Positions 1 to 45,222 of a stretch of DNA of 45,222 bases are shown here, piece after piece. Within the stretch, counting starts at the first letter, position 1; the number at the start of each line of letters is the position of its first letter. Origin of the DNA: Patescibacteria group bacterium (GTDB lineage Bacteria; Patescibacteriota; Patescibacteriia; Patescibacteriales; JAQTRU01); NCBI GenBank assembly GCA_028711415.1, contig JAQTSG010000003.1, positions 1-45,222 of the forward strand, read 5' to 3'. The position numbers were made by a program, and so were the translations under genes. The notes below the pieces were generated by a model that was given only the letters and a program-made list of their open reading frames with translations, did not search any database and was not told the origin of the DNA.

Positions 1-1
1 G

Positions 2-115
2 GTAGACGTTTCCCGGTTGGCTAATAGGTTAGGAGGCGGGGGGCATGTCAAAGCTTCTGGGTTCGTTCTGGAAGGAAAGATAGAAAAAGAAGGCAACCGT
101 TTTAAAATAATATAA
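2..115 (+). CDS. C-terminal end of a DHH/DHHA1-family phosphoesterase (NrnA-like), 5' truncated by the window
   Basis: Frame 2 reads VDVSRLANRLGGGGHVKASGFVLEGKIEKEGNRFKII*, containing the GGGGH..A.GF signature of DHHA1 domains. Confidence 0.75.
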   Translation, partial: VDVSRLANRLGGGGHVKASGFVLEGKIEKEGNRFKII

Positions 116-188
116 AAATAAAATAACCTGCCCGCCAATCGCTGCGCTCAAGGCGCTGGCAGGCGGGTAAAATAAAATTTGTATAAAT

Positions 189-217
189 GTAGGGACAGCA
201 CAATGTGCTGTCCCTAC
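189..217. repeat. GTAG-headed REP-like palindrome, copy 1
   Basis: gtagggacagcacaatgtgctgtccctac; perfect 14-bp arms around one central base; near-identical copy at 10908-10936. Confidence 0.85.
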
Positions 218-231
218 GTGTTATTATATTT

Positions 232-903
232 TTATATTATTTTTTTCTTCTTTTCCCGCCATTTGGCTATCTTTTTATGATCTCCGGAAAGTAAAATTTT
301 TGGCACTTGATATTTTTTCCCCTTAATGGCAAAAATTTCCGGTCGGGTGTATTGGGGGTATTCTAAAACCCCGGGAAGGGAGTGAGATTCGTCTTGCGAA
401 CTTGAGGCGTTGCCCAGGGCGCCCGGCAGGAGGCGGGTGATAGAATCAACAATCGCCATGGCCGGAATTTCTCCGCCGGTTAAGACATAATCGCCGATAG
501 AAATTTCCTCGTCAACGAATTTTTTTACTCTCTCATCCACTCCTTCGTAGCGCCCGCAGACTAAAATTATCTCGTCAATTTTAGAATATTTTTTTGCCAG
601 CTGCTGATTCCACCGCTTTCCTTTGGCTGATAGCAAAATAATTTTTGGTTTTTTATTTTTTATTTTTAATCTTAAGGTCTGCAGGGCTTTGTAGAGCGGT
701 TCTATTTTCATAACCATGCCGGCCCCGCCGCCGTAAGGGGTATCGTCAACGGTCCGGTGCTTATCTTCTGTCCATTGCCGCAAGTCGTGGATTTTAATAT
801 CTACGATTTTATTTTTTTGCGCCCGCTTTAAAATTGACTCATTAAAGTATGAGGCAAAAATTTCGGGAAAAATTGTGATGATGTGAAAAATCATTTTAAT
901 CAA
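232..903 (-). CDS. trmD: tRNA (guanine-N1)-methyltransferase
   Basis: [42 protein letters not shown] motifs. Confidence 0.97.
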
Positions 904-1025
904 TTCTCAATTTTCAATTCTCAATTTTCAATTATTTATCCTTTAATTAATTTGTTGAAAATTGGGGCATTGGTTAATTGTTTAGAAATTTAAAATTAGA
1001 AATTGTATCTTTATCTATTATAACA

Positions 1026-1057
1026 AAAAGCCACTAACTTAAGAAGTTGTGGCTTTT
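1026..1057 (-). terminator. Rho-independent terminator-like hairpin downstream of the KH gene
   Basis: AAAAAGCCAC...GTGGCTTTTT inverted repeat. Confidence 0.7.
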
Positions 1058-1114
1058 TGTCTTTGCCCGCTCCAGCTGCCGTTAGGCGAGCGGTGGCGGG
1101 TTATCTAATTTGTT

Positions 1115-1450
1115 TTAGATTTTTAAATCATCAACAGATGAAGTGTCAATGTCAGCGCTTCTGGAATCCCTTCTGCCACCTACTGGCCTTCGAGCTCCTT
1201 CCGGGTCATAAATCTTTAAGTTGACCCGAGCGTTGTTTTTAGCTCCGACAATCTTTAAGAGAGTTCTCATCGCTTGAGCGGTTTGTCCCTTTCGGCCAAT
1301 CACATAACCCATATCAGACGGGTCGATTTTTAAGGTCAAAAGAACGCCCATTTCGTCCACTGTTCTTTCCACTTTTACCTTGTCGGGGTTAGAGACAATG
1401 GTCTTTACGATCATTTCCAAGAACTCCTTGTCTTGTTCAGCTTTCGCCAT
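1115..1450 (-). CDS. khpA: KH-domain RNA-binding protein (KhpA/YlqC-like); likely start at MAKAEQ rather than the 1528 ORF start
   Basis: KVKVERTVDEMGVLLTLKIDPSDMGYVIGRKGQTAQAMRTLLK; adjacent to rpsP and trmD. Upstream part of the ORF is palindromic repeat sequence. Confidence 0.88.
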   Translation of the reverse strand: MAKAEQDKEFLEMIVKTIVSNPDKVKVERTVDEMGVLLTLKIDPSDMGYVIGRKGQTAQAMRTLLKIVGAKNNARVNLKIYDPEGARRPVGGRRDSRSADIDTSSVDDLKI

Positions 1451-1766
1451 AGTTTTTGTCTTTTTCTTCCAAATTGACGTTATTGCCCTACGGGCAACCA
1501 CCCTATCCCGCTTAGCGGGACGGGACATGCGAATGCAGAGACTGAATCTCTGTAAATAATATTAACTCGCATTTTTGTGTCGGTCAGATTTGAAAGAGCT
1601 CACGGTTAATTATTACTGCTTGCTTGCCCCGTATCTTTTTTGAAAGACGCGGGTCTTATATAAATTCAGCAAGTTCTAGGATATTGTTATTATAACACAT
1701 TATAAATATTTGTCAAGGATTAAGTATGCCCACGAATTAAGTGCAAGAACTTGGTTTTGAACTTTA

Positions 1767-1829
1767 GATTCCACGTCGCTTCGTCTCGCCCCTCGAAGTC
1801 CCGAAGCCTCGGGACGAAGTGGGGTCAAT
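1767..1829. repeat. Dispersed palindromic repeat family B, copy 1
   Basis: gattccacgtcgcttcgtctcgcccctcgaagtcccgaagcctcgggacgaagtggggtcaat; homologous to 19825-19888 and, in its core, 19175-19215. Confidence 0.8.
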
Positions 1830-1838
1830 GGTTCTATA

Positions 1839-2219
1839 TTATTCAGTTTTCGCTTGTTCAGTCGGTTTTTCTTCTTTCACTTCTGCCTCCGCTGGTTTCA
1901 CTTCCTTGGCTTCTTCTGGCGCTTTAGCCGCAACCGGTTCTGCTTCGGCCTTTTTCCCGGGTTTAGAAGCTTTGATTTTTTCACCCTTGATTATGCCTTT
2001 ATCAATCAGGAGATTATTAACGGTCGGGGACATGCCGGCGCCTTTGCCCAGCCAGTAATTTATTCTTTCCGCCTTGGCCTGCAATGCTTTGCTATGGGGG
2101 TTATAAGATCCTAAAATCTCCAAGGATTGGCCATATAAATCGCGGCTCTTTTCCGAAATTATCAGACGATACATTGGCTTATTTTTTTTTCCGATTCTTG
2201 ATAATCTTATTGTTAACAT
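1839..2219 (-). CDS. rpsP: 30S ribosomal protein S16 with Ala/Glu/Lys-rich C-terminal tail
   Basis: MLTIRLSRIGKKNKPMYRLIISEKSRDLYGQSLEILGSYNP. Confidence 0.97.
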   Translation of the reverse strand: MLTIRLSRIGKKNKPMYRLIISEKSRDLYGQSLEILGSYNPHSKALQAKAERINYWLGKGAGMSPTVNNLLIDKGIIKGEKIKASKPGKKAEAEPVAAKAPEEAKEVKPAEAEVKEEKPTEQAKTE

Positions 2220-2395
2220 AATTGGGTTGCAGTTATATGGAGAGCTAAAATCATAAACTGCCCTTTATAATTTAATATTTTGATATTAACTTAATTTTTT
2301 GGAGAAGTCAAGTATTTTAATTAACCTTGACATTTGAAAGGAAAGGCGTTATTATGTTTTGTAGACAAAAGTAATTGTTTAATAGACAAATATAT

Positions 2396-2488
2396 ATGAA
2401 CCCCGTTAGAAATTCAGTTGTAAATTTAAATATTATTATGAGCGAAAAAGATCATAAGATTTCTAACGGGATTCATCCCGTTAGAAAT
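2396..2488. repeat. ACCCCGTTAGAAAT element (family A): single arm plus complete palindrome
   Basis: atgaaccccgttagaaattc at 2396 and atttctaacgggattcatcccgttagaaat at 2459-2488. Confidence 0.85.
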
Positions 2489-2761
2489 TTAGCTAAAAGC
2501 AATTGGTATGTCTATATTGCAGAAAGTTTAAAAGATAAATTATGGTACACTGGTTGCACGAGTAATCTAATTAAAAGGATAAAGGATCATAACGATGGCA
2601 AGGTTTATGCCACTAAATTAAGGAGACCTTTGATTTTAATATATTATGAAGTTTCATGCAATAAATATGACGCTTTTGCCAGAGAGAAATATCTAAAGAG
2701 CGGAATGGGAAAAAGATATTTAAAAAACAGGTTGAAATATTATTATGAGCGAAGGAAATAA
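2438..2761 (+). CDS. GIY-YIG nuclease-superfamily protein; start uncertain (2375, 2396 or 2438)
   Basis: NWYVYIAESLKDKLWYTGCTSNLIKRIKDHNDGK...LRRPLILIYYEV...REKYLKSGMGKRYL; N-terminal segment is repeat-derived. Confidence 0.85.
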   Translation: MSEKDHKISNGIHPVRNLAKSNWYVYIAESLKDKLWYTGCTSNLIKRIKDHNDGKVYATKLRRPLILIYYEVSCNKYDAFAREKYLKSGMGKRYLKNRLKYYYERRK

Positions 2762-4649
2762 CAAAATTTCTAACGGGATGAAGAATTTATTTAATTCAAA
2801 AACTGCTTACGAAGTCCTTGATTTATTTGTTAAAAGTGAGGGCCGGAAGTTCTATTTGTCGGAAATCGCCGAGGAATTAAAAAAAGACCCGGCTAATATC
2901 TCAAGGGAATTAAAGAAATTGGCAGATGAGGGGATTATAGCAAGGTCGGAAGGAAAAAAGAAACATTACGAGCTTAATAAGCGCTGTCCGTTTCTTCCGG
3001 AGATGACGGCTTTATTTAAGAAGCTGGATGAATTTGATTTTGGCAAAAAGTTTAGCCGGGATTGGTTCTTGGGCGAGGAAATAATAAATATTGACCCATT
3101 TTTTTCCCAGATTTGGCTTCGGTGTTTTGTGGAAAATTTTTATAAGGCCACCGGTCGCAATTACGAAAAGATAGCCGTTATCTATAAAGGCTATCATCTT
3201 TGGTTTTATTATGAAAAAAAAGATTCCTACGAAGTCGGCGAGCACCTGGTAAACAGGTTCCTGTCCGAGCCGGGCTATATGGCGGAAGTAAATAAAAATA
3301 TTGTCGGTTTCTCGGATCGGCTGCGCCAATACGCGGAGAAATTGCCGGAGACGGATTTAAAAAAAATAGCGAGTAAAAAACTTTGGGAATATTATAAAGG
3401 CCATGAAGACCTTCACCGCGAGTATTACCAATGGGGCTGGATTCCGGTGGCGGCGGATATGTTCCACAATAATTTAACCGACCGGGGCAAGAAAATTTTA
3501 AAAGGCTTAAAGACGCCGGCGGGAAAACAGGAGGAAGTTTTGGCCCTGCTTACCCAGCCCTCGGAAATTTCTTTAATCAGGAAAGAGCAGGAGGAGCTGA
3601 TGGAAATCGGGTCGGAGGTGCAGACCGATAAAAAACAATTTGCCCTTTTTAAGGAATTATTCAGAAAATTTAAAGAAGAGGATGTCAAAGAGTTCGGTCT
3701 TTATACCCACAGCCCGGAATATGAGAGGTATTTTGAAAGGGCCGTCAGGTCAATCTATAATAAGATAGACCCGAAAATTTTAGACAGGATAGAAAACCAT
3801 TACGCCAAATATTTTTACACCAAGTTTATTTATACCGAAGAGCAGGGCGTCTACAGCTTTGAGCATTTTCTTAAATCTCTGGTGCGGCTGGTAAGCAACG
3901 ACCCGGATGTGGCCGGGACTTTAAAAGAAGAGAGAAAGAAATTTTTGGATAAGGCGGAGGAGCGGAAAAAACTGATTAAGGAGATGAAACTAGACAGGAA
4001 ATGGATAGGTTTTTTTGATGAATGGGGCAATTTTATGGTAACTAAGATTTACCGGCGTTACGCCCAACTTCTTGCCATTTACCGGATGGTGCCGGTGCTT
4101 GCGGAAATCGGCCGGCGGATGGATCTTTCTTTAAAACAGCTTAAATTTATGACCAGCGAGGAAATTTACGAAGGCCTGTTCAATAACAAAATTGATAAGG
4201 AAGAAATTAAGGCGAGAGTTAATTTTTGCGTCTATTACGCGGATAAAAACGAGCATCTTTTCTATAGTGGCGAGGAGGCGAAAAAGATAGTAAAATACAT
4301 AGAGAGGGAAGAAGCGAAAGAAGTCTCGGAAATAAAGGGCCAATGCGGGGCGCGCGGGTATGCCAAAGGGGTGGTAAAAATTGTCAATGTAATTAAGGAT
4401 ATGGAGAAAATGGAGAAGGGCAATATTTTAGTTTCCATCTCCACCCAGCCGGATTTATTGCCGGCCATGAAAAAAGCCGCGGCTTTTATAACGGACCAGG
4501 GCGGAGTGACCTCGCACGCCGCGATTGTCGCCCGGGAAATAAATACCCCCTGCGTTATCGGCACGAAAATCGCCACGAAAGTTTTGAAAGATGGCCAATT
4601 AGTAGAGGTAGACGCTGACAAAGGAATAGTACATATAATCAAGAATTAA
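2745..4649 (+). CDS. Winged-helix protein with RPH-like middle domain and C-terminal PEP-utilizing (phosphohistidine swivel) domain
   Basis: N-term wHTH (FYLSEIAEELKKDPANISRELKKLADEGIIARSEGKKKHYELN); middle GRRMDLSLKQLKFMTSEEIYEGL; C-term QGGVTSHAAIVAREINTPCVIGTKIATKVLKDGQLVEVDADKGIV. Confidence 0.85.
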   Translation: MSEGNNKISNGMKNLFNSKTAYEVLDLFVKSEGRKFYLSEIAEELKKDPANISRELKKLADEGIIARSEGKKKHYELNKRCPFLPEMTALFKKLDEFDFGKKFSRDWFLGEEIINIDPFFSQIWLRCFVENFYKATGRNYEKIAVIYKGYHLWFYYEKKDSYEVGEHLVNRFLSEPGYMAEVNKNIVGFSDRLRQYAEKLPETDLKKIASKKLWEYYKGHEDLHREYYQWGWIPVAADMFHNNLTDRGKKILKGLKTPAGKQEEVLALLTQPSEISLIRKEQEELMEIGSEVQTDKKQFALFKELFRKFKEEDVKEFGLYTHSPEYERYFERAVRSIYNKIDPKILDRIENHYAKYFYTKFIYTEEQGVYSFEHFLKSLVRLVSNDPDVAGTLKEERKKFLDKAEERKKLIKEMKLDRKWIGFFDEWGNFMVTKIYRRYAQLLAIYRMVPVLAEIGRRMDLSLKQLKFMTSEEIYEGLFNNKIDKEEIKARVNFCVYYADKNEHLFYSGEEAKKIVKYIEREEAKEVSEIKGQCGARGYAKGVVKIVNVIKDMEKMEKGNILVSISTQPDLLPAMKKAAAFITDQGGVTSHAAIVAREINTPCVIGTKIATKVLKDGQLVEVDADKGIVHIIKN

Positions 4650-4666
4650 TTATGGAGTGGAGGCTT

Positions 4667-4716
4667 GCCCCGCACTTAACGAACCGCCCACAGGCGGAGA
4701 GTTATAGTGCCGGGGT
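4667..4716. repeat. Inverted repeat with nested small palindrome, 3' of the first swivel-domain gene
   Basis: gccccgcacttaac ... gttatagtgccggggt; nested ccgcccacaggcgg. Confidence 0.6.
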
Positions 4717-4847
4717 GGACGCAGACAAGGGAATAGTAAAGAAGTTATCAGCCAAAGGCTGACCAGCCTCTGGCCGGGAAGTAAGAAGTAAGAAGTGTGG
4801 ATGGTTTATAAATAGTGGGCTCAAATCTTATTTAACAGGGTAAAAAT

Positions 4848-6407
4848 ATGGCGAAAAAGAAAAACAGAAAACAGACTATTTGGTTCGTAGCCGAAAGAAT
4901 TCCGGATGTTAATTATATTATGACCTATAATATTTTTACTGGTTATAGTAAACATTTAAAGGAACAAGGCCTTGGCGATTCTCTAAAACAATTAATTTGG
5001 GTAATCAGGGATGGGGTTTTTAATCTTTGCTACGCGCGGGGAGAATTTGATGAGTTGGTTAAACGGATTTTTGTCAAAGCGACCGGCGGTTCGGGCTGGT
5101 TGGCTAAAATAAATAAAGAAGTGGAAATTTTTGCTAAGGAATATTTAATTTTGTCCCGGTCTTTATTAAAACTTGATTTAAAAAAATTATCTGACAAGGA
5201 TCTGATAGAAAGATTTGACCAGTTGCTTAAGTTGCAGATAAAAAGCCATGGCTGGGGCCAGGCCACGACTTGGCTGATTGACGCTGAATACCAGTTGTTT
5301 TCCAATTACCTTTTTAATTATTTAAAAGATAAAATCAAAAAAGACAAATTAAAACTGGGGCCGTCCGGCGTTTTTCCCGTTATTACCACGCCTCTTTCGC
5401 CCAGTTTCATAGAAATTGAAAATCAGGAAAGCTTAAAGATAGCTTATGAGATTTTTACGGATAAAGGCGCTTGCCTAATTTTTAAGAAAAATGATAACGT
5501 TTCCAAAATAGAAGCGGAACTTAAAAAGCAGAAGCCGGCCCTGCTTAAGAAATTAAAAAATCATCAGAAAAAATGGTTTTGGCTCCATTATAATTACCGC
5601 GGCCCGGTTTTAGAGCTTGATTATTTTCTCCAAATTTGGCAGGGCCTTATCCGGGAAGGAAAAATTAAGGGATATTTGAGAGAATCAGAAACTAAATACG
5701 GGAAGCTGAAAAAAGAGCAGAAAAATTTGCTGGCTAAATTAAAATTTGACGCCAAGCATGAGGAACTTTTTAGGCAGGCCCGCTATATTGTCTGGCTCAA
5801 AGCTTACCGCAAGGATTGCATGTATTTCGGCGCTTATATCGCTAACCAGTTTGTCAAAGAAATTGCCCGGCGCCTTTTTATTAGCTATAAGCAGGCGGAG
5901 TTTATGACTCGGGAAGAATTTGGCCGGGCGTTACTAGCTGGCAAATATAATACTAAAGAGCTTGATGAGCGGCCAAAATTTTCCGTTATGCACGGCACCT
6001 GGAATAAAGTTTATGTTTATTCCGGAAAAAAGGCGCGTGAGTTTTTAAAGAAAACTAAGTGGGAAAAAGAAAAGATTAAAAAAGTTGATGAGCTGACGGG
6101 TCAGACCGCTTCGCCGGGCAAAGCCCGGGGAATAGTTAAAATTATAGAAACGATTGAAGATATGCCGAAGATGAAATTGGGCGATATTATGCTTTCGGAA
6201 ACCACTTATCCGGCCCTGGTGCCGGCTATGAAAAAAGCCGCGGCCATTGTCACTAATGTCGGCGGCTTAACCTGTCACGCGGCGATTGTCGCCCGGGAAT
6301 TAAAAATCCCCTGCGTGGTCGGCACGAAAATCGCGACCAAGATTTTAAAGGATGGCGATAAGGTGGAGGTTGATGCAGATAAGGGGATTGTTAAAATTTT
6401 GAAGTAA
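4848..6407 (+). CDS. PEP-utilizing swivel-domain protein, paralog 2
   Basis: ARRLFISYKQAEFMTREEFGRALL middle domain; GGLTCHAAIVARELKIPCVVGTKIATKILKDGDKVEVDADKGIVKIL C-term. Confidence 0.85.
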   Translation: MAKKKNRKQTIWFVAERIPDVNYIMTYNIFTGYSKHLKEQGLGDSLKQLIWVIRDGVFNLCYARGEFDELVKRIFVKATGGSGWLAKINKEVEIFAKEYLILSRSLLKLDLKKLSDKDLIERFDQLLKLQIKSHGWGQATTWLIDAEYQLFSNYLFNYLKDKIKKDKLKLGPSGVFPVITTPLSPSFIEIENQESLKIAYEIFTDKGACLIFKKNDNVSKIEAELKKQKPALLKKLKNHQKKWFWLHYNYRGPVLELDYFLQIWQGLIREGKIKGYLRESETKYGKLKKEQKNLLAKLKFDAKHEELFRQARYIVWLKAYRKDCMYFGAYIANQFVKEIARRLFISYKQAEFMTREEFGRALLAGKYNTKELDERPKFSVMHGTWNKVYVYSGKKAREFLKKTKWEKEKIKKVDELTGQTASPGKARGIVKIIETIEDMPKMKLGDIMLSETTYPALVPAMKKAAAIVTNVGGLTCHAAIVARELKIPCVVGTKIATKILKDGDKVEVDADKGIVKILK

Positions 6408-6413
6408 CAAAAT

Positions 6414-7889
6414 ATGAAAATTCCTTTTAATAAAAAATGGGTAATTATTGAGAAAGAAGATTACGCTAATTACCTTTTTGTAGTGCCGGCCTGGGAGGGG
6501 TTTACTGCCAAAAATCCAGAATTTGGTTTTATCAATTGCCGCTGGCTGTCAGCCGAGTATATTGATAAAGCCTGCAATCTTTTTTTGCCCCAGGACGCTT
6601 ACCAGGAAATTTCTAAAAATTTTTTGGAAAGCATTTTTTCAAAGCCAAAAATTTGGGATAGATTGCATAAAGAGAACGTCTATTACGCCAAGGAATTAAT
6701 TGTTTTGGCCAATAAAATAAAAAGGTTAAATCCCGGCCGATTGTCGAATCGGGAGATGGTAAACTTTATAGAGCTTTTTAAAATCGCCCAGCAGGAAAAC
6801 CATGACCGCCGGGGGCCGATGTTTATGGTTGAGGCCCGGGACAACTTTTTCTCTAATTATTTAATAGAGTATTTAAAAGAGCGTTGCCAGGATCTAAATT
6901 CAAATATTTCAGCCCAAGAGTCTTTCCAGGTTTTAAGCACGCCCAGGCAAAAAAGCGCCCTAAAAAGGCAGAAAGAAGGCTTAATCAAAGTAGCTCTGGT
7001 TAAAGATAAAATAAAACAAAGCAGGCTCTTAAGGGCGCACGCTAAAAAGTATGAATGGCTGGAATATGGTTTACAGGGAAAAATTTTAAGCTTAGATTAT
7101 TTTAAAGAAGAATTGGCGCAAATTAGGCGGCGCGGAACCGTCAAACTCTTCGGAGAAATACGTAAAGAGCAAAAAAATCTTGTTAAACGGCAGAAAGATA
7201 TAGAAAATAAATTAAAAATTCATCGACAACATAGATATCTATTTAAAATTGTGCGAGATTCGATATATTCTAAAGCCGTAAGTAAGGATGCCCAGTTTTA
7301 TTCCTATTATGCTAGCGAGAATTTTTTTAAAGAAGTTGGCCGGCGCGGAGGCTTATCTTTAGAACAGGTAAGATTTTTAACGCTTGAAGAAACAGAGGAA
7401 GCGGTTCTAGGCCGGCAGGATTTCAGCAAACTAGCCAACGCCCGGATGAAATACAGTCTTCATTTTTCCGATAGGGGCAAGACTTTATTTTTTGATGGAG
7501 ACGCCGCTAAAAAGATAAGAAAAAAAATAAAGTTTGTTATTGACAAAAAAATGGTCCCGGGTTCAGCCGAGGAGCTAAAAGGCAATTCGGCTTTTCAGGG
7601 CAAAGCCATTGGCAAGGTAAAAATAATTAATACTCCCCAGGAGATGATAAAAATGCATCAGGGAAATATTCTTGTTTCGCATATGACGAATCCGGATATC
7701 GTACCGGTTATGAAAATGGCGGCCGCAATCGTAACTGATTTGGGCGGAATAACCTGCCACGCGGCGATTGTTTCCCGCGAGTTGAGAATTCCTTGTGTTA
7801 TCGGGACAAAATTCGCTACAAAAGTTTTAAAAGACGGGGATAAAGTAGAAGTTGATGCGGATAAGGGGATTGTCAAAATTTTAAAATAG
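6414..7889 (+). CDS. PEP-utilizing swivel-domain protein, paralog 3
   Basis: GRRGGLSLEQVRFLTLEETEEAVL middle domain; GGITCHAAIVSRELRIPCVIGTKFATKVLKDGDKVEVDADKGIVKIL C-term. Confidence 0.85.
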   Translation: MKIPFNKKWVIIEKEDYANYLFVVPAWEGFTAKNPEFGFINCRWLSAEYIDKACNLFLPQDAYQEISKNFLESIFSKPKIWDRLHKENVYYAKELIVLANKIKRLNPGRLSNREMVNFIELFKIAQQENHDRRGPMFMVEARDNFFSNYLIEYLKERCQDLNSNISAQESFQVLSTPRQKSALKRQKEGLIKVALVKDKIKQSRLLRAHAKKYEWLEYGLQGKILSLDYFKEELAQIRRRGTVKLFGEIRKEQKNLVKRQKDIENKLKIHRQHRYLFKIVRDSIYSKAVSKDAQFYSYYASENFFKEVGRRGGLSLEQVRFLTLEETEEAVLGRQDFSKLANARMKYSLHFSDRGKTLFFDGDAAKKIRKKIKFVIDKKMVPGSAEELKGNSAFQGKAIGKVKIINTPQEMIKMHQGNILVSHMTNPDIVPVMKMAAAIVTDLGGITCHAAIVSRELRIPCVIGTKFATKVLKDGDKVEVDADKGIVKILK

Positions 7890-7894
7890 ATAGT

Positions 7895-8818
7895 ATGATT
7901 AGACTTATAATCTTAGATTGCTACGGCTTAGTTTTGAATGAAGGTTATCCCAACACGGCTAAAGCTTTGGCAAAAAAATTCGGCGGGAACTGGAAAAATT
8001 ATCACGATATTTTTTACCATAAATATTTTAATTTAGCCGCCACCAGAAAAATTACGCAAAAAGAGGCCTGGCTTCTGCCGATTAAAGATTTTAACCTGCC
8101 GATTTCTTTGCCGGAAATTAAAAAATTGCATTATGGCTTGATGAAGCTTAATAAAGAAACAGTTAAATTAAATGAGGAGCTTAATAAAGGGGGCTATGAG
8201 ACTCTGCTTCTTTCTAAAAATACGCGCAGCCAGCTGGCTGATGTCGTAAAAAAGTTCGGCTTTAAAAAAATATTTAAAAATATTATTAACACCTGGGAAC
8301 TGGGTCTACCTAAAGCGAGCGAGAAAACTCTAAAGTTGATTTTAAAAAGATTTAAAGTGAAGCCGGAAGAAGTTATTTATATTGACGACCAGGAAAACAA
8401 TTTAGTTGACGCGCGCGGAATAGGGATAAAAACGATTTTAATTAAAAATTTTAAAGATATGAAAAAGGAATTGGAAAAAATTTTAAAAGTTGGCTCTCCC
8501 AGGGAGTTATCTGGAGTTTTAGCTTCTCCTGGGAAAGCTAAAGGCAAAGTTAGGATTATAAAAACCGCTAAAGATAAAAATAAAGTAGTTAAGGGCGATA
8601 TTGTAGTTTTGCCTGATTCTAATATGAAACTGCTGCCGACCCTGCGCAGCCAGATTGCCGGCTTTATTATTGAAAAAGGAAGTTTAACCTGCCACGTGGC
8701 AACCTTGGCGCGGGAAGCAAAAAAACCCTGTTTAGTAAGGGTTAAAGAGGCGACAAAAATTTTAAAAGACGGCGATGAAGTTATAATTGATGGAACGAAA
8801 ATTTTGGTTGTTGGGTAA
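7895..8818 (+). CDS. HAD-like hydrolase domain fused to a phosphohistidine swivel domain
   Basis: N-term IILDCYGLVLNE (motif I), LLLSKNT, VIYIDDQENNLVDARGIGIKTIL; C-term GVLASPGKAKGKVRII...GSLTCHVATLAREAKKPCLVRVKEATKILKDGDEV. Confidence 0.85.
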   Translation: MIRLIILDCYGLVLNEGYPNTAKALAKKFGGNWKNYHDIFYHKYFNLAATRKITQKEAWLLPIKDFNLPISLPEIKKLHYGLMKLNKETVKLNEELNKGGYETLLLSKNTRSQLADVVKKFGFKKIFKNIINTWELGLPKASEKTLKLILKRFKVKPEEVIYIDDQENNLVDARGIGIKTILIKNFKDMKKELEKILKVGSPRELSGVLASPGKAKGKVRIIKTAKDKNKVVKGDIVVLPDSNMKLLPTLRSQIAGFIIEKGSLTCHVATLAREAKKPCLVRVKEATKILKDGDEVIIDGTKILVVG

Positions 8819-8825
8819 AAAAAGA

Positions 8826-8876
8826 GGACCGAGTCTTCTTAAAGCAGATATCTCTTGCTTTTAGAAGACTCGGTCC
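8826..8876. terminator. Long terminator-like hairpin (21-bp arms, one mismatch)
   Basis: GGACCGAGTCTTCTTAAAGCA - GATATCTCT - TGCTTTTAGAAGACTCGGTCC. Confidence 0.75.
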
Positions 8877-8899
8877 GTGAACCATGGAAAGAGCGGGGA

Positions 8900-9463
8900 T
8901 CAGGCCGCGAGGAGGATTTCGGCGACGGTGATGTTGCCATCGTCGTCCTGCTCGAGCATGATTCCTTCGCAGGACGCGAGTTTGAGGGTTAGGGTTTTGG
9001 CGCCGGGATACCCGAATATGTCGGCGGTCATTTCCACCAAAGGCGAATGGTGGAAAACGAGCCCGTGTCCTCCGGCCTTGATTTTCCCGAAGGCCTCTTC
9101 GGTTGCGGCCTTGAGGTCGTTCCGGACCTGGGCGAGTTCTTCCTCGGTGATGGTCAGGAGGAGCGCGGCATACAGGCTTCCGGCTGCCTTGACCTTTTCC
9201 AGGAGGCCCTTGGCTTTCCAGCCGTCGAACATCTCGGGGCTGCCGAATCTCGGATCGGGTTCCCAGACGTAGGCCTGGATGCCGTGGGCGCAGCAGGCGG
9301 CCAGGGCGGTCTGGGCGGTCCGGCTGAGATGGGAACCGGCGAAAACATCGGTTATGCTCCCGGGATCGGTCACGAGACTCTTAGACTGGAAGCGGGAAAG
9401 TCCGTCCTGGCTGGCCTGCTCGCCCGTCTTATCGGTGTGTCTACGAATTTGTAGTCTTTCCAC
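8900..9463 (-). CDS. Histidine phosphatase (RHG/phosphoglycerate-mutase-like) family protein, GTG start
   Basis: MERLQIRRHTDKTGE (RH motif), VFAGSHLSRTAQTA, HGLVFHHSPLVE; AAAGGAG upstream; visibly GC-richer than neighbours. Confidence 0.75.
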   Translation of the reverse strand: MERLQIRRHTDKTGEQASQDGLSRFQSKSLVTDPGSITDVFAGSHLSRTAQTALAACCAHGIQAYVWEPDPRFGSPEMFDGWKAKGLLEKVKAAGSLYAALLLTITEEELAQVRNDLKAATEEAFGKIKAGGHGLVFHHSPLVEMTADIFGYPGAKTLTLKLASCEGIMLEQDDDGNITVAEILLAA

Positions 9464-9524
9464 GTCTTTCTCCTTTGTTTTGCCGACGGATTATCGGCGG
9501 TTGGTTTAGTTCTGCGGGTTCTTC

Positions 9525-9737
9525 TTATTGTCCCTTGCTAATATTTGTTCCGAGTTGGATGATGGCAACAGCCACCCCTAAAATCATAAATGTGCAACTC
9601 CAACAGTTGCAGAGCGTACTCCAGATAGAAAATGTGCCCATTTTCCCCTGCCAAAAGGGCAGATACCATGACATTACCGTTAAAATAGTAGCGATAACGA
9701 TAACAATTACCACGATTTTTTGCAGAACTTCCCTCAT
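9525..9737 (-). CDS. Small predicted membrane protein
   Basis: 70 aa with two hydrophobic segments; AAAGGAG upstream of ATG. Confidence 0.55.
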   Translation of the reverse strand: MREVLQKIVVIVIVIATILTVMSWYLPFWQGKMGTFSIWSTLCNCWSCTFMILGVAVAIIQLGTNISKGQ

Positions 9738-9808
9738 TTTTTTCTCCTTTGAAAGGTTTAAAATGTAACGAACATACTAATATTTAATCATATCATACTT
9801 TAAACATT

Positions 9809-10837
9809 ATGTCAAGTAAAAAACAATCACCGCCAAAGCGGGATCCCGCCCATCTTAAGCATAATAATAAGGTGGCGGGAGAATTTATCAAAGATTTCTC
9901 TAAGATTAGCAAAAAAGATGTGGATATTGCCGGAGGCAAAGGCGCTTCTTTGGGAGAAATGACTAAAGCTGGCATTACGGTGCCGCCCGGGTTCGTAATT
10001 CTGGCTCCGGCCTTTGAGTATTTTATGGAAAACACGCCAAAATCGCCGGCTAACCAGACTGGCTTGGATATAGAAGCCCAGATTTCTAAAGTTAATTATG
10101 ATGACACCAATTCCATTGACCAATGCTCAAACGTTATCCGCGATATTATGCAGGATACGATGATTCCGGGGCCGTTAGCTAGAGAAATTGTAGCCGAGTT
10201 TAAAAAACTTAAAGCTCAATACGTGGCCGTCAGGTCTTCGGCTACGGCCGAGGATTCGTCTGTCGCTTCTTGGGCCGGGGAATTAGAAACCTATCTTAAT
10301 ACGCAGGAAAAGGGATTACTCACTAACGTAAAAAAATGCTGGTCATCCCTTTTTACGCCGCGGGCGATTTTTTACCGCTTTGAAAAAAAATTGGTTGACC
10401 AGAAAGTGTCGGTGGCGGTCGTGGTCCAGAAAATGGTCCAGTCGGAAATTTCCGGAATTTGCTTTACGGTCCATCCGATTACGAAAGACAGAAACCAGAT
10501 GGTAATTGAAGCCGGCTACGGACTGGGCGAAGCCATCGTTTCCGGTCAGATTACGCCGGACACTTATGTAATTGATAAACGGGATTTTAGCTTATCTGAT
10601 ATTAACGTGGCCGAGCAGGAAAAAATGCTAATTAGAAATCCGCGGGGCGGCAATGTCTGGAAAAAAGTGCCGAAAGCGGATCAAAATAAACAGACTTTAA
10701 CGGGGAAAGAAATTATAGAGCTGGCTAAGCTCTGCGCGAAAATTGAGAAGCATTACAAAAAGCCGCAGGACATAGAATGGGCTTTGGAAAAAGGAAAATT
10801 CTATATCACCCAATCAAGGCCGATTACAACGTTGTAG
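9809..10837 (+). CDS. Stand-alone ATP-grasp domain of PEP synthase/pyruvate phosphate dikinase type (PPDK_N)
   Basis: DVDIAGGKGASLGEMTKAGITVPPGFVI, VAVRSSATAEDSSVASWAGELETYLN, GYGLGEAIVSGQITPDTYVID, QDIEWALEKGKFYITQSRPITTL; ends before any swivel or PEP-binding domain. Confidence 0.93.
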   Translation: MSSKKQSPPKRDPAHLKHNNKVAGEFIKDFSKISKKDVDIAGGKGASLGEMTKAGITVPPGFVILAPAFEYFMENTPKSPANQTGLDIEAQISKVNYDDTNSIDQCSNVIRDIMQDTMIPGPLAREIVAEFKKLKAQYVAVRSSATAEDSSVASWAGELETYLNTQEKGLLTNVKKCWSSLFTPRAIFYRFEKKLVDQKVSVAVVVQKMVQSEISGICFTVHPITKDRNQMVIEAGYGLGEAIVSGQITPDTYVIDKRDFSLSDINVAEQEKMLIRNPRGGNVWKKVPKADQNKQTLTGKEIIELAKLCAKIEKHYKKPQDIEWALEKGKFYITQSRPITTL

Positions 10838-10856
10838 ATTCCACACCTCACCCCCG

Positions 10857-10878
10857 CCCTCTCCTAGTCAGGAGAGGG
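10857..10878. terminator. Hairpin after the ATP-grasp gene
   Basis: ccctctcc-tagtca-ggagaggg. Confidence 0.6.
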
Positions 10879-10907
10879 AGAATAAAATAATATAAAATTA
10901 TATAAAA

Positions 10908-10936
10908 GTAGGGACAGCACATTGTGCTGTCCCTAC
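10908..10936. repeat. GTAG-headed REP-like palindrome, copy 2
   Basis: gtagggacagcacattgtgctgtccctac; differs from 189-217 only at the central base. Confidence 0.85.
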
Positions 10937-10966
10937 GTGTTTTTATATTATTTTGTTTTTATTCGT

Positions 10967-13249
10967 TTAGAATCTTCGTCTGCCGCCGCCGCGTCCGGAA
11001 AATCTATCCCGTCCGCCTCCGCCGCCATTTCCGAATCTTGGTCGGCCGTCGCCGCCTCCGAATCCATTGCCTTCAGATTTGCCTTTGCTGTCTTTCCAGA
11101 GATGCTCGTTTTCCGGGAGCCCTTTTAAAGTTAAATTAACCCGGCCCTGGTCGTCTATTTCTTTAATTTTAACCGTGACTGTATCCCCGACTTTTAAGAA
11201 ATCAGCCGGCTTGCCGATGCGGTAAGGCGCCAGTTCGCTTACATGCGCCATGCCGTCATGGCCCGGGACTAATTCAATGAAGGCGCCGAAATCCAGCATG
11301 CGGACAACTTTGCCGGTAAAAATTTCTCCGGCCACGAATTCCCGGACGATGTCTTTTACCTGCTTAGCCGCCTCCTGGCATTTTTCCGGATTAGTGCCGC
11401 AGATCATTACCAGGCCGTCGTCTTCAATATCAATTGTTACTTCCGTTTCCGCGATTATCTTATTGATAATTTTTCCGCCCGGACCGATAACTGAACCGAT
11501 TTTCTCCGGATCAATGCGGAAGGAAATAATGCGGGGAGCGTATTTAGACAGTTCCGGCCGGGGTTCCTTAATCTCTTTTTCCATAACTCCCAAAACTTTA
11601 TCTAAAGCAATCCGTCCCTGCTTTAATGTTTTCTTAATTATTTCTTCAGAAAGGCCGTCGGTCTTAGTATCTAGCTGGATAGCGGTTAAGCCATCAGCCG
11701 TACCGGTCATTTTAAAATCCATGCCGCCCTTACCATCTTCTAAATCCTGGATATCGGTTAGAATTTCCCACTTGCTCATATCAGCGTTAGAAGCCAGGCC
11801 CATGGCAATGCCGCCTACGGATTTTTTTATAGGCACGCCGGCATCCATTAAAGCCAGGCAGGAAGCGCAGGTTGAACCCATAGAAGAAGAGCCGTTTGAA
11901 CCCAGGGTTTCACTCACGACCCTGATCGTATAAGGGAAATCTTCTTTGGCTGGAATAAGAGGCGTTAAGGCCTTTTCCGCCAGAGCGCCATGCCCGATTT
12001 CTCTTCGGCCCGCGCCTCTTATCGGGCTCACTTCGCCCACGCTATAGGGCGGGAAATTGTAATGGTGCATGAATCTTTTTTTGCTGTTGCCTTCAAGGCC
12101 TTCTAAGGACTGCTCCAGTCCCGGCGCGCCCAAGGTGACGATAGACATAATCTGGGTTTCACCTCTAGAAAAAAGCCCGGAGCCGTGGTTTCTTGGCAGG
12201 ACTCCGGCTTCGGCGGATAAGGGCCTGATTTCATCAAGTTTTCGGCCGTCCACCCGTTTTTTTTCGGATAAAATGGCTTTTGTCACTTCCGCTTCTACGG
12301 CCGGCGAGACTAGTTTTTTAATCGCTTCCTGCCGGAGATCGCGGCCGACGCCGGACGAGAAGAGATGTTCATCCAGTTTTTCCTCAATAACTTTTACAGC
12401 CACTTTTCTTTCGCCTTTGGTATAATAAGTTTTATCAAAAAGAATCGGTTTTATGTTTTCTTTAAGCCAATCTTTAATTTCAGCGAATAATTTTTCTTTT
12501 TCTTTTTCGGCTTCAATTTCTTCTTGGCTTTTTAACTTATTCTTGGCTTCCTTTTTTTCACCCTTAACTGAATTGGCTAATTTTTTTATAAGTTTTATCG
12601 CTTCCTGCATTTCTTTCTGGCCGGCCATAATCGCTTTAAACATTTCGTCTTCTTTCACTTCACTGGCTCCGGCTTCAAGCATTATCACTTTTTTTTCTGT
12701 GCCGGCAACGATTAGATCAAGATCGCTTTTGCCCCTTTCTTCGTAAGTCGGGTTAAAAATAAATTTTCCTTCCACTCGGCTTACGCGGATGCCGGCAATC
12801 GGGCCGTTCCACTCTACTCCGGCAATGGACAAAGCGGCGGAAGCGGCGATTAAGGAAACAACATCATAGTCGTTTTCCTGGTCAACGGACAGAACCGTGA
12901 TAATAACCTGGATATCTTTGCGGGACGTCTCATTAAAAAGAGGCCGGATTGCCCGGTCTACCATTCGGCCGGTTAAAATCGCTTCGTCCGAAGGCCGGCC
13001 TTCTCTTTTTATCCAGCGCGAACCCTTAATAATGCCGGCGGCGTAGAGCCGTTCTTCAAAATCAACCAGGAGGGGAAAATAATCAATCCCCTCTCTTTCG
13101 CCTTTAGCTTCCACGACCGTTGCCATAACCACCGTTTCCCCGTACTGGACGGTAACGGCGGCGTCGGCTTGTTTAGCCAATTTTCCGGTTTTAATAGTGA
13201 GGGGGCGGTCAAGCCACTTGGTTTCAAAAACTTGTTCTTCTTGTTTCAT
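10967..13249 (-). CDS. pnp: Polynucleotide phosphorylase with Gly/Arg-rich C-terminal tail
   Basis: Two RNase PH domains (SETLGSNGSSSMGSTCASCLALMDAGVPI), KH (GSVIGPGGKIINKI), S1 (GKVVRMLDFGAFIELVPGHDGMAHVSEL). Confidence 0.98.
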   Translation of the reverse strand: MKQEEQVFETKWLDRPLTIKTGKLAKQADAAVTVQYGETVVMATVVEAKGEREGIDYFPLLVDFEERLYAAGIIKGSRWIKREGRPSDEAILTGRMVDRAIRPLFNETSRKDIQVIITVLSVDQENDYDVVSLIAASAALSIAGVEWNGPIAGIRVSRVEGKFIFNPTYEERGKSDLDLIVAGTEKKVIMLEAGASEVKEDEMFKAIMAGQKEMQEAIKLIKKLANSVKGEKKEAKNKLKSQEEIEAEKEKEKLFAEIKDWLKENIKPILFDKTYYTKGERKVAVKVIEEKLDEHLFSSGVGRDLRQEAIKKLVSPAVEAEVTKAILSEKKRVDGRKLDEIRPLSAEAGVLPRNHGSGLFSRGETQIMSIVTLGAPGLEQSLEGLEGNSKKRFMHHYNFPPYSVGEVSPIRGAGRREIGHGALAEKALTPLIPAKEDFPYTIRVVSETLGSNGSSSMGSTCASCLALMDAGVPIKKSVGGIAMGLASNADMSKWEILTDIQDLEDGKGGMDFKMTGTADGLTAIQLDTKTDGLSEEIIKKTLKQGRIALDKVLGVMEKEIKEPRPELSKYAPRIISFRIDPEKIGSVIGPGGKIINKIIAETEVTIDIEDDGLVMICGTNPEKCQEAAKQVKDIVREFVAGEIFTGKVVRMLDFGAFIELVPGHDGMAHVSELAPYRIGKPADFLKVGDTVTVKIKEIDDQGRVNLTLKGLPENEHLWKDSKGKSEGNGFGGGDGRPRFGNGGGGGRDRFSGRGGGRRRF

Positions 13250-13599
13250 TTTTTTCTTTCCTGACCGCTAGATTACAGAACTATGAGGGTTGCTCACAGC
13301 GCTATCTATCTAACGGCCAAGGTAAGTTAGTAATTAGTTAATTAGTAAATTATTATTAAGGGTCAAATTCAAAGTACCAAATAAAAAATAAATTTCAAAA
13401 TCCAAAGTTCTAAATCCCAATTTCCAATAAAATCCCAAATAAAAAATATCTTAAGATTTTTCTATTGATTAATAATTTTTTGGTTTGGGATTTGGAGCTT
13501 TATTGGAGATTTGGGCTTGGTCATTGGGATTTTTCACTATTTTATCCTTTCATTGAATTCCGCGTCAGTCAGTATTAGTCCGCGATAGTCCGCGACTGG

Positions 13600-14094
13600 T
13601 TATCTTAAGTATTTTCTATTATCGCTTAAATTAGTAAAATCGTCTGACTCTTCTATTAATTTTGAGGAAGTGGTCTGCCGGAAAGCCATTACTTCAACCA
13701 GGCACCCCTTAGTATTTTGTAGGTAGCTCATTAAGGGTAAATAATCGCCGTCGCCCGAAACTAAAACTATGACGTCAAGCTTGTCTCCCAATTTTATGGC
13801 ATCAACCGCTATGCCCACGTCCCAGTCCGCTTTTTTCATGCCGCCGGCGAAAATCTGCAGGTCCTTCATTTTCACTTCAAAGCCCTGCTGGCTTAAGGCC
13901 TCAAAAAAAGGCAGTTCTTCTTCGCTCTCCGTTTTTATAACATAAGCCGTGGCCCGGATTAATTTCCGGCCCGCTACCGCGTCTTTCAGGATTTCTTTAA
14001 AATTAACCTTTTTGCTGTAAAGATTCTTGGCTGAATGGTACATGTTGGAGACATCAACAAAAACGCCTACCCGTTGTTCCTCGTGCTTTATCAT
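13600..14094 (-). CDS. NYN-domain (LabA/DUF88-like) protein
   Basis: VGVFVDVSNMYHSAKNL, KADWDVGIAVDAIKL, VIVLVSGDGDYLPLMSYLQ. Confidence 0.88.
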   Translation of the reverse strand: MIKHEEQRVGVFVDVSNMYHSAKNLYSKKVNFKEILKDAVAGRKLIRATAYVIKTESEEELPFFEALSQQGFEVKMKDLQIFAGGMKKADWDVGIAVDAIKLGDKLDVIVLVSGDGDYLPLMSYLQNTKGCLVEVMAFRQTTSSKLIEESDDFTNLSDNRKYLR

Positions 14095-14100
14095 ACTTTA

Positions 14101-14190
14101 CAAATTACGAATTTATTACAAACTTACAAATTTTTGTAGAAACGTTTTATACCGTATTTGTAAATTTGTGAAAAGATTTGTTGATTTGTA
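14101..14190. repeat. AT-rich dispersed repeat family F, copy 1
   Basis: tacaaatttttgtagaaacgttttataccgtatttgtaaatttgtg; related copy at 28467-28590. Confidence 0.6.
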
Positions 14191-14268
14191 GGAATTAAAA
14201 TTTGGCGAGCCAGACTAACTCCTTATTTAATATTGGATTAATAATCTGAAAAGACGGGGTTTCTAGGG

Positions 14269-14688
14269 TTATTCCTCATCCTCTTCTTTGGTCGGCTCCT
14301 CGGTTTCTTCTTCCTCGACTTTTATTTCATCTTTTTTATTTAACTCTTCTTCCAGCCGAATTCTTTCATCTTCCTCTTCCTGCATCCTTTTAGCGATTTT
14401 TAATTTAAGCCGGCCGGTTAAATCTTTAAACGCCTTTTCATCTTCTTTCTGCAAATATTTAAGCAGTCGGCGCCTTTCCCCGACTTTTTTTAAAAGCCCG
14501 CGCCGGGAAGAATGGTCGTGCTTATGAGTTTTTAAATGCTCGGTCAATTGCTTTATTTCTTCCGTTAAAATCGCAATCTGGACCTGGGGCGAACCTGTGT
14601 CATTATCATGGGTTCTGAATTTAGCGATGATTTTTTGCTTGTCTTTTCTGGTAAGCATAGTTTTTGCCTTATCCGAGAAATGGGACAT
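14269..14688 (-). CDS. rpsO: 30S ribosomal protein S15 with acidic C-terminal extension
   Basis: FRTHDNDTGSPQVQIAILTEEIKQLTEHLKTHKHDHSSRRGLLKKVGERRRLLKYLQ. Confidence 0.97.
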   Translation of the reverse strand: MSHFSDKAKTMLTRKDKQKIIAKFRTHDNDTGSPQVQIAILTEEIKQLTEHLKTHKHDHSSRRGLLKKVGERRRLLKYLQKEDEKAFKDLTGRLKLKIAKRMQEEEDERIRLEEELNKKDEIKVEEEETEEPTKEEDEE

Positions 14689-15024
14689 TAGTAAAAAGTT
14701 TGTAAAGTTGTAAAGTTATAAAGTTTGTAAAGTTTTGTTCTTTTCTCCCATTATATCCCGTACTTTATAACTTTATGGACTTTATAACTTTCAACTGCGT
14801 CCCTATATCCAAGAAAAGGTCATTAATTAATAAGATTATTATAAAATTAACATAATATTAAAATAAGGTCAAGGGGAAAGAAAACCCACGGTGTACGTGA
14901 GCTCTTATTTTAATAGTATATTTATATTTTTATAAATTTTAAATATTTTATGATTTTGATATTTATGATATAATATGTGTATAACTGTTGACAATGGTTT
15001 GGTAATAGGCTAAAGTCCAACTAC

Positions 15025-15419
15025 AAAAAACAAAAGCTCCCCTTATGCACACTCGGGGAGCAATTGTCGGCCACAGCTTTCGCTGTGGTCTTTGGTTTGC
15101 GATAATTATTTTAGACAAGGTAATCGCAAATGGAACCTTGGAAAACTTACCAAAGCTAATCCTTTACGCATGCTGCGAAGGATTTAGCCTTTTTGGGGTA
15201 AATTTTCTTACCATTAACCATCTTCCAACGGAAGAAAATTAAGTGGTAACCCGATTTGCACTGTTTCATGAGTGTCGGTTTATTACGAATAAACGACTGT
15301 TTCTATAGATTTCGGCGCCAACAGTGCAGGTGCAAAAATGCACCTGAACCCGCCGTTTTTAGCAAGTTTAGATGCATTTTTTTACCTAGTAATGATCTCT
15401 GGCAAAAAATATAGCCAGT
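15025..15419 (-). ncRNA. Candidate structured RNA of unknown family (~395 nt) with own promoter and terminator
   Basis: Minus-strand TTGACA (15449-15454), 17-nt spacer, TATAAT (15426-15431); GNRA hairpin CCACAGC-GAAA-GCTGTGG (15071-15088); hairpins at 15327-15346 and ~15152-15184; terminator GCTCCCC...GGGGAGC (15036-15061) followed by TTTTGTTTTTT; no convincing ORF. Confidence 0.65.
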
Positions 15420-15425
15420 ATTTCC

Positions 15426-15454
15426 ATTATAAAGCAAATAATTTTTTTTGTCAA
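15426..15454 (-). promoter_or_regulatory. Sigma70-type promoter for the candidate ncRNA
   Basis: TTGACA-17-TATAAT on minus strand, exact consensus. Confidence 0.75.
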
Positions 15455-15497
15455 ATAGTTGCTGATATAGTGATTGTATTGTTAATATATAGCTATT

Positions 15498-15525
15498 GAC
15501 AAATTAAAAAAATAGAGTATAATAT
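15498..15525 (+). promoter_or_regulatory. Sigma70-type promoter upstream of the 15533 gene
   Basis: ttgacaaattaaaaaaatagagtataat (TTGACA-16-TATAAT); it would give a very short or leaderless 5' end. Coordinates approximate by a few bases. Confidence 0.55.
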
Positions 15526-15532
15526 AAAATAT

Positions 15533-15937
15533 ATGGATTATTCAACTTTAAATTTAAAAAAATTTAGTAATGTTGGCTCTAAGATTAGCAGAAAAATAAG
15601 CATAACTGGGTCATATTCCTTTGGGATACCGCCCGCTTTTTATGAAGAACATGGAATAAAAGATTATTCTTACGCCGTTGTTTTTTATGATGAGAAAAAT
15701 CAGGTAATTGGTGTGCAATTTGCAAAAGAGAAAGAAAAGGATAGTAGTTTTAAATTAATCCCATATGGGAACGAAGTAAAAATGGGTGCCAGTTTCGTTG
15801 CGCGTTCATTTTTTAATACTCATGGCATAGACATTGCTCAAATTAAAGGAAGGTATGACCCCAAAGAACACACCTTCCCGGATATTGGAAAAGTTTTTCT
15901 GATAGATCTCAAGGAAAGAAAGCAACAAGAAGAATAA
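15533..15937 (+). CDS. Hypothetical protein
   Basis: 134-aa ORF with promoter-like sequence upstream. Confidence 0.7.
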   Translation: MDYSTLNLKKFSNVGSKISRKISITGSYSFGIPPAFYEEHGIKDYSYAVVFYDEKNQVIGVQFAKEKEKDSSFKLIPYGNEVKMGASFVARSFFNTHGIDIAQIKGRYDPKEHTFPDIGKVFLIDLKERKQQEE

Positions 15938-15973
15938 AAATTTAAAAAACTGGGTTTACCCCAGTTTTTTATG

Positions 15974-16047
15974 CGGAGCGGACGGGACTCGAACCCGCGA
16001 CCTCTGCCGTGACAGGGCAGCGTTCTAACCAACTGAACTACCGCTCC
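15974..16047 (-). tRNA. tRNA-Asp (GTC)
   Basis: GGAGCGGTAGTTCAGTTGGTTAGAACGCTGCCCTGTCACGGCAGAGGTCGCGGGTTCGAGTCCCGTCCGCTCC folds as a cloverleaf; loop CTGTCAC. Confidence 0.95.
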
Positions 16048-16116
16048 AAAATAAAAATAGTTTTACCAACTATTAAAATCCTTAGCTAAACAATAACAAA
16101 AAATAGGATGATAGTC

Positions 16117-16149
16117 AACCCCGTTAGAAAATTTTTTCTAACGGGGTCA
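16117..16149. repeat. ACCCCGTTAGAAAA element (family A), complete palindrome
   Basis: aaccccgttagaaaattttttctaacggggtc. Confidence 0.85.
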
Positions 16150-16290
16150 ATATCGGTTTTTTAGCAAAAACTCTTGCCAAAAAATTAGGTTTGCGGTATA
16201 CTGAAAGTAGTCAAATTGACCAATTTATTATTGGTTTTTATTTTATTAAACTGGTTCAAGACTAAAGGAAGTTGAACCGAAAGCAAACAT

Positions 16291-16692
16291 ATGAAAACGG
16301 TAAAAAAACAAGGAGACAATGATTTAGACAAAAAAACAATTGAAGAAATAAAAAAAGACTTATTGGCCAGGAAAAAGCGGATTTTAGAGGATTTAGGAGA
16401 AATAACCGGCAAAGATAAGCATGATAAAGATGAGCATAAAGCGATATTTCCTGACTACGGCGAAAAGCCGGATGAGAACGCGCAGGAAATCGGCGAATAC
16501 ACCACTAACTTAGCCACGGAAAAAGTTTTAGAAGATACTTTACGCGATATCAATAATGCTTTAGACAGGATAGAAAAAGGCACCTATGGTATCTGTAAAT
16601 ATTGTAAAAAGCCGATTGGGAAAAAGAGAATGCTCGCTCGTCCCGTAGCAAGCGCCTGCGTGGAATGCAAAACAAAACTGCAAAACAGTTAA
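16291..16692 (+). CDS. DksA/TraR C4-type zinc-finger protein
   Basis: TLRDINNALDRIEKGTYGICKYCKKPIGKKRMLARPVASACVECKTK. Confidence 0.92.
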   Translation: MKTVKKQGDNDLDKKTIEEIKKDLLARKKRILEDLGEITGKDKHDKDEHKAIFPDYGEKPDENAQEIGEYTTNLATEKVLEDTLRDINNALDRIEKGTYGICKYCKKPIGKKRMLARPVASACVECKTKLQNS

Positions 16693-16698
16693 GTTTTA

Positions 16699-16743
16699 GT
16701 TTACCCCGCACTTTTTATTCAGGCATTTTGCGACGGGGTTTAA
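16699..16743. repeat. Inverted repeat related to the CCCCG elements, possibly a terminator
   Basis: gtttaccccgca ... tgcgacggggtttaaa. Confidence 0.6.
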
Positions 16744-16774
16744 ATAGGAAATAAAATTTTTAGGTGTAGTTCGA

Positions 16775-17260
16775 ATGGTGTATTGCCTAAAAGTTGCGGG
16801 GTCTATGCTAAAATATAACAAAAACATGGCTTTCTGGATTTTATTGGCCATGTTTTTTGTTATCTTAGACCGTTTTTTTAAATTTTTAGCTTCTAGCGGT
16901 TATTTTGATAAATCCATTTCAATTGTTGGAGATTTTTTTAAACTGAATTTTATTCCTAATTATAATATTGCTTTTTCCCTGCCTCTTTCCGGAATTTTTT
17001 TGAATATTTTAATCATCCTGATAATTATTTTTTTATTGTATGAACTGCTGTTTTTAGGGCAGAAGCAGGAATGGGGTAAAGTCGTCCTCTTGACATTTAT
17101 TATATTTGGTGCTATAAGTAATATGCTAGACCGTTTAAGGTATGGTTTCGTGGTTGATTATTTAGACCTGAAATATTTTACGGTCTTTAATATTGCGGAT
17201 GTGATGATAGTCGGAGGTGTCCTGGGGTTAATCCTTATCTTTTGCAAAAAAATAAATTAA
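16775..17260 (+). CDS. lspA: Signal peptidase II; true start probably the internal MLKYNK or MAFW
   Basis: Four hydrophobic segments; NYNIAFSLP; GAISNMLDRLRYGFVVDYLDLKYFTVFNIADVMI with the two catalytic Asp regions. Confidence 0.92.
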   Translation: MVYCLKVAGSMLKYNKNMAFWILLAMFFVILDRFFKFLASSGYFDKSISIVGDFFKLNFIPNYNIAFSLPLSGIFLNILIILIIIFLLYELLFLGQKQEWGKVVLLTFIIFGAISNMLDRLRYGFVVDYLDLKYFTVFNIADVMIVGGVLGLILIFCKKIN

Positions 17261-17287
17261 AATATTCGTTCATTGTAGGAGGGACAA

Positions 17288-17434
17288 TTGGAAGAAAAGA
17301 TTATAAAAAAACCGCCTGCGGCGGAGGAAACCTTGCCCATTCTCGGTAGGGAAGAAGATGATCCTCGGCCCACAGATGTAGGCAGAGTTTTTAAAGAAAT
17401 TTTCAGGCCTCCCGAGAAAAAGGGGGAGGAATAA
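17288..17434 (+). CDS. Small 48-aa protein, TTG start
   Basis: (M)EEKIIKKPPAAEETLPILGREEDDPRPTDVGRVFKEIFRPPEKKGEE* with GTAGGAGGG upstream, followed by a terminator. Confidence 0.5.
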   Translation: MEEKIIKKPPAAEETLPILGREEDDPRPTDVGRVFKEIFRPPEKKGEE

Positions 17435-17438
17435 AAAG

Positions 17439-17466
17439 AGACCCCTGTTTTTGCCAAACAGGGGTT
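17439..17466. terminator. Hairpin between converging genes
   Basis: acccctgttt-ttgcc-aaacaggggt-tttg. Confidence 0.8.
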
Positions 17467-17469
17467 TTG

Positions 17470-18321
17470 TTATGCGGCCAAAAGGGTGAATTTTTCTCTT
17501 TCTGAAATGGATTCATTTTTTACATTTCCCCTGTTTTCAATTTCGGCCGACTGTCTTTTGGTCTCAAGGATTTCTTCTAAATATTCTTTTGCCCTTTTAA
17601 TGTTTTTGTAAATATTCGTGTCGCTTCCGCCCGGTATATTTTTTCTTAAATATTCTTCCTGGATCCCAAGCTGGCTTATAATATCCTCCAGGATATATAT
17701 TTGCAAGGAGGTTTTTCCTAATCTTTCTTTCCCGTTCGGGCCGGCTATAATTTCACACATTTTTTTTAAATTATCATAATCAAAAGCGATAATAACGCTG
17801 GGGATATCTTTAAGCTCGCCTTTTTCCGGGTTATCTTCCCAGGTTAAATTAGACTGGAAGTATTTAATAGTTGTCCCCATTTTTCTATCAAGTTCATTTT
17901 TTACTTTTATAACTTTTTTCTCTATCACTTCCGGATCATTGGTCACGGTGGTGTCAACCGCTAGTTTAATTCTGTCCTTAGTATCCCATTCAATTACAAA
18001 ATCAGTGTGATTTATATAATCATCAAATTTCGTAGTTTGGGCAGTCTCACAGTTGTCGCCGAGCCAGCAAGAATGATAAATTTGTTGCCGCAAAACTTCT
18101 TCCAATATCCCCCCTCTTTCCGTATGGAGAGCGTGCCCTTTTTCTAATCTTTTGGTTAATTCAAGGTCTCTTTCTATTTCCGTCTTTGAATAAACACCTT
18201 CAAAATCTTCTTCTTTAAGACCGGGTTCTTTGACTCTTCTCATCTCATCGCAAACTTTATCCTCGGCGGCTGTTAGTTTCTCGTCTTCGTTAAGTTGGGC
18301 TAAAAAATTTTCTCTAAACAT
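17470..18321 (-). CDS. Hypothetical protein; possible PD-(D/E)XK-like core
   Basis: 283-aa ORF; GGILEEVLRQQIYHSCW...TDFVIEWDTKDRIKLAVDTTVT is suggestive only. Confidence 0.6.
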   Translation of the reverse strand: MFRENFLAQLNEDEKLTAAEDKVCDEMRRVKEPGLKEEDFEGVYSKTEIERDLELTKRLEKGHALHTERGGILEEVLRQQIYHSCWLGDNCETAQTTKFDDYINHTDFVIEWDTKDRIKLAVDTTVTNDPEVIEKKVIKVKNELDRKMGTTIKYFQSNLTWEDNPEKGELKDIPSVIIAFDYDNLKKMCEIIAGPNGKERLGKTSLQIYILEDIISQLGIQEEYLRKNIPGGSDTNIYKNIKRAKEYLEEILETKRQSAEIENRGNVKNESISEREKFTLLAA

Positions 18322-18323
18322 AA

Positions 18324-18806
18324 TTAATATTTAATCCTTCTTTTATTACCTTCTAAGATTCCTATCTTAACGTATTTTGTCTTTTTTGGCAAAATTTTTT
18401 TAACCCTGTCCGCCCATTCAATTATGGTTAAGGTGTCGGGCCGGTTTAAATATTCCCGCGCCCCGATAGCGATTAAATCTCGCCCTTCTTTTAGGCGGTA
18501 AGCGTCAATATGGACAAAATTTTTAATTTTTCCCTTCCCGACTAAATATGCCCCGTCAAATAATTTTTCCTTTGGCGAAATTCGCGCTGGGCGCGATTTA
18601 ACGGGGTAAACTTTCATTATTACAAAAGTCGGGCTAGTAATATTTTTTTTAAGCCCTAAGCCCTTGGCTAGGCCTTTGATAAAAATGGTTTTACCCGCGC
18701 CTAAATTTCCGATTAGGCCCAGTATCGTCCCGCCCTTTAAGGTTTTAGCGTATTTTTTAGCCAGGGCCGAAGTTTCTTTTTCTGAATTGGTTATTATTTC
18801 CTTCAT
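18324..18806 (-). CDS. tsaE: tRNA threonylcarbamoyladenosine biosynthesis ATPase TsaE with repeat-derived internal insertion
   Basis: LIGNLGAGKTIFIKGLAKGLG (P-loop), ITSPTFVIMKVYP...NFVHIDAYRL, TIIEWADRV; family A arms at 18550-18609. Confidence 0.92.
   Translation of the reverse strand: MKEIITNSEKETSALAKKYAKTLKGGTILGLIGNLGAGKTIFIKGLAKGLGLKKNITSPTFVIMKVYPVKSRPARISPKEKLFDGAYLVGKGKIKNFVHIDAYRLKEGRDLIAIGAREYLNRPDTLTIIEWADRVKKILPKKTKYVKIGILEGNKRRIKY
18550..18609. repeat. Family A element inside tsaE
   Basis: gccccgtcaaata ... gatttaacggggtaaa. Confidence 0.7.
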
Positions 18807-18903
18807 AATTTCATTTTAGCTTGTTTTTCATAAAAAAAGAAGTGGCTCTTGCCACTCTTTTTTGTGGGCTTTGTCCTCCGAATCCGCCAGCTGGCGGAGA
18901 AGG

Positions 18904-18943
18904 TGGGCGCACTAGGGCTCGAACCCAGGGCCTTCTCGGCCTG
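18904..18943 (-). pseudogene. Isolated 3' half of a tRNA (anticodon stem 3' strand, variable region, T-arm, acceptor)
   Basis: GGCCGAGAAGGCCCTGGGTTCGAGCCCTAGTGCGCCCA; its CGAGA and TGCGCCC pair with TCTCG and GGGCGCA of the 5' halves at 19063-19227. Confidence 0.75.
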
Positions 18944-18965
18944 CCCCGTTAATTTTTTTAGGCAG

Positions 18966-19039
<74 letters not shown>

Positions 19040-19227
19040 AAAATTTAACGGGGTGAATAAACGAGACGCTCTAACCAACTGAGCTATGCGCCCAAAATTT
19101 AACGGGGTGAATAAACGAGATGCTCCCCGCCCGACATGCCTGACAGGGCAGTCAGGCGGGCGGGTAACCAACTGCTTGTCTCGCCGAAGTCCCGAAGGCT
19201 CGGGACGAAGGAGGAAGCTATGCGCCC
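19040..19227 (-). repeat. Tandem tRNA 5'-half + family A arm; 54-bp unit (19040-19093) plus a second unit with two palindromic insertions (19094-19227)
   Basis: Both units read GGGCGCATAGCT(..)CAGTTGGTTA(..)GAGC..CTCGTTTATTCACCCCGTTAAATTTT on the minus strand; insertions at 19126-19164 and 19175-19215. Confidence 0.85.
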
Positions 19228-19237
19228 CCCCCTGTTC

Positions 19238-19324
19238 TGGTGGGCGGAAGAGGACTTGAACCTCCACGACCTTGCGGCCACAAGCCCCTCAAGCTTGCGT
19301 GTCTACCAGTTCCACCATCCGCCC
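19238..19324 (-). tRNA. tRNA-Leu (GAG), CCA encoded
   Basis: GGGCGGATGGTGGAACTGGTAGACACGCAAGCTTGAGGGGCTTGTGGCCGCAAGGTCGTGGAGGTTCAAGTCCTCTTCCGCCCACCA; class II variable arm. Confidence 0.92.
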
Positions 19325-19334
19325 TCCGCGTTAT

Positions 19335-19682
19335 TTAAGAGACCTTTTTCTCCTTTAGTTTCTTCTTATATCCTTTCCTTAAGAAATACAATTTAGCCCG
19401 CCTTACTTTTTCCTGCTTTTTAATTTCTATTTTTTCTATGGTCGGCAGGTTAAGAGGAAATATTTTTTCCACGCCTACGCCGTCAGAAACTTTTCTTACC
19501 GTGATAGTCGCGCCTTTTTCCTTTCCATGTTTTTTGGCGATAACCATGCCTTCAAAATACTGGGTTCTTTCTTTTTCCTCGCCTTTAATATTTTGCTCTT
19601 TGATTTTTTGGAAAATACGAACCGTCATGCCGGGTTTTATTTCCGGAATTTTCTTTTTTTCCGATTTTTTTTCTTCAGCCAT
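19335..19682 (-). CDS. rplS: 50S ribosomal protein L19
   Basis: IKPGMTVRIFQKIKEQNIKGEEKERTQYFEGMVIAKKHG...VGVEKIFPLNLPTIEKIEIKKQEKVRRAKLYFLR. Confidence 0.96.
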   Translation of the reverse strand: MAEEKKSEKKKIPEIKPGMTVRIFQKIKEQNIKGEEKERTQYFEGMVIAKKHGKEKGATITVRKVSDGVGVEKIFPLNLPTIEKIEIKKQEKVRRAKLYFLRKGYKKKLKEKKVS

Positions 19683-19821
19683 ATTTTTTAAAATAAATAT
19701 CGCCGCTTAAGGCGAAGTTTTTAATTCTTAAATTCTTGTCTAATTCTATAATAGAACCGGTTTTTTGTCAAGGTTTTGGAGATATGTCGTTGTTCGTGCA
19801 CGAATAATCTGTTTTTAAAAT

Positions 19822-20442
19822 TCAGATTCCGAGTCGCCTCTTCTCGCCCCTCGAAGCCGAGAGATAGCGAGGCGAAGTGGGGTCAATATTTAGCTGGGAT
19901 TTAACAAAATCGTAAATTTTATTAAAAACCTGTTTTTTATTTGAGCCAGTCGTATCTAGAATAAAATCGTAATTCTTTTTATTGTAAACATCAATTTTGT
20001 AATATTTTTTATACCTTTTTTTATCGCTTTCTTTTCTTATCCGCTGGCTTTTCAGAACGTCGGCCACGGTTTCTAAATTTTTATCCTCGTTCCGACTATG
20101 TTTGCCTTTCAATTCTTTAAAAATGCGCTTGGCGGAAACTTTCTCATCTACGTCAAGATAAATTTTTAAAGAATGGGGAATAAAATGCCAGGAGGTCCGG
20201 CCTTCAATAATGAAGTTATCTTTAGTTTGTCCTAGTTTTTTTTGGTATTTATCCACTTCCAAATCAGTCACCGGGTCTTTTTCCCCGAATTTATTATATT
20301 CGGCTAAAGTCAGGCCCCGTTTTTTTGCCAACTCTCTTCTTATTCCCCCCATGTAATAGCGGGGCCAGTTTAATTTTTTCGCCAATTTTTTAGCAACTGT
20401 GCTTTTTCCCGAACCTGAAGCGCCGCTTATAGAAATTATCAT
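19822..20442 (-). CDS. Cytidylate-kinase-like P-loop kinase; C-terminus runs into repeat family B
   Basis: MIISISGASGSGKSTVAKKLAKKLNWPRYYMGGIRRELAKKRGLTLAEYN...FIIEGRTSWHFIP. Confidence 0.85.
   Translation of the reverse strand: MIISISGASGSGKSTVAKKLAKKLNWPRYYMGGIRRELAKKRGLTLAEYNKFGEKDPVTDLEVDKYQKKLGQTKDNFIIEGRTSWHFIPHSLKIYLDVDEKVSAKRIFKELKGKHSRNEDKNLETVADVLKSQRIRKESDKKRYKKYYKIDVYNKKNYDFILDTTGSNKKQVFNKIYDFVKSQLNIDPTSPRYLSASRGEKRRLGI
19825..19888. repeat. Dispersed palindromic repeat family B, copy 2
   Basis: gattccgagtcgcctcttctcgcccctcgaagccgagagatagcgaggcgaagtggggtcaat. Confidence 0.8.
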
Positions 20443-20660
20443 ATATTTTTATGTCTCAAAGTCATCTTATATTATAATTTCACCATATAATTTTATTTAG
20501 GGCAAGAAAATCCCCCCTTCCCCCTTTATCAAGGGGGCAAAATCCCCCTTAGTCCCCCTTTGACGAAAGGGGGCATTTTTAAAAAATCGTAATTTGTTCT
20601 ATAATAGAGATGGAATGAAAAATTTTTCATTTTTATTTTTTATATTTTATTTTTTAAACC

Positions 20661-23306
20661 ATGTATCTAGAAAAGCTTGAAATTCAGGGCTTTAAATCTT
20701 TTGCCAATAAAAACAAACTGGTTTTCCCCGGGATGATTACGAAGGACCGGCGGGGCATTACGGCCGTAGTCGGGCCGAACGGCTCGGGAAAATCCAATAT
20801 TGCCGACGCGGTGCGCTGGGCTTTGGGGGAGCAGAGCATGAAAACCCTGCGCGGCAAAAAAAGCGAGGATATTATCTTTTCCGGCTCGGACCGGAAAGGC
20901 CGGTTGGGCATGGCCGAAGTGTCTTTATTTTTAAATAACGAAGACCGGAAAGCGCCGATAGATTATTCGGAGGTTATTTTAACCCGCCGGCTGTTTCGGG
21001 ATGGCGAAAGCGAATATTTAATAAACCAGTCCCGCGTCCGCCTGTCCGACGTGCAGATGCTCTTGGCCAAAGCCAAATTCGGGCAAAAAACCTATAGCGT
21101 TATCGGCCAGGGCATGGTGGAAGGATTTTTAAATACGAGTTTAACCGAAAGAAAAGAATTTTTTGACGAAGCGACCGGCGTTAAGCAGTTTCAGATTAAA
21201 CGGGATGATTCTTTAGGCAAGCTCCAGACGAGTTATGAAAATCTTAACCAGGTGGAAATGCTCTTAGGAGAAATTGAACCGCGCCTTAAGAGTCTTACGC
21301 GGCAGGTTAATAAATTAGAGAAAAGGGAAAAAATTGAAGCCGAGCTAAAAGGGCTGCAGCTTAATTACTACCGTAAAGTTTGGCACGAAATAAATGATAA
21401 GTTTAACGAGTTTAATAACCGGTTTCTTGACCTTGAGAAAACTAAATTGGCGAAGGAGAAAAAATTAGAGCAGTCAAATAATGAACTGGAGAGAATAGAA
21501 AAAAAAGATAAAAAAAGTTTGGAATTTGAAAAATGGCAGAAGTCTCTTCTTGATTTGCAGGGAGAAAAAGAGGAAATAGTAAAGCAGATCGCCCGTTTGG
21601 ACGCGCAATTGGAAGTAAAACTGGAAACGCGGGGTAAATTTGATTTGTCCTGGCTAAATAATAAAAAAGAAGATTTAGCCAAAGAGATAGAGAAAATAAA
21701 AGAAGAGGTTCTTTCTCTGGAAAAAAATATAAAATACAGCCGGGACGATTTTACCGCGGTGGAGAATGAAAAAAATCAGATTGATAAAAAATTAAATGAG
21801 GCAAATAGCGGCTTGCTTAAGCTAAGTTCCGGGCCGGAATCCGGGGGAAAGGCGAAATTAAACGAAACTTTGAAAAAGTTGCTTCTTAAACTGGAAGAAG
21901 CCGGGGAGGAAACCGACCTGGAAAAACTCAAAGAGATTATTAAAAAGATAAAGAGCGAATTTAAGGAAGTAATTGAAAGATTGGGAGAAGAAGATAAGGG
22001 CGGGATAGAAAGATTGCGCGAGGAAATCGTTAAACTCACAAAGACTAAAGAAGAATTAATCATAAAAATCAGTGAAAATAATTTAAGAATATCAGCCCGA
22101 ACGGAAAGAGCCAAGCTTTTAAGGGAAAGGGAGAATCAACTCTCTAAAGACTTAGAAGAAATTTTAGGAAAATTAAAACAAAGCCAGTCTGAATTCGACT
22201 CTAGGGAAATAGACAGGGAAAAGGAGGGTTTTAAAGAGAAACTATCAGGGATAGAAGCGCGGGCCAAAGAGATAAACGGGAAGTTAACAAGCTTAAATGC
22301 GGAAGAAGAAGAAGCCAGAAACCGCTTGTTCGCTTTGCAGAAAAATATTAACGAACTGCAGAATGAAATAAACGATTTAAACCGCAAGCTTAACGATTTA
22401 AAAATTAATTCCACGCGGTATGAAACCCGCTTAGAGGATTTAGAGGTTGAAATAAGGAATAATTTCGGGAGCCCGAAAGAAGTGAGGCAGGAAAAATTTT
22501 CCGGCGCCCTTGATTTAGACGCGGCTAAAGAAAAGATGGAGCAATTAAAGCGTCAGCTTGAATTAATCGGCGGGATTGACCCGGAAACGACGAAAGAATA
22601 TGGCGAGACTAAAGAGCGCTTTGATTTTCTCTCCGGGCAAGTTAAGGATTTAACCAACGGCATTAAATCTTTGGAAAAAATTATCCAGGAACTGGACTTG
22701 ACTATAAAAGAGCGGTTTGATAAAGAATTTAAAGTCATTTCCGGAAAATTTGAGGAATATTTTAAGATTTTATTTAACGGCGGGGCGGCCAAGATTATAA
22801 AAGTGATGGAAGAGGAGGAAAAAGAGGACATAAAGCCAGCTCCGGGCGAGGCGGAAGAAGAAGCTCCGGCTGATGGCCTTGCAGAAAAGGAAGAAAAATC
22901 CGGTCTGGATTTGAAAAAAATAAAGTTTTTAAAAAAGCATAATGCCACTGGCCTGGCCGGGATTGAAATTGCCGCCACGCCGCCGGGCAAAAAAATAAAA
23001 TCCGTGGCTATGCTTTCCGGCGGAGAGCGGGCCTTAACCGCCATTGCCCTGATTTGCGCGATTATCAGCGCCAACCCTTCGCCGTTCGTGGTTTTAGACG
23101 AAGTGGACGCCGCTTTAGACGAATCTAACTCGGAGCGGCTGGCTAAAATTTTAGACGACCTTTCCCATAAAACCCAGTTTATTGTTATAACGCACAATCG
23201 CGCTTCTATGCGCCGCGCCAATATTCTTTACGGCGTGACTATGGGCGAGGACGGGGTAAGTAAGTTGCTTTCAATTAAGCTGGAAGAGAGTGAATTAGTT
23301 AAATAG
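20661..23306 (+). CDS. smc: Chromosome segregation protein SMC, short (881 aa), no recognisable hinge
   Basis: MYLEKLEIQGFKSFANK, VGPNGSGKSNIADAVRWALGEQS, long coiled coil, MLSGGERALTAIALICAI...FVVLDEVDAALDESNSERL. Confidence 0.95.
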   Translation: MYLEKLEIQGFKSFANKNKLVFPGMITKDRRGITAVVGPNGSGKSNIADAVRWALGEQSMKTLRGKKSEDIIFSGSDRKGRLGMAEVSLFLNNEDRKAPIDYSEVILTRRLFRDGESEYLINQSRVRLSDVQMLLAKAKFGQKTYSVIGQGMVEGFLNTSLTERKEFFDEATGVKQFQIKRDDSLGKLQTSYENLNQVEMLLGEIEPRLKSLTRQVNKLEKREKIEAELKGLQLNYYRKVWHEINDKFNEFNNRFLDLEKTKLAKEKKLEQSNNELERIEKKDKKSLEFEKWQKSLLDLQGEKEEIVKQIARLDAQLEVKLETRGKFDLSWLNNKKEDLAKEIEKIKEEVLSLEKNIKYSRDDFTAVENEKNQIDKKLNEANSGLLKLSSGPESGGKAKLNETLKKLLLKLEEAGEETDLEKLKEIIKKIKSEFKEVIERLGEEDKGGIERLREEIVKLTKTKEELIIKISENNLRISARTERAKLLRERENQLSKDLEEILGKLKQSQSEFDSREIDREKEGFKEKLSGIEARAKEINGKLTSLNAEEEEARNRLFALQKNINELQNEINDLNRKLNDLKINSTRYETRLEDLEVEIRNNFGSPKEVRQEKFSGALDLDAAKEKMEQLKRQLELIGGIDPETTKEYGETKERFDFLSGQVKDLTNGIKSLEKIIQELDLTIKERFDKEFKVISGKFEEYFKILFNGGAAKIIKVMEEEEKEDIKPAPGEAEEEAPADGLAEKEEKSGLDLKKIKFLKKHNATGLAGIEIAATPPGKKIKSVAMLSGGERALTAIALICAIISANPSPFVVLDEVDAALDESNSERLAKILDDLSHKTQFIVITHNRASMRRANILYGVTMGEDGVSKLLSIKLEESELVK

Positions 23307-23430
23307 TTAAGTAGTTAATTGGCTTTGCTATTTAAGCGAAATCTTGGTAAAATAGAAGCATAGGTTCTTATCCGGAATGTTATTTTATATAAAAAATTAA
23401 TTTTTAATCAAGTAATTTAATTTAAAGCAT

Positions 23431-23955
23431 ATGAAAAGAATATATTTTTTAATTATCGTCATAAGTTTGTTATTGGGCGGATGCACGCTACCCACGATAA
23501 TAGAAAAACAAAAACCAGCCGAGGTCAATACGGGGACGCCTGCCGATATTGGATCGCCGTCATCAGCGGAAAAACCGGCTAACAATAAATTGGATTTAAG
23601 CAGCCAGCAATTAAAGAAAGTTCCTGATTATGTTTTTAAGCTGACGAATTTAGAAGAATTGGATCTTTCTAATAATCAGCTTACGGGAGCTATTCAGGCC
23701 GAAATCAGGCATCTGCAAAAACTTAAAGTGCTTAAGGCGGATAACAACCTTATGACCGGTGTTCCCGCGGAAATCGGCCAGCTGCAAAATTTACAGATAC
23801 TGGATCTGTCGAATAACCAGCTGACGGGCCTGCCTTACGAGCTTGGGAATCTGAAAAATTTAAAAACGTTCAATATTTCCGGCAATAACTATTCAACGCT
23901 TGATTTAGGTATTATTACCGAAAAATTGCCGGTTAGTGTCAAAATTATTAAATGA
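23431..23955 (+). CDS. Leucine-rich-repeat lipoprotein
   Basis: Lipobox LLLGGC; LTNLEELDLSNNQLTG...LQNLQILDLSNNQLTGLPYELGNLKNLKTFNISGN. Confidence 0.88.
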   Translation: MKRIYFLIIVISLLLGGCTLPTIIEKQKPAEVNTGTPADIGSPSSAEKPANNKLDLSSQQLKKVPDYVFKLTNLEELDLSNNQLTGAIQAEIRHLQKLKVLKADNNLMTGVPAEIGQLQNLQILDLSNNQLTGLPYELGNLKNLKTFNISGNNYSTLDLGIITEKLPVSVKIIK

Positions 23956-23975
23956 AATTAATTAATTCAAGAATA

Positions 23976-24013
23976 AAAAAATCGTCCCCTAGTGTCGGGG
24001 CGGTTTTTTTGTT
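23976..24013 (+). terminator. Terminator-like hairpin after the LRR gene
   Basis: atcgtcccctagtgtcggggcggtttttttg; near-duplicate at ~24928-24960. Confidence 0.6.
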
Positions 24014-24119
24014 TGGTTTTGCTATTTTAGCGAGATAGTGTAAAATAGAAGTATGAATTTATATTTAGCTTGTTGTATAAAATTGCCCTAATTTTTTTAA
24101 TTTTTAATATAGTAATCTT

Positions 24120-24908
24120 ATGAACGAACAAAATATTCCACAACGCGAGGAGCCAATCCAAAGCTCAAATAATCTTTGGAAAATCATCGTTCCGGTCGTA
24201 ATTACCGCTTTAGTGGTCGGTGGCGGAGTTTATGCGTGGCAAAGGTCTAACCTTAAAGATACAGAACAGAATTTACAGCAGCAGATTGCCAATTTGCAAA
24301 GCCAGCTTAATCAATTTCAACAAGGGCAAACGAATTTAAACCAACAAGAAGATATCAACAATCAAGCGAGTGGAGACGACCAAAGCGAGCAGGCGAATGA
24401 TTTAACTGCGAATTGGGAAACTTATACTGATAATGAAATAGGATTAAGTTTCAGTTTTCCAACTAGTTGGGCGATAGGATATAAGGATAAAAAGCCAAGC
24501 CTTTCAATTTATTCTAGCTTGATTAGTAGTTTTCAGACTGGGTGTGGAGAAATGGGAAGTTGCCAGCAAGACGAACTTAACAATAAAAAGAGAATAGAAG
24601 ATGGCAGTATGCCCGGTATTATTTCTTTTAATGGAGGTAAGGGTTCTTTAACAGCAACTTGCTCTGGCAATGAAGGCGGAGATTTAATTCCAACACCAGC
24701 ATATATATTTATATTTTATAAGGGCGACCGATCATATACAATCAGCCTGAATGATTTATCTACAAAACTTAATTCAAATATTCTTTGTAATAGCAATAAA
24801 TATATCCAAGATATAGTTAAGAACATTCCTAATTCCATCCCCGATGCAAACTATCAGACTTATAATGATTTCCTCTTGCTAATTAAACAGACATTAATTT
24901 TAGAATAA
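24120..24908 (+). CDS. Membrane-anchored protein, coiled-coil linker, possible PsbP-like C-terminal domain
   Basis: N-term TM (IIVPVVITALVVGGGVYAW), Gln-rich coil, WETYTDNEIGLSFSFPTSWAI. Confidence 0.65.
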   Translation: MNEQNIPQREEPIQSSNNLWKIIVPVVITALVVGGGVYAWQRSNLKDTEQNLQQQIANLQSQLNQFQQGQTNLNQQEDINNQASGDDQSEQANDLTANWETYTDNEIGLSFSFPTSWAIGYKDKKPSLSIYSSLISSFQTGCGEMGSCQQDELNNKKRIEDGSMPGIISFNGGKGSLTATCSGNEGGDLIPTPAYIFIFYKGDRSYTISLNDLSTKLNSNILCNSNKYIQDIVKNIPNSIPDANYQTYNDFLLLIKQTLILE

Positions 24909-25046
24909 TTTTTTCTTAGAAGAAAAAAATCGCCTCCTAGTGTCGGGGCGGTTTTTTGTTTTATGGTATAATGGAATTAGTTAAAAGTTTGTAAAGTTAT
25001 AAAGTAATTGAAAATTGAAAGTTGATAATTGAAAATTTATAAAAAT

Positions 25047-26567
25047 ATGTCTTCAAAAATAATTTCGGCGGCGGTGGTTGGTTTGGAAGCGGAATTGGTG
25101 GAAGTGGAAGCTGATTATGGCGGCGGGCCGTTGGGCGCTTTTGCCATTGTTGGTTTGCCGGACGCGGCGGTTTCCGAATCAAGAGAAAGGGTAAAAAGAG
25201 CGGTAAAAAACTCCGGATTTTCGTTTCCTCGAGTGAAAGTAACGGTTAATTTAGCGCCGGCCGATTTAAAAAAATACGGGCCAAGTTATGATTTGCCGAT
25301 TGCCGTAAGCGTTTTAGTGAAAACCGGCAGAGTTTCGCTCCCTGACGAAGGTCAGAAAATGCTTTTTATCGGCGAACTGGCTTTGTCCGGCCAGGTGCGG
25401 CCGATTAACGGCGTTTTGCCGGTTGCTCTGAAAGCCAAGCAAGCCGGACTAAAAACTATTTTTGTGCCCAAAGAAAACGCGGCGGAAGCTAAACTGGTAA
25501 AAGAATTAGAGGTTATTCCTCTTGATAATTTAGGGCAGCTGGCTGATCATTTAAATGGCCGGAAATTAATTCCGCCGGCCGGTTATAAAGAATTTGATTT
25601 TTCTAATGAAAAAATTTTTTCCGATATGGCTCATGTCCGGGGCCAGGAACATGCCAAGCAGGCGGTGGAAATCGCCGCGGCTGGGGCCCATAATGTTTTA
25701 ATGTTCGGGCCGCCCGGAGCTGGTAAAACTTTGATTGCCCGGACCATGCCCTCAATTTTACCCAATTTAACTTTGGACGAAGCTTTAGAAATAACCAAAA
25801 TTTACAGCGTGGCCGGCCAGTTGCCGACCGAAACCGCCCTGCTTACGACCCGGCCCTTCCGTTCCCCGCATCATACGGCTTCGGGCGTAGCTCTAGTTGG
25901 CGGCGGCACCTGGCCCAGGCCGGGCGAAATATCCCTGGCTCATCGGGGGGTTTTATTTTTGGATGAATTTAGCGAATTTCCCCGCCAGGTTTTAGAAAAT
26001 CTGCGTCAGCCCTTAGAAGACGGAGTAATTAACGTTAGCCGGGCCGCCGGGAATTTAAGGTTTCCGGCTAAGTTTATTTTAGTAGCGGCCATGAATCCCT
26101 GCCCCTGCGGGTTTTACGGAGATAAAGAAAGGCAATGCACCTGCGCGCCCGGGCAGGTTATAAATTACCGTAAAAGAATTTCCGGCCCGATTATTGACCG
26201 TATTGACCTTCATATAGAAGTGCCGCGTTTAAAATTTGATAAGTTGACAAGCGAAGGGCAGGGCGAGACTTCGGAGGTTATAAAAATAAGAATTGAAGCG
26301 GCGCGAAAAATTCAGACCGAGAGATTTAAAAATATGCCTTTTATTACTAACTCGGAAATGAATTCGGAAGCGGTAAAAGAATTCTGCCCGGTAGACAATT
26401 CTTCGCACGAGCTTCTCCGGTCGGCCGTTGACCAGATGCACCTTTCGGCCCGGGCTTATTTTCGGATTTTGAAATTAGCCAGGACCATCGCGGATTTAGC
26501 CGGAGAGGAAAAAATTTTGACCCCGCATATTGCCGAAGCCCTGCAGTATCGGCCGAGGGTGGAGTAA
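25047..26567 (+). CDS. comM: YifB/ComM family Mg-chelatase-like AAA+ ATPase
   Basis: VEVEADYGGGPLGAFAIVGLPDAAVSESRERVKRAVKNSGF; MFGPPGAGKTLIARTMPSILP; FRSPHHTASGVALVGGG; MNPCPCGFYGD. Confidence 0.96.
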   Translation: MSSKIISAAVVGLEAELVEVEADYGGGPLGAFAIVGLPDAAVSESRERVKRAVKNSGFSFPRVKVTVNLAPADLKKYGPSYDLPIAVSVLVKTGRVSLPDEGQKMLFIGELALSGQVRPINGVLPVALKAKQAGLKTIFVPKENAAEAKLVKELEVIPLDNLGQLADHLNGRKLIPPAGYKEFDFSNEKIFSDMAHVRGQEHAKQAVEIAAAGAHNVLMFGPPGAGKTLIARTMPSILPNLTLDEALEITKIYSVAGQLPTETALLTTRPFRSPHHTASGVALVGGGTWPRPGEISLAHRGVLFLDEFSEFPRQVLENLRQPLEDGVINVSRAAGNLRFPAKFILVAAMNPCPCGFYGDKERQCTCAPGQVINYRKRISGPIIDRIDLHIEVPRLKFDKLTSEGQGETSEVIKIRIEAARKIQTERFKNMPFITNSEMNSEAVKEFCPVDNSSHELLRSAVDQMHLSARAYFRILKLARTIADLAGEEKILTPHIAEALQYRPRVE

Positions 26568-26570
26568 ATT

Positions 26571-26626
26571 CGCATAACGCATAACGCATAACGCATAACG
26601 CATAACGCATAACGCATAACGCATAA
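26571..26626. repeat. Heptanucleotide tandem repeat (CGCATAA)x8
   Basis: Eight exact copies directly after the comM stop codon. Confidence 0.97.
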
Positions 26627-26659
26627 CGTTAGTCCTTAATAGTTAAGGTAATAAATAAA

Positions 26660-26688
26660 AAAACGGCGGGTTTGCGGCTCGCCGTTTT
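26660..26688 (-). terminator. Terminator for the 26707-27306 minus-strand gene
   Basis: aaaacggcg...cgccgtttt, T/A-rich flanks. Confidence 0.75.
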
Positions 26689-26706
26689 GAGTTGATGTTT
26701 TTTAGT

Positions 26707-27306
26707 TCAGAATTCGATGGAATTAAGGAACCTGATGGCCTGTCCCCTGTTTTTATCTTGAAAAGACAGGTGCCATTGAATTTCGCTGTGCCACATGCCT
26801 TTGCCAAAACCGAAATGTGGGCCATAGGTTATCTGGTCGTCCAGACTTTCTTCCTGAAAACCGAGGTTAAATTTTTCCAAAGGGAAATCTAAGCTATGGT
26901 AAGTAAAGAGATTTCTCTCTTTAGCCCTGAAATACCCCTCAATCTGGCTAAGGACTTTTATTTTTTCCCCGGCAAAAGAAAGTTTAGTCCAAAGGGCCGT
27001 GATAAAGCGGTCATCTCCTTCGTTTTCCGACAAGACGCCGATCTGCGGGGACAGCCATAGCCAGGGTTTTAGTTTAAGCCAGGGACCGGTGTAGGAAAAG
27101 AAAAAGGAAGATCCATCGGCCGGGATGTCCCAGTACAATATTGAAGTATTCAGCCCGGATGATTCTTTTTGGTTAAAGGTGAGACTGCCAGTAGCCATAA
27201 ACTGGTACTGGGTTCCTTGCCAGGGAAGTTCGGCTTGGGTAGAGACATTTCCCCCAGCCAGAAATGTGGGAAAAAGGATCACTGCCAAGAAAACTTTTCG
27301 GTTCAT
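26707..27306 (-). CDS. Secreted protein, outer-membrane beta-barrel-like pattern
   Basis: Signal peptide MNRKVFLAVILFPTFLAGGNVSTQA; aromatic-rich alternating strands ending ...RFLNSIEF; AAAGGAG upstream. Confidence 0.6.
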   Translation of the reverse strand: MNRKVFLAVILFPTFLAGGNVSTQAELPWQGTQYQFMATGSLTFNQKESSGLNTSILYWDIPADGSSFFFSYTGPWLKLKPWLWLSPQIGVLSENEGDDRFITALWTKLSFAGEKIKVLSQIEGYFRAKERNLFTYHSLDFPLEKFNLGFQEESLDDQITYGPHFGFGKGMWHSEIQWHLSFQDKNRGQAIRFLNSIEF

Positions 27307-27499
27307 CAAAGCGTCTCCTTTTGTAGGTTTTTGTTAAGGGCTTATTTTAATTTTTAATAAATTAATATATAATAAATTACATAAATCGTCAATTATTTTG
27401 ATATAAATATACTTATTTTTAGCTAATTTTAAATAGTTTTATTATTAATTCGTCAAAAATATTGACAATTTTAAAAATATTTGCTACCCTATTTATATT

Positions 27500-27606
27500 G
27501 ACCCCGTTAGAGATAATTAGAAACGATATTTTTCCGAGTCAGAAGTTTTGAACCAATTATTTAACGGGGTTTATCGCAAAAATAATTATTAATCTCTAAT
27601 GGGGTG
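27500..27606. repeat. Family A inverted-repeat pair upstream of, and overlapping the start of, the TrmB-like gene
   Basis: gaccccgttagagataatt ... ttaacggggt ... atctctaatggggtgg. Confidence 0.75.
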
Positions 27607-28347
27607 GATGAAACATTATTAAAACTTTTAGAGCAGTCTGGCTTTACGGAAAAGGAAGCCGGCGTTTATTTGGCTTTGCTTGAATTAGGGCAAGGTAAAG
27701 TAAATGAAATTGCAAAAAAAACCGAACTTAAGCGCTCAATTATTTATGTTATTTTAGAAAGTTTGATAAAAAGAGGGTATGTAAGTGAAATACCGAATAA
27801 AAAGATAAATACTTATCAGGCGACTGACCCGTCAATTATTTTAACTAAGCTGCAAATTACGGCGAAAAATTTTTTCGAGATGCTTCCACTTTTAAGAACT
27901 CTTTCTAGTAAAGGGAAAAAACGGCCAAAAATTACTTATCATGAAACAAAAGAAGGAATCTGGAATACTTATGAGGAAATAAGCCGGACCACTACCCCGT
28001 TTTTTATTACTTCACACACAAGAATTAAAAAGCATTTTTCTGATGGAGTTGATAAATGGCTTAGCGGTTTAACTAAAGGGATTCACAGATATAAAAGTAA
28101 AAATCTCGTGCCGGAAACCGGAGAGGAAATAGAAATCGGAAAAGAATTTTTAAAATTGGGTCAGAAAGTAAGGGTTCTGCCAGAATTAAAGGGTATGAAT
28201 ATGGATTTTGCCATTTATAACAATAAATTGGCGATTACATCGCTTGAAGACGATCCTTTTATCGTTATTATTGAATCAGAAGAATTAGTTAAATCCATGC
28301 GTCCGATTTTTGAGATTGCCTGGCAAAAAGGCAAAGAGATAAGGTAA
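27604..28347 (+). CDS. TrmB-like winged-helix transcriptional regulator, GTG start within the repeat
   Basis: LLKLLEQSGFTEKEAGVYLALLELGQGKVNEIAKKTELKRSIIYVILESLIKRGYVSE. Confidence 0.88.
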   Translation: MDETLLKLLEQSGFTEKEAGVYLALLELGQGKVNEIAKKTELKRSIIYVILESLIKRGYVSEIPNKKINTYQATDPSIILTKLQITAKNFFEMLPLLRTLSSKGKKRPKITYHETKEGIWNTYEEISRTTTPFFITSHTRIKKHFSDGVDKWLSGLTKGIHRYKSKNLVPETGEEIEIGKEFLKLGQKVRVLPELKGMNMDFAIYNNKLAITSLEDDPFIVIIESEELVKSMRPIFEIAWQKGKEIR

Positions 28348-28466
28348 CCAAAAAAACAAGAAAACAAGAAAGCAATAAAACAAGAAAACAAGAAAAAAGG
28401 GTGTAATTTAAAAGCACGGCGACAGTTTTCTATTTTTTCCCAAATTTGTTATAATATTAATATATC

Positions 28467-28590
28467 TACAAATTACAAATCTTTTACAAATTTATCACCG
28501 TCCCGTCAAGGCGGGATGGCGGGACAAATTCTTACTAAAACGTTTTATAGTGTATTCGTAAATTCGTAACAAATTCGTAATTCGTAGGGG
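28467..28590. repeat. Family F AT-rich repeat, copy 2, with GC-rich palindrome nested inside
   Basis: ctacaaattacaaatc...[cgtcccgtcaaggcgggatggcgggac]...aaacgttttatagtgtattcgtaaattcg. Confidence 0.6.
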
Positions 28591-28600
28591 TGAATAACAT

Positions 28601-30004
28601 ATGAGAAACAAATTATTAATACTTTTACTTATTTTCTCGTTTATTTTAACCTCGGGTTTTGGCTGCAAAGGAGCGGATAAGGAAACGCAGGAAGCGATGA
28701 AACCGGTTACCTTAAATTATTGGCGGGTTTGGGATGGTCCGGACGCTTTTGCCGAAATCATCGCTAATTACAAAGCGCTGCATCCTTACGTCAATATTAA
28801 TTACCGCAAATTGCGCTATAGCGAATACGAGAAAGAGCTTTTGGAAGCTTTGGCCGAAGACAAGGGGCCGGATATTCTTTCTCTTCATAACACTTGGATA
28901 AAAAAATACCAAAGCAAACTGGCGTCCCTGCCTCCGGAAATCACCATGGTTTATCCGGTAGAAAAGGGTACGATTAAGAAAGAAATCGCGCAGGAATTAA
29001 AAACGACAAAAAGTCTTAACTTCAGGGATTTAAAAAATAATTTCGTCGATGCGGTATATGACGATGTAATTCTTTCTGTGGCGGACGGGGAAACCGGAAA
29101 AACAGGCGAGAAAATATTTGGTCTGCCTTTGGCCCTTGATACTTTAGTTATGTATTATAACCGCGACCTTCTGAATAACGCCGGTATTGCCGAGCCGCCG
29201 ACTTATTGGAATGAGGAATTTCAACAGGCCGTAAAAAAATTAACTAAACAGGATTCAAGCGGCCAAATTATCCAGTCAGGCGTGGCTTTGGGCGGGAGTA
29301 AAAATATAGAGCGCTATAGCGATATTTTATCTATTCTGATGATGCAGAACGGCGCGGTTATGGCGGATGAAAGCGGCAATATTACTTTCAATCAAATTCC
29401 GGAGGCCTTGGCGAAAGAGAAGTATAGCCCCGGCTTGGAGGCCCTGCGTTTTTATACGGATTTCTCCAATCCGGCTAAAGAAGTTTATTGCTGGAACAAC
29501 AATCTGGAAAATTCTTTAGAGATGTTTATTGCCGGCAAACTAGCTATATTTTTCGGCTATGCTTATCATCTGCCAACCATAGAGGCCAGAGCGCCAAAAT
29601 TAAATTTCGCTATTGCCAAACTGCCGCAGATAGAAGGCAATCTCGGTAATATCAACTTTGCCAATTATTGGGTTGAGGCGGTTTCTAATAAAAGTAAATA
29701 CATAAATGAGGCCTGGGATTTTGTCCAGTTTGCCACCGGAGCTGAACAGGCGAAGTTTTATTTAACTAAGACAAAAAAGCCGACCGCCTTGCGCTCCTTA
29801 GTAAGCCAGCAGATTGAGGATGAAGATATCAGCATTTTCGCCAGCGAGATTTTAACCGCTAGAAGCTGGTATCGTGGCGAAGACGCTAACGCGGCTGAAT
29901 TGATTATCGGAGAGATGATTGACTCAACAGTGGCGGGTGAAGGTAAAATTGAAGAAATTATAAATTTAGGGGCGAGAAGAGTCCAGCAGACAGTGATTAA
30001 GTAG
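28601..30004 (+). CDS. Extracellular solute-binding lipoprotein (family 1, sugar-ABC type); no permease or ATPase nearby
   Basis: Signal/lipobox LTSGFGC; VTLNYWRVWDGPDAFAEIIANYKALHPYVNINYRKL...GPDILSLHNTWI; FGLPLALDTLVMYYNRDLLNNAGI. Confidence 0.92.
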   Translation: MRNKLLILLLIFSFILTSGFGCKGADKETQEAMKPVTLNYWRVWDGPDAFAEIIANYKALHPYVNINYRKLRYSEYEKELLEALAEDKGPDILSLHNTWIKKYQSKLASLPPEITMVYPVEKGTIKKEIAQELKTTKSLNFRDLKNNFVDAVYDDVILSVADGETGKTGEKIFGLPLALDTLVMYYNRDLLNNAGIAEPPTYWNEEFQQAVKKLTKQDSSGQIIQSGVALGGSKNIERYSDILSILMMQNGAVMADESGNITFNQIPEALAKEKYSPGLEALRFYTDFSNPAKEVYCWNNNLENSLEMFIAGKLAIFFGYAYHLPTIEARAPKLNFAIAKLPQIEGNLGNINFANYWVEAVSNKSKYINEAWDFVQFATGAEQAKFYLTKTKKPTALRSLVSQQIEDEDISIFASEILTARSWYRGEDANAAELIIGEMIDSTVAGEGKIEEIINLGARRVQQTVIK

Positions 30005-30035
30005 AAAGTTTATAAAGTTATAAAGTAAAAAGTAT

Positions 30036-30455
30036 ATGAGAGTTGTAAAAAATAGAAAATTATTTTATTATTTTATTATTTTATTATTTTTTTGTTTTCT
30101 TGTTTTTTCCGTTAATGTCTGCTGGGCGCAGAGCGAAATTATACCCGATGGTGGTAAAAAGGCCACGGGCAATTATGAACTTAATGATTTTGTCCTCCTG
30201 CTTGTCAATGTTTCCCAGTGGATTTTAGGGATTGTCGGTTCCTTAGCTTTACTGATGTTTATTTACGGCGGATTGATGTTTATAATCTCTTCTGGCAGCA
30301 GCGAAAAGGTGACGCAGGCGAAGGAGATTATTGTCGGAGCGGTAATAGGGTTAGTGGTTGTTTTTACCAGTTATATGATAATACAATTTACTATGGGAGC
30401 GCTAGGGATAGAGAAGGCAAAAGAAGGGGGATGGGCTGTTACTAGTTGGTTTTAA
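30036..30455 (+). CDS. T4SS-pilin-like (VirB2/TrbC-like) small two-TM protein
   Basis: Signal peptide; SQWILGIVGSLALLMFIYGGLMFIISSGSSEKVTQAKEIIVGAVIGLVVVFTSYMII. Confidence 0.8.
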   Translation: MRVVKNRKLFYYFIILLFFCFLVFSVNVCWAQSEIIPDGGKKATGNYELNDFVLLLVNVSQWILGIVGSLALLMFIYGGLMFIISSGSSEKVTQAKEIIVGAVIGLVVVFTSYMIIQFTMGALGIEKAKEGGWAVTSWF

Positions 30456-30465
30456 GCTTGTTTTT

Positions 30466-31149
30466 ATGAATGAATTCAGGCCGAATAAAATATTATCAGC
30501 CTCCGAGGCGGTGGCGGAGCAATTGCGCCAAAGGCGGGAGGAAAGGAGTTTAAATTTAGAAGATATTGCCCGGAAAATAAATATAAAGCGCGAATATCTT
30601 GAAGCATTGGAGAACGGAGAATATAATAAATTGCCGGCTGGAGTCTACGGAAAAAATTTTCTAAAAGAGTATGCGGTTTACCTCGGGCTTAACTTTAGAA
30701 AATTACTAAAGGACCTTGAGGCGGATAAGGGCGCAGGCCAGGCGGAAAATAATAAAAAAATTTTTTCCCAGCAGATTGCCAAGAGATATAATTTTTTGGT
30801 TGTTCCCAAAATAATAAGAAGTTTTGTTATAATAATCGTTGTCCTTGCTCTCTTTATTTATCTCGGTCTCTGCCTAAGGAAAATAATTTCTCCGCCGATG
30901 CTTTCCATAATTGAACCGTTGGACAATTCGGTTATTAGCAATAATTTTGTGGTTGTTTTCGGAAAAACGGAGCCGGAAGTGCAGATTAAAATCAACGGCG
31001 AGCCGGTTGCCTTAAGCCCTGGCGAGAAAGAGAGTTTATTTACGGAAAGAATTAATTTGAAAACGGGGTTGAATACTATAACCATAACCGCCAAAAAGAA
31101 GTACGGGCGGGAAGTGACGCTTTACCGGCAGGTATTGGTGAACGAATAG
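30466..31149 (+). CDS. RodZ-like protein: cytoplasmic HTH, one TM, extracellular Ig/glucodextranase-B-like domain
   Basis: VAEQLRQRREERSLNLEDIARKINIKREYLEALENGEYNKLPAGVYGKNFLKEYAVYLGLN; TM; SIIEPLDNSVISNNFVVVFGKTEPEVQIKINGEPV. Confidence 0.85.
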   Translation: MNEFRPNKILSASEAVAEQLRQRREERSLNLEDIARKINIKREYLEALENGEYNKLPAGVYGKNFLKEYAVYLGLNFRKLLKDLEADKGAGQAENNKKIFSQQIAKRYNFLVVPKIIRSFVIIIVVLALFIYLGLCLRKIISPPMLSIIEPLDNSVISNNFVVVFGKTEPEVQIKINGEPVALSPGEKESLFTERINLKTGLNTITITAKKKYGREVTLYRQVLVNE

Positions 31150-31288
31150 CAATATTAATAGTTTATGTCATAGCTTCGGTTAGTTTTTGCAAATTGAAAT
31201 TAGCGATTTGTCCTTAGTAATTTGGGGAGGCACTGAACATATCAGTATAATATCCAAATTGCTAATTACTGATTACCAATTACTTTTT

Positions 31289-31843
31289 ATGTTTAAATCT
31301 ACAGGAGGAAATGCTTTGCTTGACGCCAATTTTATTTTAAGCAAAGCGCAAATTACCGAAAACACGAAAGTGGCCGATTTAGGTTGCGGCGCTTCCGGGC
31401 ATTTTGTTTTTCCCGCCGCGAAAATGGTCGGGAAAAGAGGTATTATCTACGCCGTTGATATTTTAAAAACGGTTTTGGAGCAGATTAACAGAAGGGTAAG
31501 GCAGGAAAATATAGAAAATATCAGGACGATTTGGAGTGATTTGGAAATTTTTAAAGCTACCAAGATAGAGTCAGGCAGCCTTGATACGGCCCTACTTATA
31601 AATACCCTTTATCAATCCAGGAAAAGGGTTGAAATTTTGCGGGAAACCATTAGAATGATGAAAAGGGGGGCAAAGCTATTAGTGGTAGAATGGCAGAACG
31701 TGTCTTCCGCTTTCGGTCCGCCTTCGGAAGAAAGAGTCAAGCCAGACCTCTTAAAAATCGGAGCGAAAAAATTGGGCTTGGAGATTGAGGAAGAATTTGA
31801 GGCCGGTCAATACCATTATGGGATTTTATTTGTTAAATTGTAA
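31289..31843 (+). CDS. SAM-dependent methyltransferase; start adjusted to internal ATG
   Basis: NTKVADLGCGASGHFVFPAAKMVGKRGIIYAVDILKTVLEQI. Confidence 0.88.
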   Translation: MFKSTGGNALLDANFILSKAQITENTKVADLGCGASGHFVFPAAKMVGKRGIIYAVDILKTVLEQINRRVRQENIENIRTIWSDLEIFKATKIESGSLDTALLINTLYQSRKRVEILRETIRMMKRGAKLLVVEWQNVSSAFGPPSEERVKPDLLKIGAKKLGLEIEEEFEAGQYHYGILFVKL

Positions 31844-31946
31844 AAATAAAATAAAAAAATAATATAAAAATAAAATAAGAAACTAGTAAGGTAAATTATT
31901 TCGGCATCCTGTTATTTTATTTTTATATTATTTTATTTTTAAAATT

Positions 31947-32333
31947 ATGGGGAATCTTCTATCGCTAAAATTTTGGTTTAATCTTAGGCCGGACGCGCTT
32001 CTGCCGGTTTATCAGAAGATTTTTATTTTTTTTGTTTTGGCTTTAATTGTTTTTTTTCTTTTTTGCCGTTTCTTTGCCAAAAGAAAAAGAGGGCTTTACA
32101 CTTCTTTTTGGCGCCGTTTAGAGTCTTTTTCTTTGGCTAATACTTTTATCGGTTTAATTCTTCTTTTTTTCAATTATGAATTTGTCCCTTTTCTGTCTGC
32201 CCGTTTCTGGTTTCTCTTATGGGCGATTTTTATGCTTACCTGGCTTGTTTTTATCGCTAAATCCTTATTGAAGATCCCGGAAAATAAAAAGAAACTTGAG
32301 GAAGAAAGGGAATATAAAAAATACATACCTTAA
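31947..32333 (+). CDS. Small multi-TM membrane protein
   Basis: 128 aa with about three to four hydrophobic segments. Confidence 0.6.
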   Translation: MGNLLSLKFWFNLRPDALLPVYQKIFIFFVLALIVFFLFCRFFAKRKRGLYTSFWRRLESFSLANTFIGLILLFFNYEFVPFLSARFWFLLWAIFMLTWLVFIAKSLLKIPENKKKLEEEREYKKYIP

Positions 32334-32406
32334 AATAAAATAATATAAAAATAAAATAATAAAATAAAAAGGCCGATTAAGGTCTTTTTATTTTAATTTT
32401 ATATTT

Positions 32407-32505
32407 ATGAACCCCGTTAGAAATCTAACTGGGGAAACGACAAAATTTCTAAGTCCCGTTAGAAGTAAGACTTCTAACGGGATAAGCGGGGCTAACGGGG
32501 TGAAT
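32407..32505. repeat. Family A composite array at and inside the 5' end of yraN
   Basis: atgaaccccgttagaaatct ... tttctaagtcccgttagaagtaagacttctaacgggataagcggggctaacggggtgaatt. Confidence 0.85.
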
Positions 32506-32859
32506 TACAGACGAGAAGTCGGAAAATTCGGAGAAAATCTTGCTAAGAATTATTTATTGAAAAAGGGGTATGAGATTATTGGGGAAAATGTAAAAATAAG
32601 TTTTCAAGAAATAGACATTATCGCCCGACAGGAAAAGATGTTAGTTTTTATTGAGGTGAAAACCAGATTATCTTCGGCTTTCGGCGGAGCTGAAGACGCT
32701 TTTGATTTTAGAAAATCCGGCTATTTGGAGAAGGCCCTTGAATCTTATATTTATAAAAATAATTTAGATGAAAATTTAATAAGATTAGACTTTATTTCCA
32801 TTGATCTTAATCGCGAGAAAAAAATAGCTAAGATTAAACATTATAAGGACATTATTTAA
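32407..32859 (+). CDS. yraN: YraN/UPF0102 endonuclease-like protein; first ~33 aa repeat-derived
   Basis: REVGKFGENLAKNYLLKKGYEIIGENVKISFQEIDIIARQEKMLVFIEVKTRLSSAFGGAEDA. Confidence 0.9.
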   Translation: MNPVRNLTGETTKFLSPVRSKTSNGISGANGVNYRREVGKFGENLAKNYLLKKGYEIIGENVKISFQEIDIIARQEKMLVFIEVKTRLSSAFGGAEDAFDFRKSGYLEKALESYIYKNNLDENLIRLDFISIDLNREKKIAKIKHYKDII

Positions 32860-32995
32860 AGTTTTATTAAAATATCAAGACGTTTATCCCCGCCTTATCC
32901 ACATTTTTATACACAATTTTCTCCTGGTTTTCCCCCAGCTTATTAACCAGTTATTTACTTGACGGGGAAACGGGAGCCGGATAAAGTGGAACTAT

Positions 32996-33068
32996 CATTA
33001 GTTATTAGGACCGAAAAGGTCAAATCGGCCTCGCTGGTCTGCACCCCCTTGGTCCTAATTAACCAATG
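32996..33068. other. Long inverted repeat / possible structured leader
   Basis: CATTAGTTATTAGGACC ... GGTCCTAATTAACCAATG, 73-nt span. Confidence 0.6.
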
Positions 33069-33191
33069 ATTAAAAATAAGAAAACTCCATTAGAAATGCG
33101 CCGTTTATTGGTTAATTTAAAATATCAACCGCGGCAGAACTATCTTACCCCTGTTCCTGTAGAAGGATATATTTCTAACGGAGTAAATTAA
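33066..33191 (+). CDS. Possible 41-aa ORF bounded by family A arms
   Basis: MIKNKKTPLEMRRLLVNLKYQPRQNYLTPVPVEGYISNGVN*; arms actccattagaaat (33084) and atttctaacggagt (33171). Confidence 0.35.
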   Translation: MIKNKKTPLEMRRLLVNLKYQPRQNYLTPVPVEGYISNGVN

Positions 33192-33357
33192 TATACTTTA
33201 GTAATTAAATCAAAAATAATTATTGCTTTAAAGAGATAAACCATAAAGCGAAGTTTCGCGGGTCGTCTCGTTTGTTAATCGTCGCGCTTTTAGATGTTAA
33301 TAATAAGCGAAGCGCCTGCGGAGACTTCCGGCGTAAATTAAGGAGGAAGATAATTTT

Positions 33358-34890
33358 ATGATTTTTAAAAAGAAAGCCGCCCTCTTTATTTTTTTTACTC
33401 TTTTCGCCTTCTTTTTAGCCGGAGAAGCCAGGGCCGGTCAAGTTAATCCCCCGACCATTATTGAACTGGGGGATAAAAAGGGTAAGGAATTCTCCCCCCA
33501 GTTTTTTGTAAAAGGCTTAACTCCGGCTAACACCGAAGTTCTAGTTTATATTGACGGTACCTATACCGATTTTGCCAAAGTAAAAAGAGAAGGAACGGAA
33601 AGCGACAGCTTTTATTATGAGCATCCGACGGCTTTGGCCGGCGGAAGTGAAATAAAGCTTATCGGGCGAGATAAAACTTCTTTAGTTTTGTCTCCTCCGG
33701 TGGAAGTAAAATATATTATTCTTCCCTTACCCGCCCCGACTTTAGTGAGCCCGGCGCCCGAAAAGATAGTGGGTGAGCCCAAGCCCTATATCACCGGTTT
33801 GGTAAAAAGCGGAAGTCTTGCCCATATTTATATTGACGGGGTTTATAACGGAAAAACGAAAATTGTCTCTCACGAATCTGGCACGGCTAATTTCGCTTAT
33901 CAGCCATTTTTGAATTTAGAAATAGGGCCGCATAAAGTCTGGGCCGTAGCTGAAAATGAACAGGGCAGAAAAAGCGGAATTTCTAATGTTTTAGAGTTTT
34001 TAGTTCAAAAACCAATGCCGGCACCGACTTTATTTTCTCCGGTAGTAAATAATGAGACAAAATATAATCAACCCTTTATTATTGGTTTGTCCAAAAACGA
34101 TTCTTCCGTAAAAATTTTTATTGATAATAAGCCGGCTGGCCAGTTTGCCATATTCAATCATCCCTCCGGCACGGCTAATTTTGCTCTTAGACCAGAAGTT
34201 CTAGCCAGAGGCAACCATTCGGTATATGCCACGGCCGTTGACAGCCGCGGTAAAGAAAGCCAGCGATCAAATATTATTTATTTCTCTGTGCGCCAGCCGG
34301 TTATTAGCGGAGGAGTTCAGGAAGAAAGGGGCGGATTGGTGGGGAAAATTGAGGAGCCGGCGAAAGAAATTGAATCGGGTTCGCCTTTGATTGTCTCTCC
34401 AAGCGGAAATATAGAGAAAGAAGATGATAATAATAAAAATAAAGAAATTTCACGGCTAGGAGAGATAGAGGGAATAACCGGTGAGGAGAACAAGGCAGAA
34501 AAAGATGCTTCTGGCGCGGTTAACGAAAGCAGGGAAAAGCAGGGAAAACTAGGTGTGAATTTGGCGGTATTTATTGTATTTATTTTAGCCGTAATCGGCT
34601 GGATATTCTGGGTGAACAAGGAACTGGGCAAAGAACAGCGAGAAAACTCCGTTAGAAAATCCGGCAGAGATGGAAATCACGCTGGGATTATTATAAAATC
34701 CCGTTTAGAGGCCGGTCAGCCCTTGGCTGATAACTCCAATACAGAGCCGAGGGATGTTATTTCTAACCCCGTTAGAAATAAATTTCTAAGCGGGGCTAAC
34801 GGGGTAAATAAAGAAAATCAGGAAAATCCGATTTTGCCCGGGGGAAAAGACAATTCCTCTGATAAGTCGGGAGAAAGCAGGTTGTTTTAA
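33358..34890 (+). CDS. Secreted Ig-like-repeat protein with C-terminal TM and repeat-derived tail
   Basis: Signal peptide; three related ~90-aa modules (APTLVSPAPEKIVGEPKPYITGLVKSGSLAHIYIDGVYNGKTKI); TM LAVFIVFILAVIGWIFWV; NPVRNKFLSGANGVN. Confidence 0.82.
   Translation: MIFKKKAALFIFFTLFAFFLAGEARAGQVNPPTIIELGDKKGKEFSPQFFVKGLTPANTEVLVYIDGTYTDFAKVKREGTESDSFYYEHPTALAGGSEIKLIGRDKTSLVLSPPVEVKYIILPLPAPTLVSPAPEKIVGEPKPYITGLVKSGSLAHIYIDGVYNGKTKIVSHESGTANFAYQPFLNLEIGPHKVWAVAENEQGRKSGISNVLEFLVQKPMPAPTLFSPVVNNETKYNQPFIIGLSKNDSSVKIFIDNKPAGQFAIFNHPSGTANFALRPEVLARGNHSVYATAVDSRGKESQRSNIIYFSVRQPVISGGVQEERGGLVGKIEEPAKEIESGSPLIVSPSGNIEKEDDNNKNKEISRLGEIEGITGEENKAEKDASGAVNESREKQGKLGVNLAVFIVFILAVIGWIFWVNKELGKEQRENSVRKSGRDGNHAGIIIKSRLEAGQPLADNSNTEPRDVISNPVRNKFLSGANGVNKENQENPILPGGKDNSSDKSGESRLF
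34759..34806. repeat. Family A composite inside the Ig-repeat protein gene
   Basis: atttctaaccccgttagaaataaatttctaagcggggctaacggggt. Confidence 0.85.
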
Positions 34891-35020
34891 CTTTAGGGAT
34901 GAGAATGATTTTTATTAAAACCTCTTTGTTTTCAAATATAAAAATTTGAATGTCGCGCCGTTATTGTTTAAAAAAGGAAAAGGCGGACTAATCCGAAAGA
35001 GGCAGACAGGCCCCTTCTTT

Positions 35021-35056
35021 AATCCCGCCCCGGGTTCATCTTGGGGCGGGATTTGT
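35021..35056 (+). terminator. GC-rich terminator hairpin
   Basis: aatcccgcccc-gggttcatctt-ggggcgggatttgttt. Confidence 0.75.
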
Positions 35057-35127
35057 TTAGGCTAAAATTAGGATTTGCGAATTAAAGATGTTAAAATAAA
35101 GAGGACGTTTATAGGATAAATATTTTT

Positions 35128-35799
35128 ATGAAATTATCAGTAATAATTCCGGTTTATAACGAAATAAATACGATTGCCGAAATAATAGAGCGGGTGGGAA
35201 AGGTGCCGGTTGAGAAAGAAATAATTGTGGTGGATGACGGTTCAACCGATGGCACGGATAAAAAAATTGACGGCCTCCCCGGGATAAAAACGCTAAAGCA
35301 TGAAAGTAATCTCGGCAAGGGCGCGGCTATCAGAACCGGCCTGGCTTTAGCTTCCGGAGAGCTCGTTATTATTCAGGACGCGGATTTAGAATATGACCCT
35401 GATGATTATTTAAAGTTGATGGCGCCTATTAAAGAAGGATTGGCTGACGCCGTTTACGGCTCCCGAAATTTAGGGAACAACAAACCGGGAACCATGACCT
35501 ATAAATGGGGAGGCATTTTTCTTTCTCATCTGGCTAATTTTTTGTATGGTCTTAAGATAACCGATGAAGCGACCTGCTATAAACTTTTTAAAACGGATAT
35601 TTTAAAAAGTTTGAATTTAAAATGCCGGCGGTTTGAATTCTGCCCGGAAGTGACGGCTAAATTAGCAAAAAGGGGGTATAAAATAAAAGAAATTCCGATT
35701 TCCTATAGCCCCCGTTCTTTTTCCGAGGGGAAAAAAATAAAATGGACGGACGGCTTGTCGGCGATTTTTACCCTGATTAAACTTAGATTTTTTAGTTGA
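35128..35799 (+). CDS. Family 2 glycosyltransferase (dolichol-phosphate-mannose-synthase-like)
   Basis: LSVIIPVYNEINTIAEIIERV, IIVVDDGSTDGTDKKI, GKGAAIRTGLALASGELVIIQDADLEYDPDDY. Confidence 0.94.
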   Translation: MKLSVIIPVYNEINTIAEIIERVGKVPVEKEIIVVDDGSTDGTDKKIDGLPGIKTLKHESNLGKGAAIRTGLALASGELVIIQDADLEYDPDDYLKLMAPIKEGLADAVYGSRNLGNNKPGTMTYKWGGIFLSHLANFLYGLKITDEATCYKLFKTDILKSLNLKCRRFEFCPEVTAKLAKRGYKIKEIPISYSPRSFSEGKKIKWTDGLSAIFTLIKLRFFS

Positions 35800-37403
35800 G
35801 TATGAAAGATTTAAGAGATAATTTTTATTGGCGGGCGATTTTGGTTTTTATCGTTTTTTTCAGCATTTTTTTTCTTGGCCACTTGCTGAAGGAGGGTTTT
35901 TGGTCAATCGATGACCCTTATTATCACGCCAAGCATAGCGCCCTGATAGCCCAGACAGGAGATTTAACCTTAGTTGAGCCCTGGCTTGAGTTTCACTTTT
36001 TGAACTACGCGCCTAACGATCCCTGGTGGGGTTTCCACCTATGGCAGGCGGTTTTTATTTATTTTTTTGGCGTTTTTTTAGGCGTAAAAATTTCTGCCGC
36101 GGCCCTTACCGGTTTATTTTTCGCGGTTTTTTATCTTATTTTAAAAAAATTTTCCGTGCGGCATCCTTTTGTTTGGGTTTGCCTTGTTTTTATTTCCTCA
36201 AATTATTTTCAGTTCAGAATGTTTTTAGAGAGGCCGCAAATTTTAGGTCTGATAATACTTCCTGTTTTTTCTTATTTGTTAGTTAACCCCATTAGAAATA
36301 ACGGGGTTAAGAAGAAATACTTTTTGATTTTTTTTCTGGCCTTTTTCTTTACCCTTGCTTACCATTTTTTTCTTTCCTTGTTTCTCCTGATATTTTTTTA
36401 CTCTCTGGCTGAATATTATCAGGCAAGAAGAATCGACCTAAAGCCGTTTATTTTTACCGGCTTGGGAATTATCACTGGGATTTTACTTCATCCTAATAGT
36501 TTAAATTATTTATTCGTGGTTTTTGTCCATTTCGTGGAAGTTCTTTACTTAAAGTTTATTGGCGTTAATTTGGGAGTGGGCATTGAACTTTACCCAAGCC
36601 TCCTGCCCGAGTTTATCTTCAGTAATTTTTTGATATTTGTCCCATTCTGTCTGGCGGTTGTCCTGTTTCTGGCCGTTAGGCAGATAAACGAGGACCGGAA
36701 AATGATTTTTTATTTTCTCGTAAGCGTTTTTTGGTTTTTGGTAAGTTTGGTGGTTATCCGGGGAACTGATTTTTGGATTCCTTTCGGCTGGCTGTTTGTA
36801 ATCCTTGTTTTTGAAAAATTTTCCCGGACGGATGACTGGCTATGCGTTAAGGATTTTTTCCGCCGCTACCTTAATTTAAAAATAGCCGGATTTTTTTTCT
36901 TTGCTTTTATTTTATTCGCCTCTTTTTTCAATATTGCGGAAAATTTTTTCTTAAGAACCTGGGAGTGCAATAAAAATCTTTTTGTCCGTCATATGGCTGA
37001 CGCTAATAGCTGGCTTAAAGAAAATACCCCGGCGGATTCCGTTATTTTTTACGATGATTGGTCTTTCTGGCCGATAATGTTTTTCCACAATGACCATAAC
37101 CGCTATCTTACCGGCATGGACCCGACTTTTCTTTATGAATACAATTCCGAGATTTCCTGGGTTTGGAAAAATATTAGCCACAAAGGGATTTATTGTGATA
37201 AGCCGGAACTTTGCTTAGAAATTAGCCCGCGGGACAATATAAAGTTAATCAAGGCGGCTATCAGAGAGACGTTTAACTCAAGTTATATTCTTTTAAAAAA
37301 CGACCAGCGGCGTCCTTTCGTTAATCTCCTGGCGACGGACAGAAAAGACTTCGCCAGAGTTTTTGACAACGGAACGATTTTGGTTTATAAAATTATTCCC
37401 TGA
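35796..37403 (+). CDS. Multi-TM protein, candidate glycosyltransferase/oligosaccharyltransferase-like
   Basis: 535 aa, many TM segments, soluble C-term; follows a GT2 gene; NPIRNNGV insertion. Confidence 0.65.
   Translation: MSMKDLRDNFYWRAILVFIVFFSIFFLGHLLKEGFWSIDDPYYHAKHSALIAQTGDLTLVEPWLEFHFLNYAPNDPWWGFHLWQAVFIYFFGVFLGVKISAAALTGLFFAVFYLILKKFSVRHPFVWVCLVFISSNYFQFRMFLERPQILGLIILPVFSYLLVNPIRNNGVKKKYFLIFFLAFFFTLAYHFFLSLFLLIFFYSLAEYYQARRIDLKPFIFTGLGIITGILLHPNSLNYLFVVFVHFVEVLYLKFIGVNLGVGIELYPSLLPEFIFSNFLIFVPFCLAVVLFLAVRQINEDRKMIFYFLVSVFWFLVSLVVIRGTDFWIPFGWLFVILVFEKFSRTDDWLCVKDFFRRYLNLKIAGFFFFAFILFASFFNIAENFFLRTWECNKNLFVRHMADANSWLKENTPADSVIFYDDWSFWPIMFFHNDHNRYLTGMDPTFLYEYNSEISWVWKNISHKGIYCDKPELCLEISPRDNIKLIKAAIRETFNSSYILLKNDQRRPFVNLLATDRKDFARVFDNGTILVYKIIP
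36284..36310. repeat. Family A element inside the multi-TM gene
   Basis: ttaaccccattagaaataacggggttaa. Confidence 0.85.
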
Positions 37404-37537
37404 CCGCGCCTTGGCGTTATCCGCCCACTTTAATATTAGTAAAAACACATTTCCTTTATTTTCCCGAATATGGTAAAATATAGGAAATAATAGCGAGTTG
37501 ATAAGCTAGGCGAGATATGATTATTTAAAGGGTAAAT

Positions 37538-37900
37538 ATGCCAAAGCCAAGATTTTTTTTGTTAATATTATTTCTTTTTTTACTGCCTTTTATTTTCACC
37601 GGCTGTTTTAAAAAGCAAGAGGCGGATACTGATATTTGGTCGGGTGATAAAGCTTCGGAGGAAGATGAGATTATTTCCGAAGAGGGGTCGCAGCGGGAGG
37701 CTGAAGCGATAGGAGAGGTTCCTAAGAGCAAAGAAGATTTAAAGAAATTATTAGAAAGATTAGAAAAAGATAGCGCCAAAGCGACTTCAGACATTGATGA
37801 ATCAACTTTGGATATCGATGCTTCTGCCGTAGAAGAAGGCGGATCGGTTGCTCCGCCGGAAGAGGAAGAAATTGACGTTTCCGATATTGATAATCTTTAA
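37538..37900 (+). CDS. Acidic lipoprotein
   Basis: MPKPRFFLLILFLFLLPFIFTGCFKK lipobox; Asp/Glu-rich C-term. Confidence 0.7.
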   Translation: MPKPRFFLLILFLFLLPFIFTGCFKKQEADTDIWSGDKASEEDEIISEEGSQREAEAIGEVPKSKEDLKKLLERLEKDSAKATSDIDESTLDIDASAVEEGGSVAPPEEEEIDVSDIDNL

Positions 37901-37911
37901 TTTTTTCCGAT

Positions 37912-39978
37912 ATGGCCAAAAGAAAGATATTTTTTATTATTCTGCCCTGCCTGTTTCTTCTCCCCTTTTTAGCTGAAGCCCGTATTTATTATAGCCCGAA
38001 TTTAAAGGCAAACGAAGTAGTAACTTCAGATACTTTAGGGGTAAACTGGTACGCGGGCAAAAATGAGAAATACGGCGTCTATTACAAAAAGGAGGGGGCT
38101 TATGATTATGTTTTCGCGGCGGCTACCAGTACGCCGTCAAATCTTACTCTGCCGATTATTTATTATAAATCAGGTTTAGAAGTCGGCACTCTTTATAGTT
38201 TTAAAGTTAAGGCCTGCGCGGCGGAGTACGCCGATTCCGGAGATTGTTTTTCTTCTGAATCTAAATGTTTGGAAACGGAAGAATGTATATTTTCCAGCCC
38301 TTTATCTTTAACTACTAATCCAGGAAAGCCCTTGCCGGACTATGAAAAATTTCCCACTTCGGTTAATTTATTTTGGCCGGCGGTAAAAGGGGCGACCTTA
38401 TACCAAATCGGATACAAAAATGAAGCCGGGGACAAGTATAACTACATAGAAACAACCCAAAAAGAATATACGGTGAGCGGGTTAGTTTCCGATACCGCGT
38501 ATAATTTTAAAATTCAGGCCTGTAATAGCCGGAAGGCGGATACCAATAATGATAGAGAATACGAAGAAGGCTGCTCGGGATTCAGCCGGGTTATTTCCCT
38601 AAAGACCCCGAAAGAGCAGACCATAGCCGAACTGGAAGGAAATTATGAGAGAAAGAATTTAAGGTTAGAAAAGACTTTAGCGGGTTATCTTGATTATATA
38701 AATAAACTTAAAAATTTATCGGCGGCCACCCGTTCTGATTTTATCGGCGAGATTACCAATACCAGAAAGCAGGGGGCTTTGGATTTATTAAAGTCAGAGC
38801 GGGAAAGCGTTAAAACGGAAACAAAAAAAGAGGTTATTGAGGCCAAAATAGCGGATTTAGACAAAATCAGAAAACCGCAGCTTGAACTATTAAATTATAA
38901 ACTGAAGATTTTTAAAAAGTGCGACGGCTATTATAAAAAACTTGCTGATTTGCGGACTAAGGTCGGGACTTTTCCGGAAATTCCCGAGACCGCCAAAGAT
39001 AGTTTTATAAAAGCCGGAGGGCATATAGATAAAGCCATAGAAAACTATCGGAGTAATTACGAGGAGGCGGTTTTAGCCGGAAAATTACCTGTCGCCGTCG
39101 CCAATTTAACCGGCAGTCTTGCTTTTATTAAGACTTTGTACGAAAATATAAATAGGGACGAGTCTTATAAGACGGCCGAAGTCATATATAAAACTTTTTA
39201 TAGCGTGAGCGAAATTAACAGTAAGCTTGAGTCTCTAAAAAGTTATTCCCGTTTTGATAATAAGAAATGCTTATTTAAGGTATTTATCGGCTATTATCCG
39301 GGCGCGGGAGAGGTTTATTTTGAAGATAAATTCAGGGAGATGCTTGACGATTTTGAGAATTATTACCGAGGTTATGTCGCTGATAAGAAATGGGATTCTT
39401 ACGAAACGGCCTATAAAGATTATAATCATTTAAGGGGAAATGACCGGTATAACAAGGCGGTTATAATAGTAAACAATCTTAAAAAACTTAATTCCATTTT
39501 AGTTAAGGTGGACGATTATTATTCCCGGATTAACAGTTTTAGTAAAACTTCTCCGGAGGTTAAAGCGAAAGCCGTGAATTTCAGCGTGGCCATAAAAGAT
39601 AAACTGCAATTTGGCGTCAATCCTTTAGCTAAGGAAATAGTGGATAATCCGGATAAGGCGACAACCGCGAAAATAAATAGCTATCTCGGGCATAAAACTT
39701 TCGGCTATTTTTATAAAGGGGTAAAGCTCTTAAATGATTTTAATATTAGGAGAGAAAATTTAGATAAAATAATAGCCGCGATCGGCGCCTGCCCGGCCGT
39801 CACCGGCAACCTTGGGCAAGCCGATTCAAAAAAGATTTTGGCGGAAGGGAAATTAAGAGAATTTTCAGTTGATGACCTTGAGGCGACAAAATTAAAATAT
39901 AAAGAATTTGAAAATTTTTACCGGGAAGCTTCAAATTATTATAAGGCGGCGATTGCCGAAGCTAAGAAGTGTTTATAA
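37912..39978 (+). CDS. Secreted protein with two fibronectin-III-like domains and long helical region
   Basis: Signal peptide; GLEVGTLYSFKVKACAAEY, SGLVSDTAYNFKIQACNSR; helical C-terminal two thirds. Confidence 0.75.
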   Translation: MAKRKIFFIILPCLFLLPFLAEARIYYSPNLKANEVVTSDTLGVNWYAGKNEKYGVYYKKEGAYDYVFAAATSTPSNLTLPIIYYKSGLEVGTLYSFKVKACAAEYADSGDCFSSESKCLETEECIFSSPLSLTTNPGKPLPDYEKFPTSVNLFWPAVKGATLYQIGYKNEAGDKYNYIETTQKEYTVSGLVSDTAYNFKIQACNSRKADTNNDREYEEGCSGFSRVISLKTPKEQTIAELEGNYERKNLRLEKTLAGYLDYINKLKNLSAATRSDFIGEITNTRKQGALDLLKSERESVKTETKKEVIEAKIADLDKIRKPQLELLNYKLKIFKKCDGYYKKLADLRTKVGTFPEIPETAKDSFIKAGGHIDKAIENYRSNYEEAVLAGKLPVAVANLTGSLAFIKTLYENINRDESYKTAEVIYKTFYSVSEINSKLESLKSYSRFDNKKCLFKVFIGYYPGAGEVYFEDKFREMLDDFENYYRGYVADKKWDSYETAYKDYNHLRGNDRYNKAVIIVNNLKKLNSILVKVDDYYSRINSFSKTSPEVKAKAVNFSVAIKDKLQFGVNPLAKEIVDNPDKATTAKINSYLGHKTFGYFYKGVKLLNDFNIRRENLDKIIAAIGACPAVTGNLGQADSKKILAEGKLREFSVDDLEATKLKYKEFENFYREASNYYKAAIAEAKKCL

Positions 39979-40062
39979 TATTTATTATTAGAATAAAAAT
40001 TCTTGGCAATATTTACAATATTAATTAAAAATATCAGGCCAAGATTAGAGGGGAGGTGAAAT

Positions 40063-40476
40063 ATGAAAGAAAAGATCTATAAAAATCTATTAGCGGCGTT
40101 TGTAATTATGTTAATTATGGCTCCGGCGTTTGCTTTAGTCCTGCCAGTCCAGGCGCAAGGCCCCGATGAATTACTTTGGGGAAACCAGGAGGAAAATGTG
40201 GATGAAGCATTAGGGTTAGGTAATGAAGACCCGAGAGTGATAATTTCGCGAGTGATTAACGTCGCCCTGGGATTTTTAGGCATTATCGCCGTTGTTATAA
40301 TCATTTTGGGCGGGTTTAAATGGATGACCGCCGGCGGCAACGACGATAAGGTGGCCGAATCCAAAAAATTGATTTTTGCCGGCATTGTTGGCTTGGTTAT
40401 AATTTTAGCGGCTTGGGGGCTTGCTAAATTCGTTATTGGCGCGCTTTATAACGCAACTGGCGCTAACAATGTATAG
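40063..40476 (+). CDS. T4SS-pilin-like paralog 1
   Basis: Signal peptide; RVINVALGFLGIIAVVIIILGGFKWMTAGGNDDKVAESKKLIFAGIVGLVIILAAWGLAKFVI. Confidence 0.85.
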   Translation: MKEKIYKNLLAAFVIMLIMAPAFALVLPVQAQGPDELLWGNQEENVDEALGLGNEDPRVIISRVINVALGFLGIIAVVIIILGGFKWMTAGGNDDKVAESKKLIFAGIVGLVIILAAWGLAKFVIGALYNATGANNV

Positions 40477-40478
40477 TC

Positions 40479-40544
40479 ATTCTTAAAACCGGTTTTAAGA
40501 ATAAGTGGGTTCCCGTCCCGCCAAGGCGGGACGGGATTCCACTT
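40479..40544. repeat. Perfect 24-bp palindrome followed by long nested hairpin between pilins 1 and 2
   Basis: attcttaaaaccggttttaagaat (40479-40502); aagtgggttcccgtcccgccaaggcgggacgggattccactt (40503-40544). Confidence 0.85.
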
Positions 40545-40607
40545 CCCTGGGCATAATATTTTTTGTGTCCAGAGCAAGTGGAAAATAAAAAATAAGGAGA
40601 AAATAAG

Positions 40608-41042
40608 ATGAAAAATATAAAATTAACACTTCTGAACAGGAAAAAAATTATTTTCAGCATTTTTTTAATTGTTTTGTTTGTCGGTTTTGTTTGCGTCCCG
40701 GTTGGACAGGCGCAACCTACTGATCCCGATGCTGTTAATTATGGCTTGGATCGGACCGCCAATGAAGGTTTTAACGCTTATGGCGGGACGCCGGCGCAGA
40801 CCGATATCCCGACTATTATTGGGAGGATTATCGGCGCCGTTTTGTCTTTTATCGGAATTCTATTTTTTGTTTTAGTTATTTACGGCGGCTATCTTTGGAT
40901 GACGGCCAGAGGCAATGAAGAGCAGGTCGGTCAGGCCATTAGTATAGTAACCCAGGCCACTATCGGTCTGATTATTGTGGCGGCCGCTTATTTAATCACC
41001 AGATTCCTGGGGGAGACAATTATAAATCAAGTTATAAGATAA
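40608..41042 (+). CDS. T4SS-pilin-like paralog 2
   Basis: IGRIIGAVLSFIGILFFVLVIYGGYLWMTARGNEEQVGQAISIVTQATIGLIIVAAAYLITRF. Confidence 0.88.
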   Translation: MKNIKLTLLNRKKIIFSIFLIVLFVGFVCVPVGQAQPTDPDAVNYGLDRTANEGFNAYGGTPAQTDIPTIIGRIIGAVLSFIGILFFVLVIYGGYLWMTARGNEEQVGQAISIVTQATIGLIIVAAAYLITRFLGETIINQVIR

Positions 41043-41044
41043 CA

Positions 41045-41482
41045 ATGGTTTTTTTAAACAGCAAAAAATTAATAAGTCTGGCGATATTATCTTTTTTCGT
41101 TTTTTCTTTTCTTTTGACCGTGGGGTTGGCAAACGCTGAAGAGCCTTTAGGCGGCCTGGGAAATACCGGAGTAGGTATAGGTTATAAGACGGGGGGTGGC
41201 GAGGCGAAAACCGGAATTGCCCGTTTAATCGGCAATATTATCGGAGCGGTTATGGCTTTTATCGGTGTTGCCTTTATGGCTTTGGTTATTATGGGCGCGC
41301 TTGATATTATCGGCGCCGGTGGTAACGACGAGAAGGTAAAAGAAGGAAAAGATAAAATAAAAAACGGGGCGATTGGTATTTTAGTGATTTTTGCCGCTTA
41401 TTTACTTACGGTTGTTGTTTTCCGCATAGCCATCGGGAGCCCCGAGTCACCCGAGCTAAATATATTTAAAATCAATCTTTAA
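41045..41482 (+). CDS. T4SS-pilin-like paralog 3 (divergent core)
   Basis: IGNIIGAVMAFIGVAFMALVIMGALDIIGAGGNDEKVKEGKDKIKNGAIGILVIFAAYLLTVVVF. Confidence 0.82.
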   Translation: MVFLNSKKLISLAILSFFVFSFLLTVGLANAEEPLGGLGNTGVGIGYKTGGGEAKTGIARLIGNIIGAVMAFIGVAFMALVIMGALDIIGAGGNDEKVKEGKDKIKNGAIGILVIFAAYLLTVVVFRIAIGSPESPELNIFKINL

Positions 41483-41485
41483 AAT

Positions 41486-41947
41486 ATGGGCAAAGTAGAT
41501 ACGGCAAAAAAATTAATTTGGTTTTCCCGTCCCGCCCTGGCGGTGATTGTTTTTTCGCTTTCTCTCTCTTTTGCGTTAAATGTAAGTTGGGCGCAAACTG
41601 ATGCGCCTAAGTCCGGTATTGGCAACTGGGGAAGCGAATTAGATAAAGGAGTTTCAAAGACAGGTATCTATAATACAGAGGCAACAGGGGGGGGGACGGC
41701 TGTGGCTATAGCCAAATACGTCGGCTGGATTCTTTTTTTCGCTCCGTTCTTCAGTCTTCTTTTTATGGCCAGGGTAGTTTTAGCCGGTTATGAATGGATG
41801 ACGGCGGCCGGTAACAGCGAAAAAATTGAGTTGGCGAAAAAAAGGATTAAGAACGCGGTCATCGGGATCATAATTCTAGCTATCCTTTATTTCCTGTCTT
41901 ATTTCTTTATCAATACTTTTGCCGGATTTACCGGGTATAAAATATAA
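41486..41947 (+). CDS. T4SS-pilin-like paralog 4
   Basis: YVGWILFFAPFFSLLFMARVVLAGYEWMTAAGNSEKIELAKKRIKNAVIGIIILAILYFLSYFF. Confidence 0.83.
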   Translation: MGKVDTAKKLIWFSRPALAVIVFSLSLSFALNVSWAQTDAPKSGIGNWGSELDKGVSKTGIYNTEATGGGTAVAIAKYVGWILFFAPFFSLLFMARVVLAGYEWMTAAGNSEKIELAKKRIKNAVIGIIILAILYFLSYFFINTFAGFTGYKI

Positions 41948-41961
41948 CCATCTTAAATTAT

Positions 41962-42402
41962 ATGGCGCATAAAACATTTTTAAAAAAGTTTATTTTCATC
42001 ATTCTGGCGGTTTTGATAAGTCCGTTTCTAGTAAACGTGGTTCAAGCCGCGGGTGATCCAACAACTTCTTCAATCGGCCCTCTGCTGGAAGTGGCGGGAA
42101 ACGCGGCTAAGTATGAAACAGGGAAGGTAGAAAGCAATGACATCAGCATTCCGAGTATCGCCGGCGGAATTATAAAAATTTTTCTTTCCATTTTAGGCGT
42201 TATTTTTGTCGCTTTAATGCTTTACGGCGGCTATCTTTGGATGACGGCCAGAGGCAATCAGGAGATGGTTACTAAATCTAAAGAGCTGATGACCAGCGCC
42301 GTTATCGGTTTAATTATTGTTATTGCCGCTTACGCTATCACTTATTTTGTCCTGTATATGATGGCCCGGGAATATATTCAGCCGGAGGTCACCGGCTTTT
42401 AG
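41962..42402 (+). CDS. T4SS-pilin-like paralog 5
   Basis: IAGGIIKIFLSILGVIFVALMLYGGYLWMTARGNQEMVTKSKELMTSAVIGLIIVIAAYAITYFV. Confidence 0.87.
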   Translation: MAHKTFLKKFIFIILAVLISPFLVNVVQAAGDPTTSSIGPLLEVAGNAAKYETGKVESNDISIPSIAGGIIKIFLSILGVIFVALMLYGGYLWMTARGNQEMVTKSKELMTSAVIGLIIVIAAYAITYFVLYMMAREYIQPEVTGF

Positions 42403-42517
42403 CTATCCCGCTTAGCGGGACTACAAATTAAGGCATTCGAATTAAATAATATTTGAAGCATTTAAATTTATTTATCTATTGGCAGGTAGAAAATAGGTCA
42501 ATTTTAATTATTAATAT

Positions 42518-42997
42518 ATGTTAAAAATTATCAAACAGGTTTCAATTTTAGCCCTTCTTACTCTGATTTTAACTTTTCCCTATTTTGTTTTTGGGCAGGA
42601 GGCATATAAAGGCCCGACAATGAAGGGCGCGCTGGAAGGATTGGGAGGAGCCAGCGGTTATGAGACAAGTGGCATTTCCGAAACTTCAGTTTCCGCTATT
42701 GCCGGCACGGCCGTAAGCGTCTTTTTAAGCATCTTAGGCATTATTTTTATAGCCTTAATACTTTACGGCGGCTATCTCTGGATGATGGCGCGGGGCAATG
42801 ACGAGCAGCTTACAAGGGCTAAAGAGCTAATAACAAGTGCGGTTATTGGTTTAATTATTGTCGTGGCGGCTTATGCCGCTAGTTATTTTATTTTTGACCG
42901 TTTAACCAGGCAGACCCTAACTACGCCAGCCGGTAGCGGCGGCTGTCCCCCCGGGCAGGTTGATTACGGCCAAGGTTGTATTACGCCCGGCACTTAA
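42518..42997 (+). CDS. T4SS-pilin-like paralog 6, Cys-containing C-terminal tail
   Basis: IAGTAVSVFLSILGIIFIALILYGGYLWMMARGNDEQLTRAKELITSAVIGLIIVVAAYAASYFIF; tail GSGGCPPGQVDYGQGCITPGT. Confidence 0.87.
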   Translation: MLKIIKQVSILALLTLILTFPYFVFGQEAYKGPTMKGALEGLGGASGYETSGISETSVSAIAGTAVSVFLSILGIIFIALILYGGYLWMMARGNDEQLTRAKELITSAVIGLIIVVAAYAASYFIFDRLTRQTLTTPAGSGGCPPGQVDYGQGCITPGT

Positions 42998-43036
42998 GGT
43001 TGGTTATAGCTAAGATAGTTTTAATTATTTAAAATT

Positions 43037-43471
43037 ATGAATCTTTATAAAAAAACAAGATATTTTTTCGCCTTTTTAGTTTTTTCTGTCTTGAATTTTA
43101 GTCTGGCTGATTTAGCCCGGTCCCAGGGCTTTGGTCCGGTAGACGGCGGCCAAGCTGAAGCTTTTAGAAACTCATCCGGATTTGCCGCTGCTGACGGGTC
43201 GTCTTTAGCGCGAATTGTATCGGTTGTAATTCAGGCCTTCTTAGGCCTGCTAGGGGTTATTTTTTTGGTGCTCCTGATAACGGCCGGATATAAATGGATG
43301 ACCGCGGCCGGCAATGAAGAAAAAATGACCGAAGCCAAAGGAACAATCTGGCGGGCGGTAATCGGCTTAATTATTACAGTAGCGGCTTATGCCATTACTT
43401 ATTTTGTGTTTAACAGTTTAGATTGGGTTGGGGGCGGTCCTGAAGCAACCGGCGGATCAGGTTGGGATTAA
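43037..43471 (+). CDS. T4SS-pilin-like paralog 7
   Basis: IVSVVIQAFLGLLGVIFLVLLITAGYKWMTAAGNEEKMTEAKGTIWRAVIGLIITVAAYAITYFVF. Confidence 0.87.
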   Translation: MNLYKKTRYFFAFLVFSVLNFSLADLARSQGFGPVDGGQAEAFRNSSGFAAADGSSLARIVSVVIQAFLGLLGVIFLVLLITAGYKWMTAAGNEEKMTEAKGTIWRAVIGLIITVAAYAITYFVFNSLDWVGGGPEATGGSGWD

Positions 43472-43493
43472 AAAGAGATAAATTTTTCTAAAG

Positions 43494-43524
43494 AAAAAGC
43501 GTTTGGGTGCTCCAAACGCTTTTT
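43494..43524. terminator. Hairpin between pilin array and converging gene
   Basis: aaaaagcgtttgg-gtgct-ccaaacgcttttt. Confidence 0.9.
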
Positions 43525-43544
43525 AAAAATGTGAAATTTTTTCC

Positions 43545-44270
43545 TCACCTTTTACAGTAAGAGAAAAAATTGTATTCTTCCATTTCGCCGCTTTTTTTTA
43601 CAACATCAACGGTTCGATGGGGCAGGGCCTGGATTCTATCTACCTGGGTAAGAAAATCCCCATCGTACCATTTAACGATATAATAACCTTCCGGCAGATT
43701 TATCACCGCCGAGGTCCTCCCCTGGAATTTGAGGGAATGGATTACGCCCAATTCCCTGTAATTCTCTTGAGAGATACGAAAGACCTCGATAATATGGGCA
43801 CTTCTCGTTGCGCCCATTTCATTTGCCATTTGGCCAGGGTATCGGTTTCTCCCCGGTAATGATTGTTTATTGCCTTGGGATTTTTCCATGGCCAGAACGC
43901 CTACTATTTCCTCAATAGCGGCTTTTATTTCCGGTTCCCCGGCTTGTGGCCAGATTCCCTTAAGAACGCTATCTATTTTGGCAACCGTAGTTTCTATTCC
44001 CTCTCCGGCAGTTGCCGCTACTTCTTTACCTCCCCGCGCTTCCCTGGCCAGAGCGCTGTCCCTTTCCGCAAGAGCGATTCTTCTTTCCTCAAGGGCAAGC
44101 CCCTGTCTTTCCATAAGAATATCGTGTTCCCTGTACTTCATGAAGGTGTCAGCCCTCATGAAGCCGTGCCAATTGTCCTTTTGGGACATTTTTCCGAACA
44201 TAGCCGGAGCACAACCGGTTGCCGAAACGGCAAGCACAAGCAGGGCAGAGATAAGAGAAAAATTTTTCAT
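43545..44270 (-). CDS. Lipoprotein with coiled coil (start adjusted to MKNFSLIS)
   Basis: MKNFSLISALLVLAVSATGC lipobox; helical MERQGLALEERRIALAERDSALAREA; GAGGAGG upstream. Confidence 0.7.
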   Translation of the reverse strand: MKNFSLISALLVLAVSATGCAPAMFGKMSQKDNWHGFMRADTFMKYREHDILMERQGLALEERRIALAERDSALAREARGGKEVAATAGEGIETTVAKIDSVLKGIWPQAGEPEIKAAIEEIVGVLAMEKSQGNKQSLPGRNRYPGQMANEMGATRSAHIIEVFRISQENYRELGVIHSLKFQGRTSAVINLPEGYYIVKWYDGDFLTQVDRIQALPHRTVDVVKKSGEMEEYNFFSYCKR

Positions 44271-44443
44271 GGCAAACCTCCTCAATAAAGGAAATGAGAT
44301 TATTTTTCTGTTAAGAATATAGGAAAAATACAATGTTATCCAAAGAACATAGTTATATTAAAGTAGCATAGATAGAGATTTTTGTCAAGCGAATTTTCAT
44401 TGACTTTTTTCTTTAGCTATGATAAGATATTAGTATAGATAAG

Positions 44444-44488
44444 AAAATCCCTACATTTTTTCATACTATATGGAAAGGTAGGGATTTT
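44444..44488 (+). promoter_or_regulatory. Terminator/attenuator-like hairpin just upstream of the 44498 ORF
   Basis: aaaatccctac ... gtagggatttt then T-run, ending ~10 nt before the start codon. Confidence 0.55.
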
Positions 44489-44497
44489 TATATACAA

Positions 44498-45043
44498 ATG
44501 GAAGGTTTAAAACAAAATCAGGTAAAATTTATATCGCTAAAAAACGCGAAAAAGTTGATTTTTTCGCTAATTTTAGTTTTTTTGTTTGATTTTTTCCTTT
44601 TCCCTATGCCGGCTTTAGCTTTAGAGGCGGCGGAAGAGGCAAAAACCCAAGAAATGCTGGCCGAGATCGCTTTAGAGGAGATAAATGAGCCAGGCCAGGT
44701 TATTGTTAATCATTTGCCGGAGAATGACGTTTGGGCAGTAGAGAGAGTGGTCCAAAGAGTTATTACTGCTTATAATTCGGAAGTCGGGCAATGCGACGAT
44801 TCTCCCTGCATTACGGCTAATGGGTTTAATGTCTGCGAGCATGGAGAAGAAGACACAATCGCGGCTAATTTTTTAAAGTTTGGGACTAAGGTGAGAATTC
44901 CGGAATTATTCGGGGATAAAATTTTTGTGGTAAGGGACAGAATGAATTCCAAATTTGCTAACAGAGTTGATGTTTGGATGGTTGAAAAGCAGGATGCCCG
45001 AAAATTTGGCGAAAAATTAGCCAAAATTGAGATTTTAAGGTAA
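44498..45043 (+). CDS. Secreted 3D-domain (double-psi beta-barrel-like) protein
   Basis: Signal peptide; CITANGFNVCEHGEEDTIAANFLKFGTKVRIPELFGDKIFVVRDRMNSKFANRVDVWM. Confidence 0.8.
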   Translation: MEGLKQNQVKFISLKNAKKLIFSLILVFLFDFFLFPMPALALEAAEEAKTQEMLAEIALEEINEPGQVIVNHLPENDVWAVERVVQRVITAYNSEVGQCDDSPCITANGFNVCEHGEEDTIAANFLKFGTKVRIPELFGDKIFVVRDRMNSKFANRVDVWMVEKQDARKFGEKLAKIEILR

Positions 45044-45182
45044 TTTCTAGGACAATTGAATTGGATAATTTGGTAAATGCCCTTTTAAAAAGGGTTTTTA
45101 TTTTTTCTAAAAAAAGAGCGAGTTTTATCCTTGTTTTTTAAAGGGAGTTCTGATATATTTATAATATAAAATAAATGTTTAT

Positions 45183-45222
45183 GGCCGGATAGCCAAGTCC
45201 CCGACATTCGTCGAGGCAGGGT
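45183..45222 (+). tRNA. 5' part of a tRNA (Cys-like D-arm), interrupted by a hairpin and cut by the window end
   Basis: GGCCGGATAGCCAAGT followed by CCCCGAC-ATTC-GTCGAGG. Confidence 0.4.

Follow-up and report, generated by a model that had tools for sequence, protein, structure and literature searches.

A candidate stand-alone structured RNA gene, divergent from a small-protein gene, in a variable slot of a Patescibacteria genome

ROOL and GOLLD are large ornate RNAs of phages and prophages that lie near tRNA islands (PMC12286853). The candidate RNA gene described here is like them in specifying a large stand-alone RNA with multiple hairpins, close to a tRNA gene and within a variable and possibly phage-related slot, although it is ~395 nt long, whereas many GOLLD members exceed 800 nt, and it comes without a sequence or model match and without a known family of relatives. 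In length and in having several hairpins it also resembles tmRNA (RF00023), and in length RNase P RNA (RF00010), but inspection revealed neither the tRNA-like ends of the former nor the core motifs of the latter, and ARAGORN recognized no tag ORF. A third likeness is to type III toxin-antitoxin systems, which pair an RNA antitoxin with a protein toxin, in that a structured RNA and a small protein gene are neighbors within an accessory slot; here, however, the RNA is divergent rather than co-directional, and in place of short tandem RNA repeats it has hairpins that differ from one another. The adjoining 134-amino-acid (134-aa) protein had no match in Pfam, PADLOC, or the PDB that would link it to the ToxN/AbiQ, CptN, or TenpN toxin families, and in the literature we found no paper on RNA antitoxins of Patescibacteria.

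We analyzed a 45,222-nt stretch of DNA (the window), in which an earlier note had proposed a stand-alone ~395-nt structured RNA belonging to no recognized class. Given its complete transcription signals, a fold beyond chance, a GC island, the lack of an Rfam family, and its single copy in a variable slot, we consider the locus probably a stand-alone orphan noncoding RNA gene, perhaps carried as mobile cargo. If it is transcribed, a reduced genome of 1.1 Mb contains a sizeable structured RNA that has no family in Rfam 15; to our knowledge, accessory noncoding genes have hardly been studied in such a reduced genome.

Transcription signals and predicted fold

The proposal had drawn on a consensus minus-strand promoter (TTGACA-17-TATAAT) and a GC-rich terminator with a T-run, both of which we located, the promoter matching at 12/12 positions. 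With the ~395 nt of folding sequence they make up a complete transcription unit on the minus strand, so that 15454-15025 carries the promoter and terminator of its own expected of a stand-alone bacterial noncoding RNA gene. Its features are as follows.

15454-15426, minus strand: perfect sigma-70 type promoter of the RNA gene, TTGACA AAAAAAATTATTTGCTT TATAAT, with a 17-nt spacer
15025-15420, minus strand: predicted ~395-nt structured RNA of no known family (fold z-score, GC island, no Rfam match)
15399-15418, minus strand: 5' hairpin CUGGC/GCCAG (pair probability 0.99)
15328-15387, minus strand: long 5' hairpin AGGU-AAAAAUGCAUCU-AACUUGCU / GGCGGGUU-AGGUGCAUUUUU-ACCU (pair probability 0.88-0.99)
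15258-15327, minus strand: GCACUGUU/AACAGUGC helix of the MFE model, enclosing the hairpin GUCG-UUUAUU-CGU-AAUAAA-CGAC (15297-15274)
15208-15249, minus strand: hairpin UUACCA-UUAAUU-UCUUCC-GUU-GGAAGA-GGUUAA-UGGUAA (pair probability 0.94-1.00)
15141-15207, minus strand: long hairpin GAAAAUUUACC..AAGGCUAA-UCCUU-CGCA / UGCG-AAGGA-UUAGCUUU-GGUAAGUUUUC (pair probability 0.85-0.99)
15094-15137, minus strand: hairpin GGUU-UGCGAU/AUCGCA-AACC (MFE model and perfect-hairpin count)
15071-15088, minus strand: GNRA-capped stem CCACAGC-GAAA-GCUGUGG (MFE model and perfect-hairpin count)
15061-15025, minus strand: intrinsic terminator, GCTCCCC-12 nt-GGGGAGC followed by TTTTGTTTTTT; as RNA (15025-15061), GCUCCCC..GGGGAGC plus UUUUGUUUUUU

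The transcript is predicted to start at ~15420, about 6 nt past the -10 box of this promoter. Perfect 12/12 promoters occur three times in the 45-kb window, compared with 0.03 expected, and one of the three, next to the RNA promoter, drives the divergent ORF. The RNA gene has a GC content of 36-47%, and its flanks have 15-30%. The back-to-back -35 boxes (window 15450-15503) lie inside an imperfect inverted repeat, TTGTCAAATAG .. CTATTGACAA, which is a possible shared operator but may also be due to chance.

The minus strand folds with an MFE of -138.8 kcal/mol, whereas its dinucleotide shuffles give -92.9 +/- 5.2 (z = -8.75, with 0/100 shuffles as good), and the gene holds 4 perfect hairpins whose stems have 7 bp or more, where 500 shuffles averaged 0.32 and never exceeded 3. 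Every minus-strand 200-nt window starting at 15001-15301 had a z-score between -3.9 and -6.1. These scores alone do not make the locus unique, because single windows elsewhere in the 45 kb score lower, reaching z = -10; the spots that we inspected there were mostly palindromes and long terminator-like hairpins. Since the plus strand folds nearly as well (-129.4), we called the strand from the promoter, the terminator, and the GNRA loop, and because the searches described below yielded no homologue for covariation, the fold should be read as a thermodynamic model.

From 5' to 3', this model places a short hairpin, the long hairpin at 15387-15328, the GCACUGUU/AACAGUGC helix around its hairpin, a domain closed by CGG/CCG, and the terminator. 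The closed domain contains an 18-bp hairpin, a ~28-bp hairpin, a hairpin that may form a pseudoknot, and the GNRA stem; the possible pseudoknot, seen by eye, would join CAAGG on the 5' side of the 15094-15137 hairpin to CCUUG in its loop. Among the stems named in the earlier note, CCACAGC-GAAA-GCTGTGG is found at 15088-15071 and GCTAA-ATCCTT..AAGGATTAGC at about 15188-15155. The CAGGTGCA/TGCACCTG stem fared less well, being present as sequence at 15346-15327 but competing with the longer 15387-15328 hairpin, which the MFE model prefers.

Strong folding of both strands, a variable slot, and palindromic elements elsewhere in the window would also be consistent with a hairpin-rich mobile element, or a site of single-stranded-DNA recombination or replication, rather than an RNA gene. 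We regard this as distinctly unlikely, given that a single strand carries both a perfect promoter and a matching, suitably spaced terminator, that we found no second copy of any part of the RNA gene in its own genome, that inspection of the slot edges revealed neither terminal repeats nor a target duplication, and that the hairpins are diverse, with no repeated unit.

Known RNA families, relatives, and coding potential

A strong match to a known Rfam family had been set as a test that could refute the proposal. At gathering scores, Rfam 15 identified 3 tRNAs in the window and nothing at the RNA gene, and a permissive scan of the region (to E 10) returned only chance-level matches (E 0.97 or worse), among which ROOL, GOLLD, raiA, OLE, and HEARO did not appear. 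ARAGORN found no tmRNA in the window. The genome's tmRNA (E 1.1e-51) and RNase P RNA (E 7.7e-65) lie on two other contigs (G000:C56 and G000:C2, respectively), which, despite its fitting size, speaks against the RNA being either of these and supports the proposal as a whole. The size and multi-hairpin layout would also suit a highly diverged representative of one of the large RNA classes already described (tmRNA, RNase P RNA, ROOL, GOLLD, raiA, or omega RNA/HEARO), and ROOL and GOLLD likewise occur near tRNA genes and in phage-related DNA (PMC12286853). However, with chance matches alone even at E 10, with tmRNA and RNase P RNA already present elsewhere in the genome, and with the tRNA-like tmRNA ends and the RNase P core missing on inspection, we consider such a representative highly improbable.

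We searched for relatives of the RNA at several distances. A 416-nt blastn query against 60 related genomes, 2 of them of the same genus, found no homologue; the matches obtained (L011-L017) were short, in or near coding frames, and devoid of shared context, and we rejected them. Among 381 genomes of the class, blastn gave no match. We also used R1 (15253-15068) and R2 (15388-15256), each a covariance model of a single sequence. Across 111 genomes of the order, R1 gave no match outside the window, and across the 381 class genomes R1 and R2 gave none either, except for two isolated R2 hairpins (L060 and L061), which we discarded because their 26-27 bits fall below the 30 bits that R2 scores on the window's own antisense strand and because no R1 match accompanies them. 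Exact patterns were scanned seven times against IMG/VR and once against GTDB genomes without producing a locus with model support, the loci that surfaced being rejected because they matched at the pattern itself only, many of them in coding DNA. Phages and plasmids yielded only short, chance-level matches. As far as tested, then, the RNA appears to be an orphan within 60 relatives, 111 order genomes, 381 class genomes, phages, and plasmids, by instruments that are weak, in that single-sequence models with stricter filters miss distant relatives and the class genomes are a sample. Genuine classes of RNA usually have relatives, so the missing homologues count against the interpretation as an RNA gene.

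The predicted transcript also contains a 37-codon frame (15269-15156, minus strand, ATG..TAG, reading MKQCKSGYHLIFFRWKMVNGKKIYPKKAKSFAACVKD), which raises the possibility that the locus is a small mRNA whose product is this 37-aa peptide and whose folded flanks are untranslated regions. The frame is uninterrupted, protein-like in composition, and located inside the transcript, and it has a weak match (E 0.12) to the phage family PHROG 30400 (41 aa), the matched part lying close to the C-terminus in both. Its coding score of -0.15 bits per codon, however, falls within the range of wrong frames (-0.03 +/- 0.28), against 0.49 +/- 0.27 for the window's genes, and the ORFs within the transcript score below genes. 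Pfam gave no match to it, and 63 genomes, phages, and plasmids yielded no relative that was convincing. It is not preceded by a clear Shine-Dalgarno motif, it follows a folded leader of about 150 nt, and chance ORFs of 51-65 codons occur within the same stretch. We therefore think a small mRNA unlikely.

The cargo slot and the divergent protein

The genes here are ordered pnp (presumably, as named from its sequence), an NYN-domain gene, rpsO, the RNA gene with the divergent ORF, tRNA-Asp, and a DksA/TraR-type gene. The features around the RNA gene are these.

14886-15942, approximate limits: variable cargo slot from rpsO to tRNA-Asp, defined by comparison with genome G001
15496-15523, plus strand: perfect promoter of the divergent ORF, TTGACA-16-TATAAT (12/12), about 42 bp from the -35 box of the RNA promoter
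15533-15937, plus strand: divergent ORF encoding a 134-aa protein whose family is undescribed (relatives, structure model), a possible partner of the RNA

We call the rpsO/tRNA-Asp interval a variable cargo slot because G001, which belongs to the same genus, holds a Panacea pair there instead, namely a gene with a Panacea domain (PF13274, E 1.7e-20) next to an ORF that is likewise of 134 aa. That ORF probably encodes the toxin to the antitoxin-like Panacea gene beside it; toxin-antitoxin pairs of the Panacea type are typically arranged in this way (PMC8832971). The G001 slot corresponds to L019:2138-3131, and the 134-aa ORF in it has no Pfam family.

Relatives of the window's own 134-aa protein are sparse, at 25-51% identity, and were found in 6/111 order genomes (E up to 0.01), 8/381 class genomes, and 3/68 phylum genomes, with the window's own counted each time. 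Pfam, PHROGs, NCBIfam, and PADLOC gave no convincing match to the family. An AlphaFold2 model built from 11 rows reached a pLDDT of 83.9, and Foldseek matched it to uncharacterized phage proteins, such as Gp105 of Lactococcus phage KSY1 (E 1.4e-5, TM 0.58-0.60); against the PDB there was no good match, the best being a plant B3 DNA-binding domain (TM 0.39-0.46, E 0.83). The protein may be a barrel of phage origin that binds DNA or RNA.

We infer that the RNA gene would be transcribed from its minus-strand promoter, that the transcript would act in trans in its folded form, and that the RNA gene and the divergent ORF would have been acquired together as mobile or phage-derived cargo. More tentatively, the RNA and the 134-aa protein could form a ribonucleoprotein, or the protein could be controlled by, or control, the RNA. 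Such a module would be of the accessory kind that slots like this one carry, whether toxin-antitoxin-like, defensive, or phage-derived.

Short RNA units beside relatives of the protein

At no fewer than six relatives of the 134-aa protein, the ORF faces a short convergent transcription unit, whose promoter lies 125-200 nt beyond the ORF and whose terminator falls at about the ORF stop codon. These promoters are consensus-like in most cases and weak in L051 and L066. The short convergent RNA genes lie at the following positions.

L051:1930-1986, minus strand
L065:1395-1456, minus strand
L066:1374-1449, plus strand
L067:1385-1458, plus strand
L068:1372-1448, plus strand
L171:1393-1453, plus strand

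In a hand alignment, the six RNAs share the layout P1-P2-(U)CGAC-P3, their helices differing in sequence yet all pairing, and Rfam matched nothing at those short-RNA loci that were scanned. They are possibly a new RNA family tied to the protein family. A promoter and terminator in convergent arrangement accompany 8/12 family loci versus 8/112 control ORFs, a comparison in which the counting rule was written after the loci had been seen and in which part of the enrichment may reflect plain terminators, because the control includes operonic genes.

Homology between these short RNAs and the 395-nt RNA was considered and set aside, since R1 and R2 found nothing convincing at the loci of the protein relatives; a descriptor of the P1-P2-CGAC-P3 motif was too unspecific for us to claim its presence in the 395-nt RNA. 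The window has no short convergent RNA, the 3' end of its ORF being occupied by tRNA-Asp and its 5' side by the 395-nt RNA. The orientations thus differ, the short RNAs being convergent at the ORF 3' end and the 395-nt RNA divergent.

That the 395-nt RNA and the 134-aa protein belong together as one module is plausible, but we hold it to be less probable than not. It is more doubtful still that the phylum harbors one undescribed family of RNA-protein modules, in which a conserved phage-like barrel protein would be joined by locus-specific structured RNAs, here unusually large. The slot carries toxin-antitoxin cargo in a relative, and the family of the adjoining protein seems to accompany other structured RNAs; if transcribed, the locus is a concrete and testable candidate for an accessory module of RNA and protein that would be new.

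Several other repeats were observed. Beside one relative of the ORF, repeated segments of the GCGTATGCG/CGCATGCGCGG type surround small cargo genes (L063:700-920, 2010-2110, and 2720-2770) and are reminiscent of integron cassette sites. Within the window, a MITE-like palindrome of 70 nt with AT-rich complementary arms, TAGGGACAGCACA..TGTGCTGTCCCTA, occurs in two 86% identical copies (175-244 and 10894-10963), and an intergenic palindrome, CCCCGTTAGAAAT..ATTTCTAACGGGG, recurs at 2390-2413, 16117-16146, 27491-27514, 32401-32424, and 34765-34794. Finally, a run of ORFs of 137-159 aa at 40063-43471, with a 160-nt repeat in five copies of 61-78% identity, is likely a tandem paralogue family.
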